The notes below the pieces were generated by a model. That model did not search any database. It saw only the letters and a list, made by a program, of their open reading frames with translations, and was not told the DNA's origin. From Methanosarcina sp. (GTDB lineage: Archaea; Halobacteriota; Methanosarcinia; Methanosarcinales; Methanosarcinaceae): a stretch of DNA of 64,000 nt. Each line of letters opens with the position of its first letter. Position 1 is the first letter of the stretch. Below, piece by piece: positions 1 to 64,000 of this stretch. A program made the translations under genes and the position numbers. The stretch covers positions 1-64,000 of the forward strand of contig NZ_JAQUVZ010000002.1 of assembly GCF_028693135.1 (NCBI RefSeq). Reading direction: 5' to 3'.

Positions 1-610
1 CCAGGCCTTAAAACTTAGCCCCTCTAAACCTTAACCCGATCTCCCAAAACCAAGTTTTTCCAAGCCTTAACCCTCTCCAAAACATGGCTATGGGAAGTCT
101 GATCCTAGAATATCAATCATGTAGCCGAGGACGACCAGAATTTTGGCTTCAGAATAATTCCTGCGGGTCAGTCGGAAAGTGAAAGTATTCGGTTGAGCCG
201 TTTAAAAGGCAAAAATAAAAAAATCGATTAATTCATTATGGGGCGTTTCATCCTCTCAGGAAGGAATTGAAAAAATGATTGATTAATACTTTCAGTCCGC
301 TATATAACTTTATTAATAAAAAATCGACGTTTTGCTATATGTGTTGAAAAAATCGGGACATATATCTCCGGAAGAATTCCGGACAACTGGCGCGGGTCAT
401 TTATAACTACTTATTTATAATAATACGTAGAATTATCTGCCGGAACACATTATCCGAAAAGTGAAGAGAAAAAGTGAAAGAAAAGTTCTTCAAAAATGAT
501 TTTGCTTCTTGTTTCAGATTATTTTTATCTTAACCTCAAAGTCTTAACTCAAAGTTTTTAAGTCCTTAATTTATCCATCCAATTAATGAGAAAAATCCGA
601 GAGAAGAAAA
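1..610. other. Gene-free leader upstream of uvrA
   Basis: No convincing gene is seen. Positions about 85-185 read on the minus strand give a short open stretch ending in ILVVLGYMIDILGSDFP and a stop. A diverged copy of the same DNA lies near 59390-59450, so this is probably a gene relic. An AT-rich block near 412-432 (tttataataatacg) could hold a TATA-like element for uvrA. A small palindrome CCGGAA-gaa-TTCCGG lies at 368-382. The beginning of the window is rich in repeated ccttaa(c) words. Confidence 0.4.
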
Positions 611-3600
611 ATGAAAAATATAATCGTTAAAGGGGCACGGGAACACAACCTGAAAGATATCACTGTGGAGCTCCCGCGGGACAAATTCATCGTAATCACC
701 GGCGTCTCAGGCTCGGGGAAATCCACCCTTGCCTTTGACACTATCTATGCTGAGGGGCAGCGGCGCTATGTGGAATCCCTCTCTGCTTATGCGCGGCAGT
801 TCCTTGGGCTTATGAGCAAACCGGATGTGGACAGCATTGAAGGGCTGTCTCCGGCAATCTCTATAGAGCAGAAAACTACCTCCAAAAACCCCCGGAGTAC
901 GGTGGGAACTGTCACTGAAATCTATGACTACCTCAGGCTGCTTTTTGCAAGGGTAGGGACTCCTTACTGTCCTATCCATGATATCAAAATAGAGTCCCAG
1001 TCTCCGGAAAGGATCGCAGACAGCCTCAGCAGAGAATGTGAGGGAATGGTTACAATCCTCGCCCCAATCGTCCGCCAGAAAAAAGGGACTTACCAGCAGC
1101 TTTTCAGGGACCTGAACAGTGAAGGCTTTACTCGGGTCAGGGTAAACGGGGAAATCCACAGGACCGACGACGAGATTACCCTTGACCGCTACAAAAAGCA
1201 TGACATTGAAGTGGTAATTGACCGCCAGGACCCTGCCGAAGACCGGTCAAGGCTTGTCGAAGCCTGTGAAAATGCCCTCCGAAAAGGCGAAGGGCTCTTA
1301 ATTGCCGTCGATTCTGAAGGAAAAGACCACCTATATTCTTCTAACATGGCCTGTCCGGTCTGCGGGATGGCTTTTGAGGAACTCCAGCCCAGGATGTTTT
1401 CCTTCAACAGTCCCTTCGGGGCATGTGAAGCCTGTAACGGGCTCGGGATTAAGATGGAGTTCGATCCTGACCTCATAATTCCTGATAAAAGCCTGTGCAT
1501 TGCCGACGGAGCTGTTGCTCTTTACAGGAACTTCCTTGACGGCTACAGGAGCCAGCACCTGGCAGCTGTTGCAAAGCACTTCGGTTTTGACATCTTTACC
1601 CCTCTTGACACCCTTTCTGAGGAACAGTACAATGTCCTCATGCATGGCTCAGATGATCGAATCCAGTTCAGCATGAGCATGAAGAACGGAGATGCCCAGT
1701 GGTCCCACAAAGGCACATGGGAAGGGCTTCTTCCGCAGTCTGAGAGGCTTTATAACCAGACAAAGTCCGAGTACCGGCGAAAAGAACTTGAGAAGTTCAT
1801 GCAGGTCCATCCCTGTCCGAATTGTGAAGGCAAGCGTCTGAAAGAAAAGGTCCTTGCAGTCAAACTCTCCGGAAAGTCGATCGTGGATACAACAGATTTC
1901 TCCATTATCCAGTGTATCCGGTTTTTCGAAAACATCACGCTTTCGGAAAAAGAACAGGAAATCGCAAAACAGGTCCTGAAAGAAATTCGTTCCCGGCTTG
2001 GTTTCCTTGAGCACGTGGGACTTGGGTACCTGACCCTTTCCCGCGGTGCAGGCACCCTCTCAGGTGGGGAAGCTCAGCGGATCAGGCTGGCAACCCAGAT
2101 CGGCTCAAACCTCATGGGAGTGCTCTATGTGCTGGACGAACCTTCGATAGGGCTGCACCAGAGAGACAACGAGCGGCTAATCCAGACCCTGCAGACCCTC
2201 CGGGACCTTGGGAACACTCTCATCGTGGTAGAACATGACGAAGATACTATCCGGGCTGCGGACTACGTGCTCGATATAGGCCCGGGGGCAGGGATACATG
2301 GAGGCTATGTGGTAGCTGAAGGGACGCCCGCCGAAATAGAGAGAAATCCGGAGTCTCTGACAGGCAAGTACCTCTCAGGAGAAAAGCAGATAAAGCCTCC
2401 CGCTCTCCGCCGCCAGAGCGAAGCCTTTGTCCGGTTGAAAGGCTGCCGGGCAAATAACCTGAAGGACATCGATGTGAATGTCCCCATAGGGCTTTTCACA
2501 GTAATTACCGGGGTTTCGGGTTCCGGAAAGTCTACTCTTATCTACGATACTCTTTACAAAGCCCTGATGAAGAAGATCAATAAATCAAATGTAACCCCCG
2601 GGGAATATGACGAGCTGGTTTTTGACTCCGAGCTCGATAAGGTAATTGTTATTGACCAGAGCCCCATAGGCAGGACCCCCCGCTCGAACCCTGTGACCTA
2701 CACCAAGGTCTTTGATGCGATCAGGCAGGCTTTTGCCGAAACAAAGGAAGCCAAAATCCGGGGGTACAAAACCGGGCGCTTTTCTTTCAACGTAAAAGGA
2801 GGGCGCTGTGAAGCCTGCCAGGGAGATGGGCTGATCAAGATTGAAATGAATTTCCTGCCTGATGTTTACATTGAGTGTGAAGAGTGCAAGGGCACGCGCT
2901 ATAACCGGGAAACCCTCGAGGTAAAGTACAGGGACAAATCGATTTCCGACGTCCTGAACATGACCGTGGAAGAGGCTGCAGAGCATTTTGAAAACGTCCC
3001 TGCAATCAAAGGCAAGCTCGATACCCTCACCCGAGTAGGGCTCGGGTACATCAAACTCGGGCAGAGTTCAACAACCCTTTCCGGCGGAGAAGCCCAGAGG
3101 ATCAAGCTGACCCGCGAACTTTCTAAAAAAGGCACGGGAAAGACTATTTATCTGCTTGACGAGCCCACAACAGGGCTGCATTTCCATGACGTTAAAAAAT
3201 TGATTTCAGTCCTGAACAGCCTTGTTGCAAAAGGAAACACTGTGGTCGTTATAGAACACAACCTGGACGTCATCAAGTCAGCAGACCATATAATCGATCT
3301 TGGCCCCGAAGGCGGAAATGCAGGGGGGGAGATTGTCGCCACAGGCACGCCTGAAGAAATTGCCCTGGTCCCGGAAAGCTATACCGGGCATTTCCTTGCT
3401 CCCAGGCTTTCAGCGAGAGGGAGCACCTACCTGGACTCGGGAGCACAGCCTGTTGAGGCAGTTTTTGAGGACGGGGAAGATTTTGAGGCGGGTTACGAGG
3501 ATTCTGAAGGGGACTCTGAAGGGGATTCTGAAGGGGACTCTGAAGAGGAATCTGAGGACGAATTTGAAGAAGAGCCTGAAGAATTCAAAGACGGAGTAGA

Positions 3601-3628
3601 CAAAGCGTTTGAAGGACAGGCACTTTGA
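611..3628 (+). CDS. uvrA: Excinuclease ABC subunit A (UvrA)
   Basis: DNA damage-recognition ATPase of nucleotide excision repair; as a dimer it loads UvrB onto lesions. Two ABC modules are visible. Walker A motifs GVSGSGKST occur near residues 31 and 633, and ABC signatures LSGGEAQRI near 483 and 823. Paired-cysteine zinc modules lie near 247-275 (CPVCG...CEAC) and 733-760 (CEAC...CEEC). The catalytic part ends near residue 950. It is followed by an unusual acidic tail of about 55 residues built on a repeated GDSE unit. The ATG start follows a purine-rich gagagaagaaaa. It leads a uvrA-uvrC-uvrB series, all on the plus strand with short gaps. The family is bacterial in origin and was presumably acquired by transfer, as in other mesophilic methanogens. 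Confidence 0.97.
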
Positions 3629-3635
3629 AGAATTT

Positions 3636-3682
3636 CTGCAAGGATTTCTGAATAAGGATTTCTGAATAAGGATTTCTGCAAA
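3636..3682. repeat. Tandem repeat in uvrA-uvrC spacer
   Basis: About three copies of a 14-16 bp unit (ggatttctgaataa / ggatttctgcaa) lie directly after the uvrA stop. It is one of many short tandem repeats at gene ends in this window. Confidence 0.7.
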
Positions 3683-3754
3683 ATGATTCTTGCAAAACTA
3701 AAACCTGAAAACCGGATTTGAGTAAACTAAATTTAAACGCTATGAGGCTCAAAA

Positions 3755-5311
3755 ATGATTGACCTGGATGCTCTTCCGCACCTGCCCGGCTGCTACCTTT
3801 TTAAGGATGAGGACGGGGGTGTACTCTACGTGGGGAAGGCAAAAGACCTTAAAAAAAGGGTAAGCAGCTATTTCCAGAAAAAGGACCACGACCCTAAAAC
3901 AGCGATCCTTGTACAGGCTGCCAGGGGCCTTGACTTCATAGTTACAAATACCGAGGTAGAAGCCCTGCTCCTTGAGAATACTCTGATCAAGAAGCACTGG
4001 CCCAGGTACAATATTCTCCTCAAGGACTCAAAGCGATATGCCTGCATCCACCTCACCGGAGATAAATTTCCCAGGATCAGGATTGCCCGGAAGAATACCG
4101 GAGAAGGAGAGTTCTTCGGGCCTTTCGTTTCTGCAAAGGAAAGGGACTATATCTTCGAGGTCGTCAGAAAAACCTTCCAGCTCAGGACCTGTAAAAAAAT
4201 GCCTGTACGTGCCTGCCTCCGTTATCACATCGGAGTATGCAGCGGACCCTGTATAGGCAGTATTTCCATAGAGGAGTACGGAGAAAAGGTAAAAAGGGCC
4301 ACTTCTGTCCTGAAAGGCAACATCAGGGAACTTATCGAGTCCATGGGAATCGAAATGAAAGAGCTGGCTTCCAGGCAGCGGTTTGAGCAGGCCCTGGAAC
4401 TCCGAGATGAGATTGCGGCCCTTGAAAGCCTTCAGGAAAAGCAAAATATGGAGAGGCAGAAGAAACATGATGAGGATATCCTGAACTACATTGTCAGGGA
4501 TGATACTGTCTACCTCATGCTCTTCAAGGTTTACAAAGGGACTCTTGAAGACAAACAGGACTATGTCTTTGCCTTCGGACAGGAGTTTCTGGAAGAATTT
4601 CTGGTGCAGTACTATTCCGAGAATGACCCGCCTGAAGAACTGATCGTTCCCGAGTCTCTTGAAGAGTCTCTTATAGAATTCCTGGCGCATGTGAAGGGAA
4701 AGAAAGTGAAGGTTACGGTTCCGAAGCAGGGAGAGAAAAAAGAACTTCTCGACCTGGTCCTGAAGAATGTTGAAATCGGATTTTTCGGGGACAGAAAAAA
4801 AATCGAAGCCCTGCAGAGCAAACTCTCCCTCCCAAAACTCCCGAACGTTATCGAGTGCTTTGATATATCCCACCTCTCGGGCACGGCTACGGTCGGCTCT
4901 ATGGTGCAATTCAGGGGAGGCAGGCCTGATAAACACAACTATCGGCGCTTCAAAATAGAAAGTGTGGAAGGGATTGATGATTTCGCTTCGATTGCCGAGG
5001 TTGTCCGGAGGCGCTATTCCCGCCTGCTTGAAGACAAACACGACATACCTGATTTAATTGTTATAGATGGGGGCAAAGGGCAGCTCTCTTCAGCTTTCCA
5101 GGAACTCCGGAAACTGAAGCTCAGGGTTCCTATTATTTCCATTGCCAAGCGGGAAGAAGAAATTTATGTGCCAGGACTTAAGTCGCCTCTCCCCATAAAA
5201 AAAGATGAAAAAGCCTCACTCTTTGTCCAGGAAATCCGGGACGAAGCTCACAGGTTTGCAATCAACTACAACCGCCTGCTCAGGCAAAAATCATTGATCC
5301 CAAAATCGTAA
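3755..5311 (+). CDS. uvrC: Excinuclease ABC subunit C (UvrC), lacking the C-terminal HhH domain
   Basis: Dual-incision nuclease of excision repair. It has an N-terminal GIY-YIG nuclease (GCYLF...LYVGKAK, about residues 12-30), a cysteine cluster (CKKMPVRACLRYHIGVCSGPC, about 147-167), a UVR helical hairpin that contacts UvrB (about 207-230) and an RNase H-like endonuclease domain (from about 365). The acidic/histidine residues expected for 5' incision are present in ECFDISH, LIVIDGGKGQ and DEAHRFA. At 518 residues it is shorter than typical bacterial UvrC (about 600), because the tandem helix-hairpin-helix end is missing; the stop follows soon after the nuclease domain. ATG start. It lies between uvrA and uvrB. 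Confidence 0.96.
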   Translation: MIDLDALPHLPGCYLFKDEDGGVLYVGKAKDLKKRVSSYFQKKDHDPKTAILVQAARGLDFIVTNTEVEALLLENTLIKKHWPRYNILLKDSKRYACIHLTGDKFPRIRIARKNTGEGEFFGPFVSAKERDYIFEVVRKTFQLRTCKKMPVRACLRYHIGVCSGPCIGSISIEEYGEKVKRATSVLKGNIRELIESMGIEMKELASRQRFEQALELRDEIAALESLQEKQNMERQKKHDEDILNYIVRDDTVYLMLFKVYKGTLEDKQDYVFAFGQEFLEEFLVQYYSENDPPEELIVPESLEESLIEFLAHVKGKKVKVTVPKQGEKKELLDLVLKNVEIGFFGDRKKIEALQSKLSLPKLPNVIECFDISHLSGTATVGSMVQFRGGRPDKHNYRRFKIESVEGIDDFASIAEVVRRRYSRLLEDKHDIPDLIVIDGGKGQLSSAFQELRKLKLRVPIISIAKREEEIYVPGLKSPLPIKKDEKASLFVQEIRDEAHRFAINYNRLLRQKSLIPKS

Positions 5312-5383
5312 TCATCTGTCTTTGCCAGGCTCCTCAATTAGTGATGTAAATTATTTTCATTTACTGAAGAAGGTCTTGATTCC

Positions 5384-7396
5384 ATGAAATCTTCCAGCCA
5401 GCCACCCGAGGCACCATCCGAAAAAAAGTTTGAAACAATACACGATGCACGGTACTGGGACAGCCCTCAGTTCAAGCTCGTTTCAGATTTTGAACCCAGG
5501 GGATCCCAACCAGAAGCTATAAGGCAGCTTGTAGAGGGGCTGGAGAAGAACGAAAGATGCCAGACTCTTCTCGGGGTAACCGGGTCCGGAAAGACCTATA
5601 CGGTCGCAAATGTCATAAACCAGGTCAAAAAGCCGACTCTTGTTATTGCCCATAACAAGACCCTGGCTGCCCAGCTATATAATGAGTTCAGGGAATTCTT
5701 CCCCGAAAACCGGGTCGAATACTTTGTCTCTTATTATGACTATTACCAGCCTGAATCCTATCTCCCTGCCAAAGACCAGTACATTGAGAAAGACGCGCAG
5801 ATAAACCCGAAGATTGAACAGATGCGCCTTGCAGCCACAGCTTCCCTGATGTCACGCCAGGACGTGATTGTGGTGGCGTCGGTGTCCTGCATCTACGGGC
5901 TTGGCAACCCTGAGAACTTCCAGAAGATGGGGTTTGAACTGAAGGTTGGAGATAAGGTCCAGAGAAAGGAAATCCTTGAGAAACTTATCGATATCCAGTT
6001 TGAAAGAAACGATATGGAACTCATGCCCGGGCGCTTTCGCGTAAAAGGGGACACGATTGATATCATTCCCGGTTACTTCGATGACATCATCCGGGTAGAA
6101 CTCTTCGGGGACGAAGTAGACCGTATTTCCGAGATAGACAAGCAGACAGGGCAGCGAAAGGAAGAAATGGACTACTTCTTTGTCTATCCTGCCAGGCATT
6201 ATGTTATCCCTGAAGAGGAGCAGAAAAACGCAATCCAGTACATCCTTGAAGAGCTTGAAGAGCGCCTGCCTGAACTCGGGCTGCTCGAGTCCCACCGGCT
6301 GAAGCAGCGCACGCTCTATGACATGGAAATGATTGAAGAAACCGGCAGCTGTAAAGGCATTGAGAACTACTCAAGGCACTTTGACCACAGGCAGCCCGGA
6401 GAACAGCCTTTCTGCCTGATTGACTATTTCCCTGAAGATTTCCTCCTGGTCATTGATGAGAGCCACCAGACCATCCCGCAGCTACACGGGATGTATAACG
6501 GAGACCGCTCACGGAAAAAGAGCCTTATTGATTACGGCTTCAGGCTCCCCAGTGCATTTGACAACCGGCCCCTGAAGTTTGACGAATTTGAAAAGTACAT
6601 GAAAAACGTGATCTTCGTCTCGGCAACCCCTGCAGACTACGAGCGGGAGCACTCCGCCCGGATCGTCGAACAGATTATCCGCCCGACCGGCCTCGTTGAC
6701 CCTGAGGTTGAGATACGTCCCCTTGAGGGCCAGGTCAGGGACGTCATGCAGGAGATCCGGAAAATAGTGGATAGGGGAGACCGCGCCCTTGTGACCACCC
6801 TGACCAAAAAGCTCGCAGAAGAACTGACCGATTACCTTGCCAGAAACGAGATCAAAGCCCGTTACCTGCATTCCGATATCAAGACTATCGAAAGGACTGA
6901 AATCATCCGCGAACTGCGCCTTGGCAAGTTTGATGTCCTCGTAGGGATCAACCTGCTAAGGGAAGGGCTTGACATCCCTGAAGTGGGCTTCATCGGAATC
7001 CTGGATGCAGATAAGGAAGGCTTTCTCAGGGACTCAAAGAGCCTCATCCAGATCATAGGTCGCGCAGCCCGGAACTCCAGTTCAACGGTTGTCCTCTACG
7101 CTGACAGGATGACCGATTCCATCAAAAAAGCTGTCGGTGAGACAGAACGCCGCCGCACAATGCAGATCGCCTACAACAAAGAACACGGCATTGTCCCGAC
7201 AACCATCCGAAAACCGATCAGGGAAAAAGTAGTGGATATTACCGACACAAAACACATCCCGAAGACCGATATCCCCAACGTAATCATCGAACTGGATATG
7301 GAGATGAGGGAAGCTGCCGACAGGCTGGACTTCGAGCGCGCAATCCAGCTCAGAGAAATCATAAAGAGACTGGAAAAAGAGATGAAAACGGTGTGA
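5384..7396 (+). CDS. uvrB: Excinuclease ABC subunit B (UvrB)
   Basis: Damage-verification helicase-like subunit that receives DNA from UvrA and recruits UvrC. Walker A GVTGSGKTYT lies at about residues 63-72. The beta-hairpin region YYDYYQPESY is near 120, and motif II DESHQT near 357. Helicase motifs V/VI (GINLLREGLDIPE, QIIGRAARN) lie near 525-570, and the C-terminal UVR motif (AADRLDFERAIQLREII) forms the last 40 residues and matches the partner motif in UvrC. Length 670 is typical. ATG start with an AGAAGGTC-like site 10-15 nt upstream. It is third in the uvrA-uvrC-uvrB series, 72 bp after uvrC. Confidence 0.97.
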   Translation: MKSSSQPPEAPSEKKFETIHDARYWDSPQFKLVSDFEPRGSQPEAIRQLVEGLEKNERCQTLLGVTGSGKTYTVANVINQVKKPTLVIAHNKTLAAQLYNEFREFFPENRVEYFVSYYDYYQPESYLPAKDQYIEKDAQINPKIEQMRLAATASLMSRQDVIVVASVSCIYGLGNPENFQKMGFELKVGDKVQRKEILEKLIDIQFERNDMELMPGRFRVKGDTIDIIPGYFDDIIRVELFGDEVDRISEIDKQTGQRKEEMDYFFVYPARHYVIPEEEQKNAIQYILEELEERLPELGLLESHRLKQRTLYDMEMIEETGSCKGIENYSRHFDHRQPGEQPFCLIDYFPEDFLLVIDESHQTIPQLHGMYNGDRSRKKSLIDYGFRLPSAFDNRPLKFDEFEKYMKNVIFVSATPADYEREHSARIVEQIIRPTGLVDPEVEIRPLEGQVRDVMQEIRKIVDRGDRALVTTLTKKLAEELTDYLARNEIKARYLHSDIKTIERTEIIRELRLGKFDVLVGINLLREGLDIPEVGFIGILDADKEGFLRDSKSLIQIIGRAARNSSSTVVLYADRMTDSIKKAVGETERRRTMQIAYNKEHGIVPTTIRKPIREKVVDITDTKHIPKTDIPNVIIELDMEMREAADRLDFERAIQLREIIKRLEKEMKTV

Positions 7397-7424
7397 AGGT
7401 GAGAATGGCTTTAGAGGGAAAAAC

Positions 7425-7430
7425 TTTTTT
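7425..7430 (+). terminator. T-run after uvrB
   Basis: A T6 tract lies 29 bp after the uvrB stop and is followed by further T-rich sequence. Archaeal termination typically uses such tracts without a required hairpin. Confidence 0.4.
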
Positions 7431-7545
7431 ATCTGAGTTTTTCATTTTACCTTAGTTTTTCATTTTACCTGGGTTCTCACTTTACCTGGGTTCTCACTTT
7501 ACCTGGTTTCTCACTTTACCTGGTTTCTCACTTTACCTGGGTTTT
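7431..7545. repeat. Tandem repeat, 17-18 bp unit
   Basis: About six imperfect copies of a unit like ttctcactttacctggg follow uvrB. Early copies read ttcattttacctt and later ones are near identical. Confidence 0.85.
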
Positions 7546-7607
7546 TTCTTCCTTTCGCCTTACAATAATATATTCACCTGTATTGGAATTTCATCCGACC
7601 ATGACCT

Positions 7608-7853
7608 TTATTCTCCGTCATCGCCAGAGTCATCGCCAGAGTCATCGTCTTCGTACTCTTCTCTTTCGTCTCTTTCCGAATATCCTGTTTCTTCTTTCGG
7701 TCTTGCTTCTTCCCTTTCCTTTTCTGTTTTCATGAATTCTCTTTCGGCTTCAGTTCTCGCTTCTGTTTCCTGGGACTTTTTTGCACAGTATTTTGCATAG
7801 GCAAACATGGCTACCAGTACTATAAGTGAAGCAAATAATAAAAAGAGCATCAT
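7608..7853 (-). CDS. Small one-TM membrane protein with a charged tail
   Basis: 81 residues, no recognised family. Residues 1-19 form one hydrophobic helix (LFLLFASLIVLVAMFAYA). The rest is a strongly charged Glu/Lys/Arg segment, probably helical or coiled, ending in a repeated acidic DDSGDDSGDDGE. A membrane anchor with a soluble charged tail is the simplest reading. Two adjacent ATG codons could start it, and no clear ribosome-binding site is seen. It is convergent with uvrB. Function unknown; expression is not certain. Confidence 0.55.
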   Translation of the reverse strand: MMLFLLFASLIVLVAMFAYAKYCAKKSQETEARTEAEREFMKTEKEREEARPKEETGYSERDEREEYEDDDSGDDSGDDGE

Positions 7854-8484
7854 ATTGAGTATGGAGCTGTAAGTACCTAATGAAATTTCAGGATCAAAAG
7901 CCAGATACAGTTCCTCCCATGTATTTTACTTTATGTCTGTGGCTGGTAACTGGTTATTTTTTCAATGATACTGTTTAAAGTTTATTAAACTAAATAAGCT
8001 TATCCATTAATAAATATATTAAAAAACGCTTTTGTCTTTTCTTTGAACGGATTTTAATTAGATTGTTAAATAGATTGGAATTCGGCTTCCTTCGGATACA
8101 GCGTTTTAAGAAGCATGTGCACCATAATACTAAGAAAAATCTGCTTATTTTGAGGAATGCGTAAGGACTGCAGGCAGTAATGGCCAGGGTTAGTTTCAAC
8201 AGGGCACATATATTTAGGCAGATGGAGACTCTGGTTGGCAGGGAATCCAACTCTGGGCTTACGGTGGGTTCCAAAGTGAAATTTTCTGGAGTGAATCTCC
8301 TCAATATTTTTCATAATATTTGTATTCTACTAACCAGCACAAATTTATCAAATACAGTAGGTTGTAATGTTAGAAACGGTATACATGTATCAAAAGCATA
8401 GAAATATATCAAAAATAGTAAAAAAAGCATAGAAATATATCAAAAACAGTAAGCTGTAATAAAAAATAAAAATAGGTGATAAAC
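7854..8484. other. Gene-free stretch with a 27-bp direct repeat
   Basis: No convincing gene. Two near-identical 27-bp copies (agcatagaaatatatcaaaa...agtaa) lie at 8395-8421 and 8426-8452, just before the winged-helix gene. They could be operator sites for it or simple duplication. Minus-strand open frames here have poor composition and no start signals. Confidence 0.4.
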
Positions 8485-8703
8485 ATGGCTGAGTATGTGA
8501 ATCTAAAGGTAGGGGAAGCTGCAGGAGTGCTGTACCGCAGGCTGGAAGAAGGAGAATGCAGCCTGAACCAGATAAAGACTCATCTGAGCACAAACGGCTT
8601 TGATTCCCAGATTGCTTTGATGGCTATTGGCTGGCTTTCCAGGGAAGACAAGATCAGCGTCAATAGGGAAGCAAACAGATGGTCTGTCCAGCTGAATGAA
8701 TAA
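8485..8703 (+). CDS. Winged helix-turn-helix protein, DUF2582-like
   Basis: 72 residues. The sequence (NLKVGEAAGVLYRRL..., then GFDSQIALMAIGWLSREDKI, then a short beta wing) matches the DUF2582 winged-helix family, a small stand-alone DNA-binding-like fold. An in-frame GTG at 8476 would add three residues. The ATG at 8485 is preferred because AGGTGA ends 5 nt before it and would overlap the GTG. It stands alone, with a 27-bp direct repeat in its upstream region that might be a binding site. Target unknown. Confidence 0.8.
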   Translation: MAEYVNLKVGEAAGVLYRRLEEGECSLNQIKTHLSTNGFDSQIALMAIGWLSREDKISVNREANRWSVQLNE

Positions 8704-9044
8704 CGTTCGGCTAATAAATCCAGATCCGTTTGAAAAAGCCAGTCTGATAAGAAATTTCACTTGATTCTGCTGAAAAAAAACCAGCTTTCCAGCTAAAAAA
8801 ACAACCTTTTAAAAGAGAACTCCTGCAAGGTAGACAAGAGACCCAGGCTGCATGACCCAGGTTCCGGTTTGATACGGAAGATTCAACTGTGATATCGTAA
8901 GCAAGAGGCTTTGGCTGCATGACCCTGAGGGTCTCTTTTCTCAGTTTGAGGATATTTTCCAGACTGTTCCTGAAAGAGCCTTCGACAAACCAGGCTGTAA
9001 CCGATGACTGGGGAGAGAATCAGGTCCGGAAAAAGTGGGTCCCT

Positions 9045-9290
9045 TTAGATCCCAGGGTGCAGGTTTACGAAAAAGGGCAATGGGTCAAGGAACACGACTC
9101 CCGCATACAGACATGTCGTGATGGCTGCAAAATACAGGACAAGGGCTTCCACATCTGTATCGGAGAGAAGGGGCCCAAAAAGGATCACTGAAAAAAACCC
9201 GAAGGTCGCGACTATGTTTTTCAGCAGGAAATGTTTCTTGAGAGAATAGCTGTTATTCGATATCTGTAGCCATCCGATATATGCAGTCAT
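9045..9290 (-). CDS. Possible small or truncated membrane protein
   Basis: 81 residues with two hydrophobic stretches (IVATFGFFSVILFGPLL and LVLYFAAITTCLYAGVVF). Codon choice resembles neighbouring genes more than the opposing plus-strand frame (8919-9191) does. No ribosome-binding site stands out and no family was recognised. The abrupt end after a hydrophobic segment suggests the remainder of a larger membrane protein. Could be a pseudogene. Confidence 0.35.
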   Translation of the reverse strand: MTAYIGWLQISNNSYSLKKHFLLKNIVATFGFFSVILFGPLLSDTDVEALVLYFAAITTCLYAGVVFLDPLPFFVNLHPGI

Positions 9291-9416
9291 ATCAGAATTT
9301 CATGGTATAATTTCCCCCGAAAGACTATATATTTTTGACAATGGTGTTTCTCAGTTAATCGTATGCTCCTACAATGGCAAATTTATTAAAGGGATAAATT
9401 GAATTAAGAGCCTGGC

Positions 9417-9821
9417 ATGAAGCAAAATAAACTCACATTAAGTATCCTTAAAGGTATATTCGGGATCTACAGGCTGGAAACAGGCTCTGAAATTCCTGCA
9501 TGGATGTATGGGAGCAGTTTCATTTCGATTACGCGAACTCCGGAAGAACTCTCCGTCGTCTGCCAGGAAAGCGGTATCCCTGCAAATATTCCTGCAGGTA
9601 CCCAAGCTGAAAGGGGCTGGAATTGCCTGAAAGTTGAGGGACCTCTGGATTTTGGGTTGACAGGAATCCTTGCAGGGATCAGCAAAGCTCTTGATGATAA
9701 TGGTGTCAGTATATTTGCCGTTTCAACATATGATACTGATTATATCCTTGTCAGGGAAAAAGATCTGGAATGTGCATGTAAAGCCCTTAAAGAAGCAGGT
9801 TACGACATCAAGAAATCGTGA
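9417..9821 (+). CDS. ACT-domain protein, CASTOR/POLLUX-like
   Basis: 134 residues resembling the small stand-alone two-ACT proteins related to CASTOR, which bind amino acids. The core includes FISITRTPEELSVVCQ, a glycine-rich turn FGLTGILAGISKAL and a final strand FAVSTYDTDYILV that is characteristic of this group. Ligand unknown; an amino-acid sensor is inferred. ATG start in an AT-rich leader with no strong Shine-Dalgarno site. Single gene, followed by a T7 tract. A second, unrelated-type ACT protein lies 2.1 kb downstream. Confidence 0.8.
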   Translation: MKQNKLTLSILKGIFGIYRLETGSEIPAWMYGSSFISITRTPEELSVVCQESGIPANIPAGTQAERGWNCLKVEGPLDFGLTGILAGISKALDDNGVSIFAVSTYDTDYILVREKDLECACKALKEAGYDIKKS

Positions 9822-9837
9822 ACAACACGAGGAAACC

Positions 9838-9844
9838 TTTTTTT
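9838..9844 (+). terminator. T7 tract after the ACT gene
   Basis: Uninterrupted T7 located 17 bp after the stop, consistent with an archaeal terminator. Confidence 0.5.
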
Positions 9845-9913
9845 AAAATATTATTTTCTGGTGATCCTTATTAATAGGTTGATATTAGTCCAGAATCTCC
9901 AAAATAGAATATA

Positions 9914-9947
9914 AGAAAGACCGCTCTCCTGCGTCGAGCGTGACAAG
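9914..9947 (-). repeat. Copy 1 of a dispersed GAGCG hairpin repeat
   Basis: Reverse-complement copy of a motif whose core is CGCTCgacgcaggaGAGCGG, seen again at 21322-21353 and 60351-60382. The core folds as a CGCTC/GAGCG hairpin. It is followed at 9949-9967 by a perfect 8-bp stem CCCCTGCG-gaa-CGCAGGGG. Confidence 0.75.
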
Positions 9948-10254
9948 ACCCCTGCGGAACGCAGGGGATGAACCTGGGGAATTGTTAAAATAGATAAAAG
10001 AGTGGTCCAGGAAGTCCTTTCATCGCCGTCATCAGAAAACAGATGAGGGTAGTTCACTTAAACCCGATCCCTTCTATTATTACGAATTATAAAAAAAGTA
10101 TTAAATATAAGTTTTACATAGAAGAAATGTCTACAGGCAGACCATTCCTCCTGCTAAAGACAGATATCCGGATTTTCCGTTTTCGTTCCCACCAGAAAGG
10201 GCTGACAGGTAGAATTTAATAACGGCTCCGGAAAATTGAGGTAAAGTCCGGTTA

Positions 10255-10311
10255 CGGGGGTGCGGGCAGACAAACTTTTCTGGTCAGACACTTTATTTGT
10301 CTGGCATCCCT
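10255..10311 (+). ncRNA. Strong bipartite hairpin, candidate structured RNA
   Basis: The stem CAGACAAA (10267-10274) pairs perfectly with TTTGTCTG (10296-10303). It is extended outward by GGGGTGC (10257-10263) pairing with GCATCCC (10304-10310), with one G-U pair and a GGG bulge. It lies 160 bp upstream of the gene at 10474 in an otherwise gene-free 650-bp stretch. A leader element or small RNA is possible; no known family was recognised. Confidence 0.4.
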
Positions 10312-10473
10312 TCCGGTTTTCTTCAATCTTATTCTGACAAACCTTCCCTTAAGTGAGCTTAAAATAGGAAAGTATAAAGTTAAATCTGCTTTCAGCAAAT
10401 GCCTGTCTGATCTAAATGGAAAACAGGACCTTAAAAAAGAATAAATTCAAATAATATATGGAAGTAAGGGTTA

Positions 10474-10890
10474 ATGAACCATATGGGCTTAATAGCGCAG
10501 GAAATAGATTTATTAGCGGGATCTGCGTTTCTCTTTATAGTCCTGGCTCTGTTTTTGCACTTTTATAAAGTCCGGCTGCTCTCGCACTCCCTTAAGCTCT
10601 GCAACTGGATCTGCGGGCTAGCTATCAGTTCGGACAGCCCCTGGGTCAAAATGCTTGTACTCCAGCTTGTATTTTTTATCCGGCTTCTCATGTACCTTGC
10701 AATTGTATCTCTCGAACAGGTGGATAAGCTGACAACCCAAAGTCTTTTCAAACATTATCTCTCCGGCAGCAGGGTTGTCCTTCTGGAGTACATGCATGCT
10801 TTCATGCACTCCTCTAAAAAGATTGAAAAGTGTATTTACAGCTTGAGCTCTCAACCAGTAAACAAAAAAGAGCAGCATGTCAAGAAATAG
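10474..10890 (+). CDS. Hypothetical membrane-associated protein
   Basis: 138 residues, no family recognised. There are two hydrophobic segments, about 15-30 (AGSAFLFIVLALFLHFY) and 59-80 (MLVLQLVFFIRLLMYLAIV), with a basic C terminus (KKEQHVKK). An opposing minus-strand frame (10618-10953) is less protein-like. ATG start 7 nt after AAGTAAGG. It lies between a structured leader and the shikimate-kinase-like gene. Function cannot be inferred. Confidence 0.5.
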   Translation: MNHMGLIAQEIDLLAGSAFLFIVLALFLHFYKVRLLSHSLKLCNWICGLAISSDSPWVKMLVLQLVFFIRLLMYLAIVSLEQVDKLTTQSLFKHYLSGSRVVLLEYMHAFMHSSKKIEKCIYSLSSQPVNKKEQHVKK

Positions 10891-11067
10891 CCTCTCATTA
10901 AAGGAATATCTCATAATTTTACTTCTTTTTTTAAAAATACTCACGTTGTACATTTTATATATCAGAAGATTATATTTTGTCCTGAGAACTTATGGATTAC
11001 AGGTCTTTCACCCAGGGGAATTTTCGTAGGGGAATTTCTTGATTTTCGCAGGCAGGAGGCGTGGGCA

Positions 11068-11577
11068 ATGAACATAACATTAATTGGCATGGCGGGAGCG
11101 GGGAAAAGTACTATAGGAAAGGCACTTGCAAAACGCCTGAATTATACTTTTATTGATGTCGATGGCATGATCACGCAGAGGACAGGAATGCCCCTTCAGG
11201 CCCTGATTGATGAACAGGGCGATTCTGCTCTGACCAGATTTGAAGAAGAAGCTATTATAGGGCTTGGACAGGTGGATAACTGTATAATATCTCCTGGCGG
11301 AAGCGTAGTTTATTCCGAAAAAGCCATGGGACACTTAAAAGAAATCTCAAAGATAGTCTTTCTGGACGCTCCTTTCAGAAGCATCGTAAAAAGGATCCCT
11401 AACGCAAGAAAGAGGGGCATAGTAGGGCTAAGGGACAGAAGCCTTAAAGAACTTTTTGAAGAAAGGCTGGTTCTGTATCAGAAGTATGCTGACTTTTCAA
11501 TACGACTTAAAGGCAGAGAAAATATTCAGAAGATTATGGGTAGAATAATCCAGCTATGTTTTGAGACGGAGACCTGA
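11068..11577 (+). CDS. Shikimate kinase-like P-loop kinase
   Basis: 169 residues of the bacterial AroK-like small-molecule kinase fold. P-loop GMAGAGKST lies at residues 7-15, and a DVD motif follows near 31 (TFIDVDGMI). The substrate-side glycine motif SPGGSVVY is near 75-82, and a lid arginine region lies at R-K-R-G near 113. Archaea normally phosphorylate shikimate with an unrelated GHMP kinase, so this one may act on another substrate; activity is not proven. A good ribosome-binding site (CAGGAGG) precedes the ATG. Single gene with tandem repeats immediately downstream. Confidence 0.8.
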   Translation: MNITLIGMAGAGKSTIGKALAKRLNYTFIDVDGMITQRTGMPLQALIDEQGDSALTRFEEEAIIGLGQVDNCIISPGGSVVYSEKAMGHLKEISKIVFLDAPFRSIVKRIPNARKRGIVGLRDRSLKELFEERLVLYQKYADFSIRLKGRENIQKIMGRIIQLCFETET

Positions 11578-11618
11578 TCTGAGGATCAGCCTTTCATAGA
11601 TGACAGGTAATCCGGCTT

Positions 11619-11726
11619 CTATATTGTTTTATTTCCAAAACCTTTCCCATATTGTTTTATTTCCAAAACCTTTCCCATATTGTTTTATTTCCAAAACCTT
11701 TCCCATATTGTTTTATTTCCAAAACC
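11619..11726. repeat. 28-bp tandem repeat, four copies
   Basis: Unit atattgttttatttccaaaa plus cctttccc, period exactly 28, with starts at 11621, 11649, 11677 and 11705. Copies are almost identical. It lies between the kinase gene and the ACT/PFL pair. Confidence 0.95.
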
Positions 11727-11780
11727 AGTTACCTTTATGCATCCCCTCAAGATTTTTAGTTACAGCGGGATCAAAGCGTC

Positions 11781-11840
11781 TACTTCGGTATCAGATATTT
11801 TACTTTGGTATCAGACATTTTACTTCGGGACTGGAGCAGT
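11781..11840. repeat. 20-bp tandem repeat, three copies
   Basis: tacttcggtatcagatattt, tactttggtatcagacattt, then a degenerate third copy. The rest of the 11578-11943 gap is AT-rich and has no gene. Confidence 0.85.
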
Positions 11841-11943
11841 TTACTTTATAATCTATCAGGTCTTCAATCTGAACAAAATTTCCTTGTTTACAACTTTCAT
11901 TTATTAACCTGCAGAAAAAAGCAGGACCCAAAGGAGATATTTC

Positions 11944-12222
11944 ATGACATCAAGTCGTTTCATTATCACGGTTATTGGCAGCGACAGGGTAGGAATTGTT
12001 GCCAGGGTCACCACAGTGATGGCCAGTTACAGTGTAAATATTGTCGATATCAGCCAGACTATCATGCAGGGCATCTTTACCATGATAATGCTCGCAGAAG
12101 CCCCAAAGGAAAACTTTGACCTCGCAGCTTTCCAGCAGGCTATGGATGCCGAAGGAAAGAGCCTTGGAGTTGAGGTCAAGGTGCAGCATGAAGATGCTTT
12201 CCGTTTCATGCACAGGATTTGA
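11944..12222 (+). CDS. UPF0237 ACT-domain protein
   Basis: 92 residues, a single ACT domain of the UPF0237 type ([18 protein letters not shown] at about 6-23, then [16 protein letters not shown]). Family members are small amino-acid-binding-like regulators usually encoded next to a UPF0210/PFL protein, as here. The ATG follows a CAAAGGAGAT site. The downstream gene has its ribosome-binding site immediately after this stop, so the two are co-transcribed. A sensor role for its neighbour is inferred. Confidence 0.9.
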
Positions 12223-12248
12223 TCCGTGAGGAAGCAGGAGGATTTAAC

Positions 12249-13610
12249 ATGTATATAAACCCGAACGAAATCCTGGAAACAATTAAGATGGTCAGGATGG
12301 AACACCTGGATATAAGGACCGTCACCATGGGAATCAGCCTCCGGGACTGCTGCCACCCTGATATTGAGATTTTCAACGAGAATATCTATGAAAAAATAAC
12401 TTCCCGGGCAAAGGAGCTTGTCCGGACAACGAATGAAATTCAGAGCCTTTACGGAATTCCTATTATCAACAGGCGAATTTCCGTAACTCCCATAGCCATA
12501 GTAGCTGAAAGCTGCAAATCTCAGGACTTCGTTTCCGTTGCACAGACAATGGATGAAGCTGCAAAGGACGCAGGTGTGGACTTTATAGGAGGGTTCAGCG
12601 CCCTTGTCCATAAAGGGGAAACCCGAGGAGACCTTAAACTGATAAATTCCATTCCTGAGGCTCTTGCATCTACTGAAAAGGTCTGCTCATCCGTAAACGT
12701 TGCAACCACAAAAGCAGGCATTAACATGGATGCAGTCGGCATGATGGGAAATATAATCAAAAAGACTGCGGAACTGACCGCTGACAGGGACGGGATAGGC
12801 TGTGCCAAACTGGTGGTTTTTGCAAATGCCCCTGAAGATAACCCCTTTATGGCAGGAGCTTTTCACGGCATAGGCGAGCCGGAGTGTGTTATCAATGTGG
12901 GAGTAAGCGGGCCTGGCGTGGTTAACGCAGCTGTTCGCGAACTTGAAAACCCGAACCTTACGGAAATTTCCGAGACGATCAAAAAGACCGCCTTCAAAAT
13001 CACACGCATGGGGGAGATGGTAGGAAAGGAAGTCTCGAGAAGGCTTGGTGTGGAATTCGGGATTCTTGATCTCTCGCTTGCTCCAACTCCGGAAATAGGG
13101 GACAGTGTTGCTGCTATTCTGGAAGCTATGGGGCTTGAGCGCTGTGGAGCCCACGGCACGACTGCGGCCCTTGCGCTTCTTAACGATGCTGTAAAAAAAG
13201 GCGGCGCAATGGCTTCTTCGTCGGTAGGAGGCCTCAGCGGGGCTTTCATCCCGGTCAGTGAGGACGCAGGCATGATCGAAGCGGTTAAAGTCGGAGCTCT
13301 TACTCTCGAAAAACTCGAAGCCATGACCAGCGTCTGTTCCGTCGGGCTTGACATGATAGCAGTTCCCGGAGACACCTCTGCTGCTACCCTCTCAGCAATA
13401 ATTGCTGACGAGATGGCAATTGGAGTAATAAACAAAAAAACAACTGCAGTCAGGATCATTCCCGCACCCGGAAAAAGAGTGGGAGATTCCGTGGAATTCG
13501 GCGGGCTGCTCGGAAGTGCACCTATTATGCCAGTAAGCAATTTCAGCTCAGAGATTTTCATAAAGAGGGGAGGAAGAATTCCGGCTCCTATCCAGTCGCT
13601 GACAAACTGA
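12249..13610 (+). CDS. UPF0210 (DUF711, PFL-like) family protein
   Basis: 453 residues. Sequence features match UPF0210: [15 protein letters not shown] start, a central [11 protein letters not shown] region, [15 protein letters not shown] near 200, and glycine-rich [21 protein letters not shown] near 325-345. The fold is related to pyruvate formate-lyase/glycyl-radical barrels, but no reaction is established and a glycyl-radical motif is not evident. A longer frame from a TTG at 12219 exists. ATG 12249 is chosen because CAGGAGG lies 7 nt before it and homologues start with MYI-like residues. It forms an operon with the ACT gene 26 bp upstream. Confidence 0.9.
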
Positions 13611-14065
13611 AGTGTTATCCTTGAAAAACAAAATCAATAGCCTTTAATTGGTGAAAATGGGTTCCCTGAGATGTGTCCGTTAATCCTTTAAAACGGTGGC
13701 TATTGAATTGTTTTTCCTCCCGAATTGTTACAAAATGGATCGGGAGGCGAAAAGATGGACATAGCTCTCTCTTTTTTGATTTTAGTTATTCAGGTATTTT
13801 GTTTTTTTCAAGGTTATTTTTCTTTTAGAAGTTATTTTTCTTTTAGAAGTTATTTTTCTTTTAGAAGTTATTTTTCTTTAAACCTTTTTTGTAAAACCTT
13901 CAAAAGTACACTATTATAAAAAAATCATCAAATATAGAAACTTTTTTTAACATTTGTACTGTTCAGTTGCTAATGTTATTTTTTGTATCCTCTTTTTTTG
14001 GAAGTCGTTGGGACGTCTCAAAGGAGGCTTCAAGAATATGAGTTATTAACAGAGGAGAGAGTTAT
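13611..14065. other. Gene-free spacer with a large inverted repeat and tandem repeat
   Basis: CAATAGCC (13635-13642) and GGCTATTG (13698-13705) can close a stem soon after the PFL stop, followed by T5. At 13814-13880 there are about 3.7 copies of an 18-bp unit (ttatttttcttttagaag). No gene is seen. The 64-residue frame across the repeat is low-complexity and not credible. Confidence 0.6.
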
Positions 14066-15223
14066 TTGGACCAAAAATACTTGAGAATAATGATTTTGCC
14101 GCTTCTTTTAGTGTGCCTTATAGGCATATCAGGAGCAGAGCCGAACAGTAAAACTTCAGGAAACGAAGCAGTCATGGACTACACGGAAGGCGGGCACTAT
14201 GATACCGACTTCGATGCCAGCTTCATGTCGGAATGGTGGTACCAGAACGGAGACATGCGGCTTGTTGGGGAGGACGGGGAAAAGAGGAAACTTGCCTTTT
14301 TTGTTACACTGGTGCACCAGGAGTCTCCAACAGTTTTTAATGAGCCGGAAACTGGGGAACAGTCTTCGAATATAGTAACTTTCTACGGGCTTTATCCATA
14401 CGGAGAGGCTCCTTCTACCAATTATATAACGTGTTTTGTGCCAAGGGGTGAAATTGAAAATTACGTTGGATTCCATGTTCCTTACCTTGACTTTACTTCT
14501 CCGGAAGGTTTAAGGAAATTTTACGGTTCAGCCCTTAAAGGGTACCGACTGGATTATGCTTACGACAACATGCAGTTGAACCTGTTTTTCAAGCCTCATG
14601 CCGAAAAAACAATCGATAGTGCCGCAGATCCGGTCAATTTTACCACATATGAATACGCTTATGGAAAACTTAAGGGTAGTGTGGTGCTTGACGGCAAGAA
14701 ATATACGGTTACACAGGCTGACGGGTACTTTGACCACATGATTCCTTATACCACTGACCAACCTGTATGGGAATGGGAAATGCATGGGTGGAGCTGGTCA
14801 GAACTTACAACAGATAGTTACCAGACCGTGTTCTATGGGGTCAGAGGACCTGAGGACGGTTATGATGATTATACGTATAAACATCTGACTTTGATAGACA
14901 AGCATACAGGGAAGGTAATTGCAGAATACTCCGGGAATGAAGTGAGTATCACCCAGGGCGACTGGCAATATCCGAAAGTGAATGGAAACACTGTGGAAAG
15001 ACCAGCCAGCCTTCAAATCTCGGCTCCTGACCTGGACATCTCCATAAATGCTGAAAGTGTTGTCCAGCTTGATAGGTCTTCCCAGGAGCAACCTGTGGGA
15101 TTTGTTGATTTCATGTCCTTCCAGCCCGATGAAGCAACAATTGAGTATAAAGGAAATATTGAGCAGGGAAGTGCATTCTACGAGTATATGGTCTCTGACT
15201 GGGTTATATTCCCTCTCCAGTAA
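14066..15223 (+). CDS. Secreted AttH/CrtC-like lipocalin-fold protein
   Basis: 385 residues. Residues 1-24 form a signal peptide (basic start, LPLLLVCLIGISGAEP), so the product is probably exported. The hallmark SEWWYQNGDMRL near 52-63 and later EMHGWSWSEL (about 239) place it in the AttH/hydroxyneurosporene synthase (CrtC) superfamily, whose known members hydrate carotenoids or related lipids. No carotenoid genes are nearby, so the substrate is open; a lipid or isoprenoid hydratase or carrier is inferred. TTG start, supported by AGAGGAGAGA 5 nt upstream. Monocistronic, with T-runs after the stop. Confidence 0.8.
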   Translation: MDQKYLRIMILPLLLVCLIGISGAEPNSKTSGNEAVMDYTEGGHYDTDFDASFMSEWWYQNGDMRLVGEDGEKRKLAFFVTLVHQESPTVFNEPETGEQSSNIVTFYGLYPYGEAPSTNYITCFVPRGEIENYVGFHVPYLDFTSPEGLRKFYGSALKGYRLDYAYDNMQLNLFFKPHAEKTIDSAADPVNFTTYEYAYGKLKGSVVLDGKKYTVTQADGYFDHMIPYTTDQPVWEWEMHGWSWSELTTDSYQTVFYGVRGPEDGYDDYTYKHLTLIDKHTGKVIAEYSGNEVSITQGDWQYPKVNGNTVERPASLQISAPDLDISINAESVVQLDRSSQEQPVGFVDFMSFQPDEATIEYKGNIEQGSAFYEYMVSDWVIFPLQ

Positions 15224-15315
15224 ACATCGCAAGTTGACGAGGAATAAGCCTGTAGATTCAGACCTATAGGCTCACCTATAGATCTTGTATTTTGCAGGAA
15301 AATTTCCCTTTTAAA

Positions 15316-15327
15316 TTTTTCTTTTTT
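15316..15327 (+). terminator. T-run after the AttH-like gene
   Basis: T5 and T6 tracts separated by one C, about 95 bp downstream of the stop. Confidence 0.35.
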
Positions 15328-15428
15328 GCTAAAATTCCCGTACTTTTCTCGCCGGAAGTTTTTTCAAGAATATTTAACTGAAATTTAAGGTTTCATGGTT
15401 GAGTCTAAAGTGTTTTTTCATCCTTTCC

Positions 15429-16325
15429 TTATTTCGTATTCACCCACAGTGCTCTCATCATTTCCCTGACTGCTTCTATTTTCCTTATACTGGCTTCGTC
15501 GTTTATTATATCAAATTCGTTAAAAGATTCGAGGGCAACCTTTGCCGCAATCGAGGCATCATTAAGGTATCTGTTCCCTGAGCTGCTCATAATTGTCTGA
15601 AGGGCGGATACAGCCTGGAAAACGGCATTTTCCATCTTTTCTTCCTCAGCGCTTTTTCCTATCTCTTCAATAGAAGTTGCGATACTTCCTGCCGCACTTT
15701 GAAGGTTTTCTTGCATGGCTGCTGCAGCCATCTCTTCCAACATAAGTTCTGCTCCTATTGCAGCTTCTTCAAGGATTTTCTGAGCAGCCAGTTTCCCGGT
15801 TTCTCCAAGGCAGCTGATGCATATAGCGGCATTTTCGGAATAATCAGGAAATTTCGTCCCGACAACGGCTTTTCCAATTTCCCCAAGCCCGATTGTAACT
15901 GCAATGGTTTCTCTTTCCCTGTTAAGGAGAGCCGCCGTATTCCCGCTTTCCCCCAGAACCGATGCTGCAAGTTTGGCTACCATTTCAAGTTGCTGTTCGG
16001 CAGCGATTTTTCCTATCGCCCCAAAAGAGAGCAGAACCCTGACAGTTGTTCCTTCCATGTTCTGCTTCATTGAGCACTGGAGCATCTTCTCCAGGGATCT
16101 TATAGCATTTACTGCTGCATTTTCCATTCCCTTAAGAGCAGCCGCCCTTCCTATTTCTTTTATGGAAGATACTGTCATCTCAGCTTCCAGTTCCTTTCTT
16201 TCGCTAAGATAGCCTTTACCTATATCTGTCAGGGAGGTAAGAGCCTGGCTGATTCCTTCATCAAACCCCTCCTCGATGGAAGCCAGCCCTTTATGTATTG
16301 CTTGATCATTTTCTCTTGAAAGCAT
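15429..16325 (-). CDS. Helical-repeat protein with EIGK/A repeats
   Basis: 298 residues, no named family recognised. The protein is almost wholly alpha-helical and built on a repeat of roughly 35-45 residues centred on IGK/IGR followed by small residues: SIKEIGRAAA, SFGAIGKIAA, GLGEIGKAVV, CLGETGKLAA and SIEEIGKSAE. Each is followed by an amphipathic helix rich in Ala/Glu/Met. This resembles a HEAT- or TPR-like solenoid and suggests a protein-binding scaffold. No signal peptide or membrane helix. The ATG is preceded by AAAGGAGC. It stands alone. Role unknown. Confidence 0.75.
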   Translation of the reverse strand: MLSRENDQAIHKGLASIEEGFDEGISQALTSLTDIGKGYLSERKELEAEMTVSSIKEIGRAAALKGMENAAVNAIRSLEKMLQCSMKQNMEGTTVRVLLSFGAIGKIAAEQQLEMVAKLAASVLGESGNTAALLNRERETIAVTIGLGEIGKAVVGTKFPDYSENAAICISCLGETGKLAAQKILEEAAIGAELMLEEMAAAAMQENLQSAAGSIATSIEEIGKSAEEEKMENAVFQAVSALQTIMSSSGNRYLNDASIAAKVALESFNEFDIINDEASIRKIEAVREMMRALWVNTK

Positions 16326-16458
16326 AGCTTTGAAGCTCCTTTATCAGTTACGCCTTTTATTAATATAATGCTCATTTTTCTATTATTGTGATAACTTCTA
16401 AGACGCCTGCTACTGATTTAATTTGTGATCTCTTTTGATATTTCTATTTCGTTTGTTT

Positions 16459-16563
16459 TTAATCTATAACTCCGTCAGAAAAATGGTATATATAGTAAAG
16501 TGTCAGAAAAACGAGAATTGCAAGAAGAGCTTTAAAGTCTATTCCTTTTAAAGAATCCCTCAT
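16459..16563 (-). CDS. Membrane microprotein, copy A of a three-member family
   Basis: 34 residues, too short for routine ORF calling. The core DFKALLAILVFLTLYYIYHF is nearly identical to copy C at 18226-18309 and to the broken copy B at 17999-18199. One transmembrane helix with a short polar head (MRDSLKGI) and a charged tail (SDGVID). A GGGGGAT purine tract sits about 8 nt before the ATG. Conservation of the protein frame between copies, with different start contexts, supports translation. Function unknown; single-helix regulators of transporters, or toxins, have this form. Confidence 0.55.
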   Translation of the reverse strand: MRDSLKGIDFKALLAILVFLTLYYIYHFSDGVID

Positions 16564-16739
16564 TTTATCAATCCCCCGACACTCTGTTTCTTTCCCGGAT
16601 TTACTTTATATGTATGTTTTCCCTGGTTCAAATATTTTCAGGTAATAAGATGAATTTTCAAGAGTACATGAGCAGGATTCCCCCTAATTAACAGGCTGTC
16701 CAACAATTCTATTTCAGGGATTAAACCTGTGAAAAAGAA

Positions 16740-16896
16740 GGTATTAAATTTATTTAAATCAAAAAAATAAGGTATTAAAAGCTATTAAATCAAAAAATAA
16801 GGTATTGAAAGTATTTAAATAGAAAAAAAAGGTATTAAAATATATTAAATCAAAAAATAAGGTATTGAAAGTATTTAAATCGAAAAAAAAGGTATT
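16740..16896. repeat. 30-bp AT-rich tandem repeat
   Basis: ggtatt recurs at 16740, 16771, 16801, 16831, 16861 and 16891, i.e. five to six imperfect copies of a roughly 30-bp unit (ggtattgaaagtatttaaat plus A-run). Confidence 0.9.
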
Positions 16897-16906
16897 AAGT
16901 TCATGG

Positions 16907-16985
16907 TAAGATAAGCAGGATACCCGTGTCTTTAGACATGGGAGGAATGCGTCAACATCCCCGTACCTGCTTTCATCCCTCATTT
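16907..16985 (+). mobile_element. Probable IS200/IS605-type terminal remnant
   Basis: The string gatacccgtgtctttagaca followed by tgggaggaatgcgtcaac folds as a hairpin (CCCGTGTCtttaGACATGGG) and resembles the 3' end/omega-RNA region of tnpB-carrying elements. No tnpB reading frame precedes it, only the AT-rich tandem repeat. This is a similarity judged by eye and is uncertain. Confidence 0.35.
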
Positions 16986-17004
16986 AAATAGTAATAAGTT
17001 GGGT

Positions 17005-17148
17005 GGGAGCTAAAAAGAAGCTCCCCTCTACTTTCGTAGAGTAATGCGTATCCCGATTGTGGACTCCAACTTCGTGAAGTTGGAGTGTTACAGCGTAGAT
17101 GGAAGGACTCCAACTTCGTGAAGTTGGAGTGTTACAGCGTAGATGGAA
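17005..17148 (+). repeat. Hairpin array with a perfect 44-bp duplication
   Basis: Consecutive perfect hairpins: GGGAGCT/AGCTCCC (17005-17025), CTCTAC-tttc-GTAGAG (17026-17041), and CTCCAACTTC-gt-GAAGTTGGAG at 17064-17085 and again at 17108-17129. The last two sit in an exact 44-bp tandem duplication (17061-17104 and 17105-17148). A further CCTGCCAAT/ATTGGCGGG hairpin lies near 17355-17374. No gene is seen from 16986 to 17998. Confidence 0.85.
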
Positions 17149-17388
17149 CCAGTCAATCAAGGAATCCGATCTCCTCTCTATCTGATATGGAAAGGTTTAA
17201 CGATGCAAGCACCGCCCACAACCCTTTGGGCTTTTAACCGGCATCTTTAGAGCCTTAAACTGAGGCGACATTCAAGGGTAACTATTTCTTTCCTATCGTT
17301 TACCGATTTTGTTAACTCCAATCGGGGATCTGGTCAACTTAGACATTATTACATGCCTGCCAATTTATTGGCGGGTAGTTGACATTAG

Positions 17389-17468
17389 TGTCGCTTCAAT
17401 CCTCAAGAATTAAATGATTCTGAATAATTGTAATCGATTATATACAACATTTTACTGCTGACGTAACA
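17389..17468. mobile_element. 80-bp MITE-like element, copy 1
   Basis: Related along its whole length to 56897-56976. Both have inverted ends of the form TGTCGCGTCAA...TTGACGCGACA (degenerate in this copy) around an AT-rich core containing attctga-tagt/aattg...atcgatt. Confidence 0.65.
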
Positions 17469-17745
17469 ATAGGGGTAATTGATTGGCAGCCTCTTTAGGG
17501 TTGGATAATCGCACGCAATTTGATTGTCCTGGTCATCAGTCCGGTCTTTCAAGAAAATTGAACGAAAAAATAAAACATACTAAGAAAATATAAAAATTAT
17601 AATTAAAATTGAATTAAATACACATTAAATATTACCTGAAAAACACTCATTCCCAAGTATGGTTTTACAGAAATTAGGATTTCAGGCAGAACTATATAAT
17701 TTTAACAATGTATTAAAATATTATTTAAGTCCGGATACAGCAACC

Positions 17746-17945
17746 ATACACAATTGCAATAATACACAATTGCAATAATACCCATTATCTTATGGAAACC
17801 TTTGATTTGAATCGATAAAACAAATGTTTCCCTTGATATATTATCTCTGATCTGTTATCGACCATTTCATTTACAGACAACTGAGCTGGTTTTAGTATAT
17901 TTTCTGCAGAATATTTAATTTCTTTAATTTCTTTAATTTCTTTTA
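17746..17945. repeat. Simple repeats in a gene-free region
   Basis: acacaattgcaataat is duplicated in tandem near 17746-17778, and tttctttaa is repeated near 17918-17940. The surrounding 17469-17998 is AT-rich without genes. Confidence 0.6.
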
Positions 17946-17998
17946 TCTTTTAATGTTTTTATGGAATCTCTCTTATTGCTCTTCTTTTTCGTTTCAAG

Positions 17999-18199
17999 CT
18001 ATGGCTCCGCCTGAAGAGTGATATATGTAGTAGGACTTACGCACTTGAGATATAAAATCAAGTGCAATAGACGTTGAAGCGAAATCCATATTTTACACAG
18101 TTGAAGGTTTAATGCTATTGATTTCCAGTTCAACCGCGTAAGTCCTATGTAGCAAAGAACGGCAAAGACAAGTAATGCAAGAATTGCTTTGCAATCCAA
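17999..18199 (-). pseudogene. Membrane microprotein copy B, interrupted by a MITE
   Basis: Reading from 18199 gives DCKAILALLVFAVLCYI and is then disrupted by a 117-bp inverted-repeat element. Removing the element and one copy of its 5-bp target duplication restores YHSSGGAIA and a stop, giving a 27-residue peptide collinear with copy C. The start is TTG instead of ATG and the upstream GGAGG of copy C is not retained, so this copy was probably decaying as well. As it stands, the frame runs through the element for 66 codons. Confidence 0.7.
18031..18147. mobile_element. 117-bp MITE with TAGGACTTACGC inverted ends
   Basis: Perfect 12-bp terminal inverted repeats TAGGACTTACGC...GCGTAAGTCCTA flanked by direct repeats TGTAG (18026-18030 and 18148-18152), the expected target duplication. 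An internal hairpin GCACTTGA/TCAAGTGC lies next to the left end. No coding capacity; it must have been moved by a transposase in trans. Confidence 0.85.
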
Positions 18200-18225
18200 T
18201 AGCGTTATATCGTTCAGCTATCTTT

Positions 18226-18309
18226 TCAGACTATGGCGCCGGGTGAATAGTGATATATGTAGTAAAGTGTCAGAAAAACGAGAATTGCAAGAACTGCTTT
18301 AAAATCCAT
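18226..18309 (-). CDS. Membrane microprotein, copy C (intact)
   Basis: 27 residues starting MDFKAVLAILVFLTLYYIYH and ending YSPGAIV. One hydrophobic helix (residues 5-19) with a short hydrophilic end. A strong GGAGGAT site 9 nt before the ATG argues for translation of this short frame rather than the longer upstream extension, which crosses a MITE. Paralogues at 16459-16563 and 17999-18199 are in the same orientation. Function unknown; it is among the better supported unannotated small proteins here. Confidence 0.65.
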   Translation of the reverse strand: MDFKAVLAILVFLTLYYIYHYSPGAIV

Positions 18310-18451
18310 TATTGTTATCCTCCTTTTAAAAACTATTAAAGAAAAATCCCTTTTGTAAGTAAAAATAGTACTGGAATGCAGGTATATAAAAATGCCGTTT
18401 TTTATCGCTTTTGGAGCCGATTTCCGTTTTTTCCGCCAGGTTATGTTTTTA

Positions 18452-18542
18452 GGCTCTTCGTTGTTTTGTGTGGATATCCTCTTAAAAACCAATGCGGTCT
18501 TGAATTGAAAATCATCTTATCCATAGAAAATGACGAAGAGCC
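18452..18542. mobile_element. 91-bp MITE with GGCTCTTCGT ends, copy 1
   Basis: Perfect 10-bp inverted ends GGCTCTTCGT...ACGAAGAGCC. It is homologous in inverted orientation to 60472-60563 (shared internal words such as ttgaattgaaaatcatctta), and a single end occurs at 59602-59627. Non-coding. The rest of 18310-18957 shows no gene. Confidence 0.8.
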
Positions 18543-18957
18543 TGTTTTTATATGTATATCCGGCTGCCTATTTTGGTTTTTAAGGTTTCAGAACCTTGAA
18601 AAAGTCAATCAAAAGGTTGTTTAGAATTAATAAACAGGAGAAGATCCTTTACTCTTTTGCAAAAGTAACCTTATATATTTTCCAGTAAAATTATAATTCG
18701 GGGATTAAAATCGGGAGATGTTTTTCAAATATGCTTTCTACTTCTGTTTTCTCCCGGAGCCCGGTAAAAAGATGCGTTTTTATCAGGTTTTATGTCGACT
18801 ACGGGAAGGATAAGTTTCTCATTCACTTTACGGTTTTACTGATGAATATAATACAGGCAGAAGGAATATCGGCAAGGCGATTTATCTGAACACAGAAAAA
18901 GAAAAAGCAGCCCGGCAGTTCAGCTGCTCTCCGGCAGAAAAGAGTTCTTTCAGGTGT

Positions 18958-19605
18958 GTGCTTCTCAGCTTCAGTGAAACATGCAGGCTGTCCCGGCTCC
19001 TCTCCCGAAAAATCAAAGCTTCAGGTTACCAGCCCGACCTGATCGTTGCCATCGGGAGGGGAGGCTATGTGCCTGGAAGACTGGTTTGTGATTTTTTGCT
19101 TTTTAACGACCTGACCTCCATGAAGATCGAGCACTATATGCGGGGAGCGGACATGCAGGCAGAAGCGATGATAAAGTTCCCCATTTCTGTGGACATCAGC
19201 GGAAAAAAAGTGCTCATCGTTGACGACGTCACAGATACCGGAGAAACACTCCTCCTTGCTGTAGACTACGTGCAGAGCCTGAACCCCTCCGAAATCAGAA
19301 CTGCAGTCCTCCAGCACAAGACCTGTTCTTCCTTCACCCCGGACTTTTACGCGCAAAAAGTCATCAAATGGCGCTGGATAATCTATCCCTGGGCCCGCTA
19401 TGAGGACATGGCAGGGTTTGCGGAAAAGATTCTCGGGGACAGGACTCTTGATATCTCCCGGATTACTGCTGAGTTTAAAGACAGGTACGAGATTGAGATT
19501 GGGGAAAAAGAGATTCTTGATATTCTATGTGACCTGGCTGAGAGAAAAGAGGTCGAGAGGGTTGAAACGGACAATCTGATCGGATGGCGGGTCCGGAAGA
19601 AGTAA
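18958..19605 (+). CDS. Phosphoribosyltransferase family protein
   Basis: 215 residues. The PRPP-binding loop VLIVDDVTDTGETL (about residues 84-97) and the upstream DLIVAIGRGGYVPGRLV (27-43) define a type I phosphoribosyltransferase, nearest to archaeal Gpt/HPT-like purine enzymes. The C-terminal 60 residues (DISRITAEF...WRVRKK) add a short helical domain. The substrate base cannot be assigned. The start is uncertain: GTG at 18958 has no good ribosome-binding site, and the frame stays open upstream to about 18840 without ATG. The homology-like part begins at SFSETCRLSRLLSRK. Monocistronic. Confidence 0.85.
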   Translation: MLLSFSETCRLSRLLSRKIKASGYQPDLIVAIGRGGYVPGRLVCDFLLFNDLTSMKIEHYMRGADMQAEAMIKFPISVDISGKKVLIVDDVTDTGETLLLAVDYVQSLNPSEIRTAVLQHKTCSSFTPDFYAQKVIKWRWIIYPWARYEDMAGFAEKILGDRTLDISRITAEFKDRYEIEIGEKEILDILCDLAERKEVERVETDNLIGWRVRKK

Positions 19606-19762
19606 GTGCAATTAATTTCGTCTAAGTGTAATTAATTTCATCCGGTTTTTCTGGTTCATTGACCACGCTTTCGCAGACTTTTCGCAGCCTGATCAGAGTA
19701 ATAAAAATAAAAAATGAAGGAAAATACGGCAACAAAGAAATTTCAAAATTCCTGATGCGCCC

Positions 19763-20506
19763 TCACATTACGGTTTTTGTGATCAGTTCCAGATTCCCCT
19801 GCGGGAAAACCCTGGAAACCTTGACATTCCAGTTGTTATTATCTGAATTTTCGTTTTCAGCCTGGATCAGATTAAAGCACTGTGTAGTTTTGCCTCTGGT
19901 CTTGGAGGAACAGAAGGTACCTGCGTTTACAACGAGCATGTTGTTCAGGTTCCATACATGAGGAATGTGGCAGTGCCCGCAAAGTACAAGGTTTACTTTG
20001 CAGCGGTTCAGGAGATCAAGGACATCGCCGGCATCGACAAGGACGGTGTTTTCTCTTCCCGAAAGAGGGATCGGAACAAGGTGGTGGTGCAGGGCAAAGA
20101 CCTTGAAATTCTGCCCGGAAAAGGCTTCTTTGATCCAGCCGTAGTTTTCCCTTCCCAGGTGCCCTTCGTCAATGTCCGGCTGGGAGGAGTCAACCCCTAC
20201 AATGGTTACGCCCCCAAAATTTTTGGTTGAGAACCTATTTTCAAAAAGGTCTTCAAAGTGCAGATATCCTGCGTTTTTGGAGTCGTGGTTTCCAGGAACA
20301 AGGACCTTGTCTTTACACGCAATCCTGTCAATAAACTTCTTTACTCCATCATATTCGGCTGAAAACCCATTTTCTGTCAGGTCGCCGGTAATTACTACAA
20401 TATCTGGGTCCAGTTGATTTATGCTCTGCAGCATGGATTCTGCAATTTCAGGGACAAAATACGCTTCTGAAAAATGAATATCTGAAAGATGTACAATCTG
20501 TATAAT
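19763..20506 (-). CDS. Calcineurin-like metallophosphoesterase
   Basis: About 247 residues from the start proposed here. The five metal-binding blocks are present: SDIH, GDLTENG, GNHD, ALHHH and GHCH. The family hydrolyses phosphodiesters using two metal ions; the substrate is unknown. The first canonical start codon (ATG, 20434) would delete the SDIH block, which provides two metal ligands. Upstream, the frame is open back to an in-frame TAA at 20510-20512, just behind a GGGGAG site. The only plausible initiation codons in between are ATT (20506-20504) or ATA. A non-canonical start, or a sequencing or mutational change at the start, is therefore implied. Confidence 0.8.
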   Translation of the reverse strand: MIQIVHLSDIHFSEAYFVPEIAESMLQSINQLDPDIVVITGDLTENGFSAEYDGVKKFIDRIACKDKVLVPGNHDSKNAGYLHFEDLFENRFSTKNFGGVTIVGVDSSQPDIDEGHLGRENYGWIKEAFSGQNFKVFALHHHLVPIPLSGRENTVLVDAGDVLDLLNRCKVNLVLCGHCHIPHVWNLNNMLVVNAGTFCSSKTRGKTTQCFNLIQAENENSDNNNWNVKVSRVFPQGNLELITKTVM

Positions 20507-21090
20507 TTTTTACTCCCCTTTTCTCGGAAATTTTATAATATTAGACATATATTCAAAACAATAGAATTCATTACCATTATATATAGGTATCCAAGGAAAA
20601 TACATATTTTTGTAAATCTAATTATAATTCGTTATAATAAAGAGATTTTATATTCCATGCCTTTTTGACTGAATTAATATTTATTTACTCTTCATTCGTG
20701 AACAATAGGCACAAAAATAACACAAAAAAATCAATTCTGGCTTTTCAGTAAATCTTTTAGAGCCAATCCCCGGGCACGCGGGGCACCTGGCTTGCAAAAA
20801 AATATAACTTAAAAAAAGCCTCCTATCCGGGGTTTTTAGTCTAAAAAGTTAAGATTCTGAACCTAAAAATTTGAATAAAAGAATAAACAGGAATCCATTT
20901 TTCAAACTTTTCGGATTTCCTTTTGCAGTTTGATGCCTACCTTCCACCTTTACATTGTAGATATTTTTGAAAAAACAATGTCTGGCTCAAACCCATGAAT
21001 TCTAACCCTTGCACCCCTATTCGCCACCCCGCGTCTTTCCTGTCCCAGCAGAGTTGCGGCTCTACAGTACGCTCCGAATAGCGACTCACC

Positions 21091-21138
21091 CAAATTGCCG
21101 CCCGAATTGCCGCCCGAATTGCCGCCCGAATTGCGCCT
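21091..21138. repeat. 12-bp tandem repeat, four copies
   Basis: cgaattgccgcc repeated four times (first and last copies with one or two changes), in a GC-rich island unlike its AT-rich surroundings. Confidence 0.9.
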
Positions 21139-21353
21139 CGGGAGTACGCGGTCCTTTTCGCTACGCTCAAGAGGACTTAGCGATGGGCTATAGCAGTGAG
21201 CTTCATTCAAGGGGGTTAATTTATAGGTTAATTTATAGATTATGGCAATTAGCTTCATTCAAGAGGAAAGAATTAGAAATATTTCTGCTCCTTACCACGT
21301 CATTCACTATACTGAGTCTTTCTTGTCACGCTCGACGCAGGAGAGCGGCTTTC
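21139..21353 (+). repeat. Composite dispersed repeat, copy 2
   Basis: Two blocks are shared in the same order with 60259-60382. The first contains ggtccttttcgctacgctca then agaggactta (21149-21180). The second contains cttgtcacgctcgacgcagg then agagcgg (21323-21347). The intervening DNA differs. Both blocks have hairpin potential (GTCCT/AGGAC; CGCTC/GAGCG). Confidence 0.75.
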
Positions 21354-21953
21354 AGACAAAAAAGAAGAGAATAAGGTGATAAAAGCAGCCTCAAAAACCG
21401 GCACATGCACAAACAAAACAGAATTAAAGACACATTAACAGCACTTTTTTTAGAATATCTTTTTCACGTTTTTATTTATTTATTTATTTATTTATTTATT
21501 TCAAATTTCTTTTTTATTGCTTTTATATTTATTTTTCAAATTCTTTTCTTCTTTCTTTTTTTGAAGAGCCGCCAGGCAAGCTGGCGGAGGCGTCCTGTAA
21601 CCTGTGGATTGAAAGCCACCTTCCGGTATTAAGGGAAGTATTTCTCATGCCAGATGGGGTATTTCCCTGTATTGTTCTTTTTCTCTCAATATCATTACGG
21701 ATTGTTTTTTGTCTTTCTTACCTGACTGTCAGCCGGCTACAGCCCTTTGCAACAGGGGAAAAAAAGCTGAAAGATACCGTTTCTGGATATTTTTAATAAT
21801 ATCAGCCGTTTAATCACGGATCACCGTGGATAAGGAAACTGATAACAAAATATGTATAAGAAATAAATCAGTGAACTAAATCAGTAAACTGAAATAATTA
21901 ATTGAATCAGTAAACTGAATCAGTGTACTGTCTTAGAACTCAACCTTTGGGAC

Positions 21954-22502
21954 TTAGAACTCAACCTTTGGGGTTTCCCTTTCGGCTTGCAGGGTTTCAA
22001 ATAGATCTTTTTTCCTGAATCCTGTGATAGATGCAACAATATTTTTTGGAATTGTCTGGATGCTGATGTTGAATTTCATAACGGTATCATTATAAAATTG
22101 TCTTGCATAGGCAATTTTGTTCTCGGTATCCATGAGGTCTTTCTGGAGCTGCATGAAGTTCTGGTTGGCTTTCAGGTCAGGATAGTTTTCTGCAACTGCG
22201 AACAGGGATTTCAAGGTGGAGGACAGATAATTGGATGCTTCTGCAGTTTCATTTACATTATTTGCAGACATTACTGCAGCCCTGGCTTTTGTAATGTTTT
22301 CGAAAAGGGTTTTTTCGTGTTTTGCATACCCTTTCACGGTTTCTATCAGGTTGGGGATAAGGTCATAGCGCCTTTTTAGCTGGACTTCTATCTGGGCCCA
22401 GGAATTTTCTACCCGATTTCTTTGCTTTATAAGGTCATTGTAAATTATAACAAAGAGCAAAACCAGAATTATTACTGCTATTACCAGAATTTCTATTACC
22501 AT
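21954..22502 (-). CDS. LemA family protein
   Basis: 182 residues. An N-terminal membrane helix (about 3-22, [19 protein letters not shown]) is followed by the LemA four-helix domain, with the conserved [21 protein letters not shown] start near residue 27 and [17 protein letters not shown] near 108. The protein is anchored in the membrane with its helical domain on one side; molecular function is not established. ATG start. The gene upstream on the same strand encodes a DUF2207 membrane protein, a common partner of LemA. The two are separated by a 10-bp tandem repeat tract. Confidence 0.93.
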
Positions 22503-22540
22503 TATAGATCACCATCCATTAGATCAAAAGTACTTAACCT

Positions 22541-22640
22541 GGCATTAACTGGCATTAACTGGCATTAACTGATATTAACTGGTATTAACTGATATTAACT
22601 GGTATTAACTGATATTAACTGACATTTACCCGGTATTACC
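22541..22640. repeat. 10-bp tandem repeat between DUF2207 and lemA
   Basis: Eight clear copies of g(g/a)(c/t)attaact at 22541-22620, then two degraded copies running into the stop of the DUF2207 gene. It fills most of the intergenic gap of the presumed operon. Confidence 0.95.
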
Positions 22641-24477
22641 TGGCACCGCCGCCACCTCCACCTGAGCCGCCGCCCACGCCACCTACCCCCCCGCTCCCGC
22701 TTGAAGATGGAGCGGATGCCGAATAAGCTCTCCCAAAACCGGCACCGAACTGGGCGTAACTGTGGTGTACATAGTAAAAGTGACTGTATTTGAGCTGTTC
22801 ATCAGGAACGACTAAAGACATATTTTTAAGGACTTCTTCTGCGACTCCCAGAGCGGTTGCATAGACCAGATAAGAGTCCCAGAGCTTTATTGATTCCGGA
22901 GGATGCTCTTTGAGGGCAGAAAAATCTGTGAGATATTTTTTAAAGTTATTCCAGCGTTTATAATAGAGCCTTCCTTCAGGGGTCCAGCGTCCCAGTACCT
23001 TTTCAAACACCCCGGAGAAAATGATCATAACTAACCCGAAAACTCCAATTAAAACCACAAGTATATTCAGATTTGACGCCTGGGGAAATGAATTTGAAGG
23101 GAAATATTTAGAGATTGCAATAAAAAAAACAACTGCCGCTATTATAGTTGCCACACCGAAAATGCCCACATATGTGTTCCCTGTGGACCGGAAGAGTTTC
23201 TCAACTACAATATGTCTTTCAACTTTTTTATTCCAGGCAAGCATAAATTGATAGAAATCAGTTCCTTTTCCAAGCTCTTTTTTCAGTTTATCCCATGAGA
23301 CCTTATTTTCGGAAGCATGTTTTTTCAATAAATTGAACACATCTTTTTCAAAATTTTCCAGTTTGGGGAGGTTTCCGTTAGCTGTCTCATATGAGTCAGA
23401 ACTGACAAGTTCAATTAAAATGTCTTCCGAATCGGATTTGAACAGGCCGAATGCCCTGCTTTCTTCTGATTTTACAGTATGAAGAGAAATATAACCAAGG
23501 TTAGCAAGGTTCATAACCGTAGCAGTAAACCCATCCATTGTAGGAGTGCCGATCTTCCCCTGCATTATGGCATTGACAACAGCAGGCCTGGAATCGGTAG
23601 GTGGCTCTCTTTCATATATTGCCTCATAATCGATTTTTGGTTCTCTCCCGTACCTGAAATAAATGAGGAACGGAAACGCCAGGGCAAGGAAAGCAAAGAG
23701 AATTGTCAGGCTGGAAAGGCCCTTTAAGATCGAGCCTTTCATTTCATATTCATTTTCAATGGATTTTATTTCTTTAAGACCCTCTGCATTGTCTATCTGG
23801 ACCAGGCTGGCATTGGGAGATTCAATTTTTGGAAAAACAACCCTGATTTCATACCATTGATAAGAGGGAATTTCGTCTGTCCTGATACTGAGGATATTCT
23901 GTTCCACATTTACTTCCCGGGTATAACCAGTCGGATGAATCCAGTACTGGAGCTCACTTTCGTTATTCACAGGGAGCGTAATGCTTCCTTTCAAGCTTCC
24001 CAGAGGTTTCTCCCACTCTTCTCCCCATAGCTTGTAATGGAATTCGGAAACATCGCTGTGGACTTTGACTGCTCCATAATGATCATAGGAAATAAAAAAA
24101 GTAACTTTTTCCGGAGTGGGGGTCGGAAGCCCGCCTATCAACTCGTATCCTTCAGAAGTCGGTTCAACTCTGAAGGTACATGCTTCGTCTGAACAATATC
24201 CCTGAATGTTCTGGATAGATTCTCCTGGGGACTCCTCGAGTATTCTAAAAACTTCGTTATAATTTCCTTCAAATGTATAGGAAATCGATTCCTCAACATG
24301 GACTAAGCCGTTGGGGTCAATAGTTATATTCGTCGCAACTCCTTCCAGCGCATAGTCTCTTGCACTGGCTGAGGGTACCATACAGAGAAGGACCAGCAAA
24401 AGAATGACCGTTTTCAAGATCGCAGGATTAATACTTGCTTTTCTGAGAGGTTCAATTGAACCGTTTGAAAGCCACAA
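22636..24477 (-). CDS. DUF2207 domain membrane protein
   Basis: 613 residues. A signal/anchor segment near 20-40 (LKTVILLLVLLCMVPSASA) is followed by an extracytoplasmic beta-rich domain (40-230) typical of DUF2207. A membrane helix lies near 250-270, a cytoplasmic domain with a conserved winged-helix-like part (KIGTPTMDGFTATVMNLANLGYI) near 310, and two more membrane helices near 435-500. The tail is almost pure Gly/Ser (GSGGVGGVGGGSGGGGGG), common in this family. TTG start, supported by TTGGAGGA about 7 nt upstream. Likely co-expressed with lemA downstream; role in the cell envelope is inferred. Confidence 0.9.
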   Translation of the reverse strand: MWLSNGSIEPLRKASINPAILKTVILLLVLLCMVPSASARDYALEGVATNITIDPNGLVHVEESISYTFEGNYNEVFRILEESPGESIQNIQGYCSDEACTFRVEPTSEGYELIGGLPTPTPEKVTFFISYDHYGAVKVHSDVSEFHYKLWGEEWEKPLGSLKGSITLPVNNESELQYWIHPTGYTREVNVEQNILSIRTDEIPSYQWYEIRVVFPKIESPNASLVQIDNAEGLKEIKSIENEYEMKGSILKGLSSLTILFAFLALAFPFLIYFRYGREPKIDYEAIYEREPPTDSRPAVVNAIMQGKIGTPTMDGFTATVMNLANLGYISLHTVKSEESRAFGLFKSDSEDILIELVSSDSYETANGNLPKLENFEKDVFNLLKKHASENKVSWDKLKKELGKGTDFYQFMLAWNKKVERHIVVEKLFRSTGNTYVGIFGVATIIAAVVFFIAISKYFPSNSFPQASNLNILVVLIGVFGLVMIIFSGVFEKVLGRWTPEGRLYYKRWNNFKKYLTDFSALKEHPPESIKLWDSYLVYATALGVAEEVLKNMSLVVPDEQLKYSHFYYVHHSYAQFGAGFGRAYSASAPSSSGSGGVGGVGGGSGGGGGGAR

Positions 24478-24728
24478 CCAGATTCCTCCAACTCTGTATT
24501 AATTTAAAAATATAAAAATATTCCGAAGGTCATTAAGATTTTAACATTAAGGCGGGAAGTCTCCTTCCTCGGAGCGAAGCGACAGGTGGGGGATGAAAGC
24601 CGTCAACTTCCTCATTAATATTCGTCGTGATTAGTTAAATACATATATTCATAGTTTCATCTTTTTGTTGACACTATATCCTATACCAGTTGACTCTTTG
24701 GAAAAATATATAAAAAGTCAGGCCAAAC

Positions 24729-25990
24729 ATGCAACTAACAAAAAAGATTAAGATATATCCTACAGAAGAACAGGTTAATGTTCTCTGGGAATTATCCGAT
24801 AAATGTAGATGTGTCTATAATCTTGCTCTGGCTGATAGAAAAAACGCATGGCGTAACGAACAACGTAGTGTTGGATATATAGAACAGCAAAACAAGTTGC
24901 CTGAATTCAAGGAAAATAATCCTGAATATAAGGTAGTTTATTCAAAAGTCCTTCAGAGTGTACTTAAAAAACTTGATGCTAATTACAAGTCCTTTTTCGC
25001 ACTCAGGAAAAACGGAGATAAAACAGCAAGACCTCCTAAGTTCCGAAGTAACAAATATTTCATGACGTTATGCTATAATCAGAGTGGATACAAAATTAAC
25101 AATGCAAACATTAAATTTGCTCATTCTGTTAATAAAACGTCTCTTGATTTTGAAATTGACCTCAAATTAGAAAATGTAAGACAGGTAGAGATCTATAACG
25201 ATGATCCGTATAAAGGCAGAGGAGATTTTTACCTTTCCGTAATATATGATGTTTTTCCCAAAGCGTATACTGACAACGGATGTTATCAGGCGATTGATGC
25301 AGGCATAACCAAAATAGTAACCTGTATCTCAAAGGAAAAATCCATGAAGTAAAAACTCCCAGACCAGATAAGTATTGGCAAAAGAAAATGGATAGTATAA
25401 AATCAAAAAAAGATCACTGTATGAAAAACAGCAGGAAATACCTTAAACTGCATAAAAATTATCGGGTAATGGAAACTAAAAAATTCAATCAACTGAAGGA
25501 TTTCCAGCATAAACTATCCAGGAAAATGGTAGAGAATACCAGGGCCAATACCATTATTATGGGAGATCTTAAAGTTAAGAAAATGGCTCAACCCAAAATA
25601 ATCAATGGGGAAAAGCAAAAGAAAACTAAGAGGATAAGATCCAGAAACAGATCAACCCAAAATCAAGGTTATCTATCTCGCTTCATCGAATTCTTGACCT
25701 ATAAAGCAGAGCTCATAGGTAAAAGAGTAATAAGAATTGATGAGAGCTATACTTCCAAAGAGTGCTACCTATGTGGAAAACGGCATGATATGCCTCTCTG
25801 GGAAAGAACTATGGAATGTGATTGTGGAAATGTAATTGATAGGGATAGAAATAGTGCTATCAACATCATGGTACGTTTCCTATCACAGAATGCCTTGTGG
25901 ACAGGCTATCTACAATTTGTAGATAATCTTCGACAAACAGGTTTACCGATGAGAATTAGATTATCAGAATCTGATTTTCAAATGAAGTAA
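24729..25990 (+). pseudogene. tnpB: Frameshifted TnpB (IS605 OrfB) RNA-guided nuclease
   Basis: Two frames, 24729-25352 (207 residues) and 25388-25990 (200 residues), together make one TnpB. The first has the N-terminal helical part (KKIKIYPTEEQVNVLWEL) and RuvC-I (AIDAGITKIVT). The break is near 25330: shifting frame restores KGKIHEVKTPRPDKYWQKKMDS, which leads into the second frame. The second has QLKDFQHKLSRKMV, a RuvC-II region IIMGDLKVKKM (Gly where Glu is usual), a zinc ribbon CYLCG...CDCG and RuvC-III DRDRNSAINI. It is probably inactive unless translational frameshifting occurs. TnpB normally cuts the donor site guided by omega RNA. Confidence 0.88.
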
Positions 25991-26049
25991 ATACTCGAAG
26001 GAAGCCCCTTCCTCGGCAGGCGTTAGCCTGACAGAGAGGGGGAGTTCAC
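25895..26049 (+). ncRNA. Predicted omega RNA (reRNA) scaffold of element A
   Basis: It overlaps the tnpB 3' end and the right end, as in known TnpB systems. It contains the hairpin TATCTACA-att-TGTAGATA (25907-25925) and the terminal stem CAGGC/GCCTG within CCCCT/AGGGG. If the right end closes at 26049, guide sequence would be read from the flank starting at 26050. The matching hairpin in element B has a different sequence but the same fold. Confidence 0.5.
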
Positions 26050-26092
26050 AGTCTTCGGCTGAAGATATTTAATAATTTTCAGAATCGACAGG

Positions 26093-27319
26093 TCAGTTCC
26101 ATTGATTAACAAGCTTCTTGAAACGAGATTTAAAGCCTTCAAACTTTGCGAAAGAACCTTTTTTTCCGATCAGGAAGGGGAAGTAGCTATTGATAAGGAA
26201 GATCAAAGGTATCACGCAAATAAGGTTCAGCACAGTTAAACTCAGAGCAAAAACTGCGTTGTAATGATAAAGCTCATAATCTACTCCTCCCAGAACTGCC
26301 AGTTTTATCAGGACATCCTTTAGAGGGAAATGGAGTGCAAGCACGATCAAGCTGTTTCTCCCGTAATATTCCAGTATTTTTGAACTCCCTACTTTTTTGA
26401 AAAGATAAACAAAGGCAAAGATCCCTGAGAAAGCAAGGAGATAATACGAGAAGAAACCTCCGTATTTCAGCACGTTCATGTTGACCATATCTGTTGTAGG
26501 AAACTTCAGGAGGTATCCGAGATATAACAGGTTTAGAAGAATAAAGACTCCAGGGAGAAATTTCTCAACTCGGAAGAAACCTTCCCTGAACCTCAAACCC
26601 AAATTCATACTTGAACTTAAACTAAGACTCGAACCTGAACTAAGTCTCGAACCCAAATTCATACTTGAACTAAGACTTGAACCGGAATTCAGATCCGAGC
26701 CAGATCCAGACTCTTTTTTCGGCTCTGTGAATTTTCGAAATAAATTTCCGGCTCCGTAAAAGACAACGGCAGAGAGAGCCACATCTGCGTTCCAGAGCAG
26801 CCTGAAAGGCACATATATGGAATAAAGGTGCCCGATCACTCCGGCTGCAGTGAGCCAGAGTACAAGCTTTCGCGGTTCCCCGTAAGACTTCTTCGCAAAT
26901 CCATAAAAGAGAAGCTCAGTTACGAACAGGCAGCTCAGGAACCAGAGCGGAGGATTATAAGAGATCAGAGGACCAAGGGCATACACGATGGAATAAATGC
27001 CATAAAGAGCACTGGTTTCGAAAAATTCAATATTTATGACTCCTGGCTGAAATTTCAGATCCAGAAAAAAGTAAAATAGGCAGGTAAACACTGCAAAAGA
27101 AAAGTAAGGCACGATAAGAGACCTGAATCTCCCCTTCACAAAACCTGCAGTCGATCCTGCATATTTCCCAAAGTCAAACAGAAATCCGGAAATGAAAAAG
27201 AAGAGCGGCATGTGAAACGAAAATATGTAAGTGTCAATTGCTACCGGCAAGCTGTGATGCGCAAATACTACAAGTATAATTCCAATCCCTTTTAATGCAT
27301 CAATCCAGTGAAGCCTCAT
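26093..27319 (-). CDS. Acyltransferase 3 family membrane protein
   Basis: 408 residues with about ten hydrophobic helices. The N terminus LHWIDALKGIGIILVVFAHH carries the acyltransferase-3 signature (R/D...H), and FSFHMPLFFFISGFLF follows near 35-50. Members O-acylate sugars or lipids in the membrane. Between helices, about residues 200-245 are a Ser/Gly/Leu low-complexity insert made of near-repeats (SGSSLSSSMNLGSRL, SGSSLSLSSSMNLGLRF). Its DNA (about 26590-26710) is a recently expanded repeat. The ATG is followed by a normal coding start. The gene lies between two IS200/IS605-type elements, suggesting a mobile or unstable locus. Confidence 0.88.
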   Translation of the reverse strand: MRLHWIDALKGIGIILVVFAHHSLPVAIDTYIFSFHMPLFFFISGFLFDFGKYAGSTAGFVKGRFRSLIVPYFSFAVFTCLFYFFLDLKFQPGVINIEFFETSALYGIYSIVYALGPLISYNPPLWFLSCLFVTELLFYGFAKKSYGEPRKLVLWLTAAGVIGHLYSIYVPFRLLWNADVALSAVVFYGAGNLFRKFTEPKKESGSGSDLNSGSSLSSSMNLGSRLSSGSSLSLSSSMNLGLRFREGFFRVEKFLPGVFILLNLLYLGYLLKFPTTDMVNMNVLKYGGFFSYYLLAFSGIFAFVYLFKKVGSSKILEYYGRNSLIVLALHFPLKDVLIKLAVLGGVDYELYHYNAVFALSLTVLNLICVIPLIFLINSYFPFLIGKKGSFAKFEGFKSRFKKLVNQWN

Positions 27320-27391
27320 AGTAACCCGGATTGTAAACAGTGTTTACAATATAATAATATATTGGTATATAAAATATAAAAAATTTAATAA

Positions 27392-27899
27392 GAAGGCGAG
27401 AAGTCTCCTTCCTCGGTAGATCCGGTAAACCGGATCGGACAGGTGGAAGATGAAAGCCATCAACTTTCAAACCGTCTTATGGTAGTGATTCCGCAAAGTT
27501 TATTCTACTTCGCAAGCTAATATAATATTATCCGTAGCTCTCCCTCGCCCTTGTGGTAAAAGATAAAGTAGGGGATAGCCGGATAAACGTCAGGTACAAC
27601 TTTCTGAACTTGAACTATAAGGTTCTATAGAGAAGTTCTATAGAGAAGTTCTATAGGTAAAAGTGCAAACGGTGAACAGCGAGCTTGACAGGGTATTCCG
27701 CAATGGGAGGTTGTGAAACCTATTGCAAAATGCTCTGTGGACAAGCTTTCGGTAGTTCACTACCGGAAATCTACGACAATACAGGTTTTTTGAGGAACTG
27801 AGATTCTCAGGAATCAAAGCCGATGAGAAAAATACTCGTAGGAAGCTCATCCCTCGAAACTGAGCCGAAAGGCGAAGATTTCAGGGAGAGGGAGTTCAC
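27392..27899 (+). mobile_element. Deletion derivative of the IS200/IS605 element (element B)
   Basis: 508 bp. The left end is agaaggcgagaagtctcctt..., containing a perfect stem GATCCGGT-aa-ACCGGATC; the right end is ctcgtaggaagctcatccct...gagttcac. Near 27725-27835 the plus strand still encodes a recognisable TnpB tail (QNALWTSF, then NLRQYRFFEELRFSG). The body of tnpB is gone. A 13-bp unit (gttctatagagaa) is repeated three times near 27622-27656. The terminal stems match element A in position but not in sequence. Confidence 0.75.
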
Positions 27900-28153
27900 G
27901 AAAATAGTACCAATTATTTATGAGATGAAGTTTGCTGTAATCCCCCACTAATATTACACCAAACAGTTTAATTTAAATTGCCAACTTATATACATATATT
28001 CACACTAAGGTTCATCCGGGGTTTTCCGGTCATTTACTTTGCAGGCAAAGCTTTAAATCAGATGATTCAGTTGTATCGCATGTTTCATTTTCGGGATTAG
28101 ATCCCGTTGGAATGTGGTCCTGCAGGCAGGGCTGAACCATGAAACATAAGTGA

Positions 28154-29191
<1,038 letters not shown>

Positions 29192-29199
<8 letters not shown>

Positions 29200-29911
29200 A
29201 CCGAAATTTTATGATTTTTGTGTCCATGCAGCTCCGGATGGGGACCATACTGCTACGGAACTGGTTTCCCTTGCCCGGCATTTCGGGTACAGCGGGATTG
29301 CAGTTGCGAACCATTCCGATAAACTCCCAGATAAGAAGTCAGTAATGCCTTCAGTAGAGGGTTTTGAGGTATTCAGGGGAATTGAGCTTGTGGAAGAAAA
29401 CCCCTCTAAATTGCACAGTTTGATCGGAAAATTCAGGAGTTCAATGGATGTCCTAATTGTGCATGGAGGGTCCGAAGCAGTCAACAGGGCTGCACTCGAA
29501 AACCACAGGGTAGACATCCTGAACCACCCGGCTTTTGACAGGAGCAACGGGTTAAACCAGGTGCTGGCAAAAGCAGCTGCAGAAAATGGAGTTGCAATAG
29601 GTATCACCCTGAGACCTTTTCTTCATTCCCGGGGTTCAAGGCGCATCCGCCTGCTGTCCGACCTTAAGGCAAACCTTGAGCTTACCAGAAAATACGAGGT
29701 ACCCCTTGTACTTTGCAGTGATGCCATGTCCTGCTTTGACCTGCGCTCCCCAATGGAAACTCTTGCCCTTGCTGAGGTCTGTGGGCTTGAAGAAGATGAG
29801 GCTCTTGATGCCATAAGCACTGTTCCGGAAAGAATTCTCACAAAGAATCGGCCTGGTCCTGGATATGTAAGGGAAGGTATTGAAGTTCTTGAGGGAGAGG
29901 ATCTCTTTTGA
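29192..29911 (+). CDS. rnp3: Ribonuclease P protein component 3 (Rpp30)
   Basis: 239 residues with the PHP-like TIM-barrel fold of Rpp30: FYDFCVHAAPDG at the N terminus, NHSDK near 40, VDILNHPAF near 108-116 and VPLVLCSDAMS near 171. It pairs with Pop5 (next gene) to activate the RNase P RNA in tRNA 5' maturation. TTG start; overlaps the previous gene by 8 bp and the next by 4 bp. Confidence 0.95.
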
Positions 29912-30270
29912 AACGCCTGCTTCCTTCACTCCGTGCTAAAAAGCGCTATCTTGCTTTTGAGCTGATCTCAGAAGAGCCAGCAAGCAGAAACGATATTGTA
30001 AGGGAAGTTATTTCCTCTGCTGCATCGCTGCTCGGAGATGTTACAACCAGCGACTGTGATATTAAGGTGCTGGGATTTGAAGACGGAAAAGGAATTCTCC
30101 AGTGCTCCCATACCAGAGTAAAGGATACGAGAGCTTCCCTGGCTGCTCTGACCCGGATTAACGGGAAAAGGGCAACTCTTCATGTGCTGGGAGCTTCAGG
30201 TACTGTTAAAAGAGCTACGGAAAAGTTTCTACAGGACGACAGGCTCTTTGAATCTGAAGTTGAACCATAA
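29908..30270 (+). CDS. rnp2: Ribonuclease P protein component 2 (Pop5)
   Basis: 120 residues. LPSLRAKKRYLAFELISEEP at the start and KGILQCSHTRVKDTRASLAAL near 68-88 are typical of archaeal Pop5. It forms a heterotetramer with Rpp30 on the RNase P catalytic domain. TTG start overlapping the rnp3 stop by 4 bp. Last gene of the tightly coupled L15e-DUF54-rnp3-rnp2 block; a 1.1-kb non-coding gap follows. Confidence 0.95.
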   Translation: MKRLLPSLRAKKRYLAFELISEEPASRNDIVREVISSAASLLGDVTTSDCDIKVLGFEDGKGILQCSHTRVKDTRASLAALTRINGKRATLHVLGASGTVKRATEKFLQDDRLFESEVEP

Positions 30271-31398
30271 ATTGGACATAAGATAGATTCCAGAGTTTAG
30301 CCCGAAGTAGTGACTCCCGGAGAATACAGAAAAAAAGGATTCGGGAGAGGGCCCCCGGAAAGATAAACTAAGCTCCTGAAGCCTGAGTTAAGCTTCTGAA
30401 AAACTGGAATCCGGGCCCTGAATAACTAAAATTCAGGTTCTGGAAAGCTCACCTGAGACTCAGGAAAGTCAGGGCTGAGGTCCGGGTTTAAAGAGAGTTT
30501 ATATGTGGGCTCGTTTATATCCGGTCTTATTCATATGAAATATAGAACTGGATATTTGCGGAATATTTCAGGCTGGAACTTTCCGTTGTGGACTCGGTAA
30601 CGGCCGAATAAGCGGTATGATACTAAGCGGCCTAATAATAAGCTATCTAATAATAAACTATCTAATAATAAGCTATCTAATATATACTACAATGAATGAG
30701 TATTAATGTAACAATGTATAATGCTGATTGGCAGAACTGATTAACAGCAGAGCAGCTTTGCCGAGACTCATAACAGTTTATGCATGAGTGGTTCGAGGAT
30801 CTGGAGTGAAGGCGTCCCGGAGTTTCGGGCGTAGAAAATTACAAGGGAAAAATTTTCCCTAAGAGGTTCTAAATCTGGCTTTAAGCGCTGGAAAAGCCCC
30901 GGGCTCTCACAAGCATTATAACTGAGTAAATACACTTTATTAACGGATATAGTTAACATTGGAATAAACCTTTAAACTCTGTTAAAAAGTTTACTGGAGT
31001 GCGTGAATCCGGCTTATGTCTGGAAACGTACGTTGCAGGGTAAAAGTACCTTTAAACTCCCTTTAACCGGGAGATTTTCCACTGGTTTCATCAGAATAAA
31101 CTCTGCCAGGATTAAAAGTCCCATGTAAAAGGTTAAAAACTCTAATAAGGAAGAAATACGTTATAGGGAATCAAAAATCGGTTTCCTTACCTGAACGCTG
31201 GGTCGGGGACTTAAGCTCCTGAGCTTTCGGGGATATCCGCACAGGTTTGTAGCGCTTACTGACCAAAGCCTTTTTTGGGCATGCGGTGGTTTAGCAGACG
31301 ATTCTGCGGATTTGAAATCCCTAAGGAAAAATGACCGGTATCTGACCGGGAAAATAGAAACAATATGGAACATAAATTAAGGCAAGGAGATACGGAAT
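30271..31398. other. 1.1-kb non-coding leader before psmA
   Basis: No credible gene; minus-strand frames of 63 and 70 residues have poor composition. It contains a CCTGAAT/ATTCAGG hairpin (30417-30437) and three 15-bp copies of ctaataataagctat (30632-30676). There is also a moderately GC-rich block at about 31185-31330 with several short complementary segments. The latter could be an unannotated stable RNA or the 5' leader of the proteasome-exosome operon. No tRNA, SRP RNA or RNase P RNA signature was recognised. Confidence 0.45.
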
Positions 31399-32148
31399 AT
31401 GCAGATGGCACCACAGATGGGTTATGACAGGGCAATTACGGTTTTCAGTCCTGACGGAAGACTTTTCCAGGTAGAATATGCCCGCGAAGCGGTCAAGAGG
31501 GGAACAACAGCCGTAGGAATCAAGGCAGCTGATGGGGTAGTGCTGCTGGTTGATAAGCGAATAACAAGCAGGCTTGTGGAAGCCGCATCAATCGAAAAAA
31601 TATTCCAGATTGACGACCATATAGGAGCCGCAACCTCAGGGCTCGTGGCAGACGCCCGTGCCCTTGTTGACAGGGCTCGTGTAGAAGCCCAGGTAAACAG
31701 GGTTTCTTATGACGAACTCATAGGTGTGGAGGTTATCTCCAAGAAAATCTGTGACCACAAGCAGACCTACACCCAGTACGGAGGAGTTCGCCCATACGGA
31801 ACTGCACTCCTGATTGCCGGCGTAGATGACCAGAAACCAAGGCTCTTTGAGACCGACCCCAGCGGCGCTCTCCTCGAGTATAAGGCAACAGCCATCGGAG
31901 CAGGCAGAAATGCAGTTGTTGAGGTTTTTGAGGCCGACTACAGGGAAGATATGAATATTGAAGCTGCTATCCTCCTCGGGATGGATGCACTTTATAAAGC
32001 AGCTGAAGGCAAGTTCGATGCCGGAACCCTTGAAGTGGGTATTGTGTCCCTTCAGGACAAGAAATTCAGAAAACTGAGCCCTGAGGAAGTTGGGAACTAC
32101 GTTCAGCAGATCCTTGAGAAAAACAAGGGAACTGAAAACAAAGAATAA
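31399..32148 (+). CDS. psmA: Proteasome subunit alpha
   Basis: 249 residues. The N terminus [25 protein letters not shown] is the alpha-subunit signature (gate and H0 helix), with [21 protein letters not shown] near 34 and the [15 protein letters not shown] region near 130. It forms the outer rings of the 20S core, which bind PAN-type ATPases. ATG after AAGGAGATA. First gene of the block with SBDS and the exosome genes, as in many euryarchaea. Confidence 0.98.
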
Positions 32149-32226
32149 AACCTATAAATATTTTAAGAACGAGTAATCAGAGAATCTCTGAATCTCAAAC
32201 TTACATTTTAGAGAAGGTATTCGAAA

Positions 32227-32919
32227 ATGGTGTCCCTGGACGAGGCAGTGACTGCCCGGCTTAAAAGAGGCAGCAAACATTTCGAAGTACTGGTCGAGCC
32301 CGAAGGGGCTCTGGCCTATAAGCGAGGAGAGGAAGTAAACCTCGAAGACGTTCTTGCAGTTGAAACTATCTTCGAAGATGCAAACAAAGGGGATCGGGCA
32401 GCAGAGTCCGATATAATCAACTCTTTTGAAACAACCGACCCCTTTGAAATTGCTGCCGTGATTCTGAAAAGCGGAGAGCTTCAGCTTACCGCTGATCAGA
32501 GAAAACGAATGCTTGAAGAGAAAAAGAAAAAGGTTATCTATACCATTTCCAGAAATGCTATAAACCCTCAGACTAGAGCGCCCCACCCTCCCGCAAGAAT
32601 AGAAAGAGCGATGGAAGAGGCGAAGGTGCACATAGACCCTTTAAAAAGCGTAGATCAGCTGGTAGCTATTACAATGAAAGCCATTCGCCCGCTTATCCCA
32701 ATACGCTTTGAAGAAATCAATATTGCTGTGAAAATCCCTCCCGAATATGCTCCCAAAGCATACGGAGATATTTCCAAAGCCGGAAGCATTACGAAAGAAG
32801 AATGGCAGCGTGACGGCTCATGGGTTGCAGTAGTGCGGATTCCTGCGGGAGTCCAGACTGATTTTTACGCTCTTATAAATCATCTCACGAAGGGAGAGGC
32901 TCAGACGAAACTTTTATAA
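32227..32919 (+). CDS. sbds: Ribosome assembly factor SBDS
   Basis: 230 residues with the three-domain SBDS plan: N-terminal FYSH domain ([31 protein letters not shown]), central helical domain ([20 protein letters not shown]) and a C-terminal ferredoxin-like domain. The family releases the anti-association factor aIF6 from 50S subunits during maturation. ATG start about 10 nt after AGAGAAGG. It lies 78 bp after psmA and 11 bp before rrp4, inside the exosome superoperon. Confidence 0.96.
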
Positions 32920-32930
32920 GAGGATGTTGG

Positions 32931-33713
32931 ATGGATAAAAAAATAGTGATCCCTGGTGACCTGTTATCCGAGGACATGAAAAAAGCCGGATACGGGACGT
33001 ATATCAAGAACAACAAGATCTATTCTTCGTTTTGTGGTATTGAAAACCTCAAAGAGGATAAAGTTGGAGTGATCCCACTTGCGGGAGCTTATATCCCCTC
33101 AGTGAATGATGTGGTGATAGGGATCGTTATTGTGGTTACTCCATCCAACTGGATACTGAATATTGCAGCTCCTTATGATGGTCTGCTCCATGTATCCGAA
33201 TATCCGAGAAGAGTCGAATCCCGAGATATGCCTGAAATTATGAACGTAGGCGACTCTGCAATCCTCAGGGTAAAAGATGTAGACAGCTCCATGAAAATAG
33301 AGCTTGCCCTGAGGGATCCGAGTCTTCAGAAACTCAAAACAGGCCAGATTGTTGAAGTTGAGCCTGTAAAAGTCCCCCGTGTAATAGGACACGGCGGTTC
33401 CATGATCTCCATGCTGAAGAAAGAGACAAACTGCAGCATTTTCGTAGGCCAGAACGGCAGAATATGGATCGATGGAAAGGACGAGGATGTAGAGCTTTTG
33501 AGTAAGGCTCTCCGGAAAATCGAAGTTGAAGCCCAGCGTTCCGGATTGACAGACCGGATCTACAATTTTTTGAAAAATGAACGGATTAGACAGAAAGAGT
33601 CCAAGCCTGTTACGTTTTTTCAAAATGAGAAGAAAGGTGCGACTGCAGGAAAGGACGATCACTCCGAAGATATATACAGGAAGATCGATGTACTGCTGGA
33701 CCCGACGAATTAA
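32931..33713 (+). CDS. rrp4: Exosome RNA-binding subunit Rrp4
   Basis: 260 residues. N-terminal domain (VIPGDLLSE), S1 domain (about 60-135; DVVIGIVIVVTPSNWILNI, LLHVSEYPRR) and a KH domain with VIGHGGSMISMLKK near 147. It forms the RNA-entry cap on the Rrp41/Rrp42 hexamer. The last 35 residues are a charged extension. ATG start closely following SBDS (GAGGATGTTGG). Confidence 0.97.
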   Translation: MDKKIVIPGDLLSEDMKKAGYGTYIKNNKIYSSFCGIENLKEDKVGVIPLAGAYIPSVNDVVIGIVIVVTPSNWILNIAAPYDGLLHVSEYPRRVESRDMPEIMNVGDSAILRVKDVDSSMKIELALRDPSLQKLKTGQIVEVEPVKVPRVIGHGGSMISMLKKETNCSIFVGQNGRIWIDGKDEDVELLSKALRKIEVEAQRSGLTDRIYNFLKNERIRQKESKPVTFFQNEKKGATAGKDDHSEDIYRKIDVLLDPTN

Positions 33714-33791
33714 ATTCCGGATAGAGTCAAGAAGATTTTAGGTAAGCTTCTCTAGAGTATTTTGGTTTAGGAGTTGTTTGGAGATTAAAGT

Positions 33792-35271
<1,480 letters not shown>

Positions 35272-35279
<8 letters not shown>

Positions 35280-36063
35280 AATTATAGCCACACTTAAGAA
35301 GGACTATATTTACAGCCTGATGGTCAAAGGAAAGCGCCAGGACTGGCGCGGGTTTAAAGATTTCAGGGATATCAAGCTCGAAACAAACATAATTTCCAAA
35401 GCCGAAGGTTCTGCAAAGGTTACCCTCGGGAACACCCAGGTTCTTGCAGGTGTGAAGCTTCAGAAAGGAACTCCGTTTCCAGACTCTCACGATGAAGGAG
35501 TGATTATTACCAACCTTGAGCTTAATCCGATAGCTTCTCCCGAATATGAGCCTGGGCCTCCAAGAGAAGATGCAATCGAAATGGCAAGGGTCGTTGACAG
35601 GGGAATCCGGGAATCAGGCGCAATTGATATAAAGAAGCTTTGCATAACGGTGGGAGAATCCGTATGGATTATCTATATAGACATCCATGTCCTGAACAAT
35701 GATGGAAATATCATTGATGCATCCTGTCTTGCTGCAATTGCAGCCCTTATGACCACAGTTGTTCCGAACGAACAACTGGGACTGGGTGAGAACGTGCCCC
35801 TTGCAATGAAAGAAATGCCTGTTGGTATAACTCTTGCCAAGGTAGGCTCAAAACTGATGGTTGACCCCTCCCTTGACGAGGAGGCAGTTTGCGAAACAAA
35901 ACTGACCATCGTTTCCAGTTCGGACGGATCTGTTTCAGGCATGCAGAAAATGGGTTCTACCCCTCTTACCGAGGCAGAGCTGTTCGAGGCAATAGACCTG
36001 GCAATAGAAAAGGCAGCCGAACTCAGGGAACTTTACCTGAAAGGGCTTGCAAAAAGTGAATAA
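35272..36063 (+). CDS. rrp42: Exosome non-catalytic subunit Rrp42
   Basis: 263 residues, an RNase PH-fold subunit lacking catalytic residues that alternates with Rrp41 in the hexamer. Key stretches: RQDWRGFKDFRDIKLE (about 21-36), GSAKVTLGNTQVLAGVKL and SVWIIYIDIHVLNNDGNIID near 126-145. ATG 35272 is preferred over GTG 35263 because GAGGTGA lies 5 nt upstream of it. It overlaps rrp41 by 8 bp, implying coupled expression of the two ring subunits. Confidence 0.96.
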
Positions 36064-36124
36064 ATCAGGCAGGATTAATTAAATATAAATATTAAATGCC
36101 AGTATTACGGTCTAAGTGCACGTC

Positions 36125-36196
36125 TTAAGGTGATAGTAAAACCCGGGTCTCGGGCTAACCAGCCCATAGATCGGTTCAGGGTACTATCACTTTTAA
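36125..36196 (+). promoter_or_regulatory. Long stem-loop leader upstream of L37Ae
   Basis: GTGATAGTA (36130-36138) pairs exactly with TACTATCAC (36182-36190), and the pairing extends outward through CTTAA/TTAAG. The 43-nt interior contains a second hairpin GGGCT-aacc-AGCCC (36151-36164). It ends 27 bp before the L37Ae ATG. It could be a regulatory leader sensing a ribosomal protein, a processing site, or a small RNA. Structure read by eye. Confidence 0.5.
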
Positions 36197-36211
36197 GTTA
36201 ATACATTTTAA

Positions 36212-36508
<297 letters not shown>

Positions 36509-36537
36509 ACAAATAATTTTCAGGAATGTGAGGTTGT

Positions 36538-36675
36538 ATGGGTTACAAGTGCACTCGATGTAAACAGAAAGTGGAAATTGACTACGAGTACACAGGCATC
36601 AGGTGCCCGTATTGCGGACACCGGATCCTGGTAAAAGAGCGTCCTACAACCATCAAACGCATCAAGGCCGAGTAA
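36538..36675 (+). CDS. rpoP: DNA-directed RNA polymerase subunit P (Rpo12)
   Basis: 45 residues, below the usual ORF-size cut-off. [16 protein letters not shown] is followed by [14 protein letters not shown] and a basic tail (TTIKRIKAE). The CxxC...CxxC zinc ribbon is that of the archaeal P subunit, equivalent to eukaryotic Rpb12, which helps hold the polymerase Rpb3/Rpb10-like assembly platform. The ATG follows GTGAGGTTGT. It sits between rpl37ae and the Brix gene, the conserved order. Confidence 0.95.
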
Positions 36676-36680
36676 GAAGT

Positions 36681-37154
36681 ATGTTAATTACTTCTTCTCG
36701 TAAACCTTCTGCAAAGACCCGGACGCTTTGTAAGCTTCTTTCACGCTTTATTGCCGGCAGGAGTATTTCCCGTGGCAAGATGGGCATGCAGGAGCTTCTG
36801 GAGTTTGCAGAAGGCGGCCCTTTCATAGTTGTAGGAGAGTACCACGGAAACCCCGGGGAACTCAGCTTTTATGACGATGCAGGGAAGCTTCTTTTTTCCC
36901 TCAGGTTTTCGGACTGGTATTCTAAGGAAATCGATTCTTACTGGTTTCCAGATGTTGAACCGGGTATTGCAGGCCAGGGAGAGATTGCGGACGCATTTGA
37001 GTCTTTTTTCCATTTTAACAGGGTCGAAAGTGATAAGGTCGATCAGCTCCCTCCCCATTCCACACTGATGGCGGCAGGAGAAAATGAGGTCGATTTCATG
37101 GGCAGCGGAAAGTCCCTTTTTAAGTTAACTGTCAAAGGTTTCAAAAAGTACTGA
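36681..37154 (+). CDS. Brix domain ribosome-biogenesis protein
   Basis: 157 residues. [22 protein letters not shown] at the start is the archaeal Brix/Imp4-like signature, followed by [13 protein letters not shown] and [16 protein letters not shown]. These proteins bind pre-rRNA during ribosome assembly. The longer frame from 36603 overlaps rpoP. ATG 36681 is used since it is 5 bp after the rpoP stop and begins at the conserved motif. Co-transcribed with rpl37ae and rpoP; T5 and T6 tracts follow. Confidence 0.9.
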
Positions 37155-37164
37155 CCGGACACCC

Positions 37165-37182
37165 TTTTTCCAACCCTTTTTT
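37165..37182 (+). terminator. Two T-runs after the Brix gene
   Basis: T5 (37165-37169) and T6 (37177-37182) occur just after the stop, so pcc1 may have its own transcript or depend on readthrough. Confidence 0.45.
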
Positions 37183-37390
37183 CTGAAGTTCTGGAATTTC
37201 AGGCTATTTCAGACTATTTCAGGAATTTCAGACTATTTTAAGGACTAAATATTAAAATCAACTTTCTTGATTCCGGACCCGGATTGAAGAGTTAAGTTTT
37301 CAGAATAAACCTTTTAAAGATAAAGTTAGAATCCAGACCCAGTTTAAGGGTTAAGATTTTTAGACCCGGATTTTTCCCAGGAGGAGTTCT

Positions 37391-37636
37391 TTGAAACTTT
37401 CCGCAGAGTTTACATTTGAAACCGAAACTGCCGAAAAGATATATCAGGCTGTCCTTCCAGAACTTAATGATAACTTCTCTGAAAGGTCAAGAATAGGGAT
37501 GTACCTTGAAGGTGCATATAACCTTGTACTTACGGTTAAAGCCGACGATGCAGTGTCCCTGCGTTCTGCCCTGAACACCTGGTTCAGGCTTATCCAGATC
37601 GCGCAGGAAGTCCTTGAAGTCACATCTGAAGCCTAA
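37391..37636 (+). CDS. pcc1: KEOPS complex subunit Pcc1
   Basis: 81 residues. SAEFTFETETAEKIYQAVLPEL and the AYNLVLTVKADDAVSLRSALNTWFRLI segment match Pcc1, the dimerisation subunit of KEOPS, which makes the t6A modification on ANN-decoding tRNAs. TTG start with CAGGAGGAG 6 nt before it. A 236-bp gap separates it from the Brix gene. In many euryarchaea prefoldin beta follows; here a non-coding stretch and a sensor kinase follow instead. Confidence 0.9.
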   Translation: MKLSAEFTFETETAEKIYQAVLPELNDNFSERSRIGMYLEGAYNLVLTVKADDAVSLRSALNTWFRLIQIAQEVLEVTSEA

Positions 37637-37992
37637 CCGACTAACGACCGATCAGCGCTCAATCAGCCACATCACACTTCTGGTGAGCATATACCGTGGA
37701 AATTATCAGGCCACAGGTACAGGCAGGGATATACCTGCAACTACTTTTTATGCTTGGGGACCTCAAAAAAATAAGTGTGCAAATCAGGGACCTGAAATAT
37801 ATGGTTGCAGGGTTGTGTAGATTTTCTACTAAACATAATTAAATATTTATTAATGTATAATTAGATTCATTCTAATTTTTATATATAAATTAAAGAGTTA
37901 AATTGAAATAATAAGTGTTACAATATTATAAAATTGTTTTTAATGTCACTCTACATTTATATACTAATTCCCCCTTTTTAATGTAAATACTA
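37637..37992. other. AT-rich gap before the sensor kinase
   Basis: No gene seen. The second half is very AT-rich (ttatatataaattaaagagt near 37880) and could hold the kinase promoter. Confidence 0.4.
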
Positions 37993-40209
37993 TTGCTCTT
38001 TAGCTTCTTTTTATCGATGGCTTTTGGGGTGTTTGGGATAGATATTAGTAAAAAACTTTTTATAATAACAGTATTATTTTTTGCCGTATTCACTGCTACA
38101 TTTATGTTTACCTACAACGTACAACTTTCTAATTTTTTGAATCTTGAACAGGCAGACACATTGAGGAATGTTGGAAGAATACAAAATGTAGTTTCTACCG
38201 AACAAAATTATCTTGATAACATGGTTCAGGACTGGGCATGCTGGGACGATACTTATCGTTTTATCGATGATCAAAACCAGGAGTATATAGACGCAAACCT
38301 TCAGAACGAGACTCTTGCAGGACTCAAAGTCAATGTTATGCTTTTTATAAATGATACAGGATCACTTGTTTATGAGAAATCGATAGATCTTGAAACAGGA
38401 GAGGAAAAGCCGGTTCCGGAAGAGCTTATTGAACTGATAGAAAGCGGTACTTTTTCCACAAAATCAGAAGATGACGATATAAGCGGCTGTATTTTGGTCG
38501 ATGAAAACCCCATGTTTATTTCCTGCCATCCGATCCTTACGACAGGATATGAGGGGCCTGTGAAGGGCACTTTAATTTTTGGGAGATACTTTGACAGTGA
38601 TCTTCTTGATTATTTCAGCGAAATTGCATGCACTTCACTTTTGATGTATAGGGTCGATAAAGATATGCCTGCCGATTTTCAAGCAAAATTTCAAAATTTT
38701 TCAGAGTTCCCGGACAAGACTGTTGTCGAACCCTTTAGCGAAGAGATAATGACAGGGTATTTTGAGTTAATGGATATTTCAGGCCAGCCTGCCCTTATTA
38801 TGAGAGCTGATTTCCCAAGAGACCTCTATTTGAACAGCGAAAAAACCCTGAATTCTATGTATTTTTTCCTTTTGCTAACCGGGATTGTGACAGGGGTCGG
38901 AGTTAAATTTGCACTTGACAGTTTCTTCGTTTCGAGACTGGTTGAGATTGACAATTTCGTTACAAGAGTCAGGTCGGAAAAAGATCTTTCAAAAAGATTG
39001 CCTCTCAAAGACAACGATGAACTCTATCGCCTGTCAAGAGAAATAAACGGGATGCTGAATGAAATCGACCTGGTACAACAGGAATTAAAGGCTCAGGAAC
39101 GTGAAAAGAAGGTTCTGCTCGATTCTTTAAACGAGCTGGTTATTTTCGTAAACCCTCAACTTAATATCATCTGGGCAAACAAAGCTGCTCTTGAATATAT
39201 GCATGTGGACCTTGAGAAAGCAATAGGAAGACGCCTTAACCCTACTCTGGGAATAACCAGCCCCCTGGTTGAGCACCTGCACCTTGAAGAGATTTTTATA
39301 TCAGAAAATAAGGCATCAGGAGAATTTACTGCAGAGGACGGAAACTCCTGGTTTATCCAGGCAATCCCGGTAACTGACGATAACGGCAAGATCGTAGGCG
39401 TCCTGGAGACCTGCAGAAACATTACTGGAAAGAAAGCAGTAGAAAAACTTTATCAGGAAAAACAAATAGCAGAAATTGCAAACCGTGCCAAGAGCGAGTT
39501 CCTGGCAAATGTGAGCCATGAACTGAGGACCCCGCTGAACTCAATCATAGGGTTCTCAGACCTGCTGTATGAACAGGTGTATGGGGAGTTGAATGAAAAG
39601 CAATTAAAGTATACAGACAACATTTCAAAGAGTGGGAGGAATCTTCTGAGCCTTATCAATGACATTCTGGACCTTTCTAAAGTAGAAGCCGGAAAAGTGG
39701 AGCTTGATTATAAGGAGTTTGAACTTGCTAATAAGCTCAACACGATAATAAATTTCCTGTCTCCAGTAGCATACCGGAAAAATATTCAAATTGAAATCGA
39801 TATGGATAGCAAGCTTACAAGCATCCGTGCGGATGAAGCCAGGTTTGCCCAGATAATGTACAACCTCATTGATAACGCTATCAAGTTCTCCCATGAAAAC
39901 AGCTCTGTAAAAATAGGGGCAAGAATAAAAGGAGACCTGGTAGAAATAACGGTTAAAGATACGGGAATCGGGATCAAAGCTGAAGACCAGCACAAACTCT
40001 TCAAGCCCTTCAGCCAGGTAGATTCCTTTTCCTCAAAAACATACCAGGGGACGGGGCTTGGCCTTTTTTTAGTTAAGGAGATTGTCCACCTGCATGGAGG
40101 GGATGTCTGGTTCAGGAGCAGCTCGGGCGAGGGGAGTACCTTTGCTTTCACAATTCCGATAAACGATGATAAAAGATGGGATGATGATGCTAAGCTAAAT
40201 AAGAAGTAA
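37993..40209 (+). CDS. CHASE4-PAS sensor histidine kinase
   Basis: 738 residues. Membrane helix 1 lies at about 22-40. The outside CHASE4-like sensor domain spans about 45-280 (VQDWACWDDTYRFI, with the W-D motif). Helix 2 lies at 284-306, HAMP at about 307-365, and a coiled linker plus PAS domain at about 370-490. HisKA with FLANVSHELRTPLNSIIGFSDL puts the phosphoacceptor His near 509. The HATPase domain has NLIDNAIKFS, DTGIGI and GTGLGLFLV. It autophosphorylates in response to an external ligand (unknown). No response regulator gene is adjacent. The start is unclear: TTG 37993 or ATG 38017, neither with a good ribosome-binding site. Confidence 0.93.
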   Translation: MLFSFFLSMAFGVFGIDISKKLFIITVLFFAVFTATFMFTYNVQLSNFLNLEQADTLRNVGRIQNVVSTEQNYLDNMVQDWACWDDTYRFIDDQNQEYIDANLQNETLAGLKVNVMLFINDTGSLVYEKSIDLETGEEKPVPEELIELIESGTFSTKSEDDDISGCILVDENPMFISCHPILTTGYEGPVKGTLIFGRYFDSDLLDYFSEIACTSLLMYRVDKDMPADFQAKFQNFSEFPDKTVVEPFSEEIMTGYFELMDISGQPALIMRADFPRDLYLNSEKTLNSMYFFLLLTGIVTGVGVKFALDSFFVSRLVEIDNFVTRVRSEKDLSKRLPLKDNDELYRLSREINGMLNEIDLVQQELKAQEREKKVLLDSLNELVIFVNPQLNIIWANKAALEYMHVDLEKAIGRRLNPTLGITSPLVEHLHLEEIFISENKASGEFTAEDGNSWFIQAIPVTDDNGKIVGVLETCRNITGKKAVEKLYQEKQIAEIANRAKSEFLANVSHELRTPLNSIIGFSDLLYEQVYGELNEKQLKYTDNISKSGRNLLSLINDILDLSKVEAGKVELDYKEFELANKLNTIINFLSPVAYRKNIQIEIDMDSKLTSIRADEARFAQIMYNLIDNAIKFSHENSSVKIGARIKGDLVEITVKDTGIGIKAEDQHKLFKPFSQVDSFSSKTYQGTGLGLFLVKEIVHLHGGDVWFRSSSGEGSTFAFTIPINDDKRWDDDAKLNKK

Positions 40210-40911
40210 TTATTCAGCCTGTAAAAACCAGTTGATTGATATTGATTTTGACAAACCCGAAACGTCTGATTACTAACTGGTAAGAAATGACAAAACGCAA
40301 TCAATAGCCAACAGTAACAAAAGTATCAAAGCCTCTAGATGAAATCAAAATGTCAGCAAATCTCTTAACTTTCACTTTGAATCTGTATTCTGAATCTCCC
40401 CGGAATTCTTTTGTGCTGTAGAAAGAAGTTAGAGAGTTTAAATATTCAAATACATCCTGACAACTAGCCAGATAATGAACCATACAATAGCTGAGAGCAA
40501 ATTCTTCCTGAATTCTGTTTCCATGTATCTAAAAACGCCCTATTCATATTTAATTTTTTGTCTATGTATACGAAATATTCAGCCTTCCGTTAGTCTTAAT
40601 ATAAAATATTTCGAAATATTACATAGACAGGTTATCATAATCAAGAGACTGTTTTTCTTGGAAAACCGATTTTTAGAATATGAAGATCTGTTGAAAAAAT
40701 CCATGGTTATGAATATTTATGAAAATAAAACTTTGTAAAATAATATATGTATAGATTTGGAAGATCGCTCGCGGCAATTAAGAAGATTGTGCTATTTTAG
40801 AAATGGCATCGTAAGGAGCAAAATCCCGGAAAATAACTATATTTTCCTATTCAACAATTTAAAAACAGGGGCAAATGACTTATCAATATGGACCCGTCTC
40901 AAGCCTTTCTT
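40210..40911. other. AT-rich gap between the kinase and hsdR
   Basis: Two short divergent frames, 40301-40483 (minus, 60 residues) and 40475-40738 (plus, 87 residues, basic and aromatic-rich), have protein-like composition. Neither has a ribosome-binding site or recognisable family. They may be fragments of a former gene at the border of the restriction operon. Confidence 0.3.
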
Positions 40912-43900
40912 TCAGGCTACGGCTTCATAGACGCTGTGGTTATCACCAGCATAAGAATCATAGATGTGCTGGAAAACGGTATTGCATTTCTCTTCATAAG
41001 CTATTACCCCGTATGAGTCGGGCAACCCTCTATCCAGTTCATCTTCGATTTCTTTTTTGACTGCGGCGATTGCCTGCTGCTTTTTTCGCCAATCCAGAAC
41101 CAGCTTTTCAGCTTTTAACGTGGCAAGCAGTTCTTTTGCAACTTTCCTTACCTGGCTCTTCTCTTTTTCGTTCAGATCAGGTTTTTTAAGTTTATCGAAA
41201 AGGGAGAGTTCTTCCTCACTCAAACTTTCTATGATTGCCCTTTCATCCTCTTGTTTTAACTCTTTTGCAAATTCGATCAATTCTTTATAGTGATAATCTA
41301 CATTTGCAGAACCTGAATTATACGCCTCTATAAGCGTTTCGAATTTCTTCTGGTAGTCAAGACGACTGCTATTTAGTCGAACCATTTCTTTTAATTTGTA
41401 AGAGATCAGGTTTTTCAACCACTCAAACTCGGTGTTCTTATGCTGCTGGTCGAACCTGTCTGCCAGAGTATCGAAGTCGATATCTTTAAGGGCAAATATT
41501 CTGCCTTTTTTTGACTCCTCGATAATGTATTCTTTAGATTCGATCGATTTATCAAGGACTCTCTGGATACTGTCCCTTATTTTTGAGATATCAACTTCAG
41601 GATCAAGAGAACGAATTTCTTTTACCAGCTCTTCATAAAGAGTTATTTGTGAAAGAAACTCCGAAGTTCGTTTATGGGGAAGTATGGATTTATAAATTTT
41701 TAAGGCAGCTCCAGCTTCGGTTAAAAATTTCTTCTTTGTTGATTCATTTTTAAGAATTGCATCAGTGGCATCTTTTAAGAGCCTTATCTTTTCAAAACCC
41801 GTTTTTGTTTTAAGGATCTTTTTGGAAGCTACAGAGAGCCCGGACAGGAATTTATTTATTTCTTTTATCTTCTGTTCAAGAGTTTCCAGAAGTTCCTCTT
41901 TGGGTTTTATCGGGGCCTCAATTCCGCCTGATTTGGGGGAGGCGTATATTTTCAGGGCATGTTCAAGATTTTCGAATATGCCGACGTAATCAACAATGAA
42001 ACCTCCGGTCTTTTCTCCAAAGACCCTGTTAGCCCTGGCAATTGTTTGCATGAGGCTGTGGCCTCTCATGGGCCTGTCAAGGTAAATCGTTGAAAGTGCA
42101 GGGACATCGAAGCCTTCTCTCCATTTGCTGCATACGAAAACAATTTTAAGGCTGCTCTTTGAGTCCTTGAAAATTTCTTCGAGGTCTTCCTCAATCATTC
42201 TTTTTCTGTGCGGCCTGATATCCAGCTTATTTTCTTCAAACTTCTTTACCTCATTCTGCCCCTGGCTGACAACAACAGCCATGTCTACGCCTTCAAATTC
42301 GGAAATCAGTTTTTCCAGAACTTTAGCTTCCTCACCTTCGGTTGTAGCTTTTTTCCGCTCCTTGAGTTCATTGATATACATGTTCCAGTATTTTTGGACT
42401 TTATCGTACATCTTTACCGTTGTGAGCTTATCGATGGATACGACAAGAGCTTTTCCGGCATAGCCCCGGGTAACATAATGTTCCACAATGTCTTTTGCAA
42501 TCTTTTCCAGGCGGTCTTCCCTTACGATGACATTGTATTCGTTTGCAAACTCTGTGGCAAGTTTGGACTCTTCTTCATCATCAAGGCCGGCTTTTTCAAT
42601 TTCTCCGTAAATATCATCATTGAAATTCTCGTTTTTCAACTGGACTTCAAGCACACGATTTTCATAATAGAGAGGAACAGTTGCCCCGTCTTCTATGGAG
42701 TGCATGAAGTTGTAGATGCTCACATAGTCCCCGAATGTGTCCCTTGTCTTTTCTTCTCCCACTATTAACGGCGTGCCGGTAAAGCCGATGAAACCCGCAT
42801 TCGGGAGAGCATCCTTCATGTTCTGGGCGAGGGTATCATACTGGGTCCTGTGGGCTTCGTCCGCAATTATTATGATGTCATCCCTGTCCGAAAGCAAAGG
42901 ATGTTTTACGCCTTTTTTTGTCCCGAATTTGTGGATCAGAGTGAAAACCAGCCTGTGGTCTTCAGTAAGCAGCTGCTTGAGATGTCCCCCACTTCTGGCC
43001 TGCACGCCTACTTCGCTTATTACGCCTGCGTTCTGGAAGTTCTGGTAGATCTGCTCGTCAAGTTCTTCCCTATCAGTCACGACAACAAAGGTATAGTTGC
43101 CCGGGAATTTCCGCAGGATTTTTTGTGCAAAAAAGATCATGGAATAGCTTTTTCCCGAACCCTGAGTGTGCCAGAAGACTCCTATTTTCCCTTCGTTTTC
43201 TTTGCGTTTCTTGAAGGATTCTATGGCATTGTTGACCCCAAGATACTGATGATTTTTGGAAATGATCTTTACAGGGTGCCCTTCGCTGCTTGAAAAAAGA
43301 GTGAAATTTTCGAGAATATCAAGGAAGCGGCTTTTTTCGCAGCTGCCTGTAATCATTGTGTCCAACAGGGAGTCGCCAGGTTCTTTTTCGTCGCTGACCC
43401 GTTTCCATTCCCCAAAGTGTTCAAACCCACTTGTAATGGTGCCGATTTTTGATTCCCTACCATTGGAAAGGATTATGAAAGCATTGTACCAGAAAAGCTG
43501 AGGAATTGTGTCTTTATAGTCAGTCAGGTTATCGTCATATGCCTCTTTGACCCTTCTGCCAGTAGCTTTTACTTCGATGAAAATCAGAGGAATTCCGTTT
43601 ACAAAACCTAAAAGGTCAGTCCTCCGGGTATGCATCTCTCCTGTAATCCAGAACTGGGATGCTAAAAAGAAGTCATTATTTTTGGGGTTGTCGAAATCAA
43701 TAATTTTAACTGTCTGGTCTTCAATTTCCCCTTTTTCATTCCGGACTTTGACCTTGACCCCGTTTTTGATTAACGAATAAACTTCCTGATTTGCTTTTAC
43801 AGGGCTCAACCTGCTCCTGTCCTTTGCCAGTTCCTCGATTGCCCGCTCTTCAGCTTCACCGCAAATGTCAGGATTAAGCTTTTTGATTGCCTCACTGAGC

Positions 43901-44160
43901 TTCCGGAGAAGCAGCACTTCTGATTTTGTTTTCCTGCCCAGGGTCCCTTTCCCGTCAAGCCCGAATTTTTCGTGGAAACAGTTCTGATGAAGGTATCCCA
44001 GTTTTTCGAATTCCAGAATTGCGGACTTTTCTACGAGAGAGTCTTCACTGTAATCGGAATCTGTTTCAGAATATTCTTCTGGAATTGTGATCTGGTCTGC
44101 TAGAGTAACTTTTTGCATCCTATCATCTTTTTTTCCAGCTCCGTTTCGGGCAAGTTCCAC
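40912..44160 (-). CDS. hsdR: Type I restriction enzyme subunit R (HsdR)
   Basis: 1082 residues. The N-terminal PD-(D/E)XK nuclease includes TRRTDLLGFVNGIPLIFIEVKATG (about 178-202). Helicase domains have Walker A HTQGSGKSYSM near 330, DEAH box IIADEAHRTQYD near 433, FTGTPLI near 458 and motif VI QTIARANRVFGEKTGG. The C-terminal helical part mediates binding to the HsdM/HsdS core. It translocates DNA and cleaves at a distance from unmethylated sites. ATG start. It is the last gene of the minus-strand hsd operon, after a 202-bp gap with atgaa-rich repeats (about 44265-44320), so separate regulation is possible. Confidence 0.97.
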   Translation of the reverse strand: MELARNGAGKKDDRMQKVTLADQITIPEEYSETDSDYSEDSLVEKSAILEFEKLGYLHQNCFHEKFGLDGKGTLGRKTKSEVLLLRKLSEAIKKLNPDICGEAEERAIEELAKDRSRLSPVKANQEVYSLIKNGVKVKVRNEKGEIEDQTVKIIDFDNPKNNDFFLASQFWITGEMHTRRTDLLGFVNGIPLIFIEVKATGRRVKEAYDDNLTDYKDTIPQLFWYNAFIILSNGRESKIGTITSGFEHFGEWKRVSDEKEPGDSLLDTMITGSCEKSRFLDILENFTLFSSSEGHPVKIISKNHQYLGVNNAIESFKKRKENEGKIGVFWHTQGSGKSYSMIFFAQKILRKFPGNYTFVVVTDREELDEQIYQNFQNAGVISEVGVQARSGGHLKQLLTEDHRLVFTLIHKFGTKKGVKHPLLSDRDDIIIIADEAHRTQYDTLAQNMKDALPNAGFIGFTGTPLIVGEEKTRDTFGDYVSIYNFMHSIEDGATVPLYYENRVLEVQLKNENFNDDIYGEIEKAGLDDEEESKLATEFANEYNVIVREDRLEKIAKDIVEHYVTRGYAGKALVVSIDKLTTVKMYDKVQKYWNMYINELKERKKATTEGEEAKVLEKLISEFEGVDMAVVVSQGQNEVKKFEENKLDIRPHRKRMIEEDLEEIFKDSKSSLKIVFVCSKWREGFDVPALSTIYLDRPMRGHSLMQTIARANRVFGEKTGGFIVDYVGIFENLEHALKIYASPKSGGIEAPIKPKEELLETLEQKIKEINKFLSGLSVASKKILKTKTGFEKIRLLKDATDAILKNESTKKKFLTEAGAALKIYKSILPHKRTSEFLSQITLYEELVKEIRSLDPEVDISKIRDSIQRVLDKSIESKEYIIEESKKGRIFALKDIDFDTLADRFDQQHKNTEFEWLKNLISYKLKEMVRLNSSRLDYQKKFETLIEAYNSGSANVDYHYKELIEFAKELKQEDERAIIESLSEEELSLFDKLKKPDLNEKEKSQVRKVAKELLATLKAEKLVLDWRKKQQAIAAVKKEIEDELDRGLPDSYGVIAYEEKCNTVFQHIYDSYAGDNHSVYEAVA

Positions 44161-44362
44161 GCTGGAGAGTATATATTAAAAAATATATTCAAGTCTGTTA
44201 TCATCCTTTAGATTACTCTCTTATTTAAATTATATTGATTTGAGGTTTCAAATCTAAAAAAAGTATAAGCCTGAGCATGAAAAATGAAGGATGATGGATG
44301 AAAAATGAAGAATGAAGCATAAAATGTCAAACCAGAAGCAGGACAAAAGGGGAAGAAAGATC

Positions 44363-44986
44363 TCAGTTGTCCTGTGATTCTTCTTCAAAAAAGTTATCAT
44401 CCGGATTAGATATATCATCAACCAGATTAGATATATAATCCCGTAAATTGTCTCCAAGCCCATAAGGACTATCTTCCGAATCCTGATATATTTTCAGAAG
44501 CCTTTCTCTGAAGTAAGGGTAAAGTTTTTGCCCGTCTTCAGTCCTTATCAGCTCACAAAACTTTTTCATCATATCAGATCCACCAATAAGAGATGCTTCG
44601 TCAATGCCTGAGAACTCGTGGAGATACTTCATCACGTTTTCTACAAGGGTAAGGGCCAGGTCCATCGTCCCCTTAATATCTCCGGAAGCCTCAGAATAAT
44701 CATTGACAGCTTTTTTTGCCACCGAATAACGAGGCTGACTAGCTGCTCCGCGTGGATGATAGTAAACATTTATGACTTTTTTTCGGTAAGCTTCCAGAAT
44801 ATTGCTGCCTTCTTCTACATTCGCATACCTGGCAGTGACATACCGACGGTTGTCAGCCGAATGTTTGTACAGATCGTGGAGCAAGTTAATGAGTTCCTTC
44901 TGATCTGCTTCTTGAAACAATTTCTTCAATTCAGACCATTTTAAAGTTGCTTCATCTGCCATGATTTCACCAGAATCCGTCTTCAT
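44363..44986 (-). CDS. DUF6155-like protein, paralogue 3 (hsd operon)
   Basis: 207 residues; third of three tandem homologues. Shared frame: LKWSELKKLFQEADQKELINLLHDLY (helix 1-2), a YSVAKKAVNDYSEASGDIKGTMDL core near 85-110 and YFRERLLKIYQDSED near 160. This is the layout of DUF6155, a small all-helical family of unknown function. It is the most diverged copy, with the FFPEKG segment replaced by YYHPRGA. An acidic tail (DDNFFEEESQDN) may bind a basic partner. It overlaps paralogue 2 by 4 bp, and the ATG at 44959 (MADEATL) is an alternative start. Confidence 0.75.
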   Translation of the reverse strand: MKTDSGEIMADEATLKWSELKKLFQEADQKELINLLHDLYKHSADNRRYVTARYANVEEGSNILEAYRKKVINVYYHPRGAASQPRYSVAKKAVNDYSEASGDIKGTMDLALTLVENVMKYLHEFSGIDEASLIGGSDMMKKFCELIRTEDGQKLYPYFRERLLKIYQDSEDSPYGLGDNLRDYISNLVDDISNPDDNFFEEESQDN

Positions 44987-45558
44987 TGCTTGTGTCCTTC
45001 AAAAAACTCTTCAATATCTGCTAAGAGAACGCAAATTGCTTCCTCAAAACCCCATCCGATGTATTCCAGGTCCGTGCCAACCTTAAGCAGCCGTTCCCTG
45101 AAAAGAGGATAATATTTATGTCCTTCCTCAGTTTTTAATTGTTCACAAAGCCTATCCAGCATCCCTTCGATACTGTCATAGAACTCATCGTCTATAACTC
45201 CAAAAATTTTGGCAAATTGGACCCCTCCTTCAACATATGTAAGCATCAGGTCCAGTGTCCCCACAAAGTCTCCCGAAGCATTTGAATAATCACTGATAGC
45301 TCTTTCCGCTGCAGAGTAACGGATTTCTTCCAGCCCCTTTTCAGGAAGGAACTCTTCTTTTATGATTTTCCGGTACTTCTCCAGCATCTTACCCATTTTC
45401 TTCTTCACCCTCTCTCCCAGGTATCTGGAATTTATGAGCATACGGTCTCCAACCGAATGTGTGTACAGTTCATGAACAAGGTCAATTAGTTCCCTTTTCT
45501 CAGCCTTCTGCAGGATTTTCTCCACTTCTGTCCACTTTTCGGAATCTTCTTTTTCCAT
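44983..45558 (-). CDS. DUF6155-like protein, paralogue 2 (hsd operon)
   Basis: 191 residues, predicted wholly helical and acidic. Conserved positions with its neighbours: KWTEVEKILQKAEKRELIDL, EEFLPEKGLEEIRYSAAERAI near 70-90, SGDFVGTLDLMLTYVEGGVQ near 98, DDEFYDSIEGML and YPLFRERLLKV. ATG start. It lies 20 bp after paralogue 1 and overlaps paralogue 3, so all three are translated from one message with hsdM and hsdS. No nuclease, ATPase or DNA-binding motif is seen. A specificity, assembly or regulatory role in restriction is only inferred from position. Confidence 0.78.
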   Translation of the reverse strand: MEKEDSEKWTEVEKILQKAEKRELIDLVHELYTHSVGDRMLINSRYLGERVKKKMGKMLEKYRKIIKEEFLPEKGLEEIRYSAAERAISDYSNASGDFVGTLDLMLTYVEGGVQFAKIFGVIDDEFYDSIEGMLDRLCEQLKTEEGHKYYPLFRERLLKVGTDLEYIGWGFEEAICVLLADIEEFFEGHKQ

Positions 45559-45578
45559 GAAAAATCACCTGAATTTTG

Positions 45579-46151
45579 TTATGAATCCTTCTGCTCTTCC
45601 TCAAAAAAATCTTCAATCTTGGTAATGAGGATATCATTCGCATCCCCGAACCCCCAGGCGATCTCTTCCGAATCCTCGCGGACTTTAAGGAGCCTCTCCC
45701 CGAACCGCGGATAAAGTGGTTTGCCTTCAGGGGTTTTTAACAGGGTGCAAAACTGCTCGAGCATTTCATAAATTTTATCGTAGAACTCTTCATCTATGTC
45801 CCCATATTCATTTGTATATTTCACCCCATTTTCCACATAAGTAAGCATCAGCTCCATTTTCCCTTCAAAATCCCCTGAAGCTTCCGAATACTCACTAATC
45901 GCCCCTTCCGCAACAGAATAACGAAGTTCTCCAAACCCTTTTTCCGGGAAAAACTCATTTACAACTATCTCCCTGTACTCTTCCAGAACTTTAGGAGCCT
46001 CTTCCGTATGAATAAACCGGGCAAGTAAATACCTCCGATTGTCCTCAGAATATCTGTAAAGTTCCTGAATGACGTTTAAGAGCTCTTTCTTATCTGATTT
46101 CTGAAGTGCCTTTTTCAGGTCGGACCATTTTAAATCTGAATCTTTTTTCAT
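45579..46151 (-). CDS. DUF6155-like protein, paralogue 1 (hsd operon)
   Basis: 190 residues, first of the triplet and closest to the DUF6155 consensus. Features: LKWSDLKKALQKSDKKELLNV, NEFFPEKGFGELRYSVAEGAI (about 68-88), SGDFEGKMELMLTYVENGVKY, GDIDEEFYDKIYEMLEQF and RERLLKV-like GERLLKV, then an acidic end. The ATG lies 22 bp after the hsdS stop. The family is best known from bacteria; three consecutive diverged copies suggest that they form a hetero-oligomer or recognise different partners. Confidence 0.8.
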   Translation of the reverse strand: MKKDSDLKWSDLKKALQKSDKKELLNVIQELYRYSEDNRRYLLARFIHTEEAPKVLEEYREIVVNEFFPEKGFGELRYSVAEGAISEYSEASGDFEGKMELMLTYVENGVKYTNEYGDIDEEFYDKIYEMLEQFCTLLKTPEGKPLYPRFGERLLKVREDSEEIAWGFGDANDILITKIEDFFEEEQKDS

Positions 46152-46173
46152 CTTATGGCTCCCAAAAGCTGAA

Positions 46174-47379
46174 TTACGATTCCTGAAACTCGTTTCTTAT
46201 GTGAATATCCAGATCAGAAACATCTATTTCCCCTGAGATAAGTTTGGGGAGGAGGAGGTCGCGGGTTTTCTCCAACTTTCCTCTCTGTTTCTTCAGAATC
46301 TCAATCTGTTGACACATAGGAGTAACATACTTCTCAAAAAGCTTCAATATAGGTTCTGGTGGACGCAATACCTCTATACGGTGAACATCATTTCGATTCA
46401 ATGTTGGAACCGCTACGCCTCCATTGTATTGTTCAAGTTGAAGGCTGGACAGAAGATGAACTGAATAAATTGGTCCCACATTCTTGAACTCCTTGACCCA
46501 AAGAGTTGTATTAAGAGGCCAGAAATCTTCTGGAACATATAATACAGTTCCAAGTGATCCACTTCTACCGGTAACAACTCCTGGCCCTTTTACTTTTGCC
46601 ACATCGTGATATCCATTGATACCGGTGGAGGCGTAAATTGGGTATGTTCCATCTTTACGCATCTTTACTGGGAGATCAAAACCTCTCTGCAAAGTCAAAA
46701 CTTCACCTAGTGATATCTTTTCCCATCCTTCCGGAACATCATCTATAATTTTTACATTTTCATGCCCCGGAAACTTGAACTTAACGAACCATTCTTCATA
46801 AACCAGCTTTGCCATCTGTTCAAGGATTTCTATTCGCCGGGTGTTGTTTTCGAGAAGGTCATCGTAGCTGGAGAGGATGGAGGCGATTTTTTGTTGGGTC
46901 TCTACAGGTGGAAGGCGAAACTGATACGCTTGTATTTGTGGACCGCTTATGTGAGGAATATTTATTCCAGTAATTACTGACTTCACATAATTTGTGAAGT
47001 TAATATCAGATATGATATACCTAATAAAATTTGTTAGGAGCCCATTTTTCCCACGTAGACGTGACACTCTTTGAACAAGTAAGCAAGGTAAATCACTCTC
47101 ATTTATATAAGCCCATTTTAATCCCGCTTCAATCCAAGGACGATCCATTGCCAAAACAACATCATTTAATTCAAGAGAATACTTTGAAAATTGTTTTATC
47201 TCTGAAGAATTCCATCTCTTACAATTGTTCCATCTTAATGTTCCTTGAACTATATTGTCTCCACGTAACAGACGTATTTCATTTGGATCATCGACATACT
47301 TTGCGCTTTTAAAGGGAAATCCAGTTAAAAGATCTATATAGCTCCCAAATGAGACTTCTGGCCAAGAATTATTTTTCAC
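46174..47379 (-). CDS. hsdS: Type I restriction enzyme specificity subunit (HsdS)
   Basis: 401 residues with the standard two-half organisation. Target recognition domain 1 (about 1-150) is followed by the first conserved coiled coil [21 protein letters not shown]...[14 protein letters not shown]. Target recognition domain 2 (about 220-345, [19 protein letters not shown]) is followed by the second coil ([27 protein letters not shown]). It selects the bipartite target for methylation and cleavage; the target cannot be read from sequence alone. It overlaps hsdM by 11 bp. Confidence 0.96.
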
Positions 47380-48904
47380 TATGAATCACCCCCAAAAGTT
47401 TTGCTACTTTCTCTGAAATCTGTTCTTCCAGCTCCTTCGCTTCAAGATTCAGCCCTTCCAGCTCCTCATTTAACTCTTCGAGTCTCTCGAGAAAATCAAA
47501 ATCCTCTTCAACTGCCTCGGCAACCCCAACATATCTTCCAGGATTTAGAGAATATCCCTGCTCTCTTACCTCATCAAGAGTTGCAACCTTACACAAGCCC
47601 TTGACGTCCTCATAAGGTTCGCTTCCTTCTTCTTCGCGGTAGCTCCTGACGATTCCTGCGATCTTCTCGATCTGCTCGGCGGTAAATTCCCTGTGCGCCC
47701 TGTCAACCTGCGTGAAAATCTCCCGCGCGTCAATGAAGAGAATCTTATCTTTTCGGACGTTGACGGCTTTGCCTTTGTCCAGGAACCAGAGAGCGCAGGG
47801 GAGGGTGACGGTGTAGAAAAAGTTTGAGCCGATCGAAACCATTACGTCAACCGCGCTACTTTCAATAAGCTGCATTCTAATTTCGGCTTCTGAGCCTCTG
47901 GCATCCGAGGCGGAGTTTGCCATCACGAAACCGGCTCTGCCTTTTTCGTTTAAGGCTGACCAGAAGTGCTGGATCCAGAGGTAGTTTGCGTTATCATTCG
48001 ACGGGGTGCCGAGAGGGAGTCTTTTGTCGCCTTTGACCTTTTCAAAATCGACTTTTTTTACGTTGAATGGGGGATTTGCCATTACGAAATCGAAAGCATC
48101 AACCGAATTGTGGATGTTTTCGTAATAGGTGTTGCCTTCTTTAATGTCCCCTGAGAGGCCGTGGACTGCAAGGTTCATTTTGCAGAGCCGGACTGTATCT
48201 GCTACCTTTTCCTGGCCGTAGACAGAGATTTCGGAACTGGCTTTTCGGTGGTGATTTTCCACGAAATGAGCACTCTGGACGAACATGCCGCCTGACCCGC
48301 AGGCAGGGTCAAGGATTTTTCCGTGGTAAGGCTCGATGATTTCTACAATCAGTTTGACAAGGGACGTGGGGGTAAAGAATTCCCCGCCTTTCTGGCCTTC
48401 TGCCATCGCGAATTTGCCGAGGAAATACTCGTAGATCTTGCCGAAAGCATCTCCCTGGATGTCCGTGGGCAGTTTGAACGCCTTTAAAAGGGCAATGAGC
48501 AGGTCATTTTCAAAAAATGTATAGGTTTTTGGCAGGATGTCGGTCAGTTCCGGATTTTCGGCTTCAATTGCTTCCATTGCCTCATTGACAGCTTTTCCTG
48601 TGTTTTCGCTTTCCGGCAGGTTAAGTAAATAGGTGTATCTGGCTTTTTCCGGAAGGTAGAGGACTCCCTTTGCCTGAAAATCCACTTTTGAGCCTTCGTT
48701 TTTCCTTCTCCGGCTGGATGAGTTGTTTTCCAGCTCACTATTTAGTTCCTGTTCTGCCTGAGAGAATTTGAACTCAGCATACCTTAGAAAAATTAATCCG
48801 AGTACAGGGACGGAATATTCCGAGGCTTTCAAACCGGAATTTGCCCGAAGTTCGTTAGCTACGCCCCATAACCTATTTTCAGTATCGTTGTTGTTGCCTG
48901 CCAT
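47369..48904 (-). CDS. hsdM: Type I DNA methyltransferase subunit (HsdM)
   Basis: 511 residues. N-terminal helical domain ([21 protein letters not shown]), AdoMet-binding motif [17 protein letters not shown] near 200, and catalytic NPPF ([11 protein letters not shown]) near 280, which marks an N6-adenine methyltransferase. [15 protein letters not shown] just before motif I is typical. A C-terminal coiled coil binds HsdS. ATG 48904 is preferred over GTG 48910, as GATGAT lies 6 nt upstream of it. It is the first gene of the operon, divergent from pepD. Confidence 0.97.
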
Positions 48905-49249
48905 TTTCACATCATCTTTTGAACTTGTTTTTACTTTTCATCACTGAATTAACATATATAAGTTACTAAAACGCCGAAAAAGAAGAGGCAAGTATCGAAA
49001 ATTCAATTCGGGAAATCCGGGAAAAGACCGGGCTTTGGGCTCAACTTGAGAGGTTCTAAAAAAGTGAAATTTAGCCAATGGTTCTGAAAACTTTCCTGAG
49101 GTTCATGGAACATGCCAATCAGCGGTCCGCGCAGCACAACTTATTAATCTTCTTTTTTGGTTTTACGTATAACATAATTAAATGATATATGAGTGATTTT
49201 AATACGGTTTACATCTACTAATCTTCATAAAACCTGAGTTGATCCCCCC
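48905..49249. other. Divergent promoter region of hsdM and pepD
   Basis: 345 bp without genes. AT-rich blocks near 48940-48965 and 49165-49215 (aacataattaaatgatatat) are suitable places for TATA-type promoters of the two divergent genes. Confidence 0.4.
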
Positions 49250-50770
49250 ATGCACCCGAAAACCCTACAAATTCTGAAAACCTTTGAAGAAATCAATAAA
49301 ATCCCGCGCTGTTCCCGGCACGAAGAAAAGATTGCCATCTGGCTGCAGGAATGGGCAAAAAATAAAGGTTTTGAAGTAAAAACCGATTCAGTAAACAACG
49401 TCCTCATCAAAGTCCCGGCTACTCCCGGATATGAGAATTCTCCTGTTATTGTAATGCAGGGGCACATGGACATGGTCTGCGAGAAGAGCAAAGACTCGAA
49501 ACATGACTTTTCCAGGGACCTGATCAGGTGCGTGTATGACGGGGACTGGCTGAGGGGAGATGGGACCTCAATCGGGGCGGACAACGGGATCGCGCTTGCC
49601 GTGGGGCTGGTGCTGGCAGAGGCAGGGAAGAATGGGGAGATCGGGCACCCCCCTCTGGAACTGCTCTTTACGGCGGACGAGGAGACCGGATTGACAGGGG
49701 TTATGGGGCTAGAAAAGGAATTTATAGAGGGCAAAATTCTGCTGAACCTGGACTCGGAAGATGAAGGGGTATTTATCGCAGGGTGTGCCGGAGGACAGAA
49801 TTCCCGAATAACGCTTCCTCTTGAGTGGGAAACCTTTGAATATGGAAAAGGTTGCCGGTTTGGGCTCTGCAAACTCGTGGTCGAGGGGCTTGAGGGAGGA
49901 CATTCCGGAGTTGAGATCCACAGGCAGCGGGCTAACGGGATACAGCTGCTCGCCAGAGTGTTTGCCGGGCTTCAGGAGCAGGTGGGAAAGAAATACCTCA
50001 GGCTTGTCTTCCTGAGCGGGGGGAGCACCCATAATGCCATCCCGAATTTTACGGATGCTTTTGTGGCTCTGGACAAGGCAAAATTTGAGCAGGCGGAGAG
50101 ACTTGTTTCAGAATTCGGGAAAACTTTCAGGTCTGAATATGCGAAAACAGACCCTGACCTTGTTTTGAGTTTCATGGAAGTTGAAAATGGGATCGTGTTT
50201 GAAAATTCCGAAGGGAAGGTTACCAGAAAGGAAGCTCCTGCAAACCGGGCCTTTTCTTCCGGGACAGAAGAGAAGCTGCTGGGGCTGCTCCTTGCCATGC
50301 CCCACGGAGTCTACAGGCTGTCGGACAGGATCCCCGGACTTGTGGAGACCTCAAACAACCTTGCAACCGTGCGGACCGGGGAAACCGGGATAAAAATCAT
50401 TTCAAGCCAGCGCAGTTCTGTCATGTCCAGGCTGGCTGAAATTACCGGAAAAGTAGAAGCCGTGGCAAAGCTCGCCGGAGCAGAGGTTGAACACGAAGCA
50501 GGGTACCCTGCCTGGGAGCCTGACCTTGAATCAGGGTTGATTTCCAGATGCAAACAGGTTTACATCCGGACCTTCGAAAAAGAACCTGAGATTGAGGTCG
50601 TACACGCCGGACTCGAGTGTGGGGTAATCGGCTCGAAATGCACGTGTATGGAGATGATTTCTCTTGGCCCGACGATTAAAGACCCTCATTCCCCGGCAGA
50701 AAGGATTTACATCCCCTCTATTGAAAAGGTCTGGGTTTTCCTCGAAAACCTGCTGAAAAGCTATCGCTGA
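49250..50770 (+). CDS. pepD: Aminoacyl-histidine dipeptidase (peptidase M20C, PepD-like)
   Basis: 506 residues. Metal ligands of the M20 family occur in VMQGHMDMVCEKS (about 67-79), SIGADNGIALAVGL (about 107-120), DEETGLTGVMGLE (about 143-155) with the catalytic Glu pair, and a C-terminal His in KDPHSPAERI (about 481). A dimerisation lid lies between. It hydrolyses Xaa-His and other dipeptides with two zinc ions, in the cytoplasm. ATG start. Monocistronic, divergent from the hsd operon. Confidence 0.93.
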   Translation: MHPKTLQILKTFEEINKIPRCSRHEEKIAIWLQEWAKNKGFEVKTDSVNNVLIKVPATPGYENSPVIVMQGHMDMVCEKSKDSKHDFSRDLIRCVYDGDWLRGDGTSIGADNGIALAVGLVLAEAGKNGEIGHPPLELLFTADEETGLTGVMGLEKEFIEGKILLNLDSEDEGVFIAGCAGGQNSRITLPLEWETFEYGKGCRFGLCKLVVEGLEGGHSGVEIHRQRANGIQLLARVFAGLQEQVGKKYLRLVFLSGGSTHNAIPNFTDAFVALDKAKFEQAERLVSEFGKTFRSEYAKTDPDLVLSFMEVENGIVFENSEGKVTRKEAPANRAFSSGTEEKLLGLLLAMPHGVYRLSDRIPGLVETSNNLATVRTGETGIKIISSQRSSVMSRLAEITGKVEAVAKLAGAEVEHEAGYPAWEPDLESGLISRCKQVYIRTFEKEPEIEVVHAGLECGVIGSKCTCMEMISLGPTIKDPHSPAERIYIPSIEKVWVFLENLLKSYR

Positions 50771-50939
50771 TAGAAAAAAGATTTCACGGCTTTCATCAGC
50801 AGCACCGTAGAACAGAATATTGGATGGTATTAAATGATTATTTGAATTCATAATTACTTACTGCTTACACCATCAGTGCAAGTTTTTGAAAATTTTGAAC
50901 TTTAGTTCGTGCTGCTGGAAGGCTCTCAGATTAATTGGA

Positions 50940-51467
50940 TCAGTCATTATGTTCCATCTGGTCAATCGCAGCCACAATTGCCAGTATAAGCGCATCATCC
51001 TGTCCAGGCGCAATTTCCACTCCATATGTATCCCTTATACTGAACCATTTTTTTGAAATTTCTGCAACTCGCTGTCCTCTGGAATCAATCCTGTACTCAT
51101 GGTCCAAAATATTGCCCTGAATTTCCATATCAGGTCCGTCTGGAACTTCAACTTTCCACCTGTCCCGCAGAATGGTAATGAGGGCTTTTTTGACTGTCGC
51201 AGCCACACCTCCATCCGTCCGCTTGATGTCCATTGTGTCCCTGATCTTGAGTAACCTTTCCTGAATTTTATAAAGATCGTTTCCCTGCGCATCTTTGAAA
51301 ATCAGGGTATTACGCAGGCGGAGCGCCTTTCCGTCCACATAGAAAGCTTTCTTTCCCTTTTCGTCCTCAATCCAGTAGTCGTCTCCTATGGAAATGAGTT
51401 TTTCATGCATCCTGTAGATGTGTTTACTCTCTCCCTCACGGCCTCCGAGGCTGCTAAATCCTGTCAT
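50940..51467 (-). CDS. LURP-one-related (Tubby-like fold) protein
   Basis: 175 residues. After a short tail, MHEKLISIGDDYWIEDEKG, YVDGKALRLRNTLIFKD, LYKIQERLLKIRDTMDI and YRIDSRGQRVAEISKKWFSI give the repeated beta-hairpin pattern of the LURP-one/scramblase-like beta-barrel family. Function in archaea is unknown; membrane-associated or binding roles are proposed for relatives. ATG 51467 follows GGAGTGA. An internal ATG at the MHEKL motif is an alternative start. Single gene. Confidence 0.88.
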   Translation of the reverse strand: MTGFSSLGGREGESKHIYRMHEKLISIGDDYWIEDEKGKKAFYVDGKALRLRNTLIFKDAQGNDLYKIQERLLKIRDTMDIKRTDGGVAATVKKALITILRDRWKVEVPDGPDMEIQGNILDHEYRIDSRGQRVAEISKKWFSIRDTYGVEIAPGQDDALILAIVAAIDQMEHND

Positions 51468-52064
51468 TAAAAATCACTCCTATTTATCAAAGTCCATGTT
51501 CCTTCCCTTTAAAAGGTCGCCAATTTGTCCTTTATGGAGCAGGGAAGGGGAGTACTGGTTCGCCTTCTCACCTGGAGAACCGTAATAGCACTCGAATCTG
51601 CTCTCCATCATGGCCTGGACTGATGTATCTTTAAATTATTCCGGATATGCTCCGAAAGTACTCTCTCAGCCCGTGGACATCTCTTCAGCTTATTGTCTAT
51701 CTCTGTTACGGGTCATTTTGTTGGTCGCCTTTTATCTGGCTGACGGCAGGCTCAGGCCCATTTTGGTGGCGCAGGGAGAGAAAAACGAAAGATTCCCTCC
51801 TCCGGGCTCTGGAATAGATCAACAGTTAATCAGACACCATCAATGATTTTCCCCGACAGCTATTAAAGTTTTGTTCCGGGACAGGGTTTCTAAAAGTAGC
51901 ACGTAAACATTGCGTGAAAAAAACGAAAATGCTAAAAAACAAAAATGCTTGAGGATATAATATTTCAGGTATGGATTTCCCGGCAGCGAGTCAATAGTTC
52001 GCAGACACGGATTGTTTTTTCAAGACGTGCAGCTATTTAATAAATCAATCATAATCAAATATAC
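51468..52064. other. Gene-free gap
   Basis: The 78-residue plus-strand frame at 51610 looks like chance. An AT-rich stretch near 52028-52058 (tatttaataaatcaatcata) probably holds the promoter of the debranching enzyme gene. Otherwise nothing recognised. Confidence 0.35.
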
Positions 52065-54062
52065 ATGAGTGGGGGCAGACTTGGAACAGATTTTCTTTCA
52101 ACATATGACGAGGGAATAAAAAGAGAATGGATTATAGGCAACGGGCTTGGAGGATATGCTTCTTCTACAGTCATCGGGGCAGGAACAAGGACTTATCACG
52201 GGTTGCTTGTAGCAGCTCCGGAGAATTCTCCCGGGAGGCTTTTGCTGCTTTCTTCCCTTGATGAAGAAATCTCAATCGAGGAAGAAGTCTATCGACTTGC
52301 GACCCACAAATATCCGGACAATATTTGTCCTGAGGGCTTCAATTACCTTTCCGAATTCATTCATAGCCCATTTCCTCTCTGGGTTTACCAGTCAGGCGAT
52401 TTTACCGTAAAGAAAAAAGTCTTCATGGTTCATAATAATAACACAACTTTCGTTCTTTATGATATTACATCCAGGAAAGAGGGTACATCCAGAAAAGAAG
52501 GAGCTTTGATAAGAATTTATCCTCTGGTAAGCTCAAGAGACTTTAATCTCACTGCTCGCTCCGGATACCTTTCCTTCTTCCAGAAAGCCGGTCCTGCGGG
52601 AGTGGAACTGGCAAGCTCCAATGGTTTTACGTTCTCGCTTTCATCCAATCTCCAGTACCATACCGAACCAAAGTGGTACTATAACCTGGAGTATGAAGCT
52701 GAGAAGAACCGGGGACTTAACTTTCAGGAGGATATCTTTAATCCGGGTTATTTTGAAAGCAAACTCGAACCGGGGACTTCCCGTTTTTTTATTGCTGCTT
52801 CAACCGCCGATATTTCGTCTCTAACTCTCGAGCAGGTTGATAAACTCTATACAAGGGAAGCAAATCGGCAGAACCTTCTGGCTCTTGATTCGAAGCTTAC
52901 TGAGCCCTTTGCTCTCAAGCTTCTCAAGGCAACTGACCCTTTTGTAGTGAAAAACCACTCTACAGGTGAAAAAACAGTTATTGCAGGATATCACTGGTAC
53001 TCGGATTGGGGAAGGGATGCCATGATTTCTCTACCGGGCCTGTTTTTAATTCCTTATCGTTTTGATGAGGCAAAGTCTGCTCTCAACAATTTTGCCCGGT
53101 ATTGTCGGAGAGGCTTGATTCCCAATACTTTCCCGGCTTTTGGAGGAGATCCGGTTTACAATACGGTGGACGCTTCTCTCTGGTTTATTCATGCTCTGGA
53201 CCGCTATTTCGCATATACGAAAGACTTCCTTTTCCTTTCGGACATCTGGGATACTGTAGGCAGTATTATAGACAATTATTGCAAAGGCACGGATTTTGGA
53301 ATCGGCATGGATTCAGATTATCTTATTCGCCAGGGACCTCAGCTAACCTGGATGGATGCTAAAGTCGGGGAATGGGCAGTGACCCCCAGAGCAGGTAAAG
53401 CCTGTGAGATAAATGCTCTCTGGTATAACGCCCTGAAAACTGCCTCCTATATGGGTACTCTTCTCGGCGAAGATATTTCCCCATATGAGACTCTTGCAGC
53501 CGGGGTAGCTGATAATTTTGAGAATGTTTTCTGGAACCCGGAAACTAACTGTCTCTTTGACCTCATATGTCAGGATGAGGCAGGAAGCCAGGTTAAAGAC
53601 CCTGCAATCCGCCCCAATCAAATCTTTGCTGTTTCACTCCTCTATACCATGCTTTCTCCTGAGAAAGAAAAGGCTATTGTAGACAGAGTTGCAAAAGATC
53701 TTTTGACTCCCTTCGGGCTCAAAACTCTATCGAGTGATCACCCATTATATGTAGGACAGTATCGTGGAGACGCCCTTACCAGAGATACGGCCTACCACAA
53801 CGGGACGGTCTGGCCCTGGCTCCTCGGAGCCTTTGTCAAAGCGTACCTGAAAGTCAATAATTCTTCGAAAACCAGTCTTGAAGACATGCGGACCCTTCTT
53901 GAGGGATTTGACGCGCACCTTGAAACCGCAGGTATCGGCACAATTTCGGAAGTGTTTGATGGGGACTACCCTCACTCTCCAGGGGGTGCTATTGCCCAGG
54001 CTTGGAGCGTTGCAGAAATTCTCAGGGCATACGTAGAGGATGTGCTCGGAATCAAGCCTTGA
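52065..54062 (+). CDS. Glycogen debranching enzyme (GH133 type)
   Basis: 665 residues. The N-terminal domain (about 15-225) carries EWIIGNGLGGYASSTVIGAGTRTYHGLLV, the GDE_N signature. The C-terminal (alpha/alpha)6 barrel (about 280-655) has YHWYSDWGRDAMISLPGLFL, YNTVDASLWFIHALDRY and NGTVWPWLLGAFVKAYL. It cleaves alpha-1,6 branches of storage glycogen (amylo-alpha-1,6-glucosidase). A short in-frame duplication TSRKEG-TSRKEG lies near 140-151. ATG start with no strong ribosome-binding site. No other glycogen genes lie within the window. Confidence 0.93.
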   Translation: MSGGRLGTDFLSTYDEGIKREWIIGNGLGGYASSTVIGAGTRTYHGLLVAAPENSPGRLLLLSSLDEEISIEEEVYRLATHKYPDNICPEGFNYLSEFIHSPFPLWVYQSGDFTVKKKVFMVHNNNTTFVLYDITSRKEGTSRKEGALIRIYPLVSSRDFNLTARSGYLSFFQKAGPAGVELASSNGFTFSLSSNLQYHTEPKWYYNLEYEAEKNRGLNFQEDIFNPGYFESKLEPGTSRFFIAASTADISSLTLEQVDKLYTREANRQNLLALDSKLTEPFALKLLKATDPFVVKNHSTGEKTVIAGYHWYSDWGRDAMISLPGLFLIPYRFDEAKSALNNFARYCRRGLIPNTFPAFGGDPVYNTVDASLWFIHALDRYFAYTKDFLFLSDIWDTVGSIIDNYCKGTDFGIGMDSDYLIRQGPQLTWMDAKVGEWAVTPRAGKACEINALWYNALKTASYMGTLLGEDISPYETLAAGVADNFENVFWNPETNCLFDLICQDEAGSQVKDPAIRPNQIFAVSLLYTMLSPEKEKAIVDRVAKDLLTPFGLKTLSSDHPLYVGQYRGDALTRDTAYHNGTVWPWLLGAFVKAYLKVNNSSKTSLEDMRTLLEGFDAHLETAGIGTISEVFDGDYPHSPGGAIAQAWSVAEILRAYVEDVLGIKP

Positions 54063-54316
54063 AAAAGGAATTGTGTATACAGCCTTTGATGAGGAACTAC
54101 AGCGTCCATAAAGTGTCCTGAAGAATACTGCAGATTTTTTGAAGGAAACATGAAAAGGTCTACTGATCAAAAAAAAGGGTAAATATAAACTGGATAGTGG
54201 GATTATTTGCTGAAAACCGTAAACAAAAGAATAACCCTCTAATTCTATCAAACAGGCTGAAAGAGTTTTATCATTCTCGGAATTTGAAATTCAGAGGCAC
54301 AGTTTAGAGTTTTAGG

Positions 54317-54370
54317 ATCATATCGTGCAGATCATATCGTACAGATCATATCGTGCAGATCATCTCAGAC
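54317..54370. repeat. 14-bp tandem repeat
   Basis: atcatatcgtgcag is present three times (54317, 54331, 54345) plus a degenerate fourth copy, in the gap before the first HTH gene. Confidence 0.9.
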
Positions 54371-54497
54371 ATCAAACATTTATAAAATGTGTATCCTTGC
54401 CTGGGAACTCAAATTAGATACATTATCAATAGAACAGAGCATCCAAATAGAAAGAGAAATTTTTATAGATCAGCGAATCTATCCAATAAGGCAACAC

Positions 54498-54504
54498 GTT
54501 TATA
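54498..54504 (+). promoter_or_regulatory. TATA-like box of HTH copy 1
   Basis: TTTATAA, with the matching TATATAA at 56371 in copy 2. The following 55 bp to the start codon are nearly identical in both copies, including agttattggaactagaatca, so promoter and leader were duplicated with the gene. Confidence 0.45.
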
Positions 54505-54558
54505 ACCGCAGGTAGTTATTGGAACTAGAATCACTTATAGAGAATAGCCACCTCTGGG

Positions 54559-54849
54559 ATGATATCAATGGATTCAATGGAAAAAATATTTGGAAAAACC
54601 GCACAGATGACAGTCCTTAAAAACCTGATTGAAAACCAGAACGAACCAACCTACCTTTCAGGAATAGCTCAAGAAACCGGATTGTCTAACTCCAGCGTAT
54701 CAAGGGTTATCACACCTTTGATCGAGTCAGGCGTTATCCTGGAAAAACCCCTCGGAAAGCAAATCCGAACTTTCCAGTTGAACATGGAAAGCGAGGCAAC
54801 AAATGTGATAATAGAGTTTTACAACAAAATCAACCAGTTAATAGATTAA
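54559..54849 (+). CDS. Winged-helix transcription regulator, copy 1
   Basis: 96 residues. MEKIFGKTAQMTVLKNLIENQ gives helix 1, and YLSGIAQETGLSNSSVSRVITPLIESG is the recognition helix-turn-helix. GVILEKPLGKQIRTFQLN forms the wing, and a C-terminal helix likely dimerises. MarR/ArsR-like in form; ligand and target unknown. It is about 90% identical to the copy at 56431. ATG 54559 or 54568 could start it. The pair probably bind the same operator. Confidence 0.85.
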   Translation: MISMDSMEKIFGKTAQMTVLKNLIENQNEPTYLSGIAQETGLSNSSVSRVITPLIESGVILEKPLGKQIRTFQLNMESEATNVIIEFYNKINQLID

Positions 54850-55206
54850 GTCTGAATAATAAGAAGCATGGAAAGTTGAAATTCGAGATCAGACAGATTT
54901 ACTGATTCTACGGATCTTTCTTTCCAGGCTTTCCATAGATATAGGACTTAAGCATTTTAGGTTCAGAATGTCTATTTATTACTTTTTTATGTTATGGACT
55001 GATCCCGAAACTTAAAATTAGTTTCTTTGGACTTCGTGATTTGAGTCAACAATGCTTTTGCAAAAATGTTTGCCCTGATGAAAGGACGACGGTCAGAAAT
55101 TGCCCGGGGATAGATATGCAAAGGTATTAATTGAAGAAGTATGAGTAATAATATGTGGGTAATATAATTATTATAAGCCCCTTGATAAAACCATGAGGTA
55201 ATAATT

Positions 55207-55359
55207 ATGTGTAGTGTTGGAGACTCGTTTGATATCGATATGGAAGGAAAATTGCCTTTTAAACAATATGTATGCAAGGAATGCGGAAATAAATTCAAAG
55301 GTATTGGCAAGAATGTGAAATGTCCTTCCTGCCAGTCCACAAATGTAGTAGAATCCTAA
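55207..55359 (+). CDS. Small zinc-ribbon protein
   Basis: 50 residues, below usual ORF cut-offs. After an acidic start (MCSVGDSFDIDMEGKLPF), YVCKECGNKF and VKCPSCQSTNVV make a CxxC...CxxC zinc ribbon like those in small regulatory or rubrerythrin-type proteins. GAGGTAATAATT directly before the ATG is a good ribosome-binding site. It lies between HTH copy 1 and an unknown 161-residue gene, inside the duplicated block but absent from the second copy. Confidence 0.7.
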   Translation: MCSVGDSFDIDMEGKLPFKQYVCKECGNKFKGIGKNVKCPSCQSTNVVES

Positions 55360-55400
55360 AATATAGCAGAATCCTAAAATGTAGCAGAATCCTGATAATC
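55344..55400. repeat. 17-18 bp tandem repeat at the zinc-ribbon stop
   Basis: About three copies of tag(c/t)agaatcctaaaat overlapping the stop of the zinc-ribbon gene. Confidence 0.75.
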
Positions 55401-55430
55401 AACTGAATTTTTTAGAGACTTATTTTTAAC

Positions 55431-55916
55431 ATGAAAAAATCGTCATCTTCCAAAGAAATTTCACTGAAGGAAAGTGAAATGCTTCTCCTGCGAGGCACGG
55501 CAGGAACGGTGGCTATTGTGAAAGTAGGTCCGCGTGGGCAATTCTTTCTGGAAACTGAAAACGAAGAGATTGTACTCGGGCTGGAACCCCAGGACCTGAT
55601 TGTTGCTTCTGCACTTTCGGGGGATGAGAGAACTGAGAAAGGGCTTAAATGCGTTCTCTTCATGATCCGGGAAATCAGGTCTCCATTGATAGTTCTTCCA
55701 AAGAACCATCCTGCATCACCAAGGCTTCCAATCGTAGTGTCAGCTGGTAATAGGACGGTTTTGAGCTGCAATATCACACCTGGCACGCACCCAAATCAAG
55801 ACGTACTATGCGGTTCAAATGAATTTGATAGTCTGGAGATAACAGGAACACTGGAGGGCGTACAAATTGAAAATATGCCACAGTGTGAGGTATTAAAGGT
55901 TGACTTTGATATCTGA
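55431..55916 (+). CDS. Hypothetical protein, archaeal
   Basis: 161 residues, no family recognised. Mostly beta: LLRGTAGTVAIVKVGPRGQFFLE, then EEIVLGLEPQDLIVASAL, and a later LSCNITPGTHPNQDVLCGSNEFDSLEI. Two cysteines and no membrane segment or signal peptide. ATG start in an AT-rich leader. Possibly co-transcribed with the zinc-ribbon gene 71 bp upstream. It ends immediately before a decayed acylphosphatase fragment. Confidence 0.7.
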   Translation: MKKSSSSKEISLKESEMLLLRGTAGTVAIVKVGPRGQFFLETENEEIVLGLEPQDLIVASALSGDERTEKGLKCVLFMIREIRSPLIVLPKNHPASPRLPIVVSAGNRTVLSCNITPGTHPNQDVLCGSNEFDSLEITGTLEGVQIENMPQCEVLKVDFDI

Positions 55917-55929
55917 CCAGCACATCTCT

Positions 55930-56018
55930 AAAGGGTACCGGGCGTGGATCTTTGAAGGTTTGTAAGAAATGCTGCCGAGAGCTTTGAGGCGGACTGTAAT
56001 CCTGTAAACCTGAGGGAC
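55930..56018 (+). pseudogene. Acylphosphatase fragment, decayed copy
   Basis: In one frame the DNA reads VPGVDL-stop-RFVRNAAESF then ADCNPVNLR, which lines up with VQGVGFRRFARNAAERF and VDCNPINLR of the intact acylphosphatase at 57458. A TGA replaces the first Arg of the active-site loop, and both ends of the gene are missing. It is a clear pseudogene within the duplicated block. Confidence 0.85.
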
Positions 56019-56029
56019 AGAAACTAGAT

Positions 56030-56200
56030 ATGACGGAAGGAAAGGTAGCATACGAGTTCCAGAAGGGCAAAAACACGATGCCAAAAATTTGCAGAGATGT
56101 CCTGACGATAATTCGAATAAAATATTTTTCCTTAAACAATAATCCACTTTTCGACCCCCTGCCGACGGGGGCAAATAATTCCCATATATTGGCCATTTAA
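56030..56200 (+). CDS. Possible 56-residue ORF
   Basis: MTEGKVAYEFQKGKNTMPKI is followed by CRDVLTIIRIKYFS and a loop-rich end. Composition is protein-like but no ribosome-binding site or family is evident. It may be a fragment of a gene brought along with the acylphosphatase relic. Confidence 0.25.
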   Translation: MTEGKVAYEFQKGKNTMPKICRDVLTIIRIKYFSLNNNPLFDPLPTGANNSHILAI

Positions 56201-56430
56201 TAAATATTATCATAACTAATTGGCACATTTGTACCATGAATTTGTACATAAATGCTAGACTTCGAAATATGAGTAGTAACTCAAAGTATCACACATTATT
56301 GGTAGAACAGAGCATCCAAATATTGCGAGGATTTTGTACAGATATATAATCTGTCCAATAAGGCAACAAGTATATAACCGCAAGTAGTTATTGGAACTAG
56401 AATCACTTATAGAGAATAGCCACCTCTGGG

Positions 56431-56721
56431 ATGATATCAATGGATTCAATGGAAAAGATATTTGGAAAAACCGCACAGATGACCGTCCTTAAAAACCTGA
56501 TCGAAAACCAGAACGAACCAACCTACCTTTCAGGAATAGCCGAAGCAACAGGGTTGTCTCACTCCAGCGTATCAAGGGTCATCACACCCCTGGTCGAGTC
56601 AGGCGTTATCCTGGAAAAACCTCTCGGAAAGCAAATCCGAACTTTCCAGTTGAACATGGAAAGCGAAGCAGCAAAATTAATAGTAGAATTTTACAACAAA
56701 ATCAACCAGATATTAGATTAA
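56431..56721 (+). CDS. Winged-helix transcription regulator, copy 2
   Basis: 96 residues, differing from the copy at 54559 at only about ten positions, e.g. AEATGLSHSSVSR versus AQETGLSNSSVSR. Several changes fall in or next to the helix-turn-helix, so DNA specificity may be slightly different. Leader and promoter are also duplicated. The downstream DNA (to about 56895) is alignable with that after copy 1, which shows a segmental duplication rather than independent acquisition. Confidence 0.85.
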   Translation: MISMDSMEKIFGKTAQMTVLKNLIENQNEPTYLSGIAEATGLSHSSVSRVITPLVESGVILEKPLGKQIRTFQLNMESEAAKLIVEFYNKINQILD

Positions 56722-56896
56722 GCCTGAATAATAAGGTCACGGGAAGTTGAAAGTCTAAATTAGTCAGACTTTCAGATCTTTTTTCCAGGCTTTAGATAGA
56801 TATCGGACTTACATAGTGTAGGTTCTGAATATCTTTTTATTGCTTTTTTACGTTACGAGTTGATTCCAGGATTTAAAAATTGGGCTTTGAATCTCG

Positions 56897-56976
56897 TATC
56901 GCGTCAATCATCAAAGATTTAACTATTCTGAGTAGTTGGGATCGATTTTATACGTCATTTTGCTGTTGACGCGACA
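56897..56976. mobile_element. 80-bp MITE-like element, copy 2
   Basis: Inverted ends TATCGCGTCAA / TTGACGCGACA (9 bp perfect core), homologous along its length to 17389-17468. It lies in a 736-bp gene-free gap before the acylphosphatase gene. Confidence 0.7.
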
Positions 56977-57457
56977 CTCTTATTTTGAGTGGTTACTCGA
57001 GTTTCTGATCATGAAGCCCACTTTCCACAGCATTTTTTCAAAAATTAATATTATCTCTGATAGCGTTTTTAAAATACCATCAAATAATAAAGAATTAAAC
57101 TGAAACTTGATGAAAACCGAATGCTATCGTTTTTGGTCTTTAAACCATCATCTGGCCGTTTCAACTTCGGCACAGAAATCCAGGAAATTCACGTTCGATT
57201 GAAAATCGATAGCGGAAAAAATAATGAATCTCCCAAAAACCCTGCAAAAAGTGAGTTTTAGATCCAATTTTTCCTAAGAAAAAGGAAAAATTGTGTAACC
57301 TTAACGAGGTTACCTGAACAGTTATTATTATTCCTTATATTTGGCGCCTTTTTCTCTGATCCCGGAAACCGCCAACCGTCTAATTTTGCCAGCAGAACTA
57401 ACCATAAATATATATCATTGTTCTCCAAAATAGCCAATTGTGACCTCTGGAGAAACT

Positions 57458-57718
57458 GTGCGGGCGGAAATAATTGTATCAGGACGGGTACAGGGCGTGG
57501 GTTTTCGAAGGTTTGCAAGAAATGCTGCCGAGCGCTTTGGGGTGGACTGCAACCCTATAAACCTCAGGAATGGTAGTGTTTTGGTTCTCGCTGAAGGCAG
57601 GCGGGAAGCTCTCGAACTCCTGATAACCGAACTTCGGAAAGGGCCGACTTTTGCTCACGTAGAAGACGTTGATGCCACCTTTAAAGAAGCCCTGGGAAAT
57701 GTGTACGATCTTTCTTGA
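57458..57718 (+). CDS. acyP: Acylphosphatase
   Basis: 86 residues. The active-site loop GRVQGVGFRRFARNAAE (Arg) and the NLRNGSVLVLAEG strand (catalytic Asn) are intact. The enzyme hydrolyses carboxyl-phosphate bonds such as acetyl phosphate and carbamoyl phosphate. Of two GTG candidates, 57458 is preferred because TCTGGAG lies 5-6 nt before it; GTG 57440 would add six residues. It is the parental or sister copy of the fragment at 55930. Confidence 0.93.
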   Translation: MRAEIIVSGRVQGVGFRRFARNAAERFGVDCNPINLRNGSVLVLAEGRREALELLITELRKGPTFAHVEDVDATFKEALGNVYDLS

Positions 57719-57814
57719 GATAAAAACGATCTTTTTTGAAGCTATCTTTTTTGAATCAAGTGACCTATGAGACCTTTTTGAATCTTCATAACCTGTTATT
57801 TTTGCCCTGTTCAC

Positions 57815-58819
57815 TCAAATCTTTTTTTCAGTTAAGTTAGAATGTTTTCTAAGGCAGATTTCATGTTTTTCTGAATTTACGGGATGCTCCAGGATTTCCC
57901 CGTCCTCGGGGTTTCCTTCGGGTTCACGTACATAGGGCTCGGCTTTTACAAGGACATAGGTATAAGGTCCGAAGGCTTTTTTCAGGTTATGTTCCACGTG
58001 GATGGAAATTCGGTTTGCCTCTCCGATGTCCAGAGCATTATCAACTTTAATGCGGACATCCACGGCAATATTATTTCCTATTCTCCGGGTCTTGAGGTTT
58101 GTGAGGGATTTTACTCCTTCGGTTTTCCGGATAATCTGCCTGATCTCACCTTCTGTTTCGTTATCAAGAGAAGCTTCTATAAGTTCGTTTATGCTGCTGT
58201 GGAATATCTTCAGGGCAACTTTAAAGATGATAATACTCAGAAAAACCGCCATCAGAGGGTCGAGCACAACCCATTTACCTCCCAGGAAGATTGCAGCTCC
58301 GAGCCCGGTCATTGTACCGAGCGAGGAAAAAGCATCAGAACGGTGGTGCCAGGCATTCGCAGTTAGAGCCATACTGTTGATTTTCCGGGCTTGCCGGATT
58401 GTATAGTGGTACATGAACTCTTTTGAGATAACGGAAAGCAAAGCTGCATAAAGAGCAATAAGAGAAGGCTGCGCAAGGGTTCCTCCTTCTGCGAACAGCA
58501 GAGTCTTCCGGAGCCCATAAAGCAAAATCTGCCCGGCAACCACAAAAAGCATGAGCCCGACAAGGCTTGCACTGAGGGTTTCAATTTTCCCGTGTCCGTA
58601 GTTGTGGCTTTCATCCATCGGCTTTTTTGCAATCTGAAAGCCAAAGATCACCACAATGTCAGTCAGAAAATCCGAAAGGGAATGGACAGCGTCTGCGACC
58701 ATTGCCGCACTGTTCCCCACAATGCCTGCAAATAACTTAAAAACAGTCAATCCAAGGTTCACAAAGAGCCCGACACCTGTAACCTGGATAGCCTTATCAA
58801 ACCTTTCTTCATATTCCAT
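57815..58819 (-). CDS. Cation diffusion facilitator family transporter
   Basis: 334 residues. Six membrane helices lie within about 10-215, with metal-site motifs HSLSDFLTD (about 46-54) and HRSDAFSS (about 157-164). A cytoplasmic C-terminal domain (about 220-300, ferredoxin-like) includes NIAVDVRIKVDNALDIGEAN. It exports divalent metals (Zn, Fe or Mn) in exchange for protons. The HSLSD/HRSDA pair resembles FieF/MamM-like members. The end is His/charged-rich. ATG start. Convergent with acyP. Confidence 0.93.
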   Translation of the reverse strand: MEYEERFDKAIQVTGVGLFVNLGLTVFKLFAGIVGNSAAMVADAVHSLSDFLTDIVVIFGFQIAKKPMDESHNYGHGKIETLSASLVGLMLFVVAGQILLYGLRKTLLFAEGGTLAQPSLIALYAALLSVISKEFMYHYTIRQARKINSMALTANAWHHRSDAFSSLGTMTGLGAAIFLGGKWVVLDPLMAVFLSIIIFKVALKIFHSSINELIEASLDNETEGEIRQIIRKTEGVKSLTNLKTRRIGNNIAVDVRIKVDNALDIGEANRISIHVEHNLKKAFGPYTYVLVKAEPYVREPEGNPEDGEILEHPVNSEKHEICLRKHSNLTEKKI

Positions 58820-59840
58820 TTTTTAGTCACTTCCTATTCTTCCTGCCCAACCAGCAACGGGGTCTCAGTGTAGCCGAGGAGAAACACTTTCATCGACTTT
58901 TGACCGGAGTTTATAATATCTCATAAAAATCAGGATGTAGCTGTGGATACTATGGATATTATATTATGGATATTATATAGGTCTAACAAAAAATTAACTA
59001 AGTTTAAACCATGTTTATTTCAATTTTAGACTCACTACATCTTGAATTAGACAACATCTTGAATTAGACAACATCTTGGTACTAATACGGTTTCTACCTT
59101 TTTAATAAGACGGAAACCATTATAGAGTGTCCTTTTATAGAGATTACGTGTTATACCCTAAAGTAGGAAATTAGCTATTTTTGTTACACACTCACTTATG
59201 TAATTAGTTATATATTTCATGGTTTTATATTAAAATGCTTTGAATTGTTGGCTTCTCCCTGGTTAATTGCTTGTTATTATTCCAAAATGCCCTTTGTTGG
59301 TATCTCGCGTTCTTTCTTTTCACGCGCCGCGCTCCTCTTGAGCCCACCTGTGTACTGAAGATAAAAACGAAAGCGATAGCTGCGCCGTGGGATCCAATAC
59401 CAAAATATCAACTATGTAGCAGGGGACAACCAATTGTTGCCCAAATTTGTTTATTCACTGTATCAAGTTGGTAACTTACATTCATTTCCCAAATACTTAA
59501 GTAACGCATATAAGATTTAGAAATATTTGCTGTTAAAAATAATATTCAAGCTTGATGTTTTTCTTTGTGATCTGATTACATTATAACTAAGCAATTATTT
59601 TCGACCCACATAAAACAGCGAAGAGCCCTCTGAACCCGAATTTATCTTTAAGTAGTATCCTGCAAAAGATTTTTTATTGTAAGCCTAGTTCCGGGAAGCC
59701 CAACTGGATGAAGCTCCAAAAAAACAATATATGAGAACTATACTCTCCTTATTGCTTAAAGATCTAAAAAGAATTGTTCAATACTGAAAAAAAATAATAA
59801 ACGCTTAATAAATATCCAATAATCTAGAAAATTGACCACC
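58820..59840. other. 1-kb gene-free region with relics
   Basis: No credible gene. It contains a 17-bp tandem repeat catcttgaattagacaa (about 59039-59075). Near 59390-59450 there is a stretch related to window positions 115-175 (gatcc...aatatcaa...tgtagc...ggac). A single MITE end (GCGAAGAGCC at 59618-59627, preceded by cccacataaaaca) is related to the elements at 18452 and 60472. Confidence 0.45.
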
Positions 59841-60245
59841 ATGTTTCTGAAACTCTTTTCCCTTTTTCTGATTATCCCTATTGTTGAGATTTATCTCCTT
59901 ATCAAGATAGGGGGTATAATCGGAGCTACTAACACCATACTTATTATTTTGATTACTGCAAGCCTTGGGGCTTACCTGACAAAAAGCCAGGGCTTTCGGG
60001 TGCTCCGCCAGATCCAGGAGGCAACAGGACAGGGGTATGTGCCGGGAAATGAACTCCTGCACGGGCTCTTTGTATTGATCGGAGGTTTTGCTCTCCTGAC
60101 TCCCGGCTTTCTGACCGATGCCATAGGCTTTTCCATGCTAATTCCCCAGATTCGAGAAATCTATGTGGGGCTAGCAAAAGGCATCATAAAGAAAAAGATA
60201 GAACAGGGCAACTTCCAGATGCAGATGTATACGGATTTCAGGTAA
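59841..60245 (+). CDS. fxsA: FxsA family membrane protein
   Basis: 134 residues. Three to four hydrophobic segments: LKLFSLFLIIPIVEIYLLIKIGG at the N terminus, TNTILIILITASLGAYLT near 28-45 and LLHGLFVLIGGFALLTPGFLTDAIG near 75-100. The EIYLLI and PGFLTD motifs are those of FxsA, a small inner-membrane family (E. coli member modifies F-plasmid exclusion of phage T7). Biological role in archaea is unknown. ATG 59841 is used; a TTG nine bases earlier is also in frame. Confidence 0.92.
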   Translation: MFLKLFSLFLIIPIVEIYLLIKIGGIIGATNTILIILITASLGAYLTKSQGFRVLRQIQEATGQGYVPGNELLHGLFVLIGGFALLTPGFLTDAIGFSMLIPQIREIYVGLAKGIIKKKIEQGNFQMQMYTDFR

Positions 60246-60258
60246 CCCCGAGTTTCGC

Positions 60259-60382
60259 TTCGGGAGCACGAGGTCCTTTTCGCTGCGCTCAAGAAGACTA
60301 AATTACGATTTATCTCAATCCATACAATGTCATTCGCCTTATCATGTCGTTCTTGTAACGCTCGACGCAGGAGAGCGGTCTT
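60259..60382 (+). repeat. Composite dispersed repeat, copy 3
   Basis: ggtccttttcgctgcgctca then agaagacta (60269-60300), and gttcttgtaacgctcgacgc then aggagagcggtctt (60349-60382). Same order and spacing class as 21139-21353; the second block also occurs inverted at 9914-9947. It begins just after the fxsA stop. Confidence 0.75.
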
Positions 60383-60471
60383 ACAAAGAAAAAAGAAGAC
60401 GAAAGAAAGAAGAAACAAGAGTTCAGAACGCTGAATTTAGAACATCATTAAATATTTTCAATTAACGCTCT

Positions 60472-60563
60472 GGCTCTTCGTCATTATCTATGGATAAGAT
60501 GATTTTAAATTCAAGAACGCGTTGTTTTTTCATGAAGAAATTAATACAAAACAACGAAGAGCC
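60472..60563. mobile_element. 92-bp MITE with GGCTCTTCGT ends, copy 2
   Basis: Inverted ends GGCTCTTCGT...ACGAAGAGCC. It aligns in opposite orientation with 18452-18542. Non-coding, located between fxsA and the IS1634-type element. Confidence 0.8.
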
Positions 60564-60727
60564 ACGATTTTCCGACACAATTTTAGATCTCCGCGTAAAA
60601 AAGATCACTTTTTGGGCGTTTCGTATCTTAACCGAATACAAATGAAGTACATTATATCGAGAACGCTGGTACAAACATACACAGTTGTTTGAAGTAATGT
60701 GTTAGCACACGTTTGGTTTTGAAATAG

Positions 60728-62390
60728 AAATTTAAACCTTAACTCTGCTCATTTAGGGAATAACTTAAGATTTAGCTTTTTCTCCATTTCCTCAATCTTT
60801 TTAGGCACTTCCGTTAAAATCATTTGGCCATCTAAATCCATTATGTAAACTTTGCGGAATTGTTCGATGAGGTCTCTTGGTGAATACTTACCTGTTAAAT
60901 CAGCTTTTTTTATACAGTTTTGAATTTTTACGTAACCATAAAGAGATAAAAATGAGATGAAAAGGTGACCAAAAAGTGACTCGTTGTCCTGTAAATAAAG
61001 CTTGTCTGCTTCCAACATATTCTTGTAAGTGTCATAGTGTTTTTCCACCGTATCTCTTTTTTTGTACATAAGAAAAACATCTTCAGGTGTCAAATCTACA
61101 TTTGATACAAGCAAGATTTTTCCAGCTTTTTCCAGGCTTTTGTTGAACATACCACTGTTTATTTTATTTTCATCGTACCGTTTATATAGGGTGTATTCCT
61201 CTTCTTTTTTCATTTCACTGTCCTCAAAAAGATACAGGATATTCCCCCCATGCTTTTCCTTTCCACATTTTATGAGCCTTTCGTGGTAGAAGAAATGGTC
61301 AGAGAGGCTAATTTGTTCATTGTATAGAGTACTGTTTCTTTTTGTTGGGATAATAAAATTTAATTTGTGCTCATTCAAGGTTTTAATTGATCCCTGTGAA
61401 TAAAAACCTCTATCAAGTATCAAGGTCTTGTTTTCAACTCCAATTTCCTGAATTGAAAGTGCAAGTGACTTAATGTCTCTCACAGATCCAGGAAGAATTC
61501 TCACCATTGTTGGCAAATTATCATTAGCTGTACAGAAAAGTGCAAAGTTTACTTGTGGGATGTGAAAATGTTCCTTATTGTATCCCTTTTCAGCGAAATT
61601 TATAGCTTCTGAACGGGTAAAGATAGCACTCAGGTCATAAACAAGGTGTTTGTCTTCACTGGACAATCCTTTGAAGACAAGGTTCTGTCCTTTACGATTA
61701 ATACCAACCTTTTTTAGCACTTTGGATAATGACATGGGACTCATTGACGGAGTAATCCCTGATATCGGGTAGAGTTTTTCCCAGGAAAGATTCGCTCTTT
61801 TCAAGGGAACATAGCCAGTAATACGTGTTAATGCAAGAGCATACACTTCTTCCCACATTTCACCAAAAGCTGTCTGAAGAAGGGGAACCAGGTCTTGCAT
61901 GGCGAAGTTAAGTAATGCGGAATTTCCATATTCCCATATAGAGCGAACTCTTTTGTTTGAGATCACGGTTTTCTTACTTTCAATTAGGCCTTTGTTTATG
62001 TCAAGTTTCCCAATGTAAACTGATTTTTTCCTTCGCTTCTTTAGCTCTTTATCCCAATAAGTGGTGGATCGATATACATAGTATCCATTACTGAATTTCT
62101 TGACTTCAAGCCCTTTTTCTCCAAGCTCACGTTGCTTAGTTAACCAACTATTTACCCACCCTTCCATTATACCCTATAGGGTATAAGTTTAATATAAAGT
62201 TTTTGATTTGACGCTATTACAAATTTTCGACATCAAAAGAACTGAAAGTTAAAAGATTGCATTGAATCAAAAGAAAATGAAAAATAGATTAGGAATATTA
62301 TATTAAAATAGAAAAGGTAAAAAGATGAGCGAGAGACGGATCATTTGGAAAAGTTATCCCCTATTTGCGGCGGAGTTAAGGTTTAAAATT
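60728..62390 (-). mobile_element. IS1634-family insertion sequence
   Basis: About 1.66 kb. The ends are imperfect inverted repeats: aaatttaaaccttaactctg at 60728 versus the reverse complement of ctatttgcggcggagttaag and following bases up to 62390. The transposase stop lies inside one end, and the reading frame fills the element. A clear target duplication could not be fixed by eye. Confidence 0.75.
60749..62167 (-). CDS. IS1634 family transposase
   Basis: 472 residues. It opens with a strand-rich part (VKKFSNGYYVYRSTTYWDKE) and has the DDE-type catalytic layout of the IS4/IS1634 group: HLVYDLSAIFTRSEAINFAEKGYN, then KTLILDRGFYSQGSI near 238-252, and a Y-(2)-R-(3)-E-like segment with KKRDTVEKHYDTYKN near 378-392. 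The frame is intact, so the element may be active. ATG start. Codon use is more AT-rich than neighbouring genes, consistent with recent arrival. Confidence 0.93.
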   Translation of the reverse strand: MEGWVNSWLTKQRELGEKGLEVKKFSNGYYVYRSTTYWDKELKKRRKKSVYIGKLDINKGLIESKKTVISNKRVRSIWEYGNSALLNFAMQDLVPLLQTAFGEMWEEVYALALTRITGYVPLKRANLSWEKLYPISGITPSMSPMSLSKVLKKVGINRKGQNLVFKGLSSEDKHLVYDLSAIFTRSEAINFAEKGYNKEHFHIPQVNFALFCTANDNLPTMVRILPGSVRDIKSLALSIQEIGVENKTLILDRGFYSQGSIKTLNEHKLNFIIPTKRNSTLYNEQISLSDHFFYHERLIKCGKEKHGGNILYLFEDSEMKKEEEYTLYKRYDENKINSGMFNKSLEKAGKILLVSNVDLTPEDVFLMYKKRDTVEKHYDTYKNMLEADKLYLQDNESLFGHLFISFLSLYGYVKIQNCIKKADLTGKYSPRDLIEQFRKVYIMDLDGQMILTEVPKKIEEMEKKLNLKLFPK

Positions 62391-62496
62391 TGGAATTTTT
62401 TTTAATTTTACATAAATGTCTATTTTATATGCCTTTTTAAAAATATATGGATATCCTGTTCATAAAAATTGAAACTCTCCAAAAAATTAATTTACT

Positions 62497-63930
62497 ATGA
62501 AGGTTTATTGTGATTGTACAAATTTTTATGGGGTTAATATTTTGGATGACAGAATTTATGAGAAGAGACTTGATCCACTTGCAACACTTGATAAGGGTCT
62601 TCCTGTTCACAGAACTCATCACGACGAGAAAGAAGAGTGTGAAAAAAACTCAATAGTAATCGCTAGAACTCCATTTCAAAGAGATAAAGACCGAATTATC
62701 TACTCCAAAGCCTTCAGGCGGCTTATTCATAAAACACAGGTCTGTTTTATGGGAGAAATGAAAGAGCATATTAGAACAAGACTCACTCATACCCTAGAGG
62801 TCTCCCAGATTGCAAGAAGCATTGCCCGCCAAGTTCATGCAAACGAAGATCTTGTGGAAGCCATAGCTCTTGGACATGATTTAGGGCATACACCTTTCGG
62901 ACACACAGGAGAAAAAGTTCTGAACGATTTTCTGACTGGGAAAGATGAAGGAATTAGAACCAAGCTCCTGAAAATGTATGGATTTGATATCAAAGAAAAT
63001 GGGCTCAGTTTCAAGCACAATTTTCAGAGTGTTAGGGTCTTAAATGTACTCGAAGAGGGGTATAAAGAATTTGAAGGTCTCAATTTAACCGATGCAGTCC
63101 TTGAAGGAATTTTGAAGCACACAAAGCTCGAGTCAAACGACCAGCTCATAGTCTACGAAGGCATCAATGATTATCAAGCTTTTCACATAGAACAGAATTT
63201 TTCGTGTTCACTTGAAGGGCAAATTGTTGCTCTTGCCGATGAAATTGCCCAGGTCTGCCATGACATCGAGGACGCTATCGAAGGAAACTACGACAGCAAA
63301 GATATAATCTGCTCCCAGCTTGGAAGTCTAACAAGTAAATTCGACATAAACTGTCTGGTAAAAGATGAAGTCAAGGAAATGATTGCTACTAACCAGATAA
63401 AATATGTTATAAGCTGCATAATTAGCACGGTAATTTCCGAAGCAGTGGTTAAAATAAACAAAAACATGGCTGACCTGAATAAGCGTGGACTAAAAGCTGA
63501 GTACCTGAATGAAGACATAGCAACCGAAAAAAGTGTCTTGAAATATAATGAATTATATCAAGAGCTGAAGGAAATTGAAGAGAACTTTGTCATCAACAAC
63601 TACATGATTGACAGGATGAACGGCAAGTCCAGATTTGTGCTCAGGCAGATAATGAAAGCCTACCTAACAAACCCCAAGCAGCTTCCGGATCATGTCCTTG
63701 AATCATATACTAAAGTATGTTCTGTCCAGATCTTAAAGCAAAAAATTATTACAGTTGATTCGGCTCCCGCGAATATCAGGTATTTAAACAAGGATTACTT
63801 TGAGAAACACAAACCGTCCATAATCAAAGACAGAGCCTTCCTGCGCCTGATGAGCGACTATGTAGCTTCAATGACTGATTTTTATGCGCTTCAGGAATTC
63901 CAGAAGTTATATGGAGGAAATTCAATTTAA
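62497..63930 (+). CDS. dgt: dGTPase (deoxyguanosinetriphosphate triphosphohydrolase)
   Basis: 477 residues. FQRDKDRIIYSKAFRRLIHKTQV (about 67-90) and the HD-domain ligands RLTHTLEVSQIARSIA (His near 98) and AIALGHDLGHTPFGHTGE (HD near 127), then HNFQSVRVLN, identify the dGTPase-type HD hydrolase family. It removes triphosphate from dNTPs, affecting nucleotide pools or phage replication. The ATG start lacks a ribosome-binding site and lies about 106 bp from the IS1634 end. Promoter or leader may have been altered by the insertion. Confidence 0.92.
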   Translation: MKVYCDCTNFYGVNILDDRIYEKRLDPLATLDKGLPVHRTHHDEKEECEKNSIVIARTPFQRDKDRIIYSKAFRRLIHKTQVCFMGEMKEHIRTRLTHTLEVSQIARSIARQVHANEDLVEAIALGHDLGHTPFGHTGEKVLNDFLTGKDEGIRTKLLKMYGFDIKENGLSFKHNFQSVRVLNVLEEGYKEFEGLNLTDAVLEGILKHTKLESNDQLIVYEGINDYQAFHIEQNFSCSLEGQIVALADEIAQVCHDIEDAIEGNYDSKDIICSQLGSLTSKFDINCLVKDEVKEMIATNQIKYVISCIISTVISEAVVKINKNMADLNKRGLKAEYLNEDIATEKSVLKYNELYQELKEIEENFVINNYMIDRMNGKSRFVLRQIMKAYLTNPKQLPDHVLESYTKVCSVQILKQKIITVDSAPANIRYLNKDYFEKHKPSIIKDRAFLRLMSDYVASMTDFYALQEFQKLYGGNSI

Positions 63931-64000
63931 ATCATTAATAGATCCGTATATTCAGCTCGAATTTGATCTGGACTTGGTGCAAAAGTAAATTATTAGGCTG

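Follow-up and report, generated by a model that had tools for sequence, protein, structure and literature searches.

A separable array of DUF6155 genes between hsdS and hsdR in Methanosarcina, a candidate non-enzymatic accessory of type I restriction

What are three related genes doing inside a type I restriction-modification operon? The window analysed here, a stretch of 64,000 nucleotides from a Methanosarcina contig, contains such an operon with intact hsdM, hsdS and hsdR, as recognized by Pfam, PADLOC and NCBIfam. All genes lie on the minus strand, in the order hsdM-hsdS-D1-D2-D3-hsdR. The methylase subunit gene hsdM (47369-48910; N6_Mtase 4e-91, HsdM_N) is the first of an hsdM-hsdS-D1-D2-D3 unit, followed by the specificity subunit gene hsdS (46174-47379; Methylase_S 4e-25, PADLOC Specificity_I 5e-72), and the motor/nuclease subunit gene hsdR (40912-44160, alternative ATG start at 44118; HSDR_N, SWI2_SNF2 and T1RH-like_C, TIGR00348 at 500 bits) closes the row. 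Between hsdS and hsdR stand D1 (45579-46151, 190 aa), D2 (44983-45558, 191 aa) and D3 (44363-44986, 207 aa, alternative ATG at 44962). The preliminary description of this DNA had reported a triplet of these lengths after hsdS, with junctions of 22 bp (hsdS-D1), 20 bp (D1-D2) and -4 bp (D2-D3), and its coordinates and gaps are exact.

The triplet had been called DUF6155-like. For D1 this stands on the Pfam score itself, 36 bits against PF19652 (DUF6155), whose curated cut-off is 27 bits; D3 stays below the cut-off with 21.1 bits and Pfam returns no DUF6155 match for D2, the two being assigned to the family through their homology to D1 (D2 is 50% identical to it, E 2e-62). Identity among the paralogues is 50% for D1-D2, 45% for D1-D3 and 38.5% for D2-D3 (E 1e-43 to 1e-62), and tblastn with D1 and with D3 finds DUF6155 genes of bacteria. 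The common sequence layout attributed to the three proteins is partly borne out: the K-W, RYS-A, SGD and F-x-ERLLK elements appear in the alignment, but only D1 and D2 have the PEKG core, for which D3 has PRGA, and only D2 and D3 have the FRERLLK end, which in D1 reads FGERLLK. The Pfam family has no assigned function, and our literature search found no paper that mentions DUF6155.

Orthologues of the D genes give dN/dS values of 0.1-0.3, by which measure D1, D2 and D3 are certainly real coding genes under constraint. The corresponding range for hsdM and hsdR is 0.05-0.14, and in most comparisons the D value is about two to three times theirs. Two putative promoters, both on the minus strand, bear on how these genes are transcribed. 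A block upstream of hsdR (44222-44241; AAATCAATATxATTTAAATA) is near-invariant in eight loci, including that of genome G089, which has no D gene; because it contains the archaeal TATA-like box TTTAAATA, it is probably a separate hsdR promoter. The TATA-like element CTTATATATG upstream of hsdM (48953-48966), conserved in most other loci aligned, that of G077 included, is probably the promoter of the hsdM-S-D unit. Since the putative promoters precede hsdM and hsdR, the D genes of the window are most likely transcribed with hsdM and hsdS.

Does this arrangement recur? A D-profile match is found in 24 of 112 genomes of Methanosarcinaceae. Eight genomes, that of the window included, carry an hsdR at least 81% identical to the window's, and seven of them (G000, G079, G082, G083, G095, G102 and G086, the last being Methanosarcina sp. 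Ant1) have one to four D genes between hsdS and hsdR; partly degraded loci occur in G075, G077, G078, G094 and G100. In a maximum-likelihood tree of 49 proteins, the Methanosarcina/g5 copies form one clade with four classes, each at 99-100% bootstrap (D1 99/99, D2 100/99, D3 100/100, and D4); the three genes of the window fall into the classes after which they are named, D4 is absent from the window, and the placement of the Ant1 middle gene is unsure. Gene order is constant, hsdS-D1-D2-D4-D3-hsdR, with lineage-specific losses: D1, where present, is always first after hsdS, and D3, where present, is always last before hsdR. G082 and G083 hold all four classes (in G083, D3 and the end of D1 are frameshifted), and the other subsets are D1-D2-D3 in the window, D1-(D4-like)-D3 in Ant1, D1-D3 in G102, D1 in G095 and D2-D4-D3 in G009. 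As the four classes are common to different species and keep a fixed order, the duplications are older than the species, which agrees with the earlier view that recent amplification is unlikely.

A second genus of the same family, g11, extends the pattern. Its DUF6155 copies form a very divergent clade, 20-25% identical to D1 and set apart by a fully supported branch 2.2 changes per site long, which occupies the hsdS-hsdR slot in operons that belong to a type I family other than that of the window (identity to the window's genes about 26% for hsdM and about 29% for hsdR). A single copy is present in G044, G050, G057 and G060, a tandem pair in G061 and a disrupted copy in G048. The gap from the D gene to hsdR is about 12 bp. 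In g11 the D gene is closely coupled to hsdR, unlike the probable coupling to hsdM-hsdS in the window. The association of DUF6155 with hsd operons of other genomes, whose absence the preliminary description had named as a refutation of its proposal, therefore recurs in seven of the eight genomes with close hsdR orthologues and in a second genus; judged from sequence, the slot position is common to the DUF6155 genes of two genera, whose type I families are unrelated.

Are the D proteins then a working part of the enzyme beside which they are encoded? Tight operon packing and the conserved order next to hsdS would fit an obligate subunit, or an assembly or anti-self factor, of the window's type I enzyme, and the triplet had indeed been proposed as a functional part of the system, for example in assembly. 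Genome G089 speaks against this proposal. It keeps hsdM (89%), hsdS and hsdR (84%) under purifying selection, with no D gene in the slot or anywhere in the genome. Its hsdS (locus L103, 8246-9574) extends about 15 residues past the usual end, continuing where every other hsdS copy stops or nearly stops, and the only thing left in the gap is the hsdR promoter block; because of this read-through and the remaining block, it is most likely that G089 lost the array by secondary deletion.

The reverse state also exists. In G104, G009 and G077, D genes stand at the same genomic site with hsdMS and hsdR gone from both sides. The D1-D2-D3 array of G104 is intact, G009 has three D genes, one of them with an in-frame TAG, and the array of G077 is decaying, so that orphan retention is not universal. 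These arrays are followed by the same ORF of about 180-200 aa that comes after hsdR in G089, and in G077 the deletion has placed the D array immediately behind the start of hsdM and its putative promoter region. Genus g11 has its own orphans, G062 and G063, each with an intact D gene without flanking hsd genes; in linked g11 genomes, the D gene at this place is preceded by about 6.4 kb and followed by 4.5 kb of hsd genes. The two orphan loci have common junctions and a common upstream leader. On grounds of parsimony, we infer that the orphan state arose by loss of hsd genes and not by their arrival around a resident D gene. The purifying selection between orphans (dN/dS 0.18) counts as suggestive and not as proof, since linked and orphan alleles may recombine, which could maintain the alleles at orphan loci. 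One or more further HsdR genes are present in each of the orphan genomes G104, G009, G062 and G063, so that the D proteins could act in trans on a different type I enzyme. As a separate observation, the in-frame TAG of the G009 D3 gene (L045 11471-12043) lies near residue 160 and may be read through, perhaps as pyrrolysine, for which the family is known.

D genes can thus outlive the enzyme and the enzyme can persist without them, which disfavours a core subunit or assembly factor. Moreover, between genomes, D1 divergence is uncorrelated with the divergence of HsdS, HsdM and HsdR (Spearman 0.02, -0.11 and 0.24, respectively). As the main reading, an obligate role is rejected on account of G089 and the orphan arrays, and in any form we regard it as highly improbable. 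For want of a correlation, co-variation of D1 with HsdS specificity is rejected too.

The hsdS-hsdR slot carries changing cargo, and in type I loci of relatives it holds GmrSD_N genes (L105 5153-7402, L106 8394-10280, L107 8943-11033). Precedents are known in bacteria: a Vibrio type I operon embeds TgvAB, which works alone, Campylobacter has RloF between hsdR and hsdS (PMC11411939), and PrrC is embedded in the EcoprrI type IC operon (PMC3874165, PMC12707154). Like type I-embedded accessory genes of this kind, the D genes recur within hsd operons and are separable from hsd. TgvAB and RloF, of the GmrSD/DUF262 kind, share the place in the operon and the functional separability (PMC11411939), and the genes in L105-L107 are their homologues; they are, however, nucleases, whereas DUF6155 proteins have no nuclease motif, and Pfam finds no GmrSD_N domain in D1-D3. 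PrrC shares with the D genes its position as an accessory within a type I operon, but it is an ATP-dependent tRNase, an anticodon nuclease guarding against anti-restriction; Pfam, NCBIfam and PADLOC detect no ABC-ATPase and anticodon-nuclease domains of the PrrC/RloC type in D1-D3, which instead are arrayed as paralogues. DUF6155 is apparently a new, non-enzymatic cargo of the slot. Among the genes of L105-L107, one is fused to Schlafen AlbA_2 and one carries GmrSD_C and DUF5655. Yet more cargo occupies the slot in another type I locus (L110 12986-15455), where hsdS and hsdR flank a DUF6884 gene and a gene for a TPR protein that weakly matches HEPN.

What kind of protein fills the slot? In the AlphaFold2 predictions, D1 (pLDDT 87.9) consists of nine helices, and D3 (pLDDT 79.5) comes out the same, which supports the all-helical character previously ascribed to these proteins and points to an all-helical repeat as the predicted fold. 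Foldseek gave no match at E < 0.001 for D1 in PDB or BFVD, or for D3 in PDB; its top matches were helical repeats of designed proteins, below which came scaffolds of the 14-3-3, TPR-like and retromer kinds, and a sequence-profile search of PDB returned nothing significant. PADLOC found nothing meaningful in 22 DUF6155 family members, Pfam, PADLOC and NCBIfam detected no effector domain, be it a nuclease, an ATPase or another kind, and conservation across members revealed no cluster of conserved catalytic residues. What is conserved are loops: in 22 diverse members, loops H2-3, H4-5, H6-7 and H8-9 have a mean of 2.15 bits, against 1.47 in the alternate loops, and carry the motifs EFFPxxG, YGDIDE and GWGxxD. 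Because in an alternating helical repeat such loops share one edge, their conservation suggests a binding edge, a reading taken from the predicted fold. The net charge of D1-D3 is -13 to -18, that of relatives +1.7 to -12; strong acidity is therefore a trait of the Methanosarcina copies and not of the DUF6155 family. As net charge is not conserved across the family, a DNA-mimic anti-restriction protein of the Ocr/ArdA kind is unlikely.

The precedent of TgvAB raises the possibility that each D protein is antiviral without any restriction enzyme, with the operon serving only as a vehicle. The GmrSD_N genes in the same slot of related loci, the retention of orphan D genes and the solitary copies on plasmids would fit this. 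Against it stand the helical-repeat fold without catalytic signature and the lack of any effector-domain match, and the repeated coupling to restriction motors would then be mere co-localization. We consider autonomous defence rather unlikely.

Outside Methanosarcinaceae, in genome G346, 18 bp separate a DUF6155 gene from the Eco57I-type restriction-modification methylase gene downstream of it, a partner without an SF2 motor. On plasmids of Azotobacter, Cupriavidus and Massilia, a family member is the direct upstream partner of a TOTE conflict-system primase-helicase (AEP-TOTE, PF22548), which carries a ResIII motor, and in every case overlaps its start by 8 bp; five occurrences of the pair are known from plasmids of these three genera (L063, L065, L115, L116, L117), the Massilia helicase being identified from annotation and arrangement only. 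It is present twice on the Azotobacter and on the Cupriavidus plasmids, and in Azotobacter the copies, though differently surrounded, share the same protein accessions, for which reason the pair appears to behave as a mobile unit. There is no TOTE gene at the window locus, and the common element is the ResIII/SF2 motor only; our literature search on TOTE found nothing. In bacteria, where the survey covered plasmids, most copies of DUF6155 are not beside restriction genes, many being solitary or in unrelated surroundings, and the family may therefore have a wider role. Among the loci examined, the tandem multi-class array is found only in Methanosarcinaceae.

Some of these distant neighbourhoods could hint at a toxin/antitoxin module that stabilizes the locus, since one copy is near a gene with a SocA/Panacea antitoxin domain (L083) and others are near an HTH regulator (L064) or RhuM/Fic (L067). 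Yet nothing in the D proteins resembles the active-site residues of a toxin, the paralogues stand three or four in a row without a partner, and partnerless orphans are intact; we regard such a module as very unlikely. Other recurrent neighbours were noted. RhuM-family genes identified by Pfam occur near DUF6155 in g11 hsd operons (L084 5037-6074) and on a Bacteroides plasmid (L067 6536-7894), and a RhuM-like gene recognized by eye only lies near DUF6155 in a viral-catalogue contig (L094 3588-4592). In two other archaeal families, a protein of about 150 aa with a weak match to the phage-integrase SAM-like N-terminal domain is encoded directly upstream of DUF6155 (L081 8497-8949, L082 9395-9841). 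A viral origin, or a viral counter-defence gene, was rejected: tblastn against phages returned one weak faecal contig, and IMG/VR yielded two loci resembling integrated or mobile elements and, with the archaeal profiles, none.

We hypothesize that the triplet is an embedded, separable, non-enzymatic accessory array whose proteins act in trans by binding either a motor of the HsdR type or a viral protein that inhibits such a motor, a reading to which we give about an even chance. The array comprises four old classes in fixed order, is under purifying selection and is separable from hsd in both directions. The D proteins would be small all-helical binding proteins that act via the edge formed by the EFFPxxG, YGDIDE and GWGxxD loops. 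Their partner, which is less certain, would be this ATP-driven motor or its viral inhibitor, and the D proteins would tune motor activity in trans; the local enzyme could then exist without D, and D could serve the cell's other type I enzymes after loss of the local hsd genes. Repeated placement beside ResIII-type motors (HsdR of two families, TOTE) favours the motor or its inhibitor as partner, which we propose with modest confidence.

Alternatively, the D proteins may be guards or decoys that bind phage anti-restriction proteins and neutralize or report them, the classes covering different inhibitors. The four diverged classes with subsets that differ by lineage and the elevated dN/dS of D genes relative to hsdM and hsdR would suit such a role, which could be exercised in trans for other restriction-modification systems in orphan genomes; the logic of guarding restriction-modification is known for PrrC and PARIS (PMC12707154). 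No cell-killing effector is encoded beside the D genes, however, no anti-restriction partner is known, and their evolutionary speed is modest and purifying, so that we find this explanation unlikely, although less so than a toxin/antitoxin module.

Extending the preferred reading of an accessory array that binds the motor or its inhibitor, DUF6155 could serve quite generally as regulatory partner to ATP-driven DNA motors of the restriction type (HsdR, the TOTE helicase), and in Methanosarcinaceae it could have expanded to the four-class array, each lineage keeping or losing members according to the motors or viral inhibitors that it encounters. This broader view is tentative and somewhat doubtful, if slightly less so than autonomous defence.

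Genes embedded in type I operons have repeatedly proved to be new antiviral or guard systems, as with PrrC and TgvAB, and accessory immunity in archaea is little known. DUF6155 is a new cargo family for this slot, without enzyme signature and present in archaea as an old multi-paralogue array, and the locus gives a family without assigned function a testable context. Natural lines that have lost the D side or the hsd side exist, G089 being a line with hsdMSR and without D. If DUF6155 is indeed a general partner of such motors, it would represent a non-enzymatic layer of control on restriction, of a kind not described before.
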